From Rhizobium rhizogenes NBRC 13257 (GTDB lineage Bacteria > Pseudomonadota > Alphaproteobacteria > Rhizobiales > Rhizobiaceae): 64,000 nt of DNA. Under the pieces are notes generated by a model. That model had not been told where the DNA came from and ran no database searches. It worked only from the letters and a program-made list of their open reading frames with translations. Positions within the stretch are counted from its first letter, which is position 1. Every line of letters starts with the position of its first letter. The DNA is taken from positions 62,001 to 126,000 of the forward strand of contig NZ_BAYX01000004.1 in assembly GCF_000696095.1 (NCBI RefSeq). The letters are read 5' to 3'. Shown one piece after another: positions 1 through 64,000 of this stretch. Position numbers and translations under genes: made by a program.

Positions 1-1
1 G

Positions 2-2164
2 GGCCTGACGCGCGCGCTGCCGGCGGTCGATCAGCAAGCGCTGGAAGCGCTGTCGCGTGATCTGGAGACTGCCGATCTCGCCAGCAGCCCGGCGCGGGTC
101 GAAAAATTATGGGAAGCCTGTGCGCTTCCCGACTATCGGCGTATTACGCCCGCCCAGCATGCCGATCTTATCGCTACCCTCTTTTCCGACCTCGTTCGCT
201 ATGGCACGGTAAAGGAGGAATTTCTTGCCGAGCAGGTGCACCGTGCCGATCGGACAGATGGTGAGATCGACACGCTTTCGGCGCGAATCGCGCAGATAAG
301 AACTTGGACCTATGTGTCGAACCGGCCCGGTTGGCTTGCCGATCCGACACACTGGCAAGAAAAGACGCGGGAAATCGAAGATCGATTGTCCGACGCGTTA
401 CATGAAAGGTTGACGAACCGCTTTGTTGATCGCAGGACATCTGTGCTCATGAAGCGCCTGAGAGAGAATGCGATGCTGGAAGCTGAAATCAGTGTGAATG
501 GGGATGTCTTCGTTGAGGGGCATCATGTGGGACAGTTGACCGGATTCCGGTTTACGCCGGTCTCGGGAACCGAGGGGCCGGACGCCAAGGCAGTCCAGAC
601 CGCCTCGCTAAAGGCGCTCGCGCTGGAATTCGAGGCGCGCGCCGCCCGGATGCATGCGGCCGGCAATAGCGATCTGGCGATCAGTGCGGACGGTCTCGTC
701 CGTTGGCTCGGCGATCCCGTGGCGCGTCTGTCGGGTAGCGATCACATCATGCGGCCGCGCGTCATCCTGCTCGCCGACGAGCAGTTGACGGGCAATGCGC
801 GTGATCATGTCGCCGCGCGCATTGAGCGCTTCGTGAACCATCATATCAGCACGGTCCTGAAGCCGCTCGACGATCTGTCGCGCGCCGAGGACCTGCAGGG
901 GCTTGCCAAGGGGCTGGCCTTCCAGCTCGTTGAAAATCTCGGCGTTCTGTTCCGCCGCGATGTCACCGAAGAGGTGAAGTCGCTGGATCAGGATGGCCGT
1001 GCCTCGATGCGTCGCTATGGCGTTCGCTTCGGCGCCTATCATATCTTTGTACCCGCCCTGTTGAAGCCGGCGCCGGCCGAGCTCATCACTCTGCTCTGGG
1101 CGCTGAAGAATGACGGACTCGACAAGCCAGGCTACGGCGACCTGATCCCGGTGCTTGCCGCCGGCCGGACCTCCGTCGTCACCGACCCGACCTATGAGCG
1201 CACCTTCTACAAGCTCGCCGGCTTCCGTTTCCTCGGCAAGCGCGCGGTGCGTATCGACATCCTCGAGCGCCTGGCGGATATCATTCGTCCGCTGCTGCAA
1301 TGGAAGCCGGGTCAGGCGTCGCGTCCGGAAGGCGCTTATGACGGCCGCCGCTTTACGACGACGACGGCGATGCTCTCCATCCTCGGCGCAACGCTGGAAG
1401 ACATGGAAGAGATCCTCAAGGGTCTAGGCTATCGCGCCGATGCCGTGAAGGCAGAGGATGCGACGGCCTACCTCGCACAGCAGGATGCTTCCTCGACGCC
1501 GGCTCCGGCGCCGCAGGCCGCGGAAGCTGCTGCCGATCATGACGATGCCGATGGCGCCAGCGACGAGCCGGCCGCGGAAAGCGAGACCGTTGCCGAGGGC
1601 GCAGCTCCGGCCACGGAAGCGCCTGCCGCTGAAGCTCCGGCGGAACCGGCTGTTGCCGCTGCTGCTGTTGAATCTGTGGAAGCCTCTGCCACCGACGCTG
1701 CTGATGCCGAACCGGTCGAACCGAAGCCGGTTCTGCTCTGGCGTCTTGGCGGACGCAACGACAACCAGCAGCGCCAGGGTGGACGTGGCCAGGGTGATCG
1801 CCGCGGCCAGCAGGGCCAGGGCGAGGGACGTGGTCATCAGGGCAATCGCCGCAACAGCTCAGGTGAACAGCAGCCGAGCGGCGAAGGCAATCGCGAAGGG
1901 CGCGAAGCCCGTGGCGACAATCGCGGCCCGCGTGGCAACAACCGCGACGGCGGCCGTCCTCAGAATCAAGGCAACCGCCCCGAACGCGGCGACCGTCAGG
2001 ATCGCGGCGAGCGGAAAGAGCGCAATGACCGGAACGACCGCAACAATCGCGGCGCGCCGCAGCCGCTGCGTTTCGAAGCCAAGCCGCCGCGCAAGGAAAA
2101 GCCGATCGATCCGGATTCTCCCTTCGCCAAGCTCGCGGTGCTCAAGGAGCAGATGAAGAAGTAG
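2..2164 (+). CDS. Helicase-like protein, C-terminal part (5' end outside window)
   Basis: The frame is open from the left edge, so about 720 C-terminal residues are visible and the true start lies upstream. No Walker or DEAD-box motifs fall inside the window. The assignment to a large ATP-dependent helicase rests on my memory of a similar rhizobial gene next to the S4-domain gene, so the function is only moderately sure. After a folded part (roughly the first 490 visible residues) comes an Ala/Glu/Pro-rich acidic segment. A long tail rich in Arg, Gly, Gln, Asn and Asp follows (roughly 1750-2060), ending in a short basic segment. Such RG-rich tails usually bind RNA. The stop is three bases before the next gene, suggesting co-transcription. 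Confidence 0.6.
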   Translation, partial: GLTRALPAVDQQALEALSRDLETADLASSPARVEKLWEACALPDYRRITPAQHADLIATLFSDLVRYGTVKEEFLAEQVHRADRTDGEIDTLSARIAQIRTWTYVSNRPGWLADPTHWQEKTREIEDRLSDALHERLTNRFVDRRTSVLMKRLRENAMLEAEISVNGDVFVEGHHVGQLTGFRFTPVSGTEGPDAKAVQTASLKALALEFEARAARMHAAGNSDLAISADGLVRWLGDPVARLSGSDHIMRPRVILLADEQLTGNARDHVAARIERFVNHHISTVLKPLDDLSRAEDLQGLAKGLAFQLVENLGVLFRRDVTEEVKSLDQDGRASMRRYGVRFGAYHIFVPALLKPAPAELITLLWALKNDGLDKPGYGDLIPVLAAGRTSVVTDPTYERTFYKLAGFRFLGKRAVRIDILERLADIIRPLLQWKPGQASRPEGAYDGRRFTTTTAMLSILGATLEDMEEILKGLGYRADAVKAEDATAYLAQQDASSTPAPAPQAAEAAADHDDADGASDEPAAESETVAEGAAPATEAPAAEAPAEPAVAAAAVESVEASATDAADAEPVEPKPVLLWRLGGRNDNQQRQGGRGQGDRRGQQGQGEGRGHQGNRRNSSGEQQPSGEGNREGREARGDNRGPRGNNRDGGRPQNQGNRPERGDRQDRGERKERNDRNDRNNRGAPQPLRFEAKPPRKEKPIDPDSPFAKLAVLKEQMKK

Positions 2165-2167
2165 GCC

Positions 2168-2572
2168 ATGACGGACGAAAGGCAGTCATCTTCCGGTTCG
2201 CGACAGCGCATCGACAAGTGGCTGTTCTTCGCCCGTATGCTGAAATCCCGTTCGCTCGCGCAGGTTTATGTCCAGAAGGGCAATGTGCGGGTGAACGGCG
2301 AGCGGATCACGCAGCCGAGCCACGGCGTCAAGGCGGGCGACCGTATCGAGCTGTCGCTGGAGCGACGCGACGTCATCCTGATCGTGCGCCTGCCAGGCGA
2401 TCGCCGAGGTCCTTTCGAGGAAGCGAAGCTGCTTTACGAGGACCTGACGCCACCGCCGGACCCGACAAAACGCTTCACGCCATTCGAGCAGGCACTGCGT
2501 TCGCCGGGCAGCGGACGGCCGACGAAACGCGAACGGCGCGCCATTGACCGACTCACTTCCGGCGACGAATAG
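2168..2572 (+). CDS. S4-domain RNA-binding protein (Hsp15-like)
   Basis: This is a 134-residue basic protein. Residues about 14-75 form an S4 RNA-binding domain: RIDKWLFFARMLKSRSLA is followed by a VRVNGERI loop and an HGVKAGDRI turn. The Hsp15/YrfH family binds RNA and stalled 50S-nascent chain-tRNA complexes, and a related role in heat-stress or ribosome recycling is likely. The C-terminus is rich in Arg and Lys. The start follows the helicase stop by three bases, so translation is probably coupled. Adjacency to an RG-tailed helicase suggests an RNA-handling operon, which is inference. Confidence 0.85.
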   Translation: MTDERQSSSGSRQRIDKWLFFARMLKSRSLAQVYVQKGNVRVNGERITQPSHGVKAGDRIELSLERRDVILIVRLPGDRRGPFEEAKLLYEDLTPPPDPTKRFTPFEQALRSPGSGRPTKRERRAIDRLTSGDE

Positions 2573-2783
2573 AAAACTCTGTCGCCCTCTGGGATTTTTC
2601 AGGATTGTTTATCCTTGAAATTGGCTGTCAAAGTGGATACCTGACGGTCAACCCGTTGGTAATCCGGCCGGGCGGCATGCTTGTGCTCAGCACATCCGCT
2701 TGTCCGTTCCGGCTTCCGGGGGAAAGGCGCGACGTTCCAGGTTGCCCGTCCACGGAAAATGAGAGTCATTCCTGGAGTGCTTC
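2573..2783. other. Intergenic region before fdxA
   Basis: These 211 bases separate the S4 gene from fdxA. No convincing terminator or consensus promoter was found. A GGAG ribosome-binding site lies 7 bases before the fdxA ATG. Short reading frames here have no recognisable product. Confidence 0.5.
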
Positions 2784-3122
2784 ATGACATATGTCGTGAC
2801 CGACAATTGCGTTCGCTGCAAATACACCGACTGCGTGGAAGTCTGCCCAGTCGACTGCTTCTACGAAGGTGAGAATTTTCTTGTCATCCATCCGGACGAG
2901 TGCATCGACTGTGGTGTTTGCGAGCCGGAATGTCCCGCCGAGGCGATCAAGCCCGATACGGAGCCGGGCCTGGACAAGTGGCTGAAGATCAATGCGGACT
3001 ACGCGGCGATCTGGCCGAACATAACGGTGAAGCGCGACGCGCTGCCCGAGGCCAAGGAATTGGATGGCGAAGAAGGCAAGTTCGAGAAGTATTTCTCGGC
3101 TAATCCCGGCGCCGGCGACTGA
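2784..3122 (+). CDS. fdxA: 7Fe ferredoxin FdxA
   Basis: This is a 112-residue ferredoxin carrying one [3Fe-4S] and one [4Fe-4S] cluster. Cysteines sit at 9, 12, 17, 21 and 25 in the first half and at 40, 43, 46 and 50 in the second ([12 protein letters not shown]). This is the usual pattern of the FdxA/FdII family, in which Cys12 is normally the non-ligand position. The long C-terminal extension (residues 55-112, containing [18 protein letters not shown]) is also typical. It acts as a cytosolic low-potential electron carrier, and its partner is unknown. The ATG has a GGAG ribosome-binding site 7 bases upstream. Confidence 0.95.
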
Positions 3123-3520
3123 TCGAAGGCCGTGACAGGCAATCGATAAGGGTGTAGTCGGTTGTCATCGAGACGAATCATCGCCGTTGGCTTGCTGAGC
3201 GGTCAACGTGGCCGTTTTGCCGCGTGTAAAGCAAATTATTGATTTCCTCAGATTTTTGTGATATCTTCTTCACACTGATCCACTGCGGCATTTCGCATGC
3301 CCTGAACCATCACGAAAGCAAATAACCAATCCGTACGCGGTTTCCTTGACATATCAACGATTTGAGTTGTCGGGTCGGGGATCGCGATGAACGGATTTCT
3401 TTTTTTATGCGTATGGTTGGAACAGAATGAAGTCACCCCGACGGTGCTTCCGTCTCATCCGGGCCTGACTGACCCGGCCCCGGCCCTCACCGGGTGCGTA
3501 ACAGGGAGTTTTTGAAAAGA
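3123..3520. other. Intergenic region upstream of carD
   Basis: This 398-base region is less GC-rich than the flanking genes. It holds a TTGACA hexamer at 3347-3352 but no good -10 at 16-18 bases, so a promoter is only suspected. No terminator hairpin with a T-run was found after fdxA. No recognisable coding sequence was found. An AGGGAG ribosome-binding site at 3503-3508 serves carD. Confidence 0.45.
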
Positions 3521-4093
3521 ATGACGACCCAGCAGAAAAAACCTTCAGCAGCACGCCATGGCTTCAAGACTGGTGAATCGATCGTATATCCCGCTCATGG
3601 CGTTGGTACGATCACCGCGATTGAAGAGCAAGAAGTCGCAGGCATGAAGCTTGAGCTTTTTGTAATCGACTTCGAAAAAGACAAAATGCGTCTGAAGGTG
3701 CCTGTGGCCAAGGCCATGAGCATTGGCATGCGTAAGCTTTCCGAGACGGATTTCGTCGAACGGGCGCTGAAGGTCGTCCAGGGCAAGGCCCGCGTCAAGC
3801 GGACCATGTGGTCGCGTCGCGCCCAGGAATATGATGCCAAGATCAATTCCGGCGATCTGATTTCCATTGCCGAGGTGGTTCGCGATCTCTATCGCGCCGA
3901 GAACCAGCCGGAGCAGTCCTATTCCGAACGTCAGCTCTACGAAGCCGCGCTCGATCGCATGGCGCGCGAAATCGCCGCTGTCAACAAGATGTCCGAAACC
4001 GAGGCCGTTCGCCTGGTCGAGACCAATCTGAACAAGGGTCCGAAGCGCGGTAAGGTCGTCGAAGAAGACGATTCCCAGGACGAAGCCGCATAG
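3521..4093 (+). CDS. carD: CarD/CdnL-family RNA polymerase-binding regulator
   Basis: This 190-residue protein has an N-terminal CarD/CdnL/TRCF RNA-polymerase interaction domain (about residues 15-75; GESIVYPAHGVGTI, then a segment around FEKDKMRLKVPV). An alpha-helical C-terminal domain follows (MWSRRAQEYDAKINSGDL, then LYEAALDRMAREIAAV). Family members bind the beta subunit and stabilise open complexes at rRNA and other promoters. I chose the ATG at 3521 over an upstream GTG (3494) because the family starts here and AGGGAG lies 12 bases upstream. The tail is acidic. A strong terminator follows. Confidence 0.93.
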   Translation: MTTQQKKPSAARHGFKTGESIVYPAHGVGTITAIEEQEVAGMKLELFVIDFEKDKMRLKVPVAKAMSIGMRKLSETDFVERALKVVQGKARVKRTMWSRRAQEYDAKINSGDLISIAEVVRDLYRAENQPEQSYSERQLYEAALDRMAREIAAVNKMSETEAVRLVETNLNKGPKRGKVVEEDDSQDEAA

Positions 4094-4117
4094 GACGAAA
4101 GTCAAAATACCACATCC

Positions 4118-4147
4118 AAAAAACCCGGCCCTCGTGCCGGGTTTTTT
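4118..4147 (+). terminator. Intrinsic terminator after carD
   Basis: AAAAAACCCGGC (4118-4129) and GCCGGGTTTTTT (4136-4147) form a 12-bp stem with a 6-base loop, ending in a T-run. It starts 25 bases after the carD stop. Confidence 0.9.
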
Positions 4148-4151
4148 CTTT

Positions 4152-4176
4152 GGAACCTTTTGCGATCTGCCGCGTT
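4152..4176 (+). promoter_or_regulatory. EcfG/RpoE2-type general stress promoter candidate for rpoH2
   Basis: GGAAC at 4152-4156 is followed by a 16-base spacer and CGTT at 4173-4176. This matches the alphaproteobacterial general stress sigma (EcfG/RpoE2) consensus GGAAC-N16/17-CGTT. It begins right after the carD terminator and points at rpoH2, which is RpoE2-dependent in Sinorhizobium. The implied 5' leader is about 315 bases. Confidence 0.6.
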
Positions 4177-4499
4177 TAAGCCACGTGTTTGCGGCTGGTG
4201 TGAGTTTTCTCGTGGAGTGAACTCTCGGACTAGCCGTTCCCCCCTGACGCTCATGAGGGCCGGCCGATGCATTCTGATAGGAAATTTCCTGGCGATCTAA
4301 AGTTGTTTCCGTTGCCAGGTTATTTCGATGACATTGAACTAGACCGGTAACCGACCGTCCGGTTCTGGACATCGGTCTTCTACAGAATTCCATTCATAGC
4401 TTTTCATCCGCGCAGCGATGTTCGGAAACGATATTTGCTGCCTTTTCCGTCGACCCGCGGCACAGAGATGATTTTGAGGCCGAATTTAGGGAGATGCAT
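4177..4499. other. Long leader/intergenic region before rpoH2
   Basis: The stretch contains no recognisable gene. It would be the untranslated leader if the EcfG-type promoter is used. A GGAAAC (4424-4429) and CGTC (4448-4451) pair nearer the gene has a 19-base spacer and does not match the consensus well. GGGAG at 4489-4493 is the likely ribosome-binding site. Confidence 0.4.
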
Positions 4500-5360
4500 A
4501 TGAATATGTCTGCAGATCGGCGTATGATAAAGATGGCGATGGCCGCTCCCTATCTCGCCCGTGACGAAGAGCACGATCTTGCCATTCGCTGGAAGGACCA
4601 CGAGGATCGTGGCGCCCGCAACAAGATCGCCACCGCCCATATGCGCCTGGTGATCTCCATGGCGGGGAAATTCCGCAATTTCGGCCTGCCGATGAGCGAC
4701 CTTGTACAAGAAGGTTATGTAGGGCTCCTGGAGGCGGCGGCAAGGTTTGAGCCCGAGCGGGAGGTGAGATTTTCCACTTACGCAAGCTGGTGGATCCGCG
4801 CTTCGATCCAGGATTACATCCTGCGCAACTGGTCCATTGTGCGTGGCGGGACGAGTTCGGCGCAGAAGGCGCTGTTTTTCAATCTTCGCCGCCTGCGCGC
4901 CAAGCTCGCCAGAGGCAATGCCGGCGTTACCGTCCAGTCCATCCATGAGGAAATCGCCGTCGCCCTCGGGGTCAGCCTCTCCGACGTGCAGACCATGGAT
5001 GCCCGCCTTTCCGGCAATGACGCCTCCCTGCAGGCGCCATCGATATCCGGCGATGCCGAAAGTGCCGAACGCATGGATTTCCTGATCAGCGACGAGCCTT
5101 TGCCGGACGAACAGGTCTCCAACATGATCGACGGCGAACGCCGCCGCGTCTGGCTTGCTTCCGCGCTGAAGCATCTGAACGAACGCGAAATGAAGATTAT
5201 CCGCGCGCGCCGCCTGGTGGAGGATGGCGCGACGCTGGAGGAGCTGGGCGCCGATCTCGGTATTTCCAAGGAGCGTGTCCGTCAGATCGAAAGCCGCGCC
5301 ATGGAGAAGCTCCGCAGCGCCCTGGTCGATGCCGATCCACGCATGGCAAGCTATGCGTGA
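4500..5360 (+). CDS. rpoH2: RNA polymerase sigma factor RpoH2 (sigma-32 family)
   Basis: This is a 286-residue sigma-70-family factor. Region 2 spans about residues 45-115, including DLVQEGYVGLLEAAARFEP and the -10-reading segment around FSTYASWWIRASIQDYILRN. The RpoH box appears as QKALFFNLR (122-130), and the region 4.2 helix-turn-helix lies near residues 245-275 (ISKERVRQIESRAMEKLR). Rhizobia carry several RpoH paralogues. I call this RpoH2 from its N-terminus and the EcfG-type promoter upstream. The ATG at 4500 is preferred over 4494 because AGGGAG abuts 4494 but is 6 bases from 4500. Confidence 0.88.
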   Translation: MNMSADRRMIKMAMAAPYLARDEEHDLAIRWKDHEDRGARNKIATAHMRLVISMAGKFRNFGLPMSDLVQEGYVGLLEAAARFEPEREVRFSTYASWWIRASIQDYILRNWSIVRGGTSSAQKALFFNLRRLRAKLARGNAGVTVQSIHEEIAVALGVSLSDVQTMDARLSGNDASLQAPSISGDAESAERMDFLISDEPLPDEQVSNMIDGERRRVWLASALKHLNEREMKIIRARRLVEDGATLEELGADLGISKERVRQIESRAMEKLRSALVDADPRMASYA

Positions 5361-5363
5361 CAT

Positions 5364-5506
5364 CCTTCTCCCCTCGGGGAGAAGGTGCCGGGGGCAATAA
5401 CGGGACGAGGAGCGTTCGTCTCCAACGCCTTTGGCGCGGGTTGAGGGCAGTCTGATGCCCAGCACAGCCTGCGCCTGCTGCGCGCCTTCTCCCCGTTGGG
5501 GCGAAG
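5364..5506. repeat. Palindromic intergenic repeat (RIME-like)
   Basis: CCTTCTCCCC (5364-5373) and GGGGAGAAGG (5376-5385) form a perfect 10-bp palindrome. A second copy of CCTTCTCCCC at 5485-5494, with an imperfect partner GGGGCGAAG, closes the element. Such ends are typical of rhizobial intergenic mosaic repeats. The element fills the gap between the convergent rpoH2 and M48 genes and could also act as a terminator. Confidence 0.7.
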
Positions 5507-5517
5507 CCACTTTTTCC

Positions 5518-7050
5518 CTATTCAGAGATAATCTTGACCCTGTCGCCGGGCGCGATCGACGCACCGGTCGGCATTGCATTGATCAGCTTGAAGAGATCAA
5601 GCTTGCGGTCGGTGCCCATCATTCGAGCGGCGAGCGTGGTGGTTGTGTCTCCCGCCTTGACGGTGACGACGCGCACACGCAGCGGCTTCAGCGACGAAGC
5701 TTCCTCCGGCGTCATGTGCCGGAAGCTTGAGCGCAGCACATCGGCCGTCTGCTCGAGCTGGGTAATGCTGCCCTTCGGCACCGCCGTCAGGAAACGGAAG
5801 ATCTGCGCGCGGTCGCGCACGACGGTGACATCGAAATCCCAACGGTCGGCCGAAGCGCGCGCGGTTGCTGCTTCCATGCCGTTGACCGTGATCGACTTGA
5901 TCGATGTCGGATCGAGGCCGGTGACCCAGCCACTGGAAATATAGTTCGTCAGGTTCTGGTTCTGGCTGTCGGCGACGCCGTCGAAGCGGACGGCGATGTC
6001 GCCGGGGCCTGTCGCCATGACCGCCTCGACCTTGTTGTCGATGCGGAACTCGGGCGGCACGTCGAAGCGGATGCCGAGCCCGCCATGCAGGAAGGTCTGG
6101 CCACGTACATAGCCTTCCTCCGGGCTGTCGCCATAAAGCAGGCCGTCGATGCCGTTCAGATAATAATCGCGCCCGGTGTCGCCGACCTTACCTTCCTCGC
6201 CGAATTCGCGGGCATGCGCTTTGGCGAGATCGATGCGCTGCGGCGTGCTCGGATGGCTCGACAGGAAGTCCAGGCTCTGGTCGGCGTCGGAGTTTGCCGT
6301 CATGAAGCGGCTGTAGTCTTCCATGGCATTGAGGAAGCGGGATGCGGCGTAAGGGTCATAGCCGGCCTGGCCGAGCGTGCGGATGCCGATCTCGTCGGCC
6401 TGCAGCTCCTGCTGGCGCGAGAAGGCGGCGAGCCGCAGCTTGCCGCGGGCGAGTGCCTGCTTGCCGGCGAGATCGCTCGACAGGACCTCGGCGACGACGC
6501 GGCTGGCGATGACCTCGGCCTCTTCACGCTTCTGGCGTTCGATGCCGTGATTGGCGGTGACGTGCGCCATCTCATGCGACAGCACGGCGGCGACTTCCGA
6601 GGCGTCGTTGGCAAGCGCCAGCAGGCCGCGGGTGACGTAGAGATAGCCACCCGGCAGCGCGAAGGCGTTGATCGAGGGCGAGTTCAGGATGGTGATGCGG
6701 TAGGACTGCTGCGGGTTTTCCGAGACGCTGGTGAGAGCGCCGGCGATGCGGGCGACGAGGCGCTCGGTCTTGGCGTCCTTATATTCGCCGCCGTAGCTTG
6801 CCAGAATGCGGGGATGCTCGCGGGCGCCCATCTGTGCGCGCGGATCGTTCTTTTGCACTTCGGAGACGATCTGCGGATTGGCGGAAGGCGACACGTTCGG
6901 CTGGTAGGACTGGTCCATCACCGACTGGCAGCTGTTCAGCACCGTCGCGGCGAGAAAGACGAGAGCGAAGCGGCGCGCATGGGCCGCGGTAGTCGCACTG
7001 ATCCTTCGTCCTGCGTGCTTACTCTGCTTCAGTGCCTGTATCCCACTCAT
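5518..7050 (-). CDS. M48-family metalloprotease lipoprotein with C-terminal LysM-like domain
   Basis: This is a predicted 510-residue periplasmic zinc protease of the BepA/YfgC kind, likely involved in outer-membrane protein quality control. The signal segment FALVFLAATVLNSC gives a lipobox with Cys41. The zinc site HEMAH (159-163) is followed by a third ligand in ELQADE (Glu215). A non-catalytic middle region ends in a LysM-like domain (about the last 50 residues, around VKAGDTTTTLAARM and PGDRVKI), suggesting peptidoglycan contact. I chose the ATG at 7050. Upstream ATGs at 7110, 7125 and 7188 would give an implausibly long N-terminus before the signal peptide, although the ribosome-binding site at 7050 is weak. 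Confidence 0.88.
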   Translation of the reverse strand: MSGIQALKQSKHAGRRISATTAAHARRFALVFLAATVLNSCQSVMDQSYQPNVSPSANPQIVSEVQKNDPRAQMGAREHPRILASYGGEYKDAKTERLVARIAGALTSVSENPQQSYRITILNSPSINAFALPGGYLYVTRGLLALANDASEVAAVLSHEMAHVTANHGIERQKREEAEVIASRVVAEVLSSDLAGKQALARGKLRLAAFSRQQELQADEIGIRTLGQAGYDPYAASRFLNAMEDYSRFMTANSDADQSLDFLSSHPSTPQRIDLAKAHAREFGEEGKVGDTGRDYYLNGIDGLLYGDSPEEGYVRGQTFLHGGLGIRFDVPPEFRIDNKVEAVMATGPGDIAVRFDGVADSQNQNLTNYISSGWVTGLDPTSIKSITVNGMEAATARASADRWDFDVTVVRDRAQIFRFLTAVPKGSITQLEQTADVLRSSFRHMTPEEASSLKPLRVRVVTVKAGDTTTTLAARMMGTDRKLDLFKLINAMPTGASIAPGDRVKIISE

Positions 7051-7339
7051 TTCGCTGCCATACCGGCTGGGCGCCAAACTTGCTTGATCATGCCAGACTT
7101 GCTTGCTCATGATCGGGCCGATCATAGCCGCGTGTCGTTTAAGATTGCATCCACCGCGATCAGACCTGAGTTCGACCGGATGATCCAAGCTTTTGCTGTA
7201 GCCGATTTCGGCAGCCGTTGCATAGCGAGACTCCGCTTAATTGTGACTGCGTTGTATTTTGGCAAGCATTTACCAGGACTTTCAGCCGGATGCCGCGACG
7301 AAATTAAGGCAAAATCGCCGCTGAAATGCTGCATTGCGC

Positions 7340-8068
7340 CTAATGTTGTAAAAATGTGGTCAGCGCCGGGATGCTCTCCTGGGTCAGGAAGCGGTCGATG
7401 GGGGCCGAAAGCCGGATCGTGCCGCCGTCGATGAAGACGGCGTGATCGGCAAGGCGTCGGACCTCCGAGGGATCATGCGAGACGATCAACACCGTGTTGC
7501 CGGTTTCGCGATGGAGCGCGGCCAGAAGCTCGGCCATGCCGGAGCGCAGGCCCGGGTCGAGCGCGGCAAAGGGTTCGTCGAGCAGCAGGATCGGCTTGTC
7601 GCGCACCAGCGCCCGGGCAAAGGCGGTGCGTTGCCGTTCGCCGCCGGAGAGCGTGCCCGGCTTGCGTCGCTCGAAACCGGCAAGGCCGACGCGCGCAAGA
7701 GCTTCCGATATCCGTTTCCGATCCTCTGTCGAAAGTTTCAGTGACGGGCTGATGCCGAGACCGACATTGGTGAAAAGATCGAGATGGGCGAAGAGGTTGT
7801 TGTCCTGGAAGACCAGCGATACCGGCCGCTCGGAGGGATGCAGGCTGGTGGCATCCTGCCCGGCCAGCAGGATGCGGCCGCGATCCGGCGTCTCGAAGCC
7901 GGCGAGCAGATTGAGGAAGGTCGACTTGCCCGATCCGGATGGGCCGGTGATGGCGATGATCCTACCCTGCGGCAAATCGCAATCGAAGCGGAAATCATGC
8001 GTGCCGAGCCGCAGCTCGACGCCGGTCATCGCGATGCTGCGTTCCGCCATGTCTTGCCCGTCAGTCAT
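7340..8068 (-). CDS. thiQ: Thiamine/TPP ABC transporter ATP-binding protein ThiQ
   Basis: This ABC ATPase of about 242 residues has Walker [10 protein letters not shown] (42-50), signature LSGGERQR and Walker [13 protein letters not shown]. It is the last gene of thiBPQ and energises uptake of thiamine and its phosphates across the inner membrane. The start at 8068 overlaps the thiP stop by 8 bases and has AGGCGGA just upstream. An ATG at 8089 is an alternative. The C-terminus is short, as usual for ThiQ, without a sugar-type regulatory domain. Confidence 0.9.
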
Positions 8069-9701
8069 TCCGCCTGCCTTCATCCTCATGCCTACCTTGG
8101 CCAGCAGTGCCGGCGATGGTCAGCAGAAGACATACCAGCCCCAGGATGAAAGCAAGCCCGTCGGCATCGTTGGTGCGATAGCTGCCGAGCTTGCTGTAGA
8201 CCAGCCAGGGCAGCGTCATCAGACTGTCGGAGCCGAAGAGGGCGACAGCGCCGAGATCGCCGAGCGACAGCGCCATGGCGAAGGAGAGCGCCGTGAAGAA
8301 GGGCTTGCGCAGGCCGGGCCAGTCGACTAGCCGCAGCCGTGCCGCGCCCTGAAGCCCGAGACTGGCGGCGAGGCGTTCGGTGCGGCGGCGGTGAACGATA
8401 TAGGCTGGTTCGATGACGCGGATGACGAAGGGGATTGCCATAAGGGCGTTTATGATGACGATCAGCAGGGCTGCGAAACGGGCGGGATCGCCGAGCGGCC
8501 GGAGCGCCAGGAACCATCCTGTCGCCAGCACGATCGGCGGCACCAGAAGAACCAGCGAGGAGGTGCCGCTAAGGGCGATCGCCAACCCGCGCAGGCCGGG
8601 CGCTTTCCGGCGCTCGGCTGATACGGTTGCGCGGGCGCGGACAATGGCGAAGGAGGTCAGGACTGCCAGAAGGCCGGCGGCAAGGGCGATGGCAAGGCTC
8701 GTTGCGGTCGCCTGCAGGAAGATCGTCTGGCTGACGAGCTTCAGAAGATCGGCCTTGAGACCAGTGATGACGACCGAGGCGAGCGGCAGGCCGATGAACA
8801 AAGCGGCGAGCAGCAGTAGTGCGCCGTCGATCCATCTCGCGGCAGGCAATGTCCCGTCGATCCGCCGTGTTGCGCGGCCGCTCGTCAGCCCGTGGTCGTC
8901 CGGTGCCGGCATCAGTGCCATCGCGCCGAGAATGGCGGCGGTGACGACGATTTGCAGCAGCGACAGCGTGACGGCGCGGCTGGGATCGAAATCGAAGCGC
9001 AGCGCCTGATAGATCGCCACCTCGATCGTGGTCGCGGCGGGGCCGCCGCCCAGCGTCAGCACCAGCGTGAAGCTGGTGGCGCAGAGCATGAAGATCAGGC
9101 CGGCGATACCGGGGATCAAGCCGCGCAGCACCGGCCATTCGATGAAGCGGAAGACGGAGGCGGGGCGCATGCCGAGCCCGCCGGCCACCAGCCAATATTC
9201 CGTCGGCACGCGCTCCAGTCCGGCCAACATCAGGCGGGCGGCCAGCGGCAAGTTGAAGAAGACATGCGCGAGCAGGATGCCTGTCAGCCCGTAAATACTG
9301 ATCGGCTGCGACAGACCGAGGCCCGTCAGCGCCTGATTGAGAATGCCCTGACGTCCCCAGATGCCGAGCAGGCCGAGCGCACCGATCAGCACCGGCAGGC
9401 CCATGGGGATGGCCATCAGCCGGATCAGCCAGAGCCGGCCGGGGAAACGTGGCTGACGGGCTAAAGCGCGGGCAACTGGGATCGCAAGGAGGATGGAGAG
9501 CAGGGTGGAGAGCGTCGCCTGCAGCAGGGTGAAGCGCAGGACGCGGAGGATATAGGGGTCGGCAAGCGGATTGCCGTCGCCGGATCCGATGCCGGTGGCA
9601 AGCAGGGTGACGATGGCGACACCGATGAAGACGGTGATGCCGGCGAGGCTGAATGCCCCGCCGGCAATGGCATGTCGTCTCTCGGGTGCCGTCAGTATCA
9701 T
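8061..9701 (-). CDS. thiP: Thiamine/TPP ABC transporter permease ThiP
   Basis: This is a 546-residue inner-membrane protein with about twelve hydrophobic segments in two homologous halves, each with a BPD-type permease loop. For example, a loop around [20 protein letters not shown] lies in the first half and a related one around [20 protein letters not shown] in the second. This fused architecture matches ThiP. It forms the membrane channel with ThiQ and receives thiamine from ThiB. The start lies 7 bases after the thiB stop, so the genes are co-transcribed. Confidence 0.9.
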
Positions 9702-9708
9702 GTTGGCG

Positions 9709-10737
9709 TCAGTTGGTGCTGGTGGCGGCCAGCCATTCGTCGATCCAGGCCTTGCGGTTCTTCTCGACTTCGTCCGGGCTCATCAGGAAAGTCTTGGCGG
9801 GAACGACCAGCTTGCTGAAGGCATCCGGCAGCGGCTCCGAGGTTGCCGAGACCGGCATCATCCAGTTGTTGGTCGGGATGGTGTCCTGGAAGCCCGGCGA
9901 GACCATGAACTTCAGGAAATCGCGGGCAAGCTCCTTGTTCGGCGACGACTTGATCAGGCCGGCGACTTCGATCTGGATGTAATGACCTTCCGAGAAGGAG
10001 GCGGCCTGATAACGGTCGGTCTTTTCCTCAATCATGTGATAGGCCGGCGACGTTGTATAGGAGAGCACCATCGGCGCTTCGCCCTTGGTGAAGAGGCCAT
10101 AAGCCTCCGACCAGCCAGGCGTCACCGTCAGGATACGGCCCTTGAGCTTCGTCCAGGCGTCGGCCGCCTTGTCGCCATAGACCGACTTGACCCAGAGCAG
10201 CAGGCCGAGGCCCGGCGTTGAAGTGCGCGGGTCTTCGATGACGATCTTCTGCGACGGATCGCCCTCGACCAGTTCCTTCAGGCTCTTCGGCGGGTTCTTG
10301 ATCGTCTGGGTGTCGTAGATCACGGCGAAATGGCCGTAGTCATAGGGGACGAAAACGTCGTCCTTGAATTCGCCGGGAACCTTGAGGGCGGAGGTATCGA
10401 CGCCGCTGGTATCGAACAGGCCGGTATCCTTGGCCTCGTCAACGAGGTTGGTGTCGAGGCCGAGAACGACGTCGGCCTTGGTGCCGGCACCTTCCAGCTT
10501 CAGCCGGGAGAGCAGCGCCACGCCGTCGGTGACGCTGACGTAATTGACCGTGCAGCCGCAGGTCTTCTCGAAGGCGGCCTTGATCTTGGCGCCCGGACCC
10601 CACTCGGCGGTGAAGCTTTCATAGGTGTAGATGGTGAGCGTCTTGTCGGCGGCCTCTGCGGCCTGTGCGGCAAGAAGCGTGGTGCCGGCGGCAAAGGCCA
10701 GGCCGGCAAAGAATGTCATCAGCGATCGGTTGGGCAT
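9709..10737 (-). CDS. thiB: Thiamine-binding periplasmic protein ThiB
   Basis: This is a 342-residue substrate-binding protein. Residues 1-30 are a signal peptide (hydrophobic core, ending AAEAAD). The mature part begins with [17 protein letters not shown], the usual ThiB/TbpA opening, and contains the [14 protein letters not shown] segment. It captures thiamine, TMP or TPP in the periplasm for ThiPQ. A strong AGGAGG ribosome-binding site lies close upstream and can be sequestered by the hairpin described separately. A TPP riboswitch precedes the gene. Confidence 0.94.
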
Positions 10738-10740
10738 GGC

Positions 10741-10782
10741 AGCGCCTCCTCTTGGTTTCGTCTTGAACGGGAAAAGGGCGCT
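10741..10782 (-). promoter_or_regulatory. Riboswitch expression platform: ribosome-binding-site hairpin of thiB
   Basis: On the minus strand AGCGCC (10782-10777) can pair with GGCGCT (10746-10741), which directly abuts the AGGAGG ribosome-binding site of thiB. No T-run follows, so control at translation initiation is more likely than transcription termination. This is inferred from sequence only. Confidence 0.5.
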
Positions 10783-10799
10783 ATGATTTCGTCACGCGT

Positions 10800-10897
10800 C
10801 TAATCCCTCCGCCGGTGTTAGCCGGATCAGGTTCCGCGGGTTGGCCGGTGAAAGCCTCTCAGCCAGATATCCGAATGGATACAAGGCACCCCGTTAG
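10800..10897 (-). ncRNA. TPP riboswitch (THI element)
   Basis: The minus strand carries the conserved TPP aptamer blocks in order: ACGGGGTGCC, then GGCTGAGAGG, GGAACCTGATCCGG, and the closing CACCGGCGGAGGGA. It lies between the thiB promoter candidate and thiB. By family knowledge, TPP binding represses the downstream thiamine uptake genes. Confidence 0.96.
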
Positions 10898-10907
10898 AGC
10901 GTTGGCA

Positions 10908-10936
10908 GATTTAGCCCCGTGACGAAGGGATGACAA
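10908..10936 (-). promoter_or_regulatory. Sigma-70-type promoter candidate for thiBPQ
   Basis: On the minus strand TTGTCA (10936-10931) is followed by a 17-base spacer and TAAATC (10913-10908). This places transcription start just upstream of the riboswitch. Confidence 0.5.
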
Positions 10937-10954
10937 GGGGGATGATTCCCTTGT
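10933..10954 (-). terminator. Hairpin between the MFS gene and thiBPQ
   Basis: ACAAGGG (10933-10939) and CCCTTGT (10948-10954) form a perfect 7-bp stem. It lies 21 bases beyond the MFS stop and overlaps the thiB -35 element. There is no T-run, so termination is tentative. Confidence 0.35.
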
Positions 10955-10974
10955 CGATTGCGAGGATGCGCGAC

Positions 10975-12564
10975 TTACTCGGCGGCGTGGGCAGCGGCTT
11001 GGCTGTCGATCTTCTTGGTGGCGCTCGGAAGCTGGACATTTTTCAGCGTGAGCGCGGTCAGCAGGCCGACGAAGCAGATGGCGGCGGCGGTCATGAACAG
11101 CGGGCTGAAGGCACTGGCATAGGCGCTGGCAACCGCTTCGCGTGTCGCGTCCGGCAGGGCGGCCATCATCTTCGGCGTCAGCTCCTTGATGTTGGGAACA
11201 CCGGGGATGGAGACACCGACATTGCCGAGCTTGGCGGCGATGATGGCGCCGTAGATGGAGATGGCGATAGAGGCGCCGCCCATGCGCGACAGCGTTACGG
11301 CGCCGGTGGCGGCTCCGACGTCACGGCTGGCGGCGGTGTTCTGGATGCCGATGACCGGTACCTGCTGGGCAAGACCGATGCCGATGCCATGCAGCAGCAT
11401 CAAGGCGCCGATGAAGGCGATCGGCGTGCCGGCATGGACCTGTGCCAGCGTTGCGAAGGCGATGGTGCTGCAGGCGGCGCTGGCGATGGCAAAGGGCTTG
11501 TAGCGGCCCTTCGCCGAAATCAGCCGGCCGGCCGAAAGCGAGCCGCAGACGATACCGCCGGTCAACAGGATGAAGAGCAGACCGGCGACGGACGGCGACA
11601 GGCCCGTCGTCGTCTGCAAAAAGAGCGCGAAATAATTGACCATGCCGATCGCGACCGCGCCGCTGGTGATCGAGGTGATCAAGAGTAGGCCAAAGGTCGG
11701 GTTACGAAACAGCGTCAGTGGTACGATCGGCTCCGGCGCACGGCGCTCGACGAAGACCCAGGCGAGTGCTGAGAGCGCGCCGAAGGCGATGATGCCGAGG
11801 CATTGCGGTGACAGCAGCGACCCGAAGAGTTCCGTGCCGTCGGCGGCAAGGACGATGCTGGTGGTGGTGAGCGCCAGCAGTATCGCGCCGGCATAGTCGA
11901 TCTTCGGCTTACGGGCCGGCTTGCGGTAGGGCAGCATGAAGGCGAGACCGGCAAGGACGATGAAGCCGATCGGTACGTTGACGAGGAAGATCGAGCGCCA
12001 GCCGAAGAGGTCGCTCATCGTGCCGCCGAGAACCGGGCCGATGGCGCCGGACGCCATCAGGACTAGGCTGGAATAGCTCTGGTAGCGGGCGCGCTCACGA
12101 GGCTCGAAAAGATCGGCGTTGACGGCGAAGATCGACACCAGGATGCCGCCGCCACCAAGACCCTGCAGCACGCGGGCGGCGATCAGCGTATCCATCGACA
12201 CCGCGAGGCCGCAGACGGTCGAGCCGACGGTGAAGATCGCGATCGCGGTCATCATTACATATTTGCGGCCGAAGAGGTCGCCGAGCTTGCCATAGACCGG
12301 CATGACGGCGGACAGGGACAGCAGATAGGCAGAGCCGATCCAGCCGAAACGCTCCAGATGTCCGAATTCGCCGACGATCGTCGGCAGTGCCGTCGAGACG
12401 ATCTGGTTGTCGAGCGTTGCCATGAACATGGCGGTCATCAGGAAGAGAAAGAGGATAAGCCGGCGGCGGTGATCCGCAACGAGCGGCGCGGGCGTAGTCT
12501 GCATGTCCATGGAACGAGAAATCCGAGCTTGCCTGGAGTGCCGCGCGTTCGACCGAACGGGCAT
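10975..12564 (-). CDS. MFS drug efflux transporter, DHA2 (EmrB/QacA) family
   Basis: This protein of about 529 residues has some 14 hydrophobic segments. Motif A-like YGKLGDLFGRKYVM follows the second helix, and a motif C region (SGAIGPVLGGTMSDLFGWR) follows the fifth, as in proton-driven multidrug exporters. The N-terminal MFMATLDNQIVSTALPTI is typical of DHA2. It is divergent from a MarR regulator that probably represses it. The start at 12564 has GGAG 8 bases upstream. ATGs at 12594 and 12510 are alternatives. A longer frame running into the MarR gene is rejected. The drug substrate is unknown. Confidence 0.88.
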   Translation of the reverse strand: MPVRSNARHSRQARISRSMDMQTTPAPLVADHRRRLILFLFLMTAMFMATLDNQIVSTALPTIVGEFGHLERFGWIGSAYLLSLSAVMPVYGKLGDLFGRKYVMMTAIAIFTVGSTVCGLAVSMDTLIAARVLQGLGGGGILVSIFAVNADLFEPRERARYQSYSSLVLMASGAIGPVLGGTMSDLFGWRSIFLVNVPIGFIVLAGLAFMLPYRKPARKPKIDYAGAILLALTTTSIVLAADGTELFGSLLSPQCLGIIAFGALSALAWVFVERRAPEPIVPLTLFRNPTFGLLLITSITSGAVAIGMVNYFALFLQTTTGLSPSVAGLLFILLTGGIVCGSLSAGRLISAKGRYKPFAIASAACSTIAFATLAQVHAGTPIAFIGALMLLHGIGIGLAQQVPVIGIQNTAASRDVGAATGAVTLSRMGGASIAISIYGAIIAAKLGNVGVSIPGVPNIKELTPKMMAALPDATREAVASAYASAFSPLFMTAAAICFVGLLTALTLKNVQLPSATKKIDSQAAAHAAE

Positions 12565-12636
12565 GGGTCGCTCCAGTTCCTGAATCCGCAGCATCTTGCT
12601 TTCGGGTGGGCTATTCGAGGGCAACATGTTGCAAGG

Positions 12637-12664
12637 CAATATATGTGCTATTGGCATATAATTG
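12637..12664. promoter_or_regulatory. MarR operator candidate 1
   Basis: ATATG (12641-12645) and CATAT (12655-12659) form an inverted repeat extended by CAA and TTG at the ends, in the divergent MFS-marR gap. Its size and AT-richness suit a MarR dimer. Confidence 0.45.
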
Positions 12665-12666
12665 TC

Positions 12667-12686
12667 AACGGCAGATGAATGCCGTT
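12667..12686. promoter_or_regulatory. MarR operator candidate 2
   Basis: AACGGCA (12667-12673) and TGCCGTT (12680-12686) form a perfect 7-bp inverted repeat with a 6-base spacer. It is 41 bases before the marR start, in the same divergent gap as candidate 1. Confidence 0.5.
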
Positions 12687-12727
12687 TGCATATTTTAATG
12701 TCTGCCCATCTTTGATATGCTGGCGGG

Positions 12728-13255
12728 ATGACATCAGCAACGACCACACGAGAAATTGAAGCAACGCCGCTGCCTGAGGACGAAAATCTGCTGCGCATCG
12801 GCCAGGTGATGACGCGCATGCGCCTGATGACGGGTCGCCGTATGATCGGGCGGCTGGCGATCCAGAATGTTGCGCCGGGGCTGGAGCTTTCGCATCTCGA
12901 CGTCATCGATGCCGTCAGGCGGGCGGAAGGGTCCGGTGAGGTCACCGTCGGGACGATCGCCGAGATCCTGCGCATCGACCCTTCGCGGGCAAGCCGCATC
13001 GTCGCCGAGATGGTGACGCGCGGCGTGCTGCGCCGCAAGGCATCACAGGCGGATGCACGGCGCATCGTCGTTGTGCTGACCACGCTCGGCCAAAGGCTGC
13101 TTGCCGAAATCCAGGCGCAGAAGTTCGCTCTCATCGAAAGCATCCTTGCGGATTGGTCGGCCGAGGATATCGCGGTCTTTTCGCACCTGTTCGACCGCTT
13201 CATCGGTGGCTACGAACATGCTTTTCAGACACGTCTCAAGGAAACCGCCGACTGA
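12728..13255 (+). CDS. MarR-family transcriptional regulator
   Basis: This 175-residue protein has a winged helix-turn-helix at about residues 60-125: a helix VGTIAEILRIDPSRASRIVAEM is followed by a wing with the family signature around KASQADARRIVVVLT. It lies divergently beside the DHA2 pump, the classic layout for a MarR repressor relieved by the pump's substrates. Inverted repeats in the shared gap are candidate operators. It probably represses both genes, which is inference from context. Confidence 0.9.
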   Translation: MTSATTTREIEATPLPEDENLLRIGQVMTRMRLMTGRRMIGRLAIQNVAPGLELSHLDVIDAVRRAEGSGEVTVGTIAEILRIDPSRASRIVAEMVTRGVLRRKASQADARRIVVVLTTLGQRLLAEIQAQKFALIESILADWSAEDIAVFSHLFDRFIGGYEHAFQTRLKETAD

Positions 13256-13319
13256 ATGCCGGCTTGGCGCTGAAGAGCGCTCTTCCTAGGGACATGTCTT
13301 TGCGCTATGGGCTTGGCAC

Positions 13320-13973
13320 ATGAGCCAATCCACGACCTTTACCATCCTCCTCGGCGGCGAGTTGCGCCTGACGGACCGGCTGCGCGCTGAGACGGCCGGC
13401 AGCCGTTTCATCGCGGCGGATGGCGGCATGCGCCATGCCGTGGCGCTCAATGCGACGCCCGAGCTCTGGGTCGGCGATTTCGACTCGACACCGCCGGACC
13501 TGCGCGGCGCCTTTCCCGATGTGCCAAAGCAGCCCTATCCGGCGGCGAAGGCGGCGACGGACGGCGAGATCGCCATCACGGAGGCAATCGATCGCGGCGC
13601 CAAGCGGCTGATTCTTGCCGGCGCGATGGGCGGAGAACGGTCAGATCATGCGATCCAGCATCTGCTCTACGGCATCCAGCTTGCCGAAAAGGGCTTCGAC
13701 GTGCTGTTGACCTCGGGCGACGAGGAGGCGGTGCCGCTGCTGCCGGGCGACATGGAGCTGGCGCTGCCCCCCGGCTCGCTGTTTTCCGTTCTCGGCTTCA
13801 GCGATCTGACGGGGCTGTTCATTCATAACGTCCGCTATCCCCTGCGCGATTTCAATCTGCCCTTCGGGGCGTCGCGCACCATTTCCAATGTTGCGGAAGG
13901 CGCTGTGCGCTTTTCGCTCGGCAGCGGCAGGGCGATCGTCCTTGCCCGCCCTTATGATCTTACCGGAGTCTGA
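13320..13973 (+). CDS. thiN: Thiamine pyrophosphokinase
   Basis: This 217-residue protein transfers pyrophosphate from ATP to thiamine, giving TPP. The catalytic domain shows ADGGMRHA, the acidic metal motif GDFDS (about residues 52-56) and TDGEIAI (about 80-86), all expected in TPK/ThiN. A C-terminal TPK-binding domain contains SVLGFSDLTG and FGASRTISNVAEG. Rhizobia commonly use salvaged thiamine, and this gene lies 2.6 kb from the riboswitch-controlled thiBPQ uptake genes. It ends two bases before the ABC-F start, so the two are probably one transcript. No clear ribosome-binding site precedes the ATG. Confidence 0.9.
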   Translation: MSQSTTFTILLGGELRLTDRLRAETAGSRFIAADGGMRHAVALNATPELWVGDFDSTPPDLRGAFPDVPKQPYPAAKAATDGEIAITEAIDRGAKRLILAGAMGGERSDHAIQHLLYGIQLAEKGFDVLLTSGDEEAVPLLPGDMELALPPGSLFSVLGFSDLTGLFIHNVRYPLRDFNLPFGASRTISNVAEGAVRFSLGSGRAIVLARPYDLTGV

Positions 13974-13975
13974 TC

Positions 13976-15805
<1,830 letters not shown>

Positions 15806-16132
15806 GGAGCCACTGACGTCTCACCCATCCCGCTGTTTCAGCTCCTGGGTGTTCACCTATATTAGAAAAAACAAATGGTTGCGCATGGCCGCAACACGCT
15901 AATCTCTGTTGTCGAATTCGATAAACCGTTTATACATTATGCTGAAATACCAGCCTTCGGGTTGGGTGATACGCGGGTCGGCACGACCTGCGATGCAGTG
16001 GGGAATCCGAAGGACTTGATTGGATTTCGCCGTCAGTGGCGACAGGTCCTTCGCGGAAGATTGCAGGCAGACATGACGAATGCTTGACGCGGCTTCCGGC
16101 CGTGGGTGGCTTGTTGTTCTAGGGGGGCATTC
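15806..16132. other. Intergenic region before the RND efflux genes
   Basis: This is 327 bases between the ABC-F and RND genes. No regulator gene, recognisable promoter or RNA was found. GGGGGG at 16122-16128 is the likely ribosome-binding site for the membrane-fusion gene. Confidence 0.4.
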
Positions 16133-17329
16133 ATGCCGAAGACGCTGGCGCATATCGCTATATTCAGCTTCACAATTGCTATTCTTGCTGGGTCTCATTT
16201 CACCGGGTCTCAGGCGCTGGCGCAGAGCGCCCCGCCCGCCGCACCGGTCACTGTTGCCAAGCCCGTGGTCCGCGACGTCATCGATAGCGATGAGTTCATC
16301 GGGCGCTTCCAGGCGGTCGATGAGGTCTCCGTCCGCTCGCGTGTCGGCGGCTATCTCCAGGAAGTGCATTTCGAGGACGGCACGATGGTCAAGCAGGGAG
16401 ACCTGCTCTTCGTCATCGACCAGCGGCCGTTTGTCACCGCGCTCAACGAGGCGACGGCATCGCTGGAGGTGGCGAATTCGTCGCTGACGCTCGCCGATGC
16501 GCAGTTCAAGCGCGCGCAATCGCTGTCGACGACCGGCAGCCAGTCGGCCTCGACGCTGGATGACCGCCGCCGTGATCTTATCTCGGCGCAAGCCAATGTC
16601 CGCGGCGCGCAGGCGTCTGTCGATCGCGCCAATCTCGACATGGATTTCACCAAGATCACTGCGCCGCTCGGCGGCCGCATCGACCGGCGGCTGATTTCGG
16701 TCGGCAATCTCGTTCAGGCCGACCAGACGGTGCTGACGACCATCGTCTCGCTCGACCCGATCGATTTCTATTTCGACGTCGATGAACGCCGGCTGCTGTC
16801 CTATGCCGACGAGGCGCGCAAGCATGGCAGCGCCCTGCAGCAGGGTGGCGGCGGCCTCGATGTCACCGTGACGATTGCCGATGCCGCGCAGAAGGCGTTC
16901 AAGGGCAAGCTCGATTTCGCGGAAAACCGGGTGGACAATCAAACCGGCACGATACGCGTGCGCGCTCGCTTCCCCAATCCGGCTCTCGTGTTGCAGCCGG
17001 GCCTTTTCGGCCGCGTTCAGGTCGAGGGCTCCAACAGCTACAAGGCGATCCTCGTTCCCGATGAAGCCATCGGTTCCGACCAGAACCAGCGTGTCGTCTA
17101 TACCGTCAGCACGGATGGCAACGTGACGCCGAAGGCCGTCCGGCTCGGACCGAAGCTTTATGGCTACCGCGTCATCCGCGAGGGCATGACCGGCGACGAG
17201 ACCATCGTCGTCAACGGGCTGATGCGTATCCGGCCCGGCGTCAAGGTCGCGCCACAATTGATCGAGCTGCCGCAGGAGGCATCGAATCCTGACGCGCCAG
17301 CCCAGGCGGACCAGGGGACGGACCAATGA
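16133..17329 (+). CDS. RND efflux membrane-fusion (periplasmic adaptor) protein
   Basis: This 398-residue adaptor of the AcrA/MexE type has an N-terminal signal peptide ending near ALAQSAPP without a lipobox Cys, so it is probably not a lipoprotein. A lipoyl-like segment (VRSRVGGYLQEVHFEDGTMV) is followed by a coiled-coil hairpin (about residues 105-170), a beta-barrel and a membrane-proximal domain. It bridges the inner-membrane pump to an outer-membrane channel, and no TolC-type gene is nearby. It overlaps the pump gene by 4 bases (ATGA). The ATG at 16133 follows a G-rich ribosome-binding site. Confidence 0.92.
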   Translation: MPKTLAHIAIFSFTIAILAGSHFTGSQALAQSAPPAAPVTVAKPVVRDVIDSDEFIGRFQAVDEVSVRSRVGGYLQEVHFEDGTMVKQGDLLFVIDQRPFVTALNEATASLEVANSSLTLADAQFKRAQSLSTTGSQSASTLDDRRRDLISAQANVRGAQASVDRANLDMDFTKITAPLGGRIDRRLISVGNLVQADQTVLTTIVSLDPIDFYFDVDERRLLSYADEARKHGSALQQGGGGLDVTVTIADAAQKAFKGKLDFAENRVDNQTGTIRVRARFPNPALVLQPGLFGRVQVEGSNSYKAILVPDEAIGSDQNQRVVYTVSTDGNVTPKAVRLGPKLYGYRVIREGMTGDETIVVNGLMRIRPGVKVAPQLIELPQEASNPDAPAQADQGTDQ

Positions 17330-20300
17330 GGTTTTCCCATTTCTTCGTCGACCGACCGATTTTCGCGTCGGTCCTGTCCATCGTGTTGCTGATCGTCGGC
17401 GGCATCGCCTATTTCCAGCTTCCGGTCGCGCAATATCCCGAGGTTGCGCCACCGACCATCGTCATTCGAACATCCTATCCTGGCGCCGATTCCCAGACCA
17501 TCGCCGATACGGTGGCGACGCCGATCGAGCAGGAGGTCAACGGCGTCGAGGACATGCTCTACATGTCTTCCTATTCGAGCGCTGATGGCTCTATGTCGCT
17601 GACTATCACCTTCAAGCTCGGCACCGATCTCGACAAGGCGCAGGTTCTGGTCCAGAACCGCGTCGCCATCGCCGAGCCGCGTCTGCCGGAAGAAGTCCGC
17701 CGCATCGGCATCACCACGGTCAAAAGCTCGCCCGACCTGATGATGGTCGTGCATCTACTGTCGCCGAGCAACCGCTACGACCAGCTCTACATCTCCAACT
17801 ATGCCCGCTCGCGCATCCGCGACCTTCTTGTCCGCCTCGACGGTGTCGGTGACGTACAGCTCTTCGGCGAGCGGCAATATTCGCTGCGTATCTGGCTCGA
17901 CCCGGAAAAGCTCGCTTCCTACGGCATGACCGCCGGCGATATCGTGCAGGCCTTGCGGGACCAGAACGTGCAGGTGTCTGGCGGCTCGATCGGCGGGCCG
18001 CCGGTCTCGGGCACCAACGCCTTTCAATATACGGTGACGACACAGGGGCGCTTTTCCGATGCGCGGCAATTCCGCTACGTCATCGTCAAGGCGACGGATA
18101 GCGGCCGGCTCGTGCAGCTACAGGACGTGGCGCGCATCGAGCTCGGTGCGCAGGATTACGTCACCAACAGCTATCTGAACGGCAGTCCGGCCGTTGCACT
18201 CGGCGTCTTCGCCCGGCCCGGCACCAATGCTCTCGATGCCGCCGCCGACATCGAAAAGACGATGAAGAACCTGGCGCAGGATTTTCCGCAGGGTCTCGAA
18301 TACCGCATCATCTACAATCCGACCGAATTCATCGCGGAATCGATCAACGAGGTCTACAAGACGATCTTCGAAGCCGCCGTGCTCGTTGCCATCGTCGTGC
18401 TGGTCTTCCTGCAATCCTGGCGCACGGCGATCATACCGATCATTGCCATTCCGGTGTCGTTGATCGGCACCTTCGCCTTCTTGCTCGCCTTCGGCTTCTC
18501 ACTGAACATGCTGACGCTGTTCGGCCTGGTGCTTGCCATCGGTATCGTCGTCGACGACGCGATCGTGGTGGTCGAGAATGTCGAGCGCAACCTGGCGCTC
18601 GGAATGACGCCGAAGGAGGCGTCGCATGTGACGATGAACGAGGTCGGCACCGCGGTGCTGGCGATTTCGCTGGTGCTGATCGCCGTCTTCCTGCCGACGG
18701 CCTTCATCCCTGGCATAACGGGGCAGTTCTACCGGCAGTTCGCGGTGACCATCTCCATTGCGACGGCGATTTCCTGCCTGAATTCGCTGACACTGTCGCC
18801 GGCGATCGCCGCCATCGTGCTGCGTCCGCACGATCACAAGAAATCCAACAATATCGTCTCGCGCTTCGGCCACGCTTTGGGTGACGGGTTCAATCGAGGC
18901 TTCGAGGCGATGAGCCGGGGCTATTCCTGGGTCATCCGCCATCTCGTTACCACCTGGGTCGCGCTTGGCTGTGCCCTTCTCGTCTTCGTCGGGCTGCTCG
19001 GCGCGACGTGGTATATGGGCAGGATCGTGCCCCAAGGCTTCGTGCCCACCATGGACCAGGGCTATGCCATCGTCGTCGTGCAATTGCCTGACGGCGCGTC
19101 GCTGGCGCGCACCAACGCGGTCATCCAGAAGGCAACCGCGATCATCAACAAGACGCCCGGCGTGGAAAACGCCGTCGCCTTTGCCGGCTTCAACGGCGCG
19201 ACCTTCACCAACGCCTCCAACTCGGGCGTCATCTTCACGCCGTTCAAACCCTTCGAGGAGCGCTTGAAGAGCGGAGAGACGGCCAGCAAGATCATCGGCC
19301 AGCTCTTCGGCAATCTGCAGGGCATTCAGGAGGCCTTCATCATCGCCATTCCGCCGCCCTCCATCCGCGGCGTCGGCAATTCGGGCGGCTTCAAGATGCA
19401 GATCATGGACCGGGAAAATCCCGATATGCGCCGGATCCTGCCGCTTGCCTACCAGCTCATGGGAGCGGCCGCGCAGAACAAGGGGGTCAGTGGCGTCTTC
19501 ACCACCTTCTCGGCCAGTAGTCCGCAATATTTCCTGGCGGTCGACCGCGACAAGGCGCGGGCGCTGAATGTGCCGATCCCGAATATCTTCGAGACGCTGT
19601 CGATCAACCTCGGCACATCCTATGTCAACGACTTCAACGCTTTTGGCCGCGTCTACCAGGTGCGGGCACAGGCCGACCAGCAATATCGCATGGACCGCGA
19701 GGATATTCTGGCGCTGAAGGTTCGCTCCGCCACCGGCGCTCTGGTGCCTCTTGGAACCCTTGTTGATATCAGGGACACGACGGGGCCGACGCTCGTGCAG
19801 CGCTACAACATGTATGTCTCGGTTCCCCTCCAGGGCAATCCCGGACCGGGGGTTTCGACGGGCAGCGCGCTCGACACCATGGAAGGACTGGCGAAGAACC
19901 TCTTGCCGACGGGCACGACCTTCGAATGGACAGAGCTTGCCTATCAGGAAAGAAATACCGGCAATACGGCGGTCTACATCTTCGCCCTGTCGGTCATCTT
20001 CGTCTTCCTGGCGCTTGCGGCCCAGTATGAAAGCTGGACCCTGCCGCTCGCCATCATCCTGATCGTGCCGCTGGCGGTGCTGGCCGCGTTGATCGGGGTG
20101 CATTTAAGGGGCATGGACAACAATATCCTGACGCAGATCGGCCTGATCGTACTGATCGGGCTTGCGGCCAAGAACGCGATCCTGATCGTGGAATTTGCGC
20201 GTCAGGCACAATTGGAGGGCAAGAGCGCCGTCGAGGCGGCGATCGAGGCTAGCCATCTGCGCCTGCGGCCGATCCTGATGACAGCCTTCGCCTTCATCTT

Positions 20301-20505
20301 CGGCGTCGTGCCGCTGATGATCGCCACCGGCCCCGGCGCCGAAATGCGCCAATCGCTTGGGACGGCGGTCTTCTCCGGCATGCTTGGCGTGACGCTGTTC
20401 GGCCTGTTCCTGACCCCGGTCTTCTATGTCGTGTTGCGCAGGCGGCGCAAGCAGCCGGAGGCTCCGGCGGCGGAGACCGTGGTCCCGGATGCTGCCGTGC
20501 ACTGA
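17326..20505 (+). CDS. RND multidrug efflux pump, HAE1 family (AcrB/MexF-like)
   Basis: This is a 1059-residue inner-membrane proton/drug antiporter with the usual length and twelve-helix plan. The N-terminus RFSHFFVDRPIFASVLSI is typical. Proton-relay residues are present: Asp410-Asp411 in VVDDAIVVVEN (TM4) and Lys949 in GLAAKNAILIVEFA (TM10). Large periplasmic porter loops follow TM1 and TM7. It works with the adaptor encoded just upstream. No local regulator is present, so control is probably from elsewhere. The substrate cannot be predicted. Confidence 0.95.
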   Translation: MRFSHFFVDRPIFASVLSIVLLIVGGIAYFQLPVAQYPEVAPPTIVIRTSYPGADSQTIADTVATPIEQEVNGVEDMLYMSSYSSADGSMSLTITFKLGTDLDKAQVLVQNRVAIAEPRLPEEVRRIGITTVKSSPDLMMVVHLLSPSNRYDQLYISNYARSRIRDLLVRLDGVGDVQLFGERQYSLRIWLDPEKLASYGMTAGDIVQALRDQNVQVSGGSIGGPPVSGTNAFQYTVTTQGRFSDARQFRYVIVKATDSGRLVQLQDVARIELGAQDYVTNSYLNGSPAVALGVFARPGTNALDAAADIEKTMKNLAQDFPQGLEYRIIYNPTEFIAESINEVYKTIFEAAVLVAIVVLVFLQSWRTAIIPIIAIPVSLIGTFAFLLAFGFSLNMLTLFGLVLAIGIVVDDAIVVVENVERNLALGMTPKEASHVTMNEVGTAVLAISLVLIAVFLPTAFIPGITGQFYRQFAVTISIATAISCLNSLTLSPAIAAIVLRPHDHKKSNNIVSRFGHALGDGFNRGFEAMSRGYSWVIRHLVTTWVALGCALLVFVGLLGATWYMGRIVPQGFVPTMDQGYAIVVVQLPDGASLARTNAVIQKATAIINKTPGVENAVAFAGFNGATFTNASNSGVIFTPFKPFEERLKSGETASKIIGQLFGNLQGIQEAFIIAIPPPSIRGVGNSGGFKMQIMDRENPDMRRILPLAYQLMGAAAQNKGVSGVFTTFSASSPQYFLAVDRDKARALNVPIPNIFETLSINLGTSYVNDFNAFGRVYQVRAQADQQYRMDREDILALKVRSATGALVPLGTLVDIRDTTGPTLVQRYNMYVSVPLQGNPGPGVSTGSALDTMEGLAKNLLPTGTTFEWTELAYQERNTGNTAVYIFALSVIFVFLALAAQYESWTLPLAIILIVPLAVLAALIGVHLRGMDNNILTQIGLIVLIGLAAKNAILIVEFARQAQLEGKSAVEAAIEASHLRLRPILMTAFAFIFGVVPLMIATGPGAEMRQSLGTAVFSGMLGVTLFGLFLTPVFYVVLRRRRKQPEAPAAETVVPDAAVH

Positions 20506-20511
20506 TGCCGA

Positions 20512-21240
20512 TCAAAGATGAGGATTGCGCGGCCGGTATTTCTTCACCAGCCGCTGGTTGGTTTCCTTGGCGCCCGGCATGTTGGCGCTGAGATAGACGG
20601 GCGGGTCGCCGTCCTTGGAGAGTTCGGCGGCGACTTCGGCGAAGATGGCGTTGAGTAGGGAGGCGCCGATCGCGGTCGATGCCGGCCCCACCTTCAGCTC
20701 GCTCCCCGGCAGATCGATGATGGCGTCGCCCGGCGGCAGACCGTTGTCGAGCACGATGTCGGCGATATCGGCGAGCCTGCGACGACCATTGGCGATGGCG
20801 GCGGAATAGGCAAGCGAGGTGATGGCGATGACGGTCGTGCCGAGTTCACGGCCGTAATCGGCGGCCTCGACCGGGGCGGCGTTGACGCCGGAATTGGAGG
20901 CGATGATCAGCACATCGCCCGGCTGCATCCCATAGCGTTCGAAAATCGGCCGGATCAGGCCCTCCGTGCGCTCGTAGACCGAGCTGATAACGGCGCCCTC
21001 GTGCAGCATGGCGGAGCCGACCAGCACCGGGATGGTAAAGGCCAGACCGCCTGCGCGATAATGCACTTCTTCGGCCAGCATATGCGAATGGCCGGTGCCG
21101 AAGACATAGACGCGCCGGTCGGCGCGCGCCGCCGCACTGATGACGCTAGCCGCTTTCGCCATTGGCTCGGCAAGCGCCTCGCGCAGGGTTTCCAGCCGGC
21201 CGATCAAGGCGGAGAAATAGCTGTCCGTGACTGCGGTCAT
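20512..21240 (-). CDS. SIS-domain sugar isomerase-like protein (UPF0309 type)
   Basis: This 242-residue protein has a single SIS (sugar isomerase) domain: [22 protein letters not shown] binds a phosphosugar in relatives, and [16 protein letters not shown] is the second SIS strand-loop. It ends the N-acetylglucosamine operon, 22 bases after nagA. It resembles the UPF0309 group, which is related to MurQ and phosphosugar isomerases. A role in amino-sugar phosphate metabolism is inferred from context. The exact reaction is unknown. GAGGAAC precedes the ATG. Confidence 0.8.
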
Positions 21241-21262
21241 GCCGAGTTCCTCATTTGTGGTC

Positions 21263-22420
21263 TCAGGCCGATGGCTGGCCCGAGATCCAGGTCTTGGTCA
21301 CTTCGATGCCGTCGGTGATGTGGACGATATCGGCGCGGGCACCGGGTGTCAGATATCCGCGATCGGCAAGCCTCAGGAAGCGGGCGGGATAGGACGTCGC
21401 CATCCGTAGCGCCTCCGCCAGCGGCAATTCGAGGATGTTGATGCCGTAACGGATGGTCGAGGCCATATCGACGTCGGAGCCGGCGAGCGTGCCGTCATCC
21501 AAAGTCAGCTTCGAGCAGTAGCCGCCCCTGACGCGATAGACGGTGCGGCCGTTCAGCGTGAAACTGTCGAGGGCTGTGCCGACCAGCGACATGGCGTCGG
21601 TGACGAAGAACAGCCGACCTTCACCGCGTTTTGCACGCAAGGCAATTCTCAGTGCGCGCGGATCGACATGATGGCCGTCGGCAATGATGCCGCACCAGGG
21701 GACCGGATGGTCGATTGCGGCACCCACGAGGCCGGGCGCGCGATGGCCCATCTGGCTCATGGCGTTGAAGAGATGGGTGACGCCTCGCGCACCGGCGTCG
21801 AAACGGGCATCCGCCGCATCCGCCGTGCAGTCGCTGTGGCCGATGCTGACGATGACGCCGCCTTCGCTCAGCGCCTGCACCTGACGTGCGGTCACCTGTT
21901 CCGCGGCCATGGTGATCAGCAGCGTGCCGATCGCCTCGCGGGCGCGGATGAAGGTCTTGACATCGCTGTCCTCGACGGGGCGCATCAGTTCGGCCAGATG
22001 CGCGCCCTTGCGGGCCGGCGCCAGATGCGGGCCTTCGAGATGCAGGCCGGCGACGCCGCGATTGGCCTTGACGGCTTCGATCGCGGCTTCAATCGCCGCC
22101 GTGGTGGCGGCAGCGACATCGGTGATCAGCGTCGGCAGCAACGCCGTGGTGCCAAAGGGGCGATGCCCCTCGGCGATCAAGTACATGGATTCGGGCGACG
22201 GGTCGTCGTTCAGCATGCGGCCGCCGCCGCCGTTCACCTGCGCGTCGATGAAGCCGGGAGACAGCACGCCGCCGGCAAGGCGGACCACCTCGGCATTGTC
22301 GGGGACATCATTGGCGGCGGTGATCGCCTGCACCCGGCCATTGCCGGTCACGAGCGCGCTATCCTCGTGAAACCGGTCGCCGTCGAAGATGCGCGCGCCG
22401 GTAAAGACCTGATAGTCCAT
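21263..22420 (-). CDS. nagA: N-acetylglucosamine-6-phosphate deacetylase
   Basis: This 385-residue amidohydrolase converts GlcNAc-6-P to GlcN-6-P and acetate in the cytosol. Visible motifs are [12 protein letters not shown], the metal ligand region [37 protein letters not shown], and the catalytic Asp in [11 protein letters not shown]. The ATG at 22420 overlaps the upstream stop by one base (TGATG), with GGAG 9 bases upstream. A GTG one codon earlier is possible. It is the third gene of a GntR-led operon. Confidence 0.95.
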
Positions 22421-23451
22421 CACATGGTCTCCGTGACCTTGAGAAGATTAGCCGGCTTATCCGGGTCGAAACCCTTGCGCCGCGTCACTGCTTCAATGAG
22501 ACGATAATAGCAGAGCAGTGACACCAGCGGGTCGAGCAGGCCGTTGCCGGTGGTGGGCATGCGCAGGTTGATGCCGGGGAGGGCCGCGGTGGAGAAGGAG
22601 ACGGCGGTGGCGCCGAGCTGCTGCAGGCGCTCCAATGCCTGGGCATTGTTGGCGAAGGCCGCATCATCGGGCGAGAAGGCGACGATCGGAAAGCCAGGCT
22701 GCACCAGCCGCATCGGTCCATGCATCAGTTCTGCAAGCGAGAAGGCTTCGGCATGCAGGCCGGCGGTTTCCTTGGCCTTGAGCGCTGCTTCCAGCGCAAT
22801 GGCGAAGGCCGGGCCGCGGCCGCCAGTATAGAGCGAGGTGGCGTTGAAGAGCACATCCTCGGCCGCCTTGCCGTCGATACCCTGTGTCGCAGCCAATGCT
22901 TCCGGCAGTTTGGCGAGACCGGTGGCGAGCGCCTGGTCGCCCGAAATCGCTGCCGTGACGCCGGTCAGCGCTGCAACGGCGGCGATAAAGGATTTGGTGG
23001 CGGCGACGCTCTTTTCCGGGCCGGCATTTAGCCCGAGCACGATATCGGCTTCCTTGGCGAGCGGGCTGTCGGTGACGTTGACGACGGCGATGGTCGTGGC
23101 GCCGCCGAGCTTGGCGGCGGCCTGCAACGCGATGATATCGGGGCTGCCGCCGGATTGCGACACGGTGAAGTGGATGCCGCCCTTCAGGTGCAGGGGTGTG
23201 CCATAGACCGAGGCGATCGACGGGCCGATCGAGGCGACGGGCACGCCGCAGGAGATTTCGAAGAGATATTTGAAGAAGGTGGCGGCATGGTCGGAAGAGC
23301 CGCGCGCCGCCGTGGTGATCAGGGACGGGCGGGTCGAGGAGACGAGCTTTGCGATTTCGGCAAAGACGGGCTTTTCCTTCTCAAGCAGGGTTGCGACCAC
23401 GTCCGGCGACTGGCCGGCCTCGGTCAGCATCAAGGATTGGGTGTCGCTCAT
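22420..23451 (-). CDS. SIS-domain glucosamine-6-phosphate deaminase-like protein (NagB-II/AgaS type)
   Basis: This 343-residue protein has two SIS domains (TAARGSSDHAATFFKYLFE and SQSGGSPDIIALQ in the first; YTGGRGPAFAIALEAALKAKE in the second). It corresponds to the isomerase half of GlmS without the glutaminase domain. Such proteins deaminate GlcN-6-P to fructose-6-P and replace classical NagB. The position between the GntR regulator and nagA supports that role. It overlaps the GntR stop by 4 bases (ATGA). Confidence 0.9.
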   Translation of the reverse strand: MSDTQSLMLTEAGQSPDVVATLLEKEKPVFAEIAKLVSSTRPSLITTAARGSSDHAATFFKYLFEISCGVPVASIGPSIASVYGTPLHLKGGIHFTVSQSGGSPDIIALQAAAKLGGATTIAVVNVTDSPLAKEADIVLGLNAGPEKSVAATKSFIAAVAALTGVTAAISGDQALATGLAKLPEALAATQGIDGKAAEDVLFNATSLYTGGRGPAFAIALEAALKAKETAGLHAEAFSLAELMHGPMRLVQPGFPIVAFSPDDAAFANNAQALERLQQLGATAVSFSTAALPGINLRMPTTGNGLLDPLVSLLCYYRLIEAVTRRKGFDPDKPANLLKVTETM

Positions 23452-24221
23452 AGGTCTTCTCCGATTCTCAATTCAGCAACGAAATCGTAGGCATCGCCAC
23501 GATAGTGCGAGCGGGTGTATTCAACGACGCGCTGGTCTTCCAAGCGCGAAATACGTTCGATCAAAAGCGCGGGCGCGCCGGATTTCACATTCAGGATCGA
23601 CGCGGAGGACGGATCGAGCGTCACCGCCGTCAGTCGCTGTAACGCGCGGACCGGCTTGAAGCCGTTCCCCGCCAGCGCATCATAGAGCGAACCGTCGGAA
23701 ACGGCATCCTCGCCCAGAAATTTGATCGGAACGACAGCGCGCTCGATGGCAAGCGGCTGGCCGTCTGCCAGGCGCAACCGGTCGAGCCTTAGCACCGGCT
23801 CATCGAGGCGAAGGCCGAGCAGGAAGGATTCTTCCGGGGCGGGCGCGCTGACGGTGCGCGACAGGATCCTTGCGGCCGGCTCGCGGCCGCGCGAGCGCAT
23901 ATCGGCGGAAAAGGAGGAGAGGCGCCAGAGCGATTGCTCGATGCGCTCGACATGCTGCGACACGAAGGTGCCGCTGCCGTGGCGCGATTCGATGGCGCCG
24001 GAGGCAAGCAGGTCGCGATAGGCGGTGCGGACCGTAACGCGGCCGACCTGGAGCGCTTCAGCAAGATCTCGTTCGCCCGGCAGCGCCGCTCCAGCTTTCA
24101 GCAGACCTTCCTGAATGAGGCCCGCAAGCGCTTGCGCCAGGCGCTTGTACAGCGGCCCGGTCCCCGCCTCGTCGCGCAGGCCACGGCTGTTCAGCTCAGC
24201 GATTAAACTGGTTCTATCCAT
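23448..24221 (-). CDS. GntR-family (HutC subfamily) regulator of the amino-sugar operon
   Basis: This 257-residue regulator has an N-terminal winged helix (about residues 20-90; LYKRLAQALAGLIQEGLL, then LPGERDLAEALQVGRVTVRT) and a C-terminal UTRA effector domain (about 105-250). It is the first gene of the GntR-SIS-nagA-SIS operon and very likely senses GlcN-6-P or GlcNAc-6-P, as NagR/NagQ-type regulators do. Three GGTTCTA half-sites surround its start codon and suggest autoregulation. The start at 24221 begins MDRTSLIAEL. A longer frame upstream has no family match. Confidence 0.9.
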   Translation of the reverse strand: MDRTSLIAELNSRGLRDEAGTGPLYKRLAQALAGLIQEGLLKAGAALPGERDLAEALQVGRVTVRTAYRDLLASGAIESRHGSGTFVSQHVERIEQSLWRLSSFSADMRSRGREPAARILSRTVSAPAPEESFLLGLRLDEPVLRLDRLRLADGQPLAIERAVVPIKFLGEDAVSDGSLYDALAGNGFKPVRALQRLTAVTLDPSSASILNVKSGAPALLIERISRLEDQRVVEYTRSHYRGDAYDFVAELRIGEDL

Positions 24222-24251
24222 GGAGATTACATAGAACCTATTTAGAACCAG
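24208..24251. promoter_or_regulatory. GntR operator cluster (three GGTTCTA half-sites)
   Basis: GGTTCTA at 24210-24216 faces TAGAACC at 24232-24238 and TAGAACC at 24243-24249. The last two repeats are 11 bases apart, one helical turn. One half-site lies inside the first codons of the regulator. The layout suggests autoregulated repression. Confidence 0.6.
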
Positions 24252-24290
24252 TCTGCAAGATGATTCTGACGTGCTGGCTGAAAATGAATC

Positions 24291-24315
24291 GGCCGGACGC
24301 GAGGTGCGCCCGGCC
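24291..24315 (-). terminator. Hairpin downstream of galM
   Basis: GGCCGG (24291-24296) and CCGGCC (24310-24315), with inner CGC/GCG pairing, form a GC-rich stem 30 bases beyond the galM stop. A weak T-rich stretch follows on the minus strand. Confidence 0.45.
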
Positions 24316-24344
24316 AATGCCAAGGGGAATGAAGTGCTGTCAGC

Positions 24345-25370
24345 TCAGTTTTTCGTGAAGATATAATCGGTTTCCTGCCGCAGCACTTCGCCGGGGCGAA
24401 GCACGGCATTCGGGAAGCCTTCATGGTTGATGGCGTCGGGCCAGACCTGGGTTTCGAGGCAGAAGCCAGCGAAGGGGCCGATCTTCTGACCGTCATGGCC
24501 GGGAACGGGAACATCGAGCTTGAAGCCTGCATAGAACTGCACGCCGGGCTCGGTGGTACGCACTTCCAGCGAGACGCCGGAATTGACGCTGCGCGCCAGC
24601 ACCACGGAGCGCTTGGCGGTGCGTTCCGGCGACAGGCAGAAATTATGGTCGTAGAGCGCCTGTTCGGCGCCGTCAAAGCGCTTCATCGACGCCATTTCGC
24701 GGAAGTCGAAGACGGTGCCTTCGACCGAGCGCACTTCGCCCGTCGGCACCTGCTTTTCGTCCGTCGGGGTATAGTGATCGGCGGCGATCATGATGTCGTG
24801 GCCGAGCGCGTCGTCGCGGCCGTCGAGGTTGAAATAGGCGTGCTGGCAGACATTGGCGAGTGTCGGTTGGTCGCTGGTCGATTCATAGGTAACGGACAAT
24901 TCGCCATTGCCATGCACCCGATAGGTCGCCTGGATCGTGCAATTGCCGGGATAGCCGGCGCGGCCGTCGGGATCGACGATCTTCAGCACGACGCGATCGA
25001 CCGCATGCTCGACGATCGTCCAGTTGCGCTTGGCGATATTGTCCTTGCCGCCGTGCAGGTGGGTGACGCCCTTCTCGTTGAGCTCGAGCTGGTAGTCCTT
25101 GCCATCAAGCGTGAAGCGGCCGGCGCCGATGCGGTTGGCGCAGCGGCCGGGCGTGGCGCCGAAATAGGACGAATGGGCCGGATAATCGGCGAAATTGTCG
25201 AAGCCGAGCAGCAAGGCCGGGCCGTGGCCGTCGAGCCGCAGGTCCTGAATGACGGCGCCCCAGCTGATGATATACGCCGTAAGCCCACCGCCGACGATCT
25301 TGGCGCGATAGACTGTTTCACCGGTTGGCGTCGTTCCGAAAACTTCCCGTTGCAAACTGTTTTCCGTCAT
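24345..25370 (-). CDS. galM: Aldose 1-epimerase (galactose mutarotase)
   Basis: This 341-residue beta-sandwich enzyme interconverts alpha and beta anomers of free hexoses. Family motifs are present: GFDNFADYPAHSSYFGATPG with the substrate Arg in RCANRIGAGRF, the catalytic His in NVCQHAYFNLDG, and the catalytic Glu in GFCLETQVWPDAINHEGFP. It is monocistronic, with a hairpin downstream and its own upstream region. The ATG is preceded by GGATGAG. The role in central sugar use is general, and no specific partner is adjacent. Confidence 0.93.
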   Translation of the reverse strand: MTENSLQREVFGTTPTGETVYRAKIVGGGLTAYIISWGAVIQDLRLDGHGPALLLGFDNFADYPAHSSYFGATPGRCANRIGAGRFTLDGKDYQLELNEKGVTHLHGGKDNIAKRNWTIVEHAVDRVVLKIVDPDGRAGYPGNCTIQATYRVHGNGELSVTYESTSDQPTLANVCQHAYFNLDGRDDALGHDIMIAADHYTPTDEKQVPTGEVRSVEGTVFDFREMASMKRFDGAEQALYDHNFCLSPERTAKRSVVLARSVNSGVSLEVRTTEPGVQFYAGFKLDVPVPGHDGQKIGPFAGFCLETQVWPDAINHEGFPNAVLRPGEVLRQETDYIFTKN

Positions 25371-25618
25371 ATCAGCTCATCCATTCCTATCAGAAATTCG
25401 AGGTCAGACCCTGCCCCCATTCGCGCCGATCCGCAACCAGTTCGAATGCGAAATTTAGGTGTGATGGAATGCCTATCAAGGCTTGCTTCGGCTTTGTTTC
25501 ATTGGCTTCAGATTTGCCAGACTGCGCTGGAAATTTGCAAGGCGTATGACAGGTGAGTGCATTGGTTCCTGTTTGGGCTTATGCAGTCATCCATTGAATG
25601 CCTTTACCTGCCAGTTCC
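25371..25618. other. Intergenic region between galM and the TetR gene
   Basis: This 248-base, relatively AT-rich stretch lies upstream of galM and downstream of the TetR gene. No terminator, RNA or gene is recognisable. Confidence 0.4.
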
Positions 25619-26206
25619 TTAGCGAGCCGGTGTCAGAAGCCTGGTGAACTGGGGGATGACGATTGTGGTGAACAGTTCGGGATCGCTGAACGCTCTTGCA
25701 GAGAGCATTGCCCCATGAACTGAAGCCATCAGCATCTGGGCCTCCTCTTCCGGCTGCTTGTCCAAACGGAATAGGCCCTGCTCTGCTCCAGTCGCAAGCA
25801 CCGACTTAAGCCATCTCGCGAGACTATGGAAATGGGCGCGGACGCGCGACGCGACCTCCTCCGGCAGCATCTGCATCTCGCCAGCGAGCATGGCACAGAT
25901 GCAGAAGGGCAGCGAGGTATCGCGAATGCATGTTTGCCAGAAATTCAGGTAGGCCCGCAGTTGTTCGGCAGGGCTTAAGAATTGCTCACGAAGAGAATTT
26001 AAACCTGTTTCAGCCTGCTGCCTGTAGCGATCCACCAGCACGGCGACCAACTCGGCCTTTGTCGGAAAGTGATGATGGATACTCGCCTTCCTGATGCCGA
26101 TTGCAGCTGAGATGTCGGCATAGCTGAACCCGTTGTAGCCTCCCGCAACGATGAGAGACTGCGCGGTGTCGAGAATTTTTTCCGAAGTCGAAGTCATTGA
26201 TTTCAT
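25619..26206 (-). CDS. TetR/AcrR-family transcriptional repressor
   Basis: This 195-residue protein has an N-terminal TetR DNA-binding domain (about residues 8-55: ILDTAQSLIVAGGYNGFSYADIS, followed by the recognition helix IRKASIHHHFPTKAELV). The C-terminal ligand-binding domain contains two Cys in LPFCICAMLAGEM, a segment resembling AcuR/YxaF-like regulators of small electrophiles. It is divergent from a small membrane protein, with a palindromic operator at each end of the shared gap, so it probably controls both. The inducer is unknown. Confidence 0.9.
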   Translation of the reverse strand: MKSMTSTSEKILDTAQSLIVAGGYNGFSYADISAAIGIRKASIHHHFPTKAELVAVLVDRYRQQAETGLNSLREQFLSPAEQLRAYLNFWQTCIRDTSLPFCICAMLAGEMQMLPEEVASRVRAHFHSLARWLKSVLATGAEQGLFRLDKQPEEEAQMLMASVHGAMLSARAFSDPELFTTIVIPQFTRLLTPAR

Positions 26207-26213
26207 GTCGCTG

Positions 26214-26229
26214 CCTACCTTCTGGTAGG
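26214..26229. promoter_or_regulatory. TetR operator, proximal to regulator
   Basis: CCTACC (26214-26219) and GGTAGG (26224-26229) form a perfect inverted repeat with a 4-base spacer. It lies 7 bases upstream of the TetR start codon. It shares its core with the copy at 26311. Confidence 0.65.
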
Positions 26230-26310
26230 TCGTTTGTCAAGATCGATGCGGCGCTTCCGCTGCTCACAAAGAGGTGTTCGAGTGTCGAGTTGACACAAAA
26301 ATTATGCCTC

Positions 26311-26325
26311 CCTACTAGTAGGTAG
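26311..26325. promoter_or_regulatory. TetR operator, proximal to membrane protein gene
   Basis: CCTACTAGTAGG (26311-26322) is a perfect 12-bp palindrome continuing into TAG. It lies about 25 bases before the DUF308-like gene. It matches the CCTAC/GTAGG arms of the site at 26214. Confidence 0.65.
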
Positions 26326-26346
26326 ATTGCAACATGGAGTCTACCG

Positions 26347-26904
26347 ATGCAGAACCAATCTTCGACCCAGCCCAGCTGGCTGCGATCCTATTATTTCGTG
26401 CGCGCCATATTTTCTATCGCCTGGATTGCCGCCGCCATTCTCTTCAGCGGGCAATCTCATCTCACCGCCTTTCTGCTTGTGATCTATCCGGCGTGGGACG
26501 CCCTCGCCAATCTGGTCGATGCCCGGGTCAATGGCGGCCTGAAAGCCAACTCGTCCCAGGCCTTGAATGTCGTGGTCAGCACGATAACCGCGCTCGCCGT
26601 GATCGTGGCAGTCAGCAACAGCACCTATGCCGTTCTGGCCGTATTTGGGGTTTGGGCAATCCTCTCCGGCCTCCTGCAACTGTACACGGCGGTAAGGCGT
26701 TGGCGTCACTATGGCGCGCAATGGGTGATGATCCTGAGTGGTGTCCAGTCGGCGCTTGCCGGTGGCTTCATGATCAGTCGATCCCTTGGCACCGCAGCGC
26801 CGACGATTCTGGACATCACTCCTTATGTCGGGTTCGGCGCCTTCTACTTCCTGCTTTCGGCAATCTGGCTTGCCGTCGCGGCCTATCGCAACGCAAACGC
26901 ATAG
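26347..26904 (+). CDS. Small multi-pass membrane protein (DUF308/HdeD-like)
   Basis: This 185-residue hydrophobic protein has about six membrane segments, including YFVRAIFSIAWIAAAILFSG near the start, VVVSTITALAVIVAVSN in the middle and FGAFYFLLSAIWLAVAAY at the end. Length and topology fit the DUF308/HdeD-like group of stress-related inner-membrane proteins, but no catalytic residue is visible and the function is unknown. It is transcribed divergently from the TetR gene and probably repressed by it. The ATG at 26347 has GGAG 7 bases upstream. Confidence 0.75.
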   Translation: MQNQSSTQPSWLRSYYFVRAIFSIAWIAAAILFSGQSHLTAFLLVIYPAWDALANLVDARVNGGLKANSSQALNVVVSTITALAVIVAVSNSTYAVLAVFGVWAILSGLLQLYTAVRRWRHYGAQWVMILSGVQSALAGGFMISRSLGTAAPTILDITPYVGFGAFYFLLSAIWLAVAAYRNANA

Positions 26905-26969
26905 GCGTGGTCCATTCTCGTCGATCAAGCTCTGTGCCTGACCATCACCAAACTAGGCGCTGATCGAGA

Positions 26970-28157
26970 TCACCGCGACAATTCCCTCGTCGCCTTTTCC
27001 AGGCCGCCGAGGGTCAGCGGATACATCCGGTCGGCCAACAGGCGGCGGATGATCGAGATTGAGGTGGTGTGGCTCCAATAATCCTCGGGCACGGGATTGA
27101 GCCAGACGCATTTGCGGAAATGGCCGGTCATGCGGTTGAGCCAGACCTCGCCGGCTTCCTTGTTCCAGTGTTCGACCGAGCCGCCGGTGTGAGTGACTTC
27201 GTAGGGACTCATGGAGGCGTCGCCGACGAAGACGATGCGGTAGTCGGAGCCGAAGGTGCGGATCAGGTCTGATGTCGCGGTGATGTCGATGCGACGGCGG
27301 CGATTGTCCTTCCACACGCCTTCATAGAGGCAATTGTGGAAGTAGAAATATTCCATGTGCCGGAATTCGGCGCAGGCGGCGGAGAAGAGTTCCTCGACCA
27401 CGCGAATATGATCGTCCATCGAGCCGCCAATATCGAAGAACATCAGCAGCTTGACCGCGTTGCGCCGCTCCGGCCGTGTCTGCACGTCGAGATAGCCGTG
27501 TTCGGCGGTGGAGCGGATCGTGCCGGACAGGTCGAGTTCGTCGGCGGCACCTTCGCGCACCCAGCGACGCAGCCGCTTCAGCGCCAGCTTGATGTTGCGG
27601 GTGCCGAGCTCGACGCCGTCGTCAAGATTTTGAAACTCGCGCCGGTCCCAGACCTTCACCGTCTTGCGGTGATTGGAGGTTTCCTGGCCGATGCGGACGC
27701 CCTCGGGATTGTAGCCATGCGCGCCGAAAGGCGAGGTGCCCGCGGTGCCGATCCATTTCGAGCCGCCCTGATGCCGGCCTTTCTGTTCGTCGAGGCGCTG
27801 GCGCAGCGTTTCCATCAGTTTCTCGAAGCCGCCGAGCGCCTCGACGAGCTTCTTTTCTTCTTCCGTCAGATGTTTCTCAGTGAGTTTGCGCAGCCATTCC
27901 TCGGGAATGGTGGCCGCCTCGACCGTCTCCGGGCCGCCGCCAATCGCCTCGACGCCGCGGAAGTAATCGGCAAAGACCTGATCGAAACGGTCGATGAAGC
28001 GCTCGTCCTTGATCAGCGTCGCGCGGGCCAGATAGTAGAAGGCTTCGACATCATAATCGGCGATCCCCTCTTCCATTCCCTCCAGAAGCGACAGGAATTC
28101 CCGGAGGGTCACCGGAACCTTCGCTTCCTTCAGTTTCAGGAAGAAGGGAATGAACAA
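26970..28157 (-). CDS. VWA-domain protein (CoxE-like), MoxR partner
   Basis: This 395-residue cytosolic protein starts MFIPFFLKLKEAKVPVTLRE, the typical opening of the CoxE-like group. A C-terminal von Willebrand A domain begins near residue 210. Its MIDAS motif reads DIGGSMD, so the middle Ser of DxSxS is Gly. CoxE-like proteins work with MoxR AAA+ ATPases as metal-insertion or assembly chaperones. The moxR gene lies on the same strand but is separated by nudix and metA. Translation starts at a TTG (28157), three bases after the metA stop. The client protein is unknown. Confidence 0.85.
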   Translation of the reverse strand: MFIPFFLKLKEAKVPVTLREFLSLLEGMEEGIADYDVEAFYYLARATLIKDERFIDRFDQVFADYFRGVEAIGGGPETVEAATIPEEWLRKLTEKHLTEEEKKLVEALGGFEKLMETLRQRLDEQKGRHQGGSKWIGTAGTSPFGAHGYNPEGVRIGQETSNHRKTVKVWDRREFQNLDDGVELGTRNIKLALKRLRRWVREGAADELDLSGTIRSTAEHGYLDVQTRPERRNAVKLLMFFDIGGSMDDHIRVVEELFSAACAEFRHMEYFYFHNCLYEGVWKDNRRRRIDITATSDLIRTFGSDYRIVFVGDASMSPYEVTHTGGSVEHWNKEAGEVWLNRMTGHFRKCVWLNPVPEDYWSHTTSISIIRRLLADRMYPLTLGGLEKATRELSR

Positions 28158-28160
28158 GGG

Positions 28161-29087
28161 TCAGAGCCTCTCTTCGCCGATATCCTCCAGATCATAGGGC
28201 GTGGTCTGGTAGAGTTCGTTGATCCAGTTGCCGAAGAACAGATGGGCATGGCTGCGCCAGCGGTTCTGCGGCGGGATTTCCGGGTCGTTATGCGGGAAAT
28301 AATTATGCGGCATCTTGATCGGCACGCCGGCATGCACGTCCCGGAAATATTCGTCCGCCAGCGAGGTGGAATCATACTCCACATGATTGAACATGTAGAG
28401 CCGGTTGCAGGCCTGCTCGTGCACCAGACAGACGCCCATCTCGCTCGACTCCATCAGAATCTCGAGGTTCGGCACCTTCTCGATGTCGGCGCGACGCACT
28501 TCCGTCCAGCGCGACACCGGCACGGCGAAGTCGTCGGAGAAACCATTGAGATAGACGGAGGACGGCTTCAGGTTCTGGTGGCGATAGACGCCGAAGGCTT
28601 TCTCCTTCAGTGTATATTTGGGTACGCCATGAAAGTGGTAGATCGCCGCCATGGCGCCCCAGCAGACGTTCAGCGTCGAATGCACGTTGGTCATGGTCCA
28701 ATCGAGGATCTGCTTCATCTCGTCCCAATAGGTAACGTCTTCATACTCCAGCAGCTCGATCGGCGCGCCGGTGATGATGAAGCCGTCGAACTTGCGGTGC
28801 TTCACCTCTTCCCAGGTCTGGTAGAAGGAGAGCAGATGCTCTTCGGAGGTATTCTTGGCCTTGTGGCCGCCGACGCGCACCAGCGAGAACTCGACCTGTA
28901 GCGGCGAGGCGCCGACCAGGCGCGCCATCTGCACCTCGGTCTTGATCTTATTCGGCATGAGATTGAGAAGCCCGATCTGAAGGGGACGGATATCCTGACG
29001 GATCGCCATCGTCTCAGTCATCACCCGCACACCCTCGTTTTGAAGGGCTTCGAACGCGGGAAGCGTATCGGGAATCTTGATGGGCAT
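28161..29087 (-). CDS. metA: Homoserine O-acyltransferase MetA (predicted acetyl-CoA specific)
   Basis: This 308-residue enzyme of the MetA family acylates homoserine, the first committed step of methionine synthesis. The catalytic Cys142 is in LNVCWGAMA, with the His and Glu of the triad further on in the family pattern. Residue 111 is Glu (GAPIELLEY). In characterised MetA enzymes Glu111 gives acetyl-CoA use and Gly111 gives succinyl-CoA use, so this is probably an acetyltransferase (metAA type). The ATG at 29087 is preferred because [11 protein letters not shown] is the family start. A SAM-II riboswitch and intrinsic terminator lie just upstream. Confidence 0.95.
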
Positions 29088-29102
29088 CGTTATCACTCGA
29101 CC

Positions 29103-29143
29103 AAAAAACAAAAAACCGGCCGCGATCATGAATCGCTACCGGT
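29103..29143 (-). terminator. Attenuator terminator between SAM-II aptamer and metA
   Basis: On the minus strand ACCGG-T-AGCGAT pairs across a TCATG loop with ATCGC-GG-CCGGT, followed by TTTTTTG and a second T-run. It ends 15 bases before the metA ATG and lies just after the riboswitch. It is the likely ligand-controlled terminator. Confidence 0.8.
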
Positions 29144-29154
29144 CCGCACGCGGC

Positions 29155-29212
29155 CCTTTAGCGACTTATTTAACGTGGCTGCAAGCCGGCCGGCCAAATC
29201 ACCACAAGGGAA
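29155..29212 (-). ncRNA. SAM-II riboswitch
   Basis: The minus strand contains the conserved SAM-II core in order: GTGGTGATTTGGCCG, GCTTGCAGCCACGTTAAA, then AAGTCGCTAAAGG. GGC and CCG segments form the first stem. SAM-II elements occur upstream of metA in alphaproteobacteria and lower expression when SAM is plentiful. Confidence 0.95.
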
Positions 29213-29295
29213 ATTCAATAAACCCGCGGCCTCTATCGGTCAATGGGGGAGCTCTTGAGGGAAAAGGTCGATATCATGCCTCATACCGCCGACCT

Positions 29296-29717
29296 CTACA
29301 GATGTTCTAGGAAGTGCTGCATGCCATAGCCGAGACGCTGCCTCGCTATGGGGATCGGCAGCCAGAAGAAGCGGAAGCGGATCGGGTCGCTGCCGTCGAA
29401 CGGCGTCATTTCGAGATGGAGCCAGGTATCGGGTACCGCTTCGGGCAGGGTACAGCGGAAATAGTGTCTCTGATGATGGTATTCGCGCCCGTCCTTCTCG
29501 AAGCGGTAGTCCTGAATGCCGAGCGGATGAAGATCAACTGCCGCAAGACCGGTCTCTTCCTCGAATTCACGCGCTGCGGCGGTCGCTAGATCTTCGCCCG
29601 GCTCAACGGTACCGCCGGGAACCTGCAGCTTGACGGTGGGAAAGTCCGGCTCGTCGAAGACCAGCAGATGCCGGCCGCGCAGCGCATGGATCAGGACTTT
29701 AATGGCATCCGGCTGCG

Positions 29718-29721
<4 letters not shown>
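29296..29721 (-). CDS. Nudix hydrolase
   Basis: This 141-residue protein has a complete Nudix box, GGTVEPGEDLATAAAREFEEETGL (GX5EX7REUXEEXGU, about residues 36-59). It hydrolyses a nucleoside diphosphate linked to some other moiety, with Mg2+ bound by the Glu residues, and the substrate is not predictable. The ATG overlaps the moxR stop by 4 bases (ATGA), so it is translationally coupled to moxR. The metA leader begins about 85 bases after its stop. Confidence 0.9.
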
Positions 29722-30560
<839 letters not shown>

Positions 30561-30727
30561 CGGAAGGCTTTCATCAATATTTGAGGTGCAAGCTAGCTTC
30601 TGGCCTTACTCGGTTCAAGGCATGAGACGGTGTATATATTGAACGTGATCGCCCTGATGAGCTGCATGGATGGACATGTGGGCAGGTGATGGTTAACTGA
30701 CGATACGTGCGTCGCAGGGAAGTGTTG

Positions 30728-32587
30728 ATGGCAGTTGAAACGCAAGCCGCGCCGAATATTCAGGGGAACGACCGAGTCGGATACGATTTCAGCGTTCTCT
30801 ATCGGCTGAGGATGATGTTTTCCGCCTTTTGGGGTTCGGCGGTCCGCATCAGGATCATTTCGCTCACGGTCGCGCTGTTCGTGATCATTCTGGTCACGGC
30901 CTATGTTCAGGTCCTGCTCAACAGCTGGAATGCGCCCTTCTATGATTCGCTGGCGCGGCGCGATACCGGCGCCTTCTTCCATCAGCTCGGCGTTTTCGGC
31001 ATGATTGCCGGCTCGCTTCTTGTCCTCAATGTCATCCAGGCCTGGTTCAACCAGATGACCGCGCTCTATATGCGCGAGGGTCTGGCGCGTGATCTCGTCG
31101 ATCAATGGCTGAAGGCCAAGCGCGCGCTTCGGCTTGCCTCTTCTGGCCTGATCGGCGTCAATCCGGACCAGCGGCTGCACGAGGATGCGCGCAATCTCGC
31201 AGAGAGCACCACGGGCCTGGCGATCGGCCTGGTGCAGGCGACCATCCTGCTCCTGAGCTTCATCGGCGTGCTCTGGGAATTGTCCAGCGGCATGGTCTTC
31301 CATTACAACGACATGAGCTTTTCGATCCCCGGCTACATGGTCTGGGCGGCGATTATCTATGCCGGTTCGGCGTCGTTTCTCAGCCAGTTCGTCGGCCGTC
31401 GACTGGTACGGCTGAACGCCGACCGCTATTCCAAGGAAGCCGAGCTGCGCTTTGCGCTGATGCATGCCAACGAACACATGCCGGCGATCACCATTGCCGG
31501 CGGCCAGGAGAATGAGCGCCGGCGGATCAATCTCGATATTTCCGCCGTGCTTGCCGTCATCCGCCAGCTTGCCATCGCCAACACCAATCTAACCTGGGTC
31601 TCGGCCGGTTACGGCTGGCTGGTGCTTATCATCCCGATCCTGGTGGCCGCGCCCGCCTATTTCTCCGGCGGGCTGACCTTCGGCCAGCTGATGGTGGCTG
31701 TCGGCGCCTTCAATCAGGTCAACACGGCCTTGCGCTGGTATGTCGCCAATTTCGGCCCGATCGCCGAATGGCGCGCGACGCTTATGCGCGTTACCGATTT
31801 CCGCCAGGCGCTGATGGAAATGGACGATACGACGCCGATGCCGCACACCATCACCTTCGACCAGGCGCCTCCCGGCACGATGGCATGGACCGACATGGAG
31901 ATTTCCACCAAGACCAGCGAGGATGCCATGGAAAACGGCTTCCGCATTCGCGAGGGCTCGGTGACCATTGCCGCCGGCGAGCATGTCATGGTCAATGGCG
32001 ATCATGGCGTGAACCGCAGGCTGCTGTTCCAGTCGCTGGCGCATCAATGGAATTGCGGCTCCGGCACAATCAGCATGCCGCCGATGGAAGACATGCTGTT
32101 CATGCCGCACACGCCCTATGTGCCGGGCGGTACGCTCCGCGAAGCGATCTGTTTCCCCGAGGATCGGGATGCCTATGATGATGCCGCTGTCGAAGCCGCG
32201 ATGGACAAGGTAGGCCTTGGCCGGCTGAAGGGCCGGCTCGATACGCAGGCGCGCTGGGACCGGTTGCTGGACAATGATGAGCAGAAGGCCATCGCCTTTG
32301 CGCATCTGCTACTGGCAAAGCCGAAATGGATCATCCTCGATGAAGTCATGGAAGGGCTGGAGCTGGATGTCCAGGCCAAGTTCTCAGCACTGCTGACGGA
32401 ATTTACCGATGCGACCGTGATCTATATCGGCCGCTCCGATGCCTACCTCCAGGCGATGTCGCCGCGCGTGCTGCATCTGCAGGCGCTGGTGCCGCATGAG
32501 GAAGAGGTCGCTGCCGCAACCGCTCCGCAGGAACCGGCCGAGGAGCCGGAGGTGAATAGTAAGAAGGCGAATGCGCCGTCGAGGTAA
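30728..32587 (+). CDS. SbmA/YddA-type ABC transporter with degenerate ATPase domain
   Basis: This 619-residue protein has about six membrane segments (residues 30-330) of the ABC_membrane_2 (YddA/SbmA/BacA-related) type, then a C-terminal ATPase-like domain. The domain is abnormal. The Walker A position reads GDHGVNRR instead of GxxGxGKS/T, so the nucleotide-binding Lys is lost. The signature motif is replaced by LLDNDEQKA, while the Walker B-like IILDEVMEGLE keeps its Asp-Glu. ATP-driven transport is therefore doubtful, and a proton-driven SbmA-like mechanism is possible. Relatives take up antimicrobial peptides or vitamins. GGGAAG precedes the ATG at 30728. Confidence 0.85.
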   Translation: MAVETQAAPNIQGNDRVGYDFSVLYRLRMMFSAFWGSAVRIRIISLTVALFVIILVTAYVQVLLNSWNAPFYDSLARRDTGAFFHQLGVFGMIAGSLLVLNVIQAWFNQMTALYMREGLARDLVDQWLKAKRALRLASSGLIGVNPDQRLHEDARNLAESTTGLAIGLVQATILLLSFIGVLWELSSGMVFHYNDMSFSIPGYMVWAAIIYAGSASFLSQFVGRRLVRLNADRYSKEAELRFALMHANEHMPAITIAGGQENERRRINLDISAVLAVIRQLAIANTNLTWVSAGYGWLVLIIPILVAAPAYFSGGLTFGQLMVAVGAFNQVNTALRWYVANFGPIAEWRATLMRVTDFRQALMEMDDTTPMPHTITFDQAPPGTMAWTDMEISTKTSEDAMENGFRIREGSVTIAAGEHVMVNGDHGVNRRLLFQSLAHQWNCGSGTISMPPMEDMLFMPHTPYVPGGTLREAICFPEDRDAYDDAAVEAAMDKVGLGRLKGRLDTQARWDRLLDNDEQKAIAFAHLLLAKPKWIILDEVMEGLELDVQAKFSALLTEFTDATVIYIGRSDAYLQAMSPRVLHLQALVPHEEEVAAATAPQEPAEEPEVNSKKANAPSR

Positions 32588-32675
32588 TTGGGGGTGGTCG
32601 CCGAGCATGGCCGTCGATGTTGCGACTATTTGCGTGGCCACCCATCTGGCCATCATCATACCAAGACCCCAAAAT

Positions 32676-32707
32676 AAAAACGCCCCGTCGTAAGACAGGG
32701 CGTTTTT
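32676..32707. terminator. Bidirectional terminator between the transporter and efp
   Basis: AAAAACGCCC (from 32676) and GGGCGTTTTT (to 32707) form a long stem with A- and T-runs at the two ends. It serves both convergent genes. Confidence 0.9.
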
Positions 32708-32730
32708 CATGAAATCACAAGGCCGATTGC

Positions 32731-33300
32731 TCAGTCCTTGGCGCGCTCGACGTAGGAAACGTCTTCCGTGGCGATGACGACGCGGGTGCCGGCGTTGATG
32801 TGCGGCGGCACCAGGGTGCGTACGCCGTTCGACAGGATCGCAGGCTTATAGGAGGAGGAGGCCGTCTGACCCTTGACGACCGGTTCCGTCTCGGCGATTT
32901 CCAGCGTGACGTGGCGCGGCAGCTGAATGGCCAGCGGAATGCCTTCATGGATCGACAGGACGCAGGTCATGCCTTCCTGCAGGAAGGCCTTCTGGTCGCC
33001 CATGGTTTCGACATCGACGACAACCTGGTCGTAGGTGGCCGGGTTCATGAAGTGGAAGCCTTCGCCGTCTTCATAGAGATACTGGAAGTTCACGTCTTCG
33101 ACGAAGGCGCGCTCGACCTGCTCGGTGGTGCGCCAGCGCTCGGATACCTTCACGCCATCGACGATGCGGCGCATGTCGACCTGCGTGACCGGTGTACCCT
33201 TGCCCGGATGAAAGTTCGCGGCGGTGAGAACGACGTAGAGCTTGCCGTCGACGTCGAGAACGTTGCCCTTGCGGACTGAAGAGGCGATGACCTTTACCAT
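32731..33300 (-). CDS. efp: Translation elongation factor P
   Basis: This 189-residue protein has the three-domain EF-P length. The loop at residues 30-37 reads FHPGKGTP, with Lys34 at the position that EpmA modifies with beta-lysine. EF-P enters stalled ribosomes and speeds peptide-bond formation at polyproline stretches. The C-terminal segment contains [16 protein letters not shown]. The modification genes epmA and epmB lie divergently upstream. GGAAG precedes the ATG. Confidence 0.97.
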
Positions 33301-33451
33301 AAGACTTCCTTGTAACTCAGCTTGTCGCGTCGTAGAGGACTGTCGAAATACACCCCAGGACGCAGCTATTGTTTGCTTGGGGGCGCAACTACCCTAAATC
33401 AGCGGAAATAGCCACCCCCCCAACCCCGGCGGTCTTAAGAAGAAAGCATCG
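33301..33451. promoter_or_regulatory. Divergent promoter region of efp and epmA
   Basis: This 151-base gap must hold promoters for both efp (minus) and epmAB (plus). No consensus -35/-10 pair was clear. A run of C/G at 33412-33426 is notable. Confidence 0.4.
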
Positions 33452-34516
33452 ATGGAGCCAACGAGCAGCAAAGCGTCCCCCTGGTGGACCCGCAGCGTCC
33501 ATGCGGACCGGCGGCCGTTCCTTCTTGGCCGTAACGCCATCCAGGCGGCGCTGCGCGGTTTCTTCGCGCGCAACGACTTTATCGAGGTCGACACGGCGAC
33601 GCTGCAGGTGTCTCCGGGCAACGAGGCGCATCTGCATGCTTTTGCCACCGAGGCGCTGACGACGGATGGCCAGGCGGCGCCGTTCTATCTGCACACCTCG
33701 CCGGAATTTGCCTGCAAGAAGCTGCTGGCCGCCGGCGAGGAGCGCATCGCCTGTTTCGCCCATGTCTATCGCAATCGCGAGCGCGGGCCGCTGCATCATC
33801 CGGAATTCACCATGCTGGAATGGTACCGGGCCGGCGAGACCTATGAGACGCTGATGAATGATTGCGCCGTCTTGCTGGCGCTAGCAGCGGAGACAGTTGG
33901 GGCGAAGAAGCTTACCTATCGCGGCGCGGAGACCGATCCGTTTCTCGCGCCGGAACGCATCAGCGTCGCCGCCGCCTTCGAGCGTCATGCCGGGATCGAT
34001 TTGCTCGGCTCGGTCGGCCCCGACGGTTCCACGGATCGCGAGCATCTGGCGGCCGAGATGCGGCGTGTCGGCATGCGCGTTGCCGCCGACGACCATTGGG
34101 CAGATCTCTTCAGCCGTGTGCTGGTCGAGAAGGTCGAGCCCTATCTCGGCTTTGGCCGGGCGACGATCCTTGATGAATATCCGGTCTCGGAGGCGGCTCT
34201 TGCCCGGCCTTCGGCTGCGGACCATCGAGTGGCCGAGCGCTTCGAGCTCTATGCCTGCGGCGTCGAGCTCGCCAATGCGTTCGGCGAACTCACCAATGCA
34301 CAAGAGCAGCGGCGGCGGTTCGAGATCGAGATGGCGGAGAAAGCGCGGATCTATGGCGAGACCTATCCGCTGGACGAGGACTTTCTGCAGGCCCTTGCCG
34401 TCATGCCGGAAGCGAGCGGCATTGCGCTCGGCTTCGACCGGCTGGTAATGTTGGCGACCGGGGCTTCCAGGATCGAGCAGGTGCTCTGGGCGCCAGTATC
34501 GGAGTTTGGTTCATGA
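33452..34516 (+). CDS. epmA: EF-P--(R)-beta-lysine ligase EpmA
   Basis: This 354-residue class II lysyl-tRNA-synthetase-like enzyme lacks the tRNA anticodon-binding domain. It attaches (R)-beta-lysine to Lys34 of EF-P using ATP. Motif 2 is seen around FAHVYRNRERGPLHHPEFTM, and motif 3 is SGIALGFDRLVMLATGA near the C-terminus. LHTSPEFACKKLLAAGEER is typical of the family. It overlaps epmB by 4 bases and is divergent from its substrate gene efp. Confidence 0.95.
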   Translation: MEPTSSKASPWWTRSVHADRRPFLLGRNAIQAALRGFFARNDFIEVDTATLQVSPGNEAHLHAFATEALTTDGQAAPFYLHTSPEFACKKLLAAGEERIACFAHVYRNRERGPLHHPEFTMLEWYRAGETYETLMNDCAVLLALAAETVGAKKLTYRGAETDPFLAPERISVAAAFERHAGIDLLGSVGPDGSTDREHLAAEMRRVGMRVAADDHWADLFSRVLVEKVEPYLGFGRATILDEYPVSEAALARPSAADHRVAERFELYACGVELANAFGELTNAQEQRRRFEIEMAEKARIYGETYPLDEDFLQALAVMPEASGIALGFDRLVMLATGASRIEQVLWAPVSEFGS

Positions 34517-35565
34517 ATGTGATGCGCCCAATCAGAACTGTCGATGACCTCGAGCAGGCCGGACTGATCGATAGCGCCGAGGCACTTTCGCTGGAAGTGG
34601 TGGCGGAGCGTTATGCCATCGCCCTGACGCCGACGGTTGCCCGGTTGATCGATAAGGCCGATCCCGCCGACCCGATCGCCCGGCAATTCGTGCCCGACAT
34701 GGCCGAACTCGTCGTTACGCCTGAGGAGCGGGCCGATCCGATCAGCGATCATGCCTATAGCCCGGTCGAGGGCATCGTCCATCGCTATCCCGACCGTGTG
34801 CTGTTGAAGGCCGTGCATGTCTGCCCGGTCTATTGCCGCTTCTGCTTCCGCCGCGAGATGGTCGGGCCGCAGGGGCTCGGGACGCTGGATGGCGCGGCGC
34901 TCGATGCTGCCTTTGCCTATATCCGTGACCATGAGGAGATCTGGGAGGTGATCCTCACCGGCGGCGATCCGTTGGTGCTGTCGCCGCGCCGGCTCGAAGA
35001 GATGCTGCGGCAGCTTGCCGATATCGAGCATGTGAAGATCGTTCGCTTCCATACCCGCGTGCCTGTGGTCGATCCGCTGAAGATCGACGGGGCGCTGATT
35101 GCGGCGCTGAAGGCGAGCGGCAAGACCGTCTATGTGGCGCTGCATGCCAACCATCCGCGCGAACTGACGGCGGAGGCGCGCGCCGCCTGTGCCCGGCTGG
35201 TGGATGCCGGCATCGTGCTGGTCAGCCAATCCGTGCTGCTGAAGGGCGTCAATGACGATCCGGATGTGCTGGCTTCATTGATGAAGGCCTTCGTCGAAAC
35301 GCGGATCAAGCCCTATTATCTGCACCACCCTGATCTTGCTCCCGGCACCAGCCATTTCCGCCTGACGATCGCGGAAGGCCAGGCAATCGTCGCGGCGCTG
35401 CGGGGCCGTATCTCAGGCCTTTGCCAGCCGACTTATATCCTCGACATTCCCGGCGGTCACGGCAAGGCGGATATTGGCAAGAGTGCGGTTCGCGAGCTTG
35501 GCGAAGGCTGCTATTCCGTCTCGGACTATCGCGGCGGTGAGCATCTCTATCCGCCGGAGGGATAG
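34513..35565 (+). CDS. epmB: EpmB, lysine 2,3-aminomutase (radical SAM)
   Basis: This 350-residue radical SAM enzyme converts (S)-alpha-lysine to (R)-beta-lysine for EF-P modification. The [4Fe-4S] cluster motif CxxxCxxC is Cys104, Cys108 and Cys111 (CPVYCRFCFRR), and the Gly-rich EVILTGGDPLVLS follows. The PLP Lys lies towards the C-terminal third (GVNDDP and YYLHHPDLAPGTSHF segments are typical). Overlap with epmA and proximity to efp support this over a catabolic aminomutase. No epmC hydroxylase gene is in the window. Confidence 0.95.
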   Translation: MNVMRPIRTVDDLEQAGLIDSAEALSLEVVAERYAIALTPTVARLIDKADPADPIARQFVPDMAELVVTPEERADPISDHAYSPVEGIVHRYPDRVLLKAVHVCPVYCRFCFRREMVGPQGLGTLDGAALDAAFAYIRDHEEIWEVILTGGDPLVLSPRRLEEMLRQLADIEHVKIVRFHTRVPVVDPLKIDGALIAALKASGKTVYVALHANHPRELTAEARAACARLVDAGIVLVSQSVLLKGVNDDPDVLASLMKAFVETRIKPYYLHHPDLAPGTSHFRLTIAEGQAIVAALRGRISGLCQPTYILDIPGGHGKADIGKSAVRELGEGCYSVSDYRGGEHLYPPEG

Positions 35566-35919
35566 TGAAGCGGTTTTCCGTTCCTGTGTTGTTTTGCGCT
35601 GTCTGCAACTCCAAATTTCATAGGAACTCGCGTGGAAATTTGGCACATTAACCTTGCTGCGACGTGCCGTTCTTTCTCGCATCACAGCGGATAAATTTTA
35701 GCATTCTGAAATATTGCGCTATAAACGACAGGTTGCATGGCTTAAATATCGTAAATTTCATTTAGATAAATCTTATATTAAAGATATTCTTGCTAAGTAT
35801 AGCGTCGTTATATTTACCACGTCGCTTAGTGGAATGTTCTATTTTACCTGTTACTTCTCAGGCGAAGATAAGGCCGCGTTACTGTGGTCGTGTTTGTGAT
35901 TGCCTGGAGGGACGACAGG
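35566..35919. other. AT-rich intergenic region before the carrier-protein operon
   Basis: Bases from about 35690 to 35880 are strikingly AT-rich (for example TAAATATCGTAAATTTCATT and TCTTATATTAAAGATATTC) against a high-GC background. The region probably contains the operon promoter and may bind a silencing protein or mark acquired DNA. A 61-codon TTG-started frame here (35714-35899) is not convincing. Confidence 0.5.
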
Positions 35920-36171
35920 ATGAATGAGACGATTCGCGATTTGCTGGCCAAGTTCGGCGCACTTCCCGTTACGATGGATCAGATTGCCGACGATGCCGAT
36001 CTCTATGCGGCGGGGCTCTCCTCCTTTGCATCAGTGCAACTGATGCTCGGCATCGAGGATGCCTTCGACATCGAATTTCCCGACAATCTGCTCAACCGCA
36101 AATCCTTTGCCAGTATCGTCGCCATCGAAAAAACGGTCGGCATGATCCTGGATAGCCGAAAGGTCGCCTGA
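35920..36171 (+). CDS. Stand-alone acyl/aminoacyl carrier protein
   Basis: This acidic 83-residue protein has the four-helix carrier-protein pattern. The phosphopantetheine site is in DLYAAGLSSFASVQLML, with Ser35 in the position of the usual DSL Ser (here SSF). It is not the housekeeping AcpP, which has a DSLD motif. The GLSSF form resembles the carrier proteins that partner amino acid:carrier-protein ligases in Bradyrhizobium and Agrobacterium, and such a ligase lies two genes downstream. Start chosen at 35920 (MNETIRDLL). The next gene starts on the last base of its stop (TGATG). Confidence 0.9.
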   Translation: MNETIRDLLAKFGALPVTMDQIADDADLYAAGLSSFASVQLMLGIEDAFDIEFPDNLLNRKSFASIVAIEKTVGMILDSRKVA

Positions 36172-37364
36172 TGAACGTGGCGGTCGCTTTGGTTGATGCT
36201 GGGGCCGGCGACAAGATGACGGCGCGGGCCGCGCGCGTCGCGGCGATTGCGGGCAAGCATGCCGATTCGGTCGATGTCGAAGGCCGCTTCCCCCGTGAGG
36301 CAGTCGAGGCGATGCGAGCGGAGAAGCTGCTGTCGGTCCAGATCTCCGACGAACTTGGCGGCGAGGGCGCGTCGATCACCGAGATCGCCGAGCTTTGCTC
36401 CATCCTCGGTCAGGCCTGTGCCGCCAGCGCCATGGTTTTCGCCATGCATCAGATCAAGCTGTCGAGCCTGGTCGAACACGGCGCCGGCAGCGACTGGCAC
36501 CGCGACTTCATGCGCCGCATCGCCAAAGAACAGCTTCTGCTGGCCTCGGCGACCACGGAAGGCGGTATCGGCGGCAATCTGCGCAACAGCACCTGCGCCA
36601 TCAAGGTCGAGGGTGACAGTTGCTTTCTAGAGAAAGACGCGACCGTCATCTCCTATGGCGCCCATGCGGATGCGATCCTGATTACCTCGCGCAGCCATGC
36701 CGAAGCGGTCTCTTCCGACCAGGTGCTGACCGTTTTCTTGAGAGATCAATATACGCTTGAACGCACCGTCGAGTGGAACACGCTCGGCATGCGCGGCACC
36801 TGCTCCGACGGCTTCCTGTTCAAGGGCGAAGCGCCTGCCGTGCAGATCTTGCCGAAACCCTTTGCCGAGATTGCCGCGCAGTCGATGCTGGCAAGCTCGC
36901 ATCTGCTGTGGAGCGGCGTCTGGTATGGCATCGCCGCCGACGCCGTCGCTCGCGCCCAGGCTTTCGTGCGCGCCGCCGCCCGCAAATCGCCCGGCACTCA
37001 ACCGCCCGGCGCGCTGCGGCTGGCGGAGGTCTCCGGCCTGCTGCAAATGGTGAAATCCAATGTCGTCGCCGGCCTGAAAACCTATGAAGAGGCGAAGGCT
37101 GATGCCGATCGTCTCTCCTCGATGGCCTTTGCCGTCGCGATGAACAACGTCAAGATCGCGTCGTCGGAGATGATCCTGCCGATCATCAACCACGCCATGC
37201 TGATCTGCGGCATCATGGGCTACAAGAACGGCACGCCCTATAGCCTCGGTCGCCATCTGCGCGACGCGCATTCCGCTCAATTGATGATCTCGAATGACCG
37301 CATTCTCGGCAATACGTCGACCATGCTGCTCGTCCACAAACAAGATACCAGCCTGTTGGGGTAA
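36171..37364 (+). CDS. Acyl-CoA dehydrogenase-like flavoprotein
   Basis: This 397-residue protein has the acyl-CoA dehydrogenase fold: an N-terminal helical domain, a beta-domain with [18 protein letters not shown], and a C-terminal helical domain ([20 protein letters not shown]). The usual catalytic Glu of the EGTS motif aligns with Gly380 (LGNTS), so the canonical base is missing or placed elsewhere. Its place between a carrier-protein gene and an amino acid:carrier-protein ligase suggests that it acts on an aminoacyl-S-carrier rather than acyl-CoA, as known flavoproteins do in prolyl-carrier oxidation. This is inference. Confidence 0.85.
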
Positions 37365-37369
37365 TCGTC

Positions 37370-38278
37370 ATGGATATGCAAACATCGTTTCTCGACCGCC
37401 TTTTCGAATCCGGTCTTCTGATCGACACCGGCGTTGACGGTCTTTATGGCCGCAGCGGCCAGTTCGAAGATGTCATCGCCGCCTTCGAGCGGCTGATCGA
37501 CAGGTTCGGCGGTGCCGATGGCGCCGAAGCCATCCGCTTTCCGCCGGGCATGAACCGCGCTTTCTTCGAGACGAGCGGCTATATGAAGAGCTTTCCGCAG
37601 CTTGCCGGCACGGTGCATAGCTTCTGCGGCAATGAGCTCGACCATATGAGCCTCTTGAAGTGCATGGAAGTCGGAGAGGACTGGACGAAAGATCAGCAAG
37701 CGACCGATATCGTGCTGACGCCGGCGGCCTGCTATCCGCTTTATCCAACGGTCGCCAAGCGTGGTTCCCTGCCGGAAGCTGGTGCGCTCTTCGATCTGCA
37801 GTCCTATTGCTTCCGCCATGAGCCTTCCAAGGATCCGGCCCGCCAGCAACTGTTCCGCATGCGCGAATATGTCTGCATGGGCACCGACAAGCATGTGACC
37901 GACTTCCGCCAGAGCTGGATGGATCGCGGTATCGAGATGATGAAGGCCGTTGGTCTCGACGTCGTCATCGATGTCGCTAATGATCCGTTCTTCGGCCGCG
38001 CCGGCAAGATGCTCGCCAACAACCAGCGCGACCAGAACCTGAAGTTCGAGTTGCTGATCCCGATCACTTCGTCGGCCAATCCGACCGCCTGCATGAGCTT
38101 CAACTATCACCAGGACGCCTTCGGCGCGAAATGGGGTCTGAATTTTGCCGACGGCAGTGTCGCGCATACGGCCTGCGTCGGCTTCGGCCTGGAGCGTATC
38201 GCGCTGGCGCTGTTCCATCACCATGGTCTCGATACGAAGGATTGGCCCGAGGGCGTGCGCAAGGCGCTGTGGGGCTGA
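37370..38278 (+). CDS. Amino acid--[carrier protein] ligase (class II aaRS-like)
   Basis: This 302-residue relative of atypical seryl-tRNA synthetase lacks a tRNA-binding arm. It should adenylate a small amino acid (Gly or Ala in characterised Bradyrhizobium and Agrobacterium homologues) and transfer it to carrier phosphopantetheine. The zinc ligands match the known set: Cys121 (TPAACYP), Glu166 (FRMREYVC) and Cys269 ([13 protein letters not shown]). The motif 3 Arg is in GFGLERI. It lies 5 bases after the flavoprotein gene and 2 bases before the DUF1839 start. The amino acid used here cannot be read from sequence. Confidence 0.92.
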
Positions 38279-38280
38279 TC

Positions 38281-39240
38281 GTGGCTTCCATCTTTGCGGG
38301 CCTGGACCCTGCCGCCTATCAACCGCACGCACTGCACGACAGTGAGCGCATGTGGCCGGAAACCAATTGCTATATCGATCTCTGGATCGAAGTGCTGGCG
38401 AGTCTGAAACTGCCGCCGGAAGCCATGCTTGGTTTTACGATGGGTCAGGATTTCGAGGGCGATCAATTCACCTTCTTCAAGGTGCCGCTCGAGGATCTCG
38501 AAGCGCTCTACGGCATCCGCTGCACGGAGCTTGCGATCTACGACAAGGTCGAGCGCCATGTCGCCGAGCAGATCGGTCGCGGCCGGCTCTGCCTGGTCGA
38601 GATGGATTCCTTCTACATGCCGGACACCCAGGGTGTCGGCTATCGCCGCGAGCATGGCAAGACGACCGTTGCCATCAACCGGCTGAATCTGGCGGGCCGC
38701 GAGCTCGACTATTTCCACAATGGCGGCTTCTTTCAGCTGTCGGGCGAGGATTTCGACGGGCTGTTCCAACTGCATCTGACGGACGAGGATCTGCCCTTCC
38801 TACCCTATACGGAATTCGCGAAGTTCCCGGAGATCAAGCCCGGCGAGGCGGCTATCCGGCAAACATCCAGGCAGCTGCTGGCCTTCCATTTCCGCCGCCG
38901 GCCCGTCGCCAATCCCATCCGCTCCTTCGCGGCGGTTTTCCCGGCGCAGGTCGAAGCCTTGGCCGAGCGACCCTTCGGCTTCTTCCATAAATATGCCTTC
39001 AACACGCTGCGCCAAGTCGGCGCTAATTTCGAGCTGGCGGGCAGCCATCTCGATTGGTTGTCTGCGGATTTTGCCGAGGTTGCTGCCCAGGCACGGCGGA
39101 TTTCGGAAGTGGCGAAATCGGTACAGTTCCAGCTTGCCCGCGCCATCACGCGCAAGAAATTCGAGCCGTTGCAGACGGCGCTTGATCCGGCGGCGGATGC
39201 ATGGGATTCCATGATGGGGCTGCTGGAACAAAAGCTTTAG
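38281..39240 (+). CDS. DUF1839 family protein, possible acyl/aminoacyl transferase
   Basis: This 319-residue protein has a GTG start two bases after the ligase stop. It has no established function. Visible features are NCYIDLW with Cys30, the conserved-looking segment MGQDFEGDQFTFFKV (54-68), and REHGKTTVAINRLN with His125, followed by GRELDYFHNGGFF. The Cys then His/Asp order recalls papain-like transferases such as BtrH, which moves an acyl group from a carrier protein to an amine. A C-terminal helical part (about 225-319) may bind the carrier. The transferase idea is inference from layout and context only. Confidence 0.75.
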   Translation: MASIFAGLDPAAYQPHALHDSERMWPETNCYIDLWIEVLASLKLPPEAMLGFTMGQDFEGDQFTFFKVPLEDLEALYGIRCTELAIYDKVERHVAEQIGRGRLCLVEMDSFYMPDTQGVGYRREHGKTTVAINRLNLAGRELDYFHNGGFFQLSGEDFDGLFQLHLTDEDLPFLPYTEFAKFPEIKPGEAAIRQTSRQLLAFHFRRRPVANPIRSFAAVFPAQVEALAERPFGFFHKYAFNTLRQVGANFELAGSHLDWLSADFAEVAAQARRISEVAKSVQFQLARAITRKKFEPLQTALDPAADAWDSMMGLLEQKL

Positions 39241-39247
39241 GGATCCA

Positions 39248-41719
39248 ATGCACGGGCGTTTGGCTGATATCAGCGGCAAGACGCCGCTGAGCGAAGGATG
39301 GAATCTGGTTCTGACGGATGCGAGCGTCTGCGCTTCGCCTTCGGACCTGTCGTTTTCGGCTGGCCTCATCCCCGCGCCAGTGCCGGGTACCGTGGCCGAG
39401 GCATTGGAAAAGGCCGGGCTTTTTAATCGGGAGCATCCGCATCCGTTGAACGACCGGGACGCCTGGTATCTCTGCCGGTTGGTCGATGCCGAGGCTGGCA
39501 ATGCCGTGCTGCGGCTTGAGGGATTGGCAACGCTCTGCGAAGTCTTCCTGAACGGACGCAAAATTCTCGTCTCCGAGAGCATGTTCGAAACGCATAATCT
39601 TGCCGTTCATCTGCTGGGCGGCGATGAGCTGGCCCTGTGTTTTCGAGCGCTGGAGCCGCGCCTTGCCGAGCCCGGCCCGCGCGCCCGCTGGCGGCCGCAG
39701 ATGATCACGCCGCAGGGACTGCGGCTGGTACGAACGACGCTGCTCGGCCATATGCCCGGCTGGTGCCCGGAAATCGATGCCGTCGGGCCATGGCGACCGG
39801 TGTCGCTGCTGCATCCGCATAGACCTGTCATTCGCGATCTTTCGCTGCGTCCGGATCTGTTGGAGGACGGCGAGGGCCGGCTCTATGCCTCGTTGTCGAT
39901 CGAAGGACATGTGAGCGACGTCACGCTTCGCTGTGGCGAGGTCGAACAGGCTTTCGAGCTAGACAGTCATGGCCGCTGCACAGCGATCCTGAAAATCCCC
40001 CGTGTGACGCCATGGTGGCCGCGCACGCATGGCACGCCGTATCTTTATGACGTGACGCTGGTCGTCGATGGTGTCGAGCATCCGCTTGGGCGAACCGGTT
40101 TTCGCCGGCTGGCTGTCGATCGCGGTGCCGATGGCCGGGATTTCGGCCTGATCGTCAATGGCGAGCGCATCTTCTGCCGTGGCGCGGTCTGGACTACGGC
40201 GGATATCGTGCGGCTGCCCGGTGGCCGCGAGGATTACGAGCCTTGGCTGCGGCTGGCGGCGGAAGCGGGCATGAACATGATCCGCATCGGCGGCACCATG
40301 GCCTATGAGACGCCGGAGTTTTTTCGGCTCTGCGACGAGCTCGGCCTGCTGGTCTGGCAGGATTTCATGTTCGCCAATTTCGATTATCCGAAGGGCGACA
40401 AGGGTTTCAACACCCATGTCGAGGCGGAAGTGGCGCAATTTCTTGGCCATACACGCCTGTCACCATCGCTCGCTGTGCTTTGCGGCGGCAGCGAGATGCA
40501 TCAGCAGGCGGCGATGCTCGGCCTGCCGGAAAGGTTCTGGGCAAGTCCGATCGTGGAGGAGATCATTCCGGCGGTCGCGCAATCGCTGCGGCCCGACGTG
40601 CCCTATGTCGTCAACTCCCCCTCCGGCGGGCCCATGCCGTTTTCCGCGAATGAAGGGGTGACGCACTACTACGGCGTCGGCGCCTATATGCGGCCGCTCG
40701 ACGATGCGCGTCGCGCCGATGTCCGTTTCGCGGCGGAAAGCCTGGCTTTCGCGCATGTGCCGCAGGCCCGGACGTTGTCGCGGCATCTGCCGGTCCCGGT
40801 GGTGCATAGTCCGCTATGGAAGGAGCGCGTACCGCGCGATCGCGGCGCTTCCTGGGATTTCGAGGATGTGCGTGATCATTATCTTTGCGAACTCTACGGT
40901 TTCGAGCCGGACCGGCTGCGGCGGGAGGATCCCGATCTCTATCTCGCTCTGTCGCGGGCCGTCACCGGCGAGGTCGCGCAAGAGACCTATGCGGAATGGC
41001 GCCGGCAGGGTTCGGGCTGCAACGGCGCTCTCGTCTGGACGCTGCAGGACCTGCTCCCCGGCCCCGGCTGGGGCGTGATCGATTCGACCGGCGAGCCGAA
41101 GCCCGTATGGTATGCGCTACGCCGCGCCTTCCGGCCGGTGCAGGTGCTGCTCACCGACGAGGGCACCAATGGCCTCGATGTGCATGTGATCAACGAGAGC
41201 GATGCGGCGCTTGAGCTCGATCTTGACGTCTCGTGCCTGAGAGACGGACGGCAGAGGGTCGTGGGTGGAAAACGAGAGCTGTCGATCGAGGCTCGTTCCA
41301 AGAACAAGATCGCCTGCACGGATCTGTTCGGCGCCTTCTTCGACACCACCTATGCCTTCCGCTTCGGCCCGCCGTCGCATGATGTCACGGTGGCGCAGAT
41401 TACGGCGCGCGACACGGGTTCGCTGATCGCCGAGGCTTTCCATTTTCCTCTGGGCAGGACGAAAGCCTTTCACGAGGCGGAAATCATGGCATCCGTTTCA
41501 CAGCAGGATGGCCACTGGTTCCTCGATCTGCGCGGTGACCGGCTGGCTCAGTCGCTCCAAGTCGATTTCGAAGCCTATCGGGCTGAGGATGACTGGTTCC
41601 ATCTGGCGCCTGGTTTGAAACGACGGCTGCGACTTCAGCCGAGAGCCGGAACTGCGATCGGGACCGTTCCGACAGGTCAGGTCAAAACTATCGGTAGCCG
41701 GCGAATAATCGAAGTTTGA
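39248..41719 (+). CDS. Glycoside hydrolase family 2 / beta-mannosidase-like protein
   Basis: This 823-residue protein starts 8 bases after the DUF1839 stop, so it belongs to the operon. It shows a GH2 plan: an N-terminal jelly-roll (AWYLCRLVDAE, LEGLATLCEVFLNG), an immunoglobulin-like domain, and a TIM barrel (MNMIRIGGTMAYETPEFFRLCDELGL, then VWQDFMFANFDYP). The acid/base region reads CGGSEMHQQ with Glu416, in place of the usual CGNNE. It has no signal peptide, so it is probably cytosolic. The substrate is unknown. It may trim or bind a sugar moiety of the operon's product rather than degrade polymer. Confidence 0.8.
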   Translation: MHGRLADISGKTPLSEGWNLVLTDASVCASPSDLSFSAGLIPAPVPGTVAEALEKAGLFNREHPHPLNDRDAWYLCRLVDAEAGNAVLRLEGLATLCEVFLNGRKILVSESMFETHNLAVHLLGGDELALCFRALEPRLAEPGPRARWRPQMITPQGLRLVRTTLLGHMPGWCPEIDAVGPWRPVSLLHPHRPVIRDLSLRPDLLEDGEGRLYASLSIEGHVSDVTLRCGEVEQAFELDSHGRCTAILKIPRVTPWWPRTHGTPYLYDVTLVVDGVEHPLGRTGFRRLAVDRGADGRDFGLIVNGERIFCRGAVWTTADIVRLPGGREDYEPWLRLAAEAGMNMIRIGGTMAYETPEFFRLCDELGLLVWQDFMFANFDYPKGDKGFNTHVEAEVAQFLGHTRLSPSLAVLCGGSEMHQQAAMLGLPERFWASPIVEEIIPAVAQSLRPDVPYVVNSPSGGPMPFSANEGVTHYYGVGAYMRPLDDARRADVRFAAESLAFAHVPQARTLSRHLPVPVVHSPLWKERVPRDRGASWDFEDVRDHYLCELYGFEPDRLRREDPDLYLALSRAVTGEVAQETYAEWRRQGSGCNGALVWTLQDLLPGPGWGVIDSTGEPKPVWYALRRAFRPVQVLLTDEGTNGLDVHVINESDAALELDLDVSCLRDGRQRVVGGKRELSIEARSKNKIACTDLFGAFFDTTYAFRFGPPSHDVTVAQITARDTGSLIAEAFHFPLGRTKAFHEAEIMASVSQQDGHWFLDLRGDRLAQSLQVDFEAYRAEDDWFHLAPGLKRRLRLQPRAGTAIGTVPTGQVKTIGSRRIIEV

Positions 41720-41839
41720 TGGTCGGTGGCAAATTCCAAGTCATTGAAATTGCAAGAGCAGAGGTTTGTTTTTCGCGCTGGTAGGCCGGAAACTGAATGC
41801 GTCTCTGCCTACCCCGCTCTTGTAAAACCAGGAACTAGA

Positions 41840-41897
41840 CGAGGGACGAACCCTCGCCTAATCCCCAGCTTCTGCGTTCTCGCCCATCAGGGGCGAG
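41840..41897. terminator. Tandem hairpins between convergent operons
   Basis: CGAGGG (41840-41845) pairs with CCCTCG (41851-41856), and CTCGCCC (41879-41885) pairs with GGGCGAG (41891-41897). They sit between the convergent GH2 and ABC ATPase genes and probably act as terminators or form a small palindromic repeat. No long T-run follows either. Confidence 0.45.
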
Positions 41898-41925
41898 ACA
41901 GGCCCCACCTGCGTCAGCAGCCTTC

Positions 41926-43005
<1,080 letters not shown>

Positions 43006-43046
43006 GGGCGCATCCTCCTTGTTCCTGATCGCTCGCGGGGCAACGT

Positions 43047-44117
43047 TCATGCCGGCCTCCAGCTCTTGTATTTCGTGCTTTCCGGGCCGACCGGAAAGCG
43101 GACTTCGGTACGCGTTTCCGACGATTCGTAAAAGGCGGTGACCAGTTCCAGCGCCTGACGGGCGTCGACGGTGGTCACCGGCAGCGGGCCGCCGGACACC
43201 AGTGCCTCATGGAACAGCTTCATCTGTGTGTTGAAGCGGATCGGCACAGGCTGCCAGTCTGCGAGCAAAGCGTCGATCTTCTCCGCAATCTCGTCATTGG
43301 CGGGCACGATTTTCCATGGGTCCTGGCCGGGGCTATAAGGTTCGTGGTTGCTCTCGATCATCACGTTTTCGAAGCAGAGGCGCAGGCGGCTGATCTGCTC
43401 CTGCGAGCCGAGCGTGGCGCTGATCGTCGCAAGCGCGCCGTTCTCCATCAGCAGGCTGGCGCTGGCGCAATCTTCCACTTCGATATCGTTGACGCGGGTG
43501 GCAACGCGGCCGAAGAGGCCGGCGATCGGTCCCATCAGATAGGTCAGCATGTCGTGCAGGTGGATCGAATGCGTCATCAGCACGCCGCCGAGTTCCGTCG
43601 CCCATTTGCCGCGCCAGGGGACCGCATAATAGTCGGCGCCGCGTACCCAATGGGTTTCTGAGGTCGCGACATAGGCTTTGCCTGCAATACCGGCCTCAAT
43701 GATGCGCTTGGCCTTCTGGATGCCGTCGCCATAACGATACTGGAAGATCGGCATCAGCCGGCCCTTTGCCGTCTTCTCCGCGGCGATCACGGCGTCGATA
43801 TCCGCGAGCGAGCCGACCAGCGGCTTTTCGCAGACGACGCTCTTGCCGGCGGCGAGCGCCTGCTGGATCATTTCGAAATGCGAGCCGGGCGGCGTGCAGA
43901 TATCGATGATGTCGATATCCGGCATGTTCAGCACCTCGACGAAATCCTTGAGGCGTCTGGCGATGCCGAATTCGTCACCGACAGCGTTCAGGCGTTCCTC
44001 GTTGAGATCGCAAAGCACGGCGACCTCGAAGCGATCGGAATGCGGCAGATAGCCCTCGACAATGTGGGAGCGGCCGATGCCGAGACCGATGACCGCGACT
44101 TTCTTGATGTCGGACAT
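43047..44117 (-). CDS. Gfo/Idh/MocA-family oxidoreductase
   Basis: This 356-residue NAD(P)-dependent dehydrogenase has an N-terminal Rossmann fold (VAVIGLGIGRSHIVEGYL), the CTPPGSH loop, and the catalytic Lys in the family motif CEKPL. A C-terminal alpha/beta domain follows with THSIHLHDML, where the His of the active site is expected. It should oxidise or epimerise a sugar or inositol-like compound imported by the adjacent ABC system. The ATG at 44117 has AGAGGT upstream and is preferred over an in-frame TTG at 44123. The preceding gene ends 6 bases upstream. Confidence 0.9.
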   Translation of the reverse strand: MSDIKKVAVIGLGIGRSHIVEGYLPHSDRFEVAVLCDLNEERLNAVGDEFGIARRLKDFVEVLNMPDIDIIDICTPPGSHFEMIQQALAAGKSVVCEKPLVGSLADIDAVIAAEKTAKGRLMPIFQYRYGDGIQKAKRIIEAGIAGKAYVATSETHWVRGADYYAVPWRGKWATELGGVLMTHSIHLHDMLTYLMGPIAGLFGRVATRVNDIEVEDCASASLLMENGALATISATLGSQEQISRLRLCFENVMIESNHEPYSPGQDPWKIVPANDEIAEKIDALLADWQPVPIRFNTQMKLFHEALVSGGPLPVTTVDARQALELVTAFYESSETRTEVRFPVGPESTKYKSWRPA

Positions 44118-44123
44118 GTCCAA

Positions 44124-45149
44124 TTACCTCTGCAAGCTGTTGAGCGATGTCGCTTCGGCCAGAGCCTGGGCCTTCAACGCCAGCTCCATGGCCTTGAAGC
44201 AATGTTCCTGCCCCATCGCGGTTTCGGTGCGGTCGCGGATATCGGCGGCCAGTTGCCGGCCAAAGGGCAGGTCGACCTGGCTGCAATCGATATGCTGCAT
44301 GCCTTTGCGGTCGGTGAGGAAGAGATGGTCCGTGCCGGGGCGGCCGGCGACGTCGATATATTTTCTGAGCTCGATCGTGCCTTCGGTGCCGACAATGAAC
44401 AGGCGGCCGTCGCCCCAGGTGGAGAGGCCGTCGGGCGTGAACCAGTCAACGCGGACATAGCCGGTGACGTCGGGCGTTCTCACATGGAAATCGCCATAGT
44501 CCTGCAGCCCTGGTGTCTCGGGATTGGCGCGGTTCGAGACGGTGGCCGACAGGATCTCGGCTTCGAGCGAACCGGCGAAGAACAGGAACTGCTCGCATTG
44601 ATGCGAGGCGATGTCGGCGATGATGCCGCCATAGCGCTTGCGGTCGAAGAACCACTCCGGCCGGGTCGGCTTGCGCAGCCGGTGTGGGCCGAGACCGGTG
44701 GTGTGGATGACCTTGCCGATGGCACCGGCCTTGACCAGTTCGCCGGCCTTGACGGTCGACGCCGTCTCGAAATGCTCGGAATAGAGGATGGAGACGATAC
44801 GCTTGGTCTCGGCCTGCACCCTGCGGACTTCAGCAAGCTGATCCAGCGTCACCATGCCCGGCTTGTCGAGCATCACGTCCTTGCCGTGGTGCATGGCCTC
44901 GATCGCGAGACCGGCACGCTCGCTGGAAATCGCGGCGCTGACGATCAGCGCGATGGAGCGATCTTCGAGGATCTCTTTCTTGTCGGCAACGCGCTTTGCC
45001 TGCGGAAAGCGCTCCGCGAAGACGGCCGCAAGGTCGTCCTCGATGGCGTGGAAGGCGACCAGTTCCGCGCCTGCCCGGAGCATGACGTTGACCTGACCGT
45101 AGATGTGATCGTGGTTGATACCGATGGCGGCGAAGCGCAGGGCGCTCAT
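44124..45149 (-). CDS. Gfo/Idh/MocA-family oxidoreductase
   Basis: This 341-residue member of the same family starts AAIGINHDHIYGQVNVML and has the catalytic Lys in LDKPGMVTLDQ. The usual EKP is DKP here. The C-terminal domain contains GGIIADIASHQCEQFLFFAG, with the active-site His. It diverges clearly from its neighbour at 43047, so it is not a recent duplicate. Co-transcription with sugar permeases points to catabolism of the transported compound. Several consecutive oxidoreductases would allow an oxidation, epimerisation and reduction route. The substrate is unknown. Confidence 0.88.
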   Translation of the reverse strand: MSALRFAAIGINHDHIYGQVNVMLRAGAELVAFHAIEDDLAAVFAERFPQAKRVADKKEILEDRSIALIVSAAISSERAGLAIEAMHHGKDVMLDKPGMVTLDQLAEVRRVQAETKRIVSILYSEHFETASTVKAGELVKAGAIGKVIHTTGLGPHRLRKPTRPEWFFDRKRYGGIIADIASHQCEQFLFFAGSLEAEILSATVSNRANPETPGLQDYGDFHVRTPDVTGYVRVDWFTPDGLSTWGDGRLFIVGTEGTIELRKYIDVAGRPGTDHLFLTDRKGMQHIDCSQVDLPFGRQLAADIRDRTETAMGQEHCFKAMELALKAQALAEATSLNSLQR

Positions 45150-45222
45150 GCGATATTCCTTTCAGTGGATTTTGCGATGCGATCCCAATTGCTCTCAGGC
45201 TTTTGGGATTGCGTTTTCGTTT

Positions 45223-46107
45223 TCAGCGTTTGAGACCGGCCGTGGCGATGCCGTCGATCAGCAGCCTCTGGAAGAACAGGAAGATCAGGAAGACGGGGAT
45301 CAGCGAGAGGCTCGACATGGCGAACAGGCTGCTCCAGTCGGAGCTTCCGGTCGAGTCCACGAAGGAGCGCAGGCCGAGCTGAACCGTGTAGGTGTTGATA
45401 TCGGAGAGATAGATCAGCGGACCGAAGAAGTCGTCCCAGGTCCAGATGAAGGAGAAGATGGCAGCGGTGGCAAGGACCGGCAGCGACAGCGGCAGCATGA
45501 TGCGCCAGTAGATGCGCCAGGGGCTGCAGCCGTCCATCATTGCCGCTTCGTCCAGCTCGCGCGGGATGCCGCGGAAGAACTGCACCATTAGGAAGATGAA
45601 GAAGGCATCGACCGCAAGGAATTTCGGCACGACCAGTGGCAGCATGGTCTTCACCCAGCCGAGCTTCAGGAAGAGGATATATTGCGGGATCAGCGTCACG
45701 TGATAGGGCAGCATCAGCGTGCCGAGCATCAGCGCGAACCAGAAATTCTTGCCCCAGAAGTTCAGCCGAGCGAAGGCATAGGCCGCCAGCGAGCAGGAGA
45801 TGACGTTGCCGATGACCGAGAGCACGGCGATGACGACGGAGTTCCAGACGAAGGAGCCGAAGTTCACCTGCCCGCCGAACCAGCCGCGCGGAAACGAGCT
45901 GAAGTCGAAATGCGACGGGATTAGCGATGCCGTGCCGAAGATCTCGTTCTGGTCCTTGATCGAACCGGAGAGCATCCACAGCAGCGGATAAAGCATCACG
46001 ATCGACGCGCCGATCAGCGCGATGTGGATGAGGATGGAGAAGAACCAGGGACGCTCGCGCGGCGGGCTCAGGTCTTCGGGAAAGTGGGTGAGCTTCGCGT
46101 CAGTCAT
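45223..46107 (-). CDS. Sugar ABC transporter permease (MalG/UgpE type)
   Basis: This 294-residue inner-membrane protein has about six segments and the EAA loop REIPRELDEAAMMDGCSPW-like sequence (RGIPRELDEAAMMDG) that contacts the ATPase. It pairs with the MalF-type permease, whose stop overlaps its start by 8 bases. Together with the binding protein and the UgpC-like ATPase it forms a complete CUT1-type importer. The 73-base gap to the next gene contains no obvious terminator. Confidence 0.93.
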   Translation of the reverse strand: MTDAKLTHFPEDLSPPRERPWFFSILIHIALIGASIVMLYPLLWMLSGSIKDQNEIFGTASLIPSHFDFSSFPRGWFGGQVNFGSFVWNSVVIAVLSVIGNVISCSLAAYAFARLNFWGKNFWFALMLGTLMLPYHVTLIPQYILFLKLGWVKTMLPLVVPKFLAVDAFFIFLMVQFFRGIPRELDEAAMMDGCSPWRIYWRIMLPLSLPVLATAAIFSFIWTWDDFFGPLIYLSDINTYTVQLGLRSFVDSTGSSDWSSLFAMSSLSLIPVFLIFLFFQRLLIDGIATAGLKR

Positions 46108-47068
46108 CGTAGTGGACCCAATAACGAGCGGAGAGGAAGGAGAAGGCGGTGAAGATCGCGATGATGATCACCAGGATCCAGGCGAGCGCCGAGGCATAGC
46201 CCATGCGGAAATAGCCGAAGGCTTCCTGGTAGAGGTAGAGGGTGTAGAACAGCGTCGAGTCGATCGGCCCGCCGGTGCCTGAAGAGATGACATAGGCCGG
46301 CGTGAAGGCCTTGAAGGCGTCGATGGTCTGCACGACGGCGTTGAAGAAGATCACCGGTGTCAAAAGCGGCAGGGTGATCTTGAAGAAGATCCGCACCTTG
46401 GACGCGCCGTCGAGGCTGGCGGCCTCATAGAGATCGGTGGGGATCTGCCTAAGACCGGCCAGGAAGATGATCATCGGCGAGCCGAACTGCCAGACGGCGA
46501 GGATCACGAGCGTATAGAGCGAATAGTCCGGATTGGAGATCCAGCTCGGGCCGTTGATGCCGAACAAGTACCAGAGCAGCGTGTTGACGACGCCGTCGGC
46601 ATCGAAAATCTGCCGCCAGAGCACGGCGATGGCGACGCTGGAGCCGAGTAGCGACGGCAGGTAGAAGATGGCGCGATAGACCGGCAGGCCGCGAATGCCG
46701 CGGTTGAGCAACAGCGCCACCAGCAGCGCGAAGGTCAGCTTCAGCGGCACGGAACAGACCACGTAGAACAGCGTCACCTTCATCGACGAGATGAACTTGT
46801 CGTCGGCGGTGGCGATACGCACGTAATTGTCCAGCCCGACCCAATCCGGCGCCTGCAGCAGGTTATAGTCGGTCAAGGACAGATAGAGCGAGGCGATCGC
46901 CGGCCCCAGCGTCAGGCCGAAGAAGCCGATCAGCCAGGGCAGGAGAAAGAGGTAGCCCGGTGCATTGCGCGAGAATGCGCTCGGCGCCTTGTAAATGGTC
47001 TCTGTGCGCGCTCGCGCGTTCGCGCCGATGGCCAGGCCACCGGCAACGCTGTTGCTGTTTGTACCCAC
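46100..47068 (-). CDS. Sugar ABC transporter permease (MalF/UgpA type)
   Basis: This 322-residue inner-membrane permease has about six segments (first at GYLFLLPWLIGFFGLTLGPA) and the EAA loop RQIPTDLYEAASLDGASKV. The start is a GTG at 47068 with GAGG 8 bases upstream, directly after the binding-protein stop. It forms a heterodimer with the MalG-type protein encoded next. Confidence 0.93.
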   Translation of the reverse strand: MGTNSNSVAGGLAIGANARARTETIYKAPSAFSRNAPGYLFLLPWLIGFFGLTLGPAIASLYLSLTDYNLLQAPDWVGLDNYVRIATADDKFISSMKVTLFYVVCSVPLKLTFALLVALLLNRGIRGLPVYRAIFYLPSLLGSSVAIAVLWRQIFDADGVVNTLLWYLFGINGPSWISNPDYSLYTLVILAVWQFGSPMIIFLAGLRQIPTDLYEAASLDGASKVRIFFKITLPLLTPVIFFNAVVQTIDAFKAFTPAYVISSGTGGPIDSTLFYTLYLYQEAFGYFRMGYASALAWILVIIIAIFTAFSFLSARYWVHYDD

Positions 47069-47072
47069 GGTA

Positions 47073-48356
47073 TCAGCCTCGCGTTATGTTTGCTGCTGCC
47101 TGTTCGACGAATTTCGTTGCGCCGTCCTGCGCGCTGCTTTTGCCGAAGGCGACTTCCTCGGCGATCTTCTTCAAGAGGAACGCATTTTCGCCGGCGCCGT
47201 TCGGCGGAGACGGCGGCAATGCTCCGACATGCGGTGTCAGGCGGCCGATATAGTCGACGACCTGCTTGCTCGTCGCATCGAGGTCCTGTGTCAGAAGATC
47301 GCGGATCTTCGGCGAGGCGGGAACGCCGCGCTCGACGCCGAGTGTCTTGGCACCGTCTGGACTTTCGACCAGATAATTGATGAAGGCGACGGCGGCGTCC
47401 TTGTTGGCAGAACTCGCCGAAACCGACATCAGCATCGACGGCTTCAGATATTGGCCGGGCTTGCTATCCGGATTGCTGGGATAAGCGATCAGATCCAGCT
47501 TTTCCTTGACGAGGCCCTGGATGGCGACGAACTGATTGGAGTGGGCGTAGCTGACAGCCGACTTCTTGGTCACGAGCGTGTCGGTTTCAATGGTCTGCTG
47601 GTCGAGCGCCTGTACATCGGCCGGCACGCAGGCGCCGCTTTTGCGCAATTCGGCCCAGAAAGCGAACCAATCGGCGGCGTCCTTGGCCTCGAAGCCGAGC
47701 TTGCCGTCATTGGTGTAGAGCGCCTTGCCGTGCTGGCGCAGCCAGCATTCGAGGGCGGGTTCGCCGCCGCTTTCATCGCCGGTGCCGTAGACGCCGCGGC
47801 GCTTCTTGGCGGCCGTGAATTTGGCGCAGGCGTCACCGAGCTGCTCCCAGGTGAGGCCGTCATGCGGTTGCTCGACGCCGGTTTCCTGCCAGGCGGCGGC
47901 GTTGACGACGACCATGGAGGAATTGACCCCGAGATTGACGCCATAGATCTTGCCGTCGACTTTGCCGGAATCGATGTTCGGGGCGCCGAAATCCTCGATC
48001 GTAAGGCTCTTGCCGAGATAGGGCGTCATGTCGAGCAGCGTGCCGCGGCGCGCATATTCGAAGATGTAGCGATAGTCCATCTGGATGAGGTCGGGCGCAT
48101 TGCCGCCGGCGGTCTGCGTGGCGAGACGCGTCCAATAGCTGTCCCAGCCGAAGGTTTCGCCGGCGATGGAAACATCCGGATTCTTGGCCTGATAGGCTTT
48201 CACGGCTGCGAATGTGCGGTCGGCGCGTTCCTTGGACCCCCACCAAAGAAGCCGCATCGCGGTTGCCGCATTGGCGCGGCCAAGTCCGATACTGCCGAAA
48301 GCAAGCGTTGCTGCCATGCTGGCAAGCAATTGCCGGCGGTCGATCGTTAAAGTCAT
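47073..48356 (-). CDS. Sugar ABC transporter substrate-binding protein
   Basis: This 427-residue periplasmic protein has a Tat-like signal (DRRQLLASMAATLAFG, cleavage near GRANAAT). The mature protein begins MRLLWWGSKERADRT. It is clearly related to the orphan binding protein at 58090 (both have the LRxxWWGS start, a NPDxS segment and an LGVERGVPxSP segment near the C-terminus). It is the first gene of the sugar importer operon and follows a 15/18 match to the TetR operator. GGAGGAG precedes the ATG. The ligand is probably an oligosaccharide or sugar acid; which one is unknown. Confidence 0.92.
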   Translation of the reverse strand: MTLTIDRRQLLASMAATLAFGSIGLGRANAATAMRLLWWGSKERADRTFAAVKAYQAKNPDVSIAGETFGWDSYWTRLATQTAGGNAPDLIQMDYRYIFEYARRGTLLDMTPYLGKSLTIEDFGAPNIDSGKVDGKIYGVNLGVNSSMVVVNAAAWQETGVEQPHDGLTWEQLGDACAKFTAAKKRRGVYGTGDESGGEPALECWLRQHGKALYTNDGKLGFEAKDAADWFAFWAELRKSGACVPADVQALDQQTIETDTLVTKKSAVSYAHSNQFVAIQGLVKEKLDLIAYPSNPDSKPGQYLKPSMLMSVSASSANKDAAVAFINYLVESPDGAKTLGVERGVPASPKIRDLLTQDLDATSKQVVDYIGRLTPHVGALPPSPPNGAGENAFLLKKIAEEVAFGKSSAQDGATKFVEQAAANITRG

Positions 48357-48405
48357 CCTGGTCTCCTCCCCAGTTAACCGATGATCTACGAACTGCTTTG
48401 CAAGA

Positions 48406-48423
48406 TATAACTATTTGGTTACA
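48406..48423. promoter_or_regulatory. TetR operator copy upstream of the sugar importer
   Basis: TATAACTATTTGGTTACA matches 15 of 18 positions of the perfect palindrome at 49283-49300. It lies 50 bases before the binding-protein start in the divergent gap with the TetR gene. Confidence 0.65.
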
Positions 48424-48538
48424 AGTTGGATAGAAACACGACCGCTGTCAAGCGCCAATCGTATCACACTCAAAACGGCGTGCGCTGAAGCTTGAGGCGT
48501 CCGACGTGAGAGAGATGGATCGGGGAGGAGAAATGCCA

Positions 48539-49234
48539 ATGGCGACAAAGGCGAGGCAAGGACCTGAAAAATCCTCAAAGACCGGTGCGGATGGCGATGT
48601 GATCGCCAAGCCGACGAAGGTGCCACGCAATCCGCAGCGCACCCATGCCACGATCCTGGATGCGGCGACGGCGGAATTCGCCGCGCATGGTTTCGGCGGC
48701 GCCAGGGTGGATGCGATCGCGGCACGGGCGCAGACCAACAAGCGCATGCTCTACCATTATTTCGGCGACAAGGAGGGGCTTTATGTCGCCGTGCTGGAGG
48801 CGACCTATGCGGAAATCCGCAGCGCCGAGAAACATCTGGATCTCGCAAACCGCAATCCCGAGGAGGGAATGCGGGAGCTGGCGCTGTTCACCTGGCATCA
48901 TTTTCTCGAGCATCCGGAGTTCCTGAGCCTGCTCGTCACCGAGAACCTGCATGAGGCGCGTTACCTCAAACGTTCCGACAAGATCCTGGCGATGCATTCG
49001 CATTTCATCGCCGAGTTGGCCGGGGTGCTGCGACGTGGTGAAGCAGCTGGCATCTTCAGGCCCGCTGTCGATCCGGTATCCGTCTACCTGACCGTCGCGG
49101 CACTCGGTTTCTTCTATCTGTCCAACCGCCATACGCTATCGACGATTTTTGCCCGCAAGCTGACGGCGCCTGATGCGCTGAAGGCCTGGGGCGAGCATAT
49201 CGTCTCGGTGACGCTCGCCTCGATCAAGGCCTAG
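48539..49234 (+). CDS. TetR-family regulator of the sugar locus
   Basis: This 231-residue regulator has the TetR DNA-binding domain after a basic 40-residue N-terminus (ATILDAATAEFAAHGFGGAR, then TNKRMLYHYFGDKEGLYVAV, about residues 45-95). The C-terminal domain has a TetR_C-type FLSLLVTENLHEARYL segment. It lies between the divergent transporter operon and a downstream oxidoreductase operon, and matching operators flank it on both sides. It probably represses both. The ATG at 48539 is 8 bases after GAGGAG. The ATG at 48533 is too close. Confidence 0.9.
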   Translation: MATKARQGPEKSSKTGADGDVIAKPTKVPRNPQRTHATILDAATAEFAAHGFGGARVDAIAARAQTNKRMLYHYFGDKEGLYVAVLEATYAEIRSAEKHLDLANRNPEEGMRELALFTWHHFLEHPEFLSLLVTENLHEARYLKRSDKILAMHSHFIAELAGVLRRGEAAGIFRPAVDPVSVYLTVAALGFFYLSNRHTLSTIFARKLTAPDALKAWGEHIVSVTLASIKA

Positions 49235-49282
49235 AGAAATTTTCGAAAGGCGATTGACAAGCCCGGACGGATCGCGCCATCG

Positions 49283-49300
49283 TGTAACTATATAGTTACA
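49283..49300. promoter_or_regulatory. TetR operator, perfect 18-bp palindrome
   Basis: TGTAACTATATAGTTACA is a perfect palindrome, 71 bases before the next oxidoreductase start. A related copy lies on the other side of the TetR gene. Confidence 0.8.
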
Positions 49301-49370
49301 TTGGCTGCGCGGCCAAACCTTTGCTTTTCCTGACTCGGGAGGGAGTCGGATCAAACGATCGGGAGGGATC

Positions 49371-50516
<1,146 letters not shown>

Positions 50517-50549
50517 GCCGGCTCACCGCCACAAGAGGAATGTCCTGCT

Positions 50550-51965
50550 ATGACCGAGCCATTGAAAATCAGACTTGTCGAGGCGGAAGCTTTCGAACGC
50601 CCCGTCAAGCTGCGGCTTCCCTTCCGCTTTGGGGCGGCGACGCTGCGGGAGGCGCGACAGATTTTTCTGCGGGTCCGCATCGAGGATGCCCACGGCCGTT
50701 CGGCAAGCGGGATGGCGGCCGAGCTGATGGTGCCGAAATGGTTCGACAAGTCGCCTGAGCTCACCAATGCCGATAATGAAAACCAGCTTCGCCGCTCGCT
50801 GGCCTTAGCGCTTGATGCCTTGCAAGGTGCGGGATTGGAGACAGCCTTCACGCTGCATGCGGCTGTCGAAGCGGCCCATCATGCGCGCGCCGCCGCCGAG
50901 AGGCTGAACGGTCTGGTCGCCTCTTTCGGCCTGGCGCTCGCCAACAGGGCGGTGCTCGACGCTCTCTGCCGGCTGGAGGGGTTGACGGTGGCGCAGGCGA
51001 TCAAGGCCAACCGCCCCGGTATCGACGCCTCGACCACGCCCGATCTTGAAGGTTTTGATCTCTCAGGCTTCCTTTCGACATTGGCGCCGGCCAGGAGCCT
51101 TGCCGCCCGCCACACCGTCGGCCTCGTCGATGCCATAGAGACGCGCGATATTGCAGCGGGTGAACGCCTCAATGACGGGCTGCCGGAAAGCTTTGAAGAG
51201 GCGATCGATGCCTATGGCCTGACCTTCTTCAAGGTGAAGGTGTCGGGCGTTCTGGACGCCGATATCGATCGTCTTTGCCGCATTACCGCGGTGATCGACG
51301 CCAAGGTGCCGGCCTATTCGGTAACGCTTGATGGCAACGAGCAATTCGCGTCCGCCGAGGCGGTGGCCGATCTGTTGGCGCGTATCCGGGCCGAGCCAAA
51401 ACTGGCGCGGTTCGCCTCGTCGATCCTGTTCGTCGAGCAGCCGATCGCTCGCGCCTATGCTTTCGAGAAGCCGGTAACGGCGCTTGCCGCCTTCAAGCCG
51501 GTCGAAATCGATGAATCCGATGCCGATATCGACGCTTTCATCACGGCGAGGCGGCTTGGCTATACCGGCATCTCCTCCAAATCCTGCAAGGGTTTCTATC
51601 GCTCGCTATTGAACCGGGCGCGCGTTGCCAACTGGAGCGCTGACGACGGCATTGCCTATTTCATGTCGGCGGAAGACCTGACGACGCAGGGCGGCCTTGC
51701 CGTGCAGCAGGATCTGGCGCTCGCCTCGCTGATCGGCATGACGCATATCGAGCGCAACGGTCACCACTATGTCGACGGCATGGCCGGTGCCCCCGAGGCC
51801 GAGCAGGCGGCTTTCGCGCGGGCGCATGACGATCTCTATGCCGTTCGCGACGGGCGGACGCGGCTGAGGATCGAAGGCGGCAGGATCGCCATCGGCTCGG
51901 TCATCGGCGCCATCGGTCTCGGTTCGTCCGTCGCGCCCGATTGGAGTGCGATGGAGAGGTCGTAA
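50550..51965 (+). CDS. Enolase-superfamily enzyme (mandelate racemase/muconate-lactonising type)
   Basis: This 471-residue protein has a capping domain and a barrel with the enolase-superfamily residues: Lys228 and Lys230 (FFKVKVSG), metal ligands Asp261 (TLDGNEQF) and Glu296 (VEQPI), and the third ligand near Asp321-Glu322 (EIDESD). Members abstract an alpha-proton from a carboxylate, usually dehydrating or epimerising a sugar acid. Placement with Gfo/Idh enzymes suggests a sugar-acid dehydratase step. It is longer than typical members (about 370-410 residues), with extra sequence in the N-terminal half. Confidence 0.85.
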   Translation: MTEPLKIRLVEAEAFERPVKLRLPFRFGAATLREARQIFLRVRIEDAHGRSASGMAAELMVPKWFDKSPELTNADNENQLRRSLALALDALQGAGLETAFTLHAAVEAAHHARAAAERLNGLVASFGLALANRAVLDALCRLEGLTVAQAIKANRPGIDASTTPDLEGFDLSGFLSTLAPARSLAARHTVGLVDAIETRDIAAGERLNDGLPESFEEAIDAYGLTFFKVKVSGVLDADIDRLCRITAVIDAKVPAYSVTLDGNEQFASAEAVADLLARIRAEPKLARFASSILFVEQPIARAYAFEKPVTALAAFKPVEIDESDADIDAFITARRLGYTGISSKSCKGFYRSLLNRARVANWSADDGIAYFMSAEDLTTQGGLAVQQDLALASLIGMTHIERNGHHYVDGMAGAPEAEQAAFARAHDDLYAVRDGRTRLRIEGGRIAIGSVIGAIGLGSSVAPDWSAMERS

Positions 51966-51968
51966 TCA

Positions 51969-51991
51969 CCTTCTTCCCTCGGGGGAGAAGG
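51969..51991. repeat. Short palindromic repeat between two operon genes
   Basis: CCTTCTTCCC and GGGGGAGAAGG form a palindrome close to the one at 5364-5385. It sits in the 51-base gap between the enolase-superfamily and oxidoreductase genes. Confidence 0.6.
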
Positions 51992-52016
51992 AGTAACCAG
52001 ACTCTGGAGGAAGAAC

Positions 52017-53282
52017 ATGCCGTCGTCATCGAAGAAGCGCTATGCCCTGGTCGGAACCGGCAATCGCGGCGCTACCATGTGGGGCAAGGATCTAGTCGAG
52101 CGCTGGGGCAACGAGGTCGAGCTTGTCGCCGTCTGCGATCTCAATGCGATGCGCGCCAAGCGCGCTCTGGACTATATCGGCGCCCGGGTGCCGATCTATA
52201 CCGATTTCGACGAACTGCTGCGGGTCGAAAAGCCGGATCTCGTCATTGTCTGTACGCGCGATTCCTCCCATGACGACCTGATCGTCAAGGCGATGGAGGC
52301 CGGCGCCAATGTCATCAGCGAAAAGCCGATGACGACGACGGTCGACAAGATTAAGCGCATTCTCGACGCCGAGGCGCGGACCGGCAAGCGGCTCGACATC
52401 TCCTTCAACTACCGCTTCGCGCCGACGGCAGCGAAGATCAAAGAACTGATCAATTCAGGCGTCATCGGCGATGTCACCTCCGTCGATTTTCACTGGTATC
52501 TCGATACCAGCCATGGTGCCGATTATTTCCGCCGCTGGCATGCCTTCGTCGAAAATTCCGGCAGCCTCTTCGTCCATAAGGCGACGCATCATTTCGATCT
52601 TTTGAACTGGTATCTGGATTCCGATCCCGAGACGGTCTCGGCCTTCGCCGATCTCAAGCATTACGGTCGCAAGGGTCCCTTCCGCGGCGAGCGCTGTCGT
52701 AGCTGTCGGTACAAGGACGAGTGCGACTACTATCTCGATATCAGCGCGACACCGCTGCTCGAAAGTCTCTATGAGGATCCGTCGACGGTCGATGGCTATG
52801 TCCGTGACGCCTGCGTTTTCCGCGAGGATATCGATATCCCCGACACGATGGTTTCCTCGATCCGCTACCGCAACGGCGTCAACGTCTCCTACTCGCTGAA
52901 CACCTACATGCCGATCGAAGGCCACCACATCGCCTTCAACGGTCACAAGGGCCGTATCGAGATGCGGCAATATGAGAAGCAGAAATGGACAACGCCACCG
53001 GCGGACGAAATCGTCGTCATGAAGAATTTCGGCGATGTCGAGCGCATCTGGGTGCCGCATTCCTCCGGCGGCCACTATGGCGGCGACGACCGGCTGCGCA
53101 ACATGCTGCTGCGCTCGGGGCCGAACGATGAACTCAGACAACGCGCCGGTTCACGCGCGGGCGCAATGTCGGTTCTCTGTGGCATCGCGGCGCTGGAAAG
53201 CAGTCGCACCGGCCAGCAGGTTTCGATCGCCGATATCTGGGGCGAGGATGGTGGTTTGAACCTGCTGGAGGCGCGGCTGTAG
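52017..53282 (+). CDS. Gfo/Idh/MocA-family oxidoreductase with Cys cluster
   Basis: This 421-residue enzyme has a Rossmann fold (YALVGTGNRGATMWGKDLV) and the catalytic Lys in SEKPMTTTVDKIK. An insert after residue 220 contains Cys227, Cys230 and Cys236 (ERCRSCRYKDECDYY), with Cys266 (RDACVFRED) nearby, which could form a metal (probably Zn) site. The active-site His lies around KATHHFDLLNWYL. It belongs to a longer Gfo/Idh clade. It ends the operon and faces a convergent lipoprotein gene 15 bases away. GGAGGAAG precedes the ATG. Confidence 0.9.
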   Translation: MPSSSKKRYALVGTGNRGATMWGKDLVERWGNEVELVAVCDLNAMRAKRALDYIGARVPIYTDFDELLRVEKPDLVIVCTRDSSHDDLIVKAMEAGANVISEKPMTTTVDKIKRILDAEARTGKRLDISFNYRFAPTAAKIKELINSGVIGDVTSVDFHWYLDTSHGADYFRRWHAFVENSGSLFVHKATHHFDLLNWYLDSDPETVSAFADLKHYGRKGPFRGERCRSCRYKDECDYYLDISATPLLESLYEDPSTVDGYVRDACVFREDIDIPDTMVSSIRYRNGVNVSYSLNTYMPIEGHHIAFNGHKGRIEMRQYEKQKWTTPPADEIVVMKNFGDVERIWVPHSSGGHYGGDDRLRNMLLRSGPNDELRQRAGSRAGAMSVLCGIAALESSRTGQQVSIADIWGEDGGLNLLEARL

Positions 53283-53297
53283 AGGCCCGCGCCGTCC

Positions 53298-53885
53298 TTA
53301 GCTGCAGCCCGGCAATTGTTGCGCGTAAAGAGCGGTCATGCCGTTGAAGCGTTTGGCACCGGCCAATGCGGTTGCATTGCCGCGCCATGACCCCTGCAGA
53401 TAACCCTTCGTGCCGGAATAATAGGCGAGATAGAGATCGTAGGAATCGTTGAGCGCGATGCCGGTCTCGAGGTGCGTCCGGTAGTGATACCAGCCGACGA
53501 AATCGATCGCGTCGGAAAAGCTGGTGCGGCTTGCGCCCCAGTTGCCTGTCTCACGCTTGTACTTTTCCCAGGTGCCGTCCAGCGCCTGCGAGAAGCCATA
53601 GGCGCTCGATGGGCGCTTCCAGGGAATGAAGCCGAGCAAATATCGTCTGGGTGGACGGGCACGCGGCTGGAAGCCGGATTCGGTGTAGATCGTCGCCATC
53701 AGGATCGGCACGGGAACGCCGTATTTGCGCTCGGTGCGCTCGGCCGCCCGCTGCCAGTTGTTGAACCAGCCGTCGCGCTGATCGAAGATCGCGCAAACAT
53801 TGCGGGTACGGGTGGGCGCGGTGGCGCAGCTCGCCAGCACGCCGAGCAGCAAGATAGCCAGAATGGAAAGAACGCGAGTACGCAT
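53298..53885 (-). CDS. Lytic transglycosylase-like lipoprotein
   Basis: This 195-residue protein has a lipoprotein signal (LAILLLGVLASC) and an SLT-like domain. The catalytic Glu is in ILMATIYTESGFQPRA, followed by SSAYGFSQALDGTWEKYK and YYSGTKGYLQGSW. It probably cleaves peptidoglycan glycan strands at the outer membrane. It is monocistronic and unrelated to its sugar-metabolism neighbours. GAAGAGG precedes the ATG. Confidence 0.85.
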   Translation of the reverse strand: MRTRVLSILAILLLGVLASCATAPTRTRNVCAIFDQRDGWFNNWQRAAERTERKYGVPVPILMATIYTESGFQPRARPPRRYLLGFIPWKRPSSAYGFSQALDGTWEKYKRETGNWGASRTSFSDAIDFVGWYHYRTHLETGIALNDSYDLYLAYYSGTKGYLQGSWRGNATALAGAKRFNGMTALYAQQLPGCS

Positions 53886-53999
53886 GACTAGAACCTCTTC
53901 GCTAAAGAGATTGCTAGCCGGGAATGATTAAAAACGGGTTTTCCACCTGTGCCGAAATGGGGCGTCTTCAGGGTGTTTTCGTGAAATTGCTGCGTTGCG

Positions 54000-55022
54000 T
54001 CATGCCATGCGCGCCAGATCCTGGCGGCGGATTTCATAGAGCAATGGTTTGCCCTCGATGAAGCGGATGGCCTCGTCCACCGCCATCTCGCCGAGGCGGG
54101 TGCGCTCCAGACCGACGGCGCCGGCAATATGCGGCGTCAGGAAGACATTCGGCAGGTCGTAGAAGGTCGAACTTGCCTCCGGGATTTCAGGATCGGTGAC
54201 GTCGATGATCGCGTCGATGCGGCCTGTTTCCAGGGTGGCGAGTAGGGCGGCTTCATCGACCAGCGCGCCGCGCGCCGTGTTGATGAAGGTCGCGCCGGGT
54301 TTCATTAGGGACAAACGGTGCGCGTCTATCATATGCCGCGTCGCGGGCAGTGACGGCGCGTGCAGCGAGACGATATCGGCCGTGGCCATCAGGGCATCGA
54401 GTTCGGTCTTCTCGACGCCGAGACGCGCCGCTTCCGTCTTGTCGACCATCGGATCGTAGAGCAGGATTCGGTAGTCAAAGGGTGCGAGTAGTTCGATCAC
54501 CCGCCGGCCGATGCGCGATGCGCCGATGATGCCGACCGTGCGGCCGTAATTGCCGATGGCTTCGGCCTGGATCGGCTGCGTGCGGTGGCGGTTACGGTCG
54601 GCGACATAGAGGTCGCGAAAGCGGAAGACCTGCTTGCCGGCAAAGATAATCGCCGCAAGGGTGAATTCGGCAACCGGCAGGGCATTGGCCTGCGCCGCAT
54701 GGCTAACCACGATATTCCTGTCGAACAGACCGTCCTCGATCAGGCCCTTCACGGTGCCAGCCGCATGTGCCACCAGCTTCAAATGCGGTGCCTGCGCCAG
54801 TGCGGCTTCATTGATGGGCGGCGAGCCCCAGCCGGTGATCAGGATCTCTGTCTCGTCGAGCAGCTTGCGCGCTCTTTCATCGTCGAAGCGCACCATTGGC
54901 GCGGCGTCGAGGACGCGCCCGATCGTATCGAGACGCTGGATCAGAGCTGATGGTATCACATGCTGGGTGCGCGACGGCTGCATGGCGAAAGCAATGGTCG
55001 GGCGGGAGGCGGATGATGTCAT
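54000..55022 (-). CDS. D-isomer-specific 2-hydroxyacid dehydrogenase
   Basis: This 340-residue NAD(P)-dependent enzyme has a Rossmann segment TVGIIGASRIGRRVIELL, in which the usual GxGxxG reads GASRIG. The catalytic Arg lies in INTARGALVDE, the Glu in DPEIPEASS, and the His in FLTPHIAGAVG. It would interconvert a 2-hydroxy acid and a 2-keto acid. The ATG overlaps the DUF2264 stop by 4 bases, so the two act together, possibly on a sugar-derived acid. The exact substrate is unknown. Confidence 0.9.
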   Translation of the reverse strand: MTSSASRPTIAFAMQPSRTQHVIPSALIQRLDTIGRVLDAAPMVRFDDERARKLLDETEILITGWGSPPINEAALAQAPHLKLVAHAAGTVKGLIEDGLFDRNIVVSHAAQANALPVAEFTLAAIIFAGKQVFRFRDLYVADRNRHRTQPIQAEAIGNYGRTVGIIGASRIGRRVIELLAPFDYRILLYDPMVDKTEAARLGVEKTELDALMATADIVSLHAPSLPATRHMIDAHRLSLMKPGATFINTARGALVDEAALLATLETGRIDAIIDVTDPEIPEASSTFYDLPNVFLTPHIAGAVGLERTRLGEMAVDEAIRFIEGKPLLYEIRRQDLARMA

Positions 55023-56875
55023 GGCCGGCGTTCCGGCGCTTCGATGGCGCTGACGGTGACGCCTTTCTCGGCGATCAGGGCGTGCAGGGCGTCGATGTCG
55101 GGTTTCGCGGGCGGCTTCGTCCAGGCGCCGGAAACAGCCGAGGGATCGTGCTCGGCGAGGACGGCGGAGACGAGAATGGTTTCGCCCGCCGGGATCGTGC
55201 CGCGCAACTGCGGCACGAGCGTCTTTGAGGCGATCAGGTTGGTGTTCGGCGGCGCCTTCTGCGCCACGCCGTCGCGAGCGATTGTCGAGCCGAGATCGAC
55301 AATACCGCTGAAATCCTCTTCGCCGATGGCATAGGCAGCACCTTTGCCAGCTGAGAGCGTGTCGGCCTCGAAATCGCGCCTAGCGATGGCAAAGCTGCCT
55401 TCGGCGGTTTGCAGCGGTCGAGGGGTGACGATCTTGTGCAGGCGAATATGCCAGGGGGCGGCGGGGATCAGCCAGGTCTCGACGGTGACGTCGGGCAAGG
55501 GCGACCATTTGGCATAAAGCGTATCGCCGGCGAGCTTCGCCTCCTGATTGGTCTCGCGGACGCGGTAGTGCAGGCCGTCATCGCTGAAGGCGAGCATTGA
55601 GTCGAAGACAGCGCCGGTAAAGGCACGCTCGTCGCTTTCGATGCTGAAGCCATAGCGGGCGGAATAGGCGAACTTGGCGTATTTCTCCGCCCCGAAGCGC
55701 ATCTGCTGGTTTTCCTGGCCGGAGGATAGCGCCACGACATCGGCGTTGCTTCGCATCATCACCATGCCGGGATGTTTGAGCGGGACGATCGATGGTTCGG
55801 CGGCCTGCGGCTTTTCCTCTGCCGTCCAGAAGGGATGCGTCTCGGGGAGGGCCAGCGGCAGGAAGGCCTTGAAGGCCCAATAGGGCGAGCCGGCGGAATT
55901 ATAGTTTTCCGACATCAGCAGGTTAGGATAGGCATAGCCGATCGGCAGCGTGCCGTCGCGGTTGGCGATCGGCTTGTCGGCCCACCAGCGCAGGTGCCGG
56001 AGGCAAAGCCCCTTGATCTCGCCCCAGGGCAACGCCTCGACATCGGCAAAGGCCAGCGCCGACCAGAAGCCGGCGCAGGCGAAACGGTAGGTCAGGCTGC
56101 GGCCGAAGGGGATGGTGGCGCCATCAGGGGCAAACCAGTGGCGGAAATCCTTGGCAAACAGCACGGCGCGCTCGCGGTAGCGCTCGGCGCGGTCGTCATT
56201 GACGAGCTTGGAATAGATCAGCCCGTAGAAATGCATGGCAAAGGGAACGTAGTGGTCGATGCGCCGGATATTGCCGTCGCGATACCAGCCGTCGGCAATG
56301 TAGAAGCCGTCCAGTTCCCTCAGATAATCCTCCGTCAGGCTGCGGTCGAAGGTGGCGCCGAGCCGATCCAGCGCGATGTCCACCAGTACGCGGAAGAAGC
56401 GCCAGTTGTTGTCGGCATAGTCGAAGGTGCGGGCATGCTTGAGATAGGCGATGAGATTGTTGCGGGCGCGAGCATCCAGCGGCTCCCAGATCTTCTCCGG
56501 CACCAGAGCCAACGCGAAGCCCAGAGCGGCAAGCTCGACCATGCGCTGGTCGCGGCCGTTGACACCGCCCCAATATTCCGGGTGAGCCGGGTCGACGCCA
56601 TTGGCCAACCCCTCGGCAAAACGGTCCCAATGGGCGAAATCTCCACCGCCGGCGCCGAGCGGCGCGAGGCCCCAGAGCGGACGGGCAAAACCTTCGAGAT
56701 CGGCGGCGGCACGGTCGAAATGCGCGCCGGCGGCGTCGATGCGGACGCGGGCATTGCCCTTGGAAAAGTACGGCAGCAGCGGATCGAACAGGTCGGTTAG
56801 CGCGCAACGCATGTCGGAGCGGTTTTTGAGCGGATTGCCGGCAAGCGGATTGGTACTGACGGGATCGTAGATCAT
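55019..56875 (-). CDS. DUF2264 domain protein
   Basis: This 618-residue protein has an N-terminal alpha-helical toroid (about residues 15-350; RPLWGLAPLGAGGGDF, YWGGVNGRDQRMVELAALG, WYRDGNIRRIDHYVPFAMH) and a C-terminal beta-sandwich, a layout recalling polysaccharide lyases and unsaturated-uronide enzymes. No signal peptide is visible, so it is cytosolic. It follows a LacI regulator and overlaps a 2-hydroxyacid dehydrogenase. A role in breaking down an imported oligosaccharide is likely but unproven. The ATG at 56875 is chosen for its family-like start; its ribosome-binding site is weak. Confidence 0.8.
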   Translation of the reverse strand: MIYDPVSTNPLAGNPLKNRSDMRCALTDLFDPLLPYFSKGNARVRIDAAGAHFDRAAADLEGFARPLWGLAPLGAGGGDFAHWDRFAEGLANGVDPAHPEYWGGVNGRDQRMVELAALGFALALVPEKIWEPLDARARNNLIAYLKHARTFDYADNNWRFFRVLVDIALDRLGATFDRSLTEDYLRELDGFYIADGWYRDGNIRRIDHYVPFAMHFYGLIYSKLVNDDRAERYRERAVLFAKDFRHWFAPDGATIPFGRSLTYRFACAGFWSALAFADVEALPWGEIKGLCLRHLRWWADKPIANRDGTLPIGYAYPNLLMSENYNSAGSPYWAFKAFLPLALPETHPFWTAEEKPQAAEPSIVPLKHPGMVMMRSNADVVALSSGQENQQMRFGAEKYAKFAYSARYGFSIESDERAFTGAVFDSMLAFSDDGLHYRVRETNQEAKLAGDTLYAKWSPLPDVTVETWLIPAAPWHIRLHKIVTPRPLQTAEGSFAIARRDFEADTLSAGKGAAYAIGEEDFSGIVDLGSTIARDGVAQKAPPNTNLIASKTLVPQLRGTIPAGETILVSAVLAEHDPSAVSGAWTKPPAKPDIDALHALIAEKGVTVSAIEAPERRP

Positions 56876-56916
56876 AGGTCTGGCTCTTGCTTGGTCGCCT
56901 CCGCAGGAGACGCGCT

Positions 56917-57939
56917 TCAGGTTTCGGACGGAAGGGTGCCGCCGGGGATCGGTATGACGGCATGACAAACGTGGCGCGCGGGCGCGTCGCGATCGCGGAA
57001 ACGGGCGATCATCAGGTTGACGGCCTCGCGCCCCAGGGCGGCGCGGTCGACGCGCATGGTGGCGAGGCGCGGATTGGTCATCAGCGCGCAGGGCAGATCG
57101 TCGAAGCCGACGATGGCGAAGTCGTCGGGCACGCGCAGACCAGCTTCGGTAACGGCATCGAGCACGCCGACGGCGATGAAATCGTTCATGCAGAAGGCGG
57201 CGGTGAAGCTGCGATCCTCGGCAAGGATGGCGGCGGTGGTATCATGGGCCTCCTGGCTGGAGCTGCCGCGGAAGGTCATCGGCACGATCCGGCCTTCGGC
57301 ACCTTCCACCGAGGCAATCGCCGCTTCGAAGCCCCGGACGCGTTCGCGGATCGTCTGGCGGTGAGAGCCGGTGAAATGCAGGATACGGCGATGGCCGGCA
57401 TCGAGCAGCCGGCGGGTTGCGGCGTAAGCGCCGAAGAAGTTCGAGGGCGAAACGCCATCGAAGCGCAGCTTCGGGTCGGTCCCGTTGACGAGCACGGTCG
57501 GCGTGCCGCTTTCCTCCAGCCAGGGGCGCAGGTCGTCGGGCGGGTCGATGCCGACGAGGAACAGTCCCTCGGCGCCGGCCGCCTGAAGCTGCTCCTGGAT
57601 ATGCTCCGGCGAGGTCCTTGCCTCCCGGACGAGGCGGATGTCGAAGGGCATGCCGCGCTCGGCGGCGCCAGCGCGTAAGCCCTCGAGAATGCCTTCGTAA
57701 AAGACGCTGAGGCCACCCGTGGCGCTGTCGCTGGCGATCAGCGCCAGCCCTCCCGGCATGCTATCGACGGCCGCCTTCAGGGGGTAGCCGAGGTCGGTCG
57801 CCACCTTGAAAATCTGCTGGCGGATCGTGTCGCTGATGCCAGGCTCGTTGGTGAGCACCCGCGACACGGTGGAGACGGAGACGCCGGCCCTGCTGGCAAT
57901 ATCGGCTTGTGTGATGCGTTTGGATCGAAGCTCGTTCAT
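56917..57939 (-). CDS. LacI-family transcriptional regulator
   Basis: This 340-residue protein has an N-terminal helix-turn-helix (ITQADIASRAGVSVSTVSRV, residues 9-28) with the hinge helix, and a periplasmic-binding-like effector domain (GGLSVFYEGILEGLRAGAAERG; FDDLPCALMTNPRLATMRVD). It is divergent from an orphan sugar-binding protein and upstream of DUF2264 and the 2-hydroxyacid dehydrogenase. Two palindromes in the divergent gap are probable operators. The start at 57939 gives MNELRSKR. A longer frame has no family match. Confidence 0.92.
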   Translation of the reverse strand: MNELRSKRITQADIASRAGVSVSTVSRVLTNEPGISDTIRQQIFKVATDLGYPLKAAVDSMPGGLALIASDSATGGLSVFYEGILEGLRAGAAERGMPFDIRLVREARTSPEHIQEQLQAAGAEGLFLVGIDPPDDLRPWLEESGTPTVLVNGTDPKLRFDGVSPSNFFGAYAATRRLLDAGHRRILHFTGSHRQTIRERVRGFEAAIASVEGAEGRIVPMTFRGSSSQEAHDTTAAILAEDRSFTAAFCMNDFIAVGVLDAVTEAGLRVPDDFAIVGFDDLPCALMTNPRLATMRVDRAALGREAVNLMIARFRDRDAPARHVCHAVIPIPGGTLPSET

Positions 57940-57961
57940 AACGCAACAATCATGCAAATCG

Positions 57962-57973
57962 TGCAAATTTGCA
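57962..57973. promoter_or_regulatory. LacI operator candidate 1
   Basis: TGCAAATTTGCA is a perfect 12-bp palindrome 22 bases from the LacI start codon. Confidence 0.55.
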
Positions 57974-57989
57974 AGAAAAAGATTGTTTA

Positions 57990-58002
57990 TTGCGTTTCGC
58001 AA
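57990..58002. promoter_or_regulatory. LacI operator candidate 2
   Basis: TTGCG and CGCAA flank TTT in a perfect inverted repeat, resembling LacI/GalR half-sites. It lies in the gap between the LacI gene and the orphan binding protein. Confidence 0.6.
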
Positions 58003-58089
58003 TGAAGTTGCATATCCTCCCGCGGAATTATCCGCAGTAGGCGTCGGGGAGATCGTCGCGGATAGCAACGCGAGAGAAGGAGGAATCTC

Positions 58090-59385
58090 ATGCGCGTGAA
58101 TCGTCGTTCATTCATGATCGGAACTGCCGGTGCCGCGGCCGGTCTCGCTTTCGGTGGAGGGGCCATGCCCGCCTTTGCCGACGCGACGCAATTGCGGGCG
58201 ATGTGGTGGGGCTCGCCCGATCGCGGCAAGCGCACAATCGGTGTCGCCGAGCTGTTCCATGCCAAGAACCCGGATATTTCCGTCGTCGGCGAAAGCATCA
58301 GCGGCGACGGCTACTGGGCAAAGCTCGCGACCGGCATGGCCAGCCAGAACATAGCGGATGTCTTCCAGCTCGAGCCGAGCACGATTTCGGATTATTCCAA
58401 GCGCGGCGCCTGCATGCCGCTCGACCAATTCGTGCCCTCGACGCTGAATGTCGACAGCTTCGGCAAGGATGTGCTGAAGCTGACTACCGTCGACAACAAA
58501 CTCTATGGCGTCGGCCTCGGGCTGAACTCCTTCGCGATGTTCTACGACGAGGAGATGTTCAAGAAGACCGGCCTCACGCCGCCCGGCCCGACCACGACAT
58601 GGGCGGAATATGCCGATCTTGCCGTGGAAATGACCAAGGCGGCCGGCAAGCGCGGCTATTGGGGCGGCCCCTATGGAGCGCGCTACAATTACGTCCTCGA
58701 TGTCTGGCTACGCCAGCGCGGCAAGAGCCTCTTTACGGAAGAGGGCGGGCTCGGCTTCGGCGTCGACGATGCCAAGGAATGGTACAGCTACTGGGAAGAT
58801 CTGCGCAAGCGCGGCGGCACGGTCTCCGCCGATGTCCAGACGCTCGACCAGAACGTCATCGAGAGCAACTGCCTGGCGCTCGGCAAATCCGCCATCGGCA
58901 TGGCCTATTCCAACCAGCTCGTCGGCTATCAGCTCGTGGTCAAGAGCAAGCTCGCCGTCACGATGCTGCCGCGCGAAAAGAAGGACGGCCCTTCCGGCCA
59001 TTACTATCGCCCGGCCCTGATTTGGAGTGTGGGCGCCACCAGCAAGAACGGCGAAGCGGCGGCGAAATTCATCAACTTCTTCGTCAACGATCCCGATGCC
59101 GGCAAGATCCTCGGCGTCGAGCGCGGCGTGCCGATGTCGCCCGCCGTACGCGCTTCCATCTTGCCGACACTTAATCCGGTGGAGCAGCAGACGGTGCAAT
59201 ATATCGAGCTGCTGAAGGATCAGGTCGGCACCTATCCAGTGCCGGCGCCGCTCGGCTCCGGAGAGTTCGACCAGAACGTCGCGCGCCCGGTCGCCGATCA
59301 GCTCGCCTTCGGCAAGATCACGGTCGCGGAAGCGGCGCAGAAGCTGGTGGAGGAAGGTGCGACCAAGCTGAAGCGGAAGAGTTGA
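58090..59385 (+). CDS. Orphan sugar ABC substrate-binding protein
   Basis: This 431-residue periplasmic protein has a Tat-type signal (NRRSFMIGTAGAAAG, cleavage near AFADA). The mature protein begins QLRAMWWGSPDRGKRT, and it is clearly a paralogue of the binding protein at 47073. No permease or ATPase gene accompanies it: a hairpin follows, then a convergent phosphatase. It is divergent from a LacI regulator. It may deliver its ligand to the permeases at 45223-47068 or to a transporter elsewhere. AAGGAGG precedes the ATG. Confidence 0.92.
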   Translation: MRVNRRSFMIGTAGAAAGLAFGGGAMPAFADATQLRAMWWGSPDRGKRTIGVAELFHAKNPDISVVGESISGDGYWAKLATGMASQNIADVFQLEPSTISDYSKRGACMPLDQFVPSTLNVDSFGKDVLKLTTVDNKLYGVGLGLNSFAMFYDEEMFKKTGLTPPGPTTTWAEYADLAVEMTKAAGKRGYWGGPYGARYNYVLDVWLRQRGKSLFTEEGGLGFGVDDAKEWYSYWEDLRKRGGTVSADVQTLDQNVIESNCLALGKSAIGMAYSNQLVGYQLVVKSKLAVTMLPREKKDGPSGHYYRPALIWSVGATSKNGEAAAKFINFFVNDPDAGKILGVERGVPMSPAVRASILPTLNPVEQQTVQYIELLKDQVGTYPVPAPLGSGEFDQNVARPVADQLAFGKITVAEAAQKLVEEGATKLKRKS

Positions 59386-59412
59386 TTGATCGCTGGCTAT
59401 CAGGGGTGACGG

Positions 59413-59446
59413 TCAGGTGAGTTACGGCAAGCGCGGACTCACCTGA
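59413..59446. terminator. Hairpin between convergent genes
   Basis: TCAGGTGAG (59413-59421) and CTCACCTGA (59438-59446) form a perfect 9-bp stem with a 16-base loop. It lies between the binding-protein and phosphatase stops, and no long T-run is present. Confidence 0.55.
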
Positions 59447-59466
59447 CAAGCCTTCGTTAAGCAGCC

Positions 59467-60327
59467 TTATTTCCCATCCCAGGGCTTCAACGCATCCTGC
59501 TTCAACTGGCGCTGTTTTTCAGGCGGAAGCTTGTAGTCGCCCTTGTAGGGCGCGCTTTCGAACGAGCCGTAGGTCGGGTTGGCGATGACGATCCAGTCGT
59601 GGCCGAAATGGGCGGCATTGGTTTCGAAGACCTTCTGGCGCTCCTCAAGCGTGCCCTTGTAATCGTCGGTGAAGTCGCCGAAATTGTCGCCGAACATCAG
59701 GAGAATACGGTAGTTCTTGGCGATGAAGGCGCGGCGCGTGCCCTTGGCCGAGCCCCAGTCGGGCTGTTCCTTGGCGCTGAGGAAGGTGTCGACATTGTCG
59801 CCCATCGGAAAGCCGAAGCGCTTCATTTCCTCGACGGTCGGTGTTTCCTCGTCGGCGGTGCGGTTGGTGACGTAGAAGACCTTTACGCCCTTGGATGCCG
59901 CATATTGCGTGAATTCGACGGAACCCGGAATGGGGCTGTCCTGCTGGGCGTTGACATATTTGGTCCAGCTGTCCGGCGTGAAGCTGGTGCCGGCAATGAT
60001 GTTCTGGGCCTGATAGGGCGATGTGTTAAGCACGGTGTCGTCGACATCGAGGATGATTGCCGGGGGGAAATCCTGGAAGTTGCCGGTCTGCTCGACCGGG
60101 GCAGCGGTCCAGTTCTTGTCCGCGAGCGCTTCATCGAGCCGGATGCGGCCGAGCGCGTAGGCGCCGAGCGCATTCCCCTTGGCCTCGACCGAGGTCTGAT
60201 CCCAGAGAACCGCGTTGAGATTGTCGTCGGGCTGGGCTGTCGGCAGGTCGGCTGCCAGAGCCGGCAGGGCGGCGGCAAGGCCGATGGCGGTCATGAGCGC
60301 CCGGCGCCCAAAATGACTGTTTCTCAC
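59467..60327 (-). CDS. HAD-superfamily acid phosphatase (class B / e(P4)-like)
   Basis: This 286-residue secreted phosphatase has a signal peptide with core MTAIGLAAALPALAAD. The HAD motif I is ILDVDDTVLNTSPYQ, followed by motif II in FYVTNRT and motif IV in LMFGDNFGDF. The family removes phosphate from nucleotides and other monoesters in the periplasm. No lipobox Cys is seen, unlike e(P4). The GTG start at 60327 is chosen because AAGGAGAA lies 6 bases upstream. The longer frame lacks a ribosome-binding site. Confidence 0.9.
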   Translation of the reverse strand: MRNSHFGRRALMTAIGLAAALPALAADLPTAQPDDNLNAVLWDQTSVEAKGNALGAYALGRIRLDEALADKNWTAAPVEQTGNFQDFPPAIILDVDDTVLNTSPYQAQNIIAGTSFTPDSWTKYVNAQQDSPIPGSVEFTQYAASKGVKVFYVTNRTADEETPTVEEMKRFGFPMGDNVDTFLSAKEQPDWGSAKGTRRAFIAKNYRILLMFGDNFGDFTDDYKGTLEERQKVFETNAAHFGHDWIVIANPTYGSFESAPYKGDYKLPPEKQRQLKQDALKPWDGK

Positions 60328-60501
60328 GCTGTTCTCCTTATGATTATTGGCTGCTGAAAATCCGCGAAGCATATCAACGGTTTCTGATGTATTCGGATGC
60401 CATGATCCGGATAAGGATAGTTCGTGCTCACAGGAAATGTGTCAAGTCTGTGACAGTCGCGACGCGGCTGGTTTTTGCTGTTCTTCGTGCTGGGTCATCA
60501 C

Positions 60502-60534
60502 AAAAAATGCCGGAGCCCCTTCAGGCCCCGGCAT
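60502..60534 (-). terminator. Intrinsic terminator after glpV
   Basis: On the minus strand ATGCCGG (60534-60528) pairs with CCGGCAT (60513-60507) through a GC-rich inner stem, followed by TTTTT. It lies 24 bases after the glpV stop. Confidence 0.88.
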
Positions 60535-60557
60535 CTCTATTACGTCACAGGCTCGGC

Positions 60558-62288
<1,731 letters not shown>

Positions 62289-62414
62289 ATATTCCTCCCT
62301 ACAGGTTGCGAACGCAGTGTCAGGCGACCGGATCCCCGGCCATCTGTATCGACTTGTCTTACCGCGCCGCATGTCCGAAGACGGGCAAGTGGCGGGGTAA
62401 CTCTTGAAACCGGG

Positions 62415-62702
62415 CTAGACCAGGCGGAAGACGCCGATCGCATAGACCACGGAAATGCCGACCGCCCACCACAGGCTTGGCCCGATCAGACCCAGCCATG
62501 CGATATGGATGAAGGCGGCGCCGAGCAGCGAGACGAATAGTCGGTCGCCGCGCGTCGTTTCGAAGCGCAGGATGCCGATGCGTGGATTGCCGCCGGGCGA
62601 GACATATTCCCAGACCGCCATGCCGATCAGTAGCGCCAGGATCGTTGCGAAGAACAGCGCGGTCGGCAGTGTCCAGGCCATCCAGGAAAAATCGGTATTC
62701 AT
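62415..62702 (-). CDS. glpU: GlpU, small membrane protein of the glycerol transporter (DUF2160)
   Basis: This 95-residue protein has about three hydrophobic segments (LPTALFFATILALLIGMAVW, a middle segment around LFVSLLGAAFIHIAWLGLI, and WWAVGISVVYAIGVFRLV). It matches the DUF2160 proteins found between glpQ and glpV in rhizobia. Its precise job in glycerol uptake is not established. It starts 12 bases after the glpQ stop with GAAGGGAG upstream. Confidence 0.9.
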   Translation of the reverse strand: MNTDFSWMAWTLPTALFFATILALLIGMAVWEYVSPGGNPRIGILRFETTRGDRLFVSLLGAAFIHIAWLGLIGPSLWWAVGISVVYAIGVFRLV

Positions 62703-62714
62703 GATGGTCTCCCT

Positions 62715-63638
62715 TCAGACGCGGCCGAGCGCGAAGCCCTTGGCGATGTAGTTGCGGACGAAATAGATGACGAGTGCGCCGGGGACCAAGGTCAGCACGC
62801 CGGCGGCGGCAAGCAGGCCCCAGTCCATGCCCGAGGCCGAGACCGTGCGCGTCATGATGGCGGCGATCGGCTTGGCGTCGGTCACCGTCAGCGTGCGGGC
62901 GATCAAAAGCTCGACCCAGGAGAACATGAAGCAGAAGAAGGCAGCGACGCCGATGCCGCTGGCGATCAGCGGAATGAAGATCTTGATGAAGAAGCGCGGG
63001 AACGAATAGCCGTCGATATAGGCGGTTTCGTCGATCTCCTTCGGCACGCCGGACATGAAGCCTTCGAGGATCCAGACCGCGAGCGGCACGTTGAACAGGC
63101 AATGCGCCAGCGCGACCGCGATATGGGTGTCGATCAGGCCGAAGGCCGAATAGAGCTGGAAGAAGGGCAGCGCGAAGACCGCCGGCGGCGCCATGCGATT
63201 GGTCAGCAGCCAGAAGAAGACGTGCTTGTCGCCAAGGAAGCGGTAGCGCGAGAAGGCATAAGCCGCCGGCAGCGCGCAGCCAACCGAGATCACCATGTTC
63301 ATGACGACATAGGTGATCGAGTTGATATAGCCCTTATACCAGGACGGATCGGTGAAGATGATCGTGTAGTTGCGCAGCGTCGGCGCATGCGGATAGAGCG
63401 TCAATCCGCCGACGATCTCCTCATTGGTCTTGAAGCTCATGTTGACGAGCCAGTAGATTGGCAGGAGCAGGAAGACGATGTAGAGCGTCGGCACCACCCA
63501 GGACCAGCGTCCCTCTTCGCGATGCCGGCTTACCGATTGTGTGCCGGTCGTGGCCGGAGCGTTCGCGGCGGAGCTTGAAGCGGCCAATTGGTGCATCGTT
63601 GCGTCGTCGGCGGTGGTGGAAAGAGGTTTGGCGCTCAT
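62715..63638 (-). CDS. glpQ: Glycerol ABC transporter permease GlpQ
   Basis: This 307-residue inner-membrane permease has a soluble N-terminus of about 45 residues, then about six segments. The EAA loop reads SGVPKEIDETAYIDGYSFP, which contacts the ATPases. It pairs with GlpP, whose stop overlaps its start by 4 bases (ATGA). The operon context supports glycerol rather than sugar as substrate. Confidence 0.9.
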   Translation of the reverse strand: MSAKPLSTTADDATMHQLAASSSAANAPATTGTQSVSRHREEGRWSWVVPTLYIVFLLLPIYWLVNMSFKTNEEIVGGLTLYPHAPTLRNYTIIFTDPSWYKGYINSITYVVMNMVISVGCALPAAYAFSRYRFLGDKHVFFWLLTNRMAPPAVFALPFFQLYSAFGLIDTHIAVALAHCLFNVPLAVWILEGFMSGVPKEIDETAYIDGYSFPRFFIKIFIPLIASGIGVAAFFCFMFSWVELLIARTLTVTDAKPIAAIMTRTVSASGMDWGLLAAAGVLTLVPGALVIYFVRNYIAKGFALGRV

Positions 63639-64000
63639 CGCGTCGCTCCCGCATCATAATTGGTCATGACGGTATAAAAGACCCAGGACAAGAGCAGCAC
63701 GATCAGGAAGTAGACGAGCGACATTGCTGCTGCGGGGCCGAGGTCGAACTGGCCGAGCGCTATCTTGACGAGGTCGATCGACAGGAAGGTCGTGGAATTG
63801 CCGGGGCCGCCGCCGGTGACGACGAAGGGTTCGGTGTAGATCATGAAACTGTCCATGAAGCGCAGCAGCACGGCGATCAAAAGCACGCGGTTCATCTTCG
63901 GCAGCTGGATGTAGCGGAAGACGGACCAGCGCGAGGCGCCGTCGATCTTGGCGGCCTGATAGAAGGCGTCGGGAATGGAGGCAAGGCCGGCATAGCAGAG
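63635..64000 (-). CDS. glpP: Glycerol ABC transporter permease GlpP, C-terminal part
   Basis: The frame is open to the right edge, so only the last 121 residues are visible and the start lies outside. The visible part includes the EAA loop (GLASIPDAFYQAAKIDGASR), three hydrophobic segments and a TEPFVVTGGGPGNST segment typical of MalF-type permeases. It heads into glpQ with an ATGA overlap. Confidence 0.9.
   Translation of the reverse strand, partial: LCYAGLASIPDAFYQAAKIDGASRWSVFRYIQLPKMNRVLLIAVLLRFMDSFMIYTEPFVVTGGGPGNSTTFLSIDLVKIALGQFDLGPAAAMSLVYFLIVLLLSWVFYTVMTNYDAGATR

Follow-up and report, generated by a model that had tools for sequence, protein, structure and literature searches.

Five adjacent genes in Rhizobium rhizogenes NBRC 13257 encode, as we propose with moderate confidence, a cytoplasmic assembly line that transfers a small amino acid, or an oxidized form of it, to the amino group of a sugar unit that is to be built into an extracellular polysaccharide. 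The genes occupy positions 35920-41719 of the window, by which we mean the whole 64,000-nucleotide stretch of DNA that was analyzed, as five intact frames on the (+) strand with intergenic gaps of -1, 5, 2, and 7 bases. An earlier note, made from the letters of this DNA, had placed a five-gene operon here, and the frames, the strand, the gaps, the GLSSF motif of the carrier protein, and the ligase residues Cys121, Glu166, and Cys269 were all as it had described them.

The note had also suggested a genome comparison to see whether the five genes occur together, and they do so more often than chance would allow: all five lie in order within 7 kb in 132 of the 137 loci that have both the ligase and the DUF1839 gene, a set in which at least three records, from two overlapping collections, are counted twice. 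DUF1839 was found in every one of the 37 genomes of the genus that were searched. In a sample of the phylum it was present in 16 of 398 genomes, with the ligase adjacent by coordinates in all 16, and 12 of the 28 ligases above the cut-off in this sample lacked both DUF1839 and the GH2 gene. Twelve ligase loci held the flavoprotein and no DUF1839.

The first gene (35920-36171) encodes an aminoacyl carrier protein of 83 amino acids (PF00550, NF005480) that matches 2jq4 and 4h2w_C across residues 1-82. The GLSSF motif spans residues 32-36, and its Ser35 (codon 36022-36024), kept in 139 of 140 aligned carrier proteins, is likely the phosphopantetheine site. The amino acid:[carrier protein] ligase (37370-38278, 302 amino acids) scores 520 bits against NF005479, for which the curated cut-off is 357, and Cys121, Glu166, and Cys269, which we take to be its zinc ligands, are invariant in 145 aligned ligases (149 found, four short or broken ones dropped). 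Its residues 209-221 form the same carrier-recognition segment as in 4h2w, and the carrier gene that shares its operon is of the Atu2571 kind. Both proteins match the ligase and carrier families of the Bll0957/Atu2571 systems (PDB accession no. 3mey, 4h2w, and 2jq4) over their full length, and it is by such matches that the present pair is recognized as being of the same kind. By close homology to that tested pair, the ligase would adenylate a small amino acid and load it onto the phosphopantetheine of the carrier; the amino acid substrates are as given in two reviews. Among relatives of the ligase below the cut-off whose neighbors were sampled, one lay near a BtrH_N protein and one beside a thioester-reductase-like protein, and the neighbors of the remaining sampled relatives gave no clear pathway.

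A carrier-bound aminoacyl group would then be oxidized, by hydroxylation or desaturation, by the product of the second gene (36171-37364), a flavoprotein of 397 amino acids whose domains (PF02771 and PF00441) and structure model are those of the acyl-CoA dehydrogenase (ACAD) fold. Its model matches dehydrogenases and monooxygenases alike, with Z scores of 32.8 to 35.4 for both among the 50 matches shown, and this tie led us to reject the fold as a means of choosing between the two activities. Read from alignments, the usual catalytic glutamate of ACADs was not found at the MCAD position, which holds Ile373 in 150 of 150 sequences, and Ser243 stands where isovaleryl-CoA dehydrogenase has its glutamate; for both references we assumed the position of the glutamate.

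The transfer itself is assigned to the DUF1839 protein (38281-39240, 319 amino acids from a GTG start; PF08893, 446 bits). By sequence it had no match in the PDB up to an E value of 5, and a profile search with E values up to 1 listed only DUF1839, with no match to BtrH_N (PF14399). Its structure model aligned best with CcbD (Z score of 18.7, 284 residues aligned, rmsd of 3.8), in a papain-like plus helical two-domain arrangement, followed by AziU2/U3 (17.4) and CtaG (16.6), and the first match outside this group scored 7.7. According to the model, DUF1839 would thus share the two-domain fold of CcbD, a likeness that does not prove function. CcbD joins carrier-bound proline to an amino sugar, forming an amide, and its product is a small antibiotic.

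The putative triad of DUF1839 consists of Cys30 (codon 38368-38370), Thr128 (38662-38664), and His146 (38716-38718), all on the (+) strand; Cys30, counted from the GTG start, is residue 31 of the model and begins the first papain-like helix (residues 31-42). The order is therefore C-T-H, as given for DUF1839 in a 2023 paper, and not Cys-His-Glu/Asp, and the triad of CcbD is Cys-His-Glu. Because of this C-T-H triad we do not file DUF1839 as a member of the CcbD/CtaG type and predict from the model that it works like one, as a CcbD/CtaG-like carrier-dependent aminoacyltransferase. In a column scan Cys30 stayed below 98.5% conservation, i.e., it is not invariant, and we therefore counted DUF1839 copy by copy. 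Cys30 is retained in 138 of 150 copies, with losses that track the loss of the ligase or the presence of an intact second copy, and Thr128 is present in all 138 Cys-bearing copies. A copy with intact Cys30 and His146 accompanies the ligase in 136 of 137 loci, and in the 137th genome it lies on another contig. Conversely, three genomes without an orthologous ligase have no DUF1839 copy with both Cys30 and His146, Cys30 being absent in all three, and one of them has lost the carrier serine as well. This joint loss, together with the retained gene order, supports the earlier claim that the genes serve one pathway. Fold and covariation suggest that DUF1839 would receive the aminoacyl group on Cys30 and deliver it to an amino group, the kind of transfer that CcbD makes to its thiosugar.

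Lincosamide synthetase (CcbD/LmbD plus carrier) and the operon have in common a carrier-bound amino acid and a two-domain papain-like enzyme, probably with a cysteine nucleophile in DUF1839 as well. Lincosamide synthetase activates its amino acid with an adenylation domain. The operon differs in using an aaRS-like ligase for activation, in its C-T-H triad, and in its GH2 gene. The butirosin enzyme BtrH resembles DUF1839 as a carrier-dependent papain-like acyltransferase, but DUF1839 lacks a BtrH_N match. In locus L182 a BtrH_N protein does stand near a distant ligase relative; this locus differs in being an NRPS-type cluster with a ligase below the cut-off.

The last gene (39248-41719) encodes a GH2 protein of 823 amino acids (PF22666 and PF00703), predicted from its sequence to be of the beta-mannosidase type. 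Glu416 and Glu497 fall on the catalytic positions of GH2 and are both present in 127 of 127 aligned proteins (134 found, seven dropped). The nearest solved relatives are beta-mannosidases, and the pair aligns with 5n6u and 2vjx at what are presumably the catalytic glutamates of these enzymes. No signal peptide was seen on the protein when it was read by eye. In the least secure step of our proposal, it might trim or edit an acceptor that resembles a mannoside, or a conjugate formed in error. The earlier note had likewise proposed that it acts on the conjugate; the gene is fragmented or missing in several loci that retain the other four.

Within the window the operon is flanked by EF-P, EpmA, EpmB-like, ABC, and Gfo/Idh genes, and no polysaccharide gene adjoins it there. 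We rejected the upstream EF-P, EpmA, and EpmB-like genes (32731-35565) as parts of the pathway, as they belong to known separate families, stop 354 bases short of the carrier gene, and each cluster with the block in only 3 of 20 loci, a lower bound since the gene caller misses genes. The downstream ABC and Gfo/Idh genes were set aside as well, being on the opposite strand. Elsewhere in the same genome, at a distance of about 100 kb, is a matching cluster with a flippase, a glycosyltransferase, and a double hydrolase, the likely partner of the operon in Rhizobium.

In other genomes, genes for flippase, OPX, Wzc, Wzy, ManC, and phosphotransferase recur near the block in two classes. In Burkholderiaceae, 41 of 50 genomes, against 0.73 expected, have an exopolysaccharide gene with PF13727 no more than 10 kb from DUF1839, a count that includes one 644-amino-acid protein that is perhaps no phosphotransferase and that draws on same-genus genomes, which are not independent; of 39 Burkholderiaceae ligase loci, 30 carry one or more of five markers for polysaccharide synthesis and, as a point against our reading, the other 9 carry none of them. 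The gene order around the Burkholderia block agrees with Bcam1340-1349, and the block there seems to occupy the interval between berA and berB, next to the genes for the Bep polysaccharide. The Bep region is its likely partner in Burkholderia. In other Rhizobiaceae, one set of 50 loci includes 41 with a hydrolase and/or a flippase after the GH2 gene, and in R. leguminosarum 3841 the block is next to the flippase cluster. Against our reading, 30 of 80 named Rhizobiaceae loci have no adjoining polysaccharide gene within the flank, and in the R. tropici/rhizogenes-like set the block stands apart from such genes. A fusion of exosortase A-associated hydrolases 1 and 2 (TIGR03100 and TIGR03101, both matched below their curated cut-offs) adjoins the block in many loci and is also found in the polysaccharide cluster of the present genome. 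The CcbD-like fold and these polysaccharide loci together strengthen the idea of the earlier note that an aminoacyl group is transferred to an acceptor, plausibly a sugar, whereas the imino or dehydro form that it envisaged is not settled by a flavoprotein model that matches dehydrogenases and monooxygenases alike.

It is conceivable, if rather unlikely, that the product is instead a soluble compound of amino acid and sugar, comparable to what lincosamide synthesis yields, with polysaccharide genes lying nearby through shared precursors or regulation. The small-molecule product of CcbD, the separate location of the block in the R. tropici/rhizogenes-like set, and a cytoplasmic GH2 protein, which could cut a small glycoside, would all fit such a compound, but the repeated association with polysaccharide genes in two classes argues against it, as does a conserved block without a resistance or efflux gene.

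The acceptor group is a further point. Epol H111-INS, a polymer of Burkholderia that was extracted with 0.3 M NaOH, is reported to consist of Gal, Glc, and Man only, and thus no sugar amine is known for it, which counts against our reading. This composition would suit a scheme, improbable in our view, in which DUF1839 acylates a sugar hydroxyl to give an alkali-labile aminoacyl ester, in effect like the D-alanylation of teichoic acid. Extraction in 0.3 M NaOH would remove esters. Against this scheme, CcbD, the nearest solved relative, forms an amide, and so do CtaG and BtrH. Least probable of all is that DUF1839 hydrolyzes an oxidized amino acid off the carrier as a free product, which its papain-like part, from a superfamily rich in hydrolases, and the 12 ligase loci with a flavoprotein and no DUF1839 would allow, but carrier-dependent synthases fit the whole two-domain model much more closely than papain-like proteins of a single domain do.

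Aminoacylation of a sugar amine is not a new idea. A 2010 note (PMC2922099) described the Atu2571-2574 neighborhood, with a carrier, a redox enzyme, a ligase, an uncharacterized conserved protein, and a glycosidase, and predicted that the aminoacyl group ends up in an amide with the amine of a sugar; the redox enzyme here differs from that account in having an ACAD fold and not a Rossmann fold. New relative to it are the DUF1839 fold, the covariation, the placement in Burkholderia, and the cluster that lies apart from the operon in the present genome. Among the papers listed by our searches of the literature, which included DUF1839, Atu2570-2575, and BCAM1343-1348, there was no functional study of the pathway.

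More tentatively, and at somewhat less than even odds, the aaRS-derived ligase and the CcbD-type amide synthase may define a widespread pathway that aminoacylates and oxidizes sugars of biofilm exopolysaccharides and that, in the c-di-GMP-regulated Bep region of Burkholderia, sets a property of the matrix. If these proposals are true, a kind of ligase whose role has so far been unexplained would gain a purpose in feeding polysaccharide decoration, and a descendant of tRNA synthetases would take part in the chemistry of the cell surface. DUF1839 would gain a testable activity and one residue, Cys30, at which to probe it, and a c-di-GMP-controlled matrix polysaccharide may bear a modification that could be missed after extraction with alkali.

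Five intact frames occupy positions 35920 to 41719 of the + strand, with gaps of -1, 5, 2 and 7 bases as the earlier note had claimed, and by profile they belong to the families of a carrier protein, an ACAD-fold flavoprotein, an amino acid:[carrier protein] ligase (above the curated NF005479 cut-off), DUF1839 and GH2. The co-occurrence check proposed in that note came out in favor of a single unit: all five genes lie in order within <7 kb in 132 of 137 loci holding both ligase and DUF1839, a set that is not random but consists of the best 80 of 303 relatives plus others chosen for spread. Among the exceptions, L132 and L201 are truncated where their contigs stop, L219 has a changed gene order, and L103 and L163, with contigs of equal length and so probably one and the same record, lack GH2. 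DUF1839 was present in all 37 genomes searched of the genus, in 2 of 24 genomes from elsewhere in the order and in 16 of 398 genomes of a phylum sample, where the ligase adjoins it by coordinates in 16 of 16. The best named matches of the DUF1839 protein from the window's genome (Rhizobium, 7.04 Mb) are from Rhizobium sp. ICMP 5592 (97%) and R. rhizogenes OV677 (96%), and the gene lies on 59 plasmid records, from Rhizobium, Azospirillum, Mycetohabitans, Caballeronia, Burkholderia, Cupriavidus, Shinella, Methylobacterium and Phyllobacterium. Immediately before the operon (32731-35565) stand EF-P (minus strand), EpmA, which is another aaRS relative, and a lysine-2,3-aminomutase-like gene (TIGR03822); a small number of other Rhizobiaceae loci also have homologs of these genes clustered by the block.

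The ligase extends beyond DUF1839, matching at E 0.001 in 44 of the 398 phylum-sample genomes and above the cut-off in 28. In the 12 ligase loci above the cut-off that lack DUF1839 (Bradyrhizobium-like and others), the flavoprotein adjoins in 12 of 12 and a carrier was detected in 10, while neither DUF1839 nor GH2 was found in the 15-20 kb fetched around them. The operon therefore divides into a core of carrier, flavoprotein and ligase and a module of DUF1839 and GH2. Near one Bradyrhizobium-like locus without DUF1839 are two GGDEF-EAL proteins (L168:3871-8615).

For the loading step, residues 1-82 of the operon carrier match both Atu2571 (2jq4) and the 4h2w carrier, and the ligase matches 4h2w and 3mey. 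A 13-residue segment is common to the operon ligase and 4h2w, where 3mey has GRVGQMKAVSQKQ; this alignment agrees with the origin of 4h2w, a Bradyrhizobium ligase carrying an Agrobacterium carrier-recognition segment. Substrates of the ligase family are Gly, Ala or Ser according to two reviews.

All 150 flavoprotein copies share nine residues (C83, H93, E130, R208, H244, R361, R364, D365 and I373). As we read the alignments, Ile373 falls at the position of the catalytic Glu of MCAD, and Ser243 at that of isovaleryl-CoA dehydrogenase. The flavoprotein model (pLDDT 67) matches monooxygenases, nitrososynthases, dehydrogenases and ColB1 alike (Z 32.8 to 35.4), the substrate of ColB1 being assembly-line-bound cysteine. 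The reaction is likely to be an oxidation of one kind or another.

One paper assigns DUF1839 to the papain-like superfamily, gives its triad as an altered C-(T/S)-H, and guesses at glycan processing. The AF2 model (pLDDT 81, pTM 0.82) matches CcbD over both domains (Z 18.7, 284 residues), followed by AziU2/U3 (Z 17.4) and CtaG (Z 16.6), also over both domains, and the next row scores 7.7. CcbD joins carrier-bound proline to a thiosugar amino group via a Cys. Both Cys30 and His146 (numbered from the GTG start) are conserved in 138 of the 150 DUF1839 copies counted across 143 loci, and all 138 have Thr128 as well. Cys30 is missing from the other 12. Six of these are block copies whose locus also contains a second, intact copy by ManC (L150, L216, L218, L222, L230 and L235), and a seventh (L148) is paired with an intact copy that lies on a different contig of its genome (L149). 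In all seven the block copy is without the cysteine and the ManC-side copy has it; an enzyme and pseudoenzyme pair is possible. Two more (L194 and L197) are second copies adjoining a sugar phosphotransferase, and the last three (L220, L231 and L232) come from loci that lack the ligase and whose genomes have no ligase (G541 and G457) or a distant one below the cut-off (G481). The decayed block L220, from G541, keeps the flavoprotein, and neither ligase nor GH2 was found there; its carrier serine is changed to Pro and its DUF1839 cysteine to Ala. Ligase, carrier thiol and DUF1839 Cys therefore tend to go together, in three cases from one family. Elsewhere, a BtrH_N protein lies two genes from a distant ligase relative (27-28%, below the cut-off) in an NRPS-type cluster with an aminotransferase and a carbamoyltransferase (L182:7215-10550).

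The closest solved relatives of the GH2 protein are beta-mannosidases, and both Glu are present in 127 of 127 aligned copies. The gene is in pieces in L099, L100 (a plasmid by its record), L102, L104 and L164 and was not found in L103/L163, with the other four genes kept in each; the first 44 residues of the L099 ligase are unaligned. Because GH2 is broken or missing where the other four genes remain, it may be an accessory step or supplied from elsewhere.

The link to polysaccharide synthesis is seen in Burkholderiaceae, where 60 of 150 genomes hold DUF1839. In 50 of these 60, we searched for the phosphotransferase marker PF13727, and a match lay <10 kb from a DUF1839 gene in 41 genomes, where copy number and genome size would predict 0.73, a count that spans related, not independent, genomes, includes one (G538) whose 644-aa protein may not be a sugar phosphotransferase, and in several Caballeronia-like genomes concerns a second DUF1839 copy rather than the block. 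The 39 ligase-bearing Burkholderiaceae loci fetched hold a phosphotransferase (26), CRP-like regulator (30), Wzc (16), ManC (11), OPX (11), VpsR-like regulator (9), Wzy (7) and double hydrolase (17), and 30 of 39 have at least one of five polysaccharide markers. The order on a B. cenocepacia replicon is phosphotransferase, CRP, CRP, carrier, flavoprotein, ligase, DUF1839, GH2, VpsR-like sigma-54 regulator, a 259-aa protein, ManC, two glycosyltransferases and Wzc. The 259-aa protein gave no Pfam match and by eye appears COG2153-like. In the literature, Bcam1349 is BerA (CRP/FNR), Bcam1342 BerB (sigma-54), Bcam1341 a COG2153 protein, Bcam1340 ManC and Bcam1339 a beta-helix protein; a beta-helix gene adjoins ManC in L152 and L204, not in the B. 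cenocepacia replicon. Since this order agrees with the published numbering, as does the spacing (six genes between the two regulators, six numbers between Bcam1342 and Bcam1349), the block is most likely Bcam1343-1347.

Among 80 named Rhizobiaceae loci, 50 lie outside L068-L098 (L095 counted among the 50); within the flank, 41 of these have a double alpha/beta hydrolase after GH2, and 36 have a flippase-like gene as well. The remaining 30, the window's group, have neither gene over that distance. The hydrolase consists of two joined domains like the exosortase A-associated hydrolases TIGR03101 and TIGR03100, both below cut-off. In the window's genome, hydrolase, flippase (PF13440), GT2 and GT4 genes, arranged as in block-adjoining loci, lie at 203-208.5 kb of the contig that carries the operon at 97.9-103.7 kb, and they are most like the block-adjoining copies in L095 and L101 (66-79%).

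Against amino acid decoration of a polysaccharide sugar stand the departure of the DUF1839 triad from the canonical one and the lack of any polysaccharide gene adjoining the operon within the window. Furthermore, Epol H111-INS is reported to contain Gal, Glc and Man only, after extraction in 0.3 M NaOH, so the acceptor would be some other sugar unless the bond is an ester that the NaOH removed. The CcbD fold match of DUF1839, the Cys-ligase covariation, the berA-berB placement of the block and the separate cluster in the window's genome did not turn up in the literature searched. What did turn up is a note added in proof to a 2010 paper, which lists genes for a carrier, a redox enzyme, a ligase, Atu2574, a glycosidase and liposaccharide functions and predicts that, once the aminoacyl group has been monooxygenated, Atu2574 links it to a sugar amine as an amide (PMC2922099). 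Decoration of a polysaccharide sugar with an amino acid is the best reading of the operon, and it is this 2010 prediction with new support.
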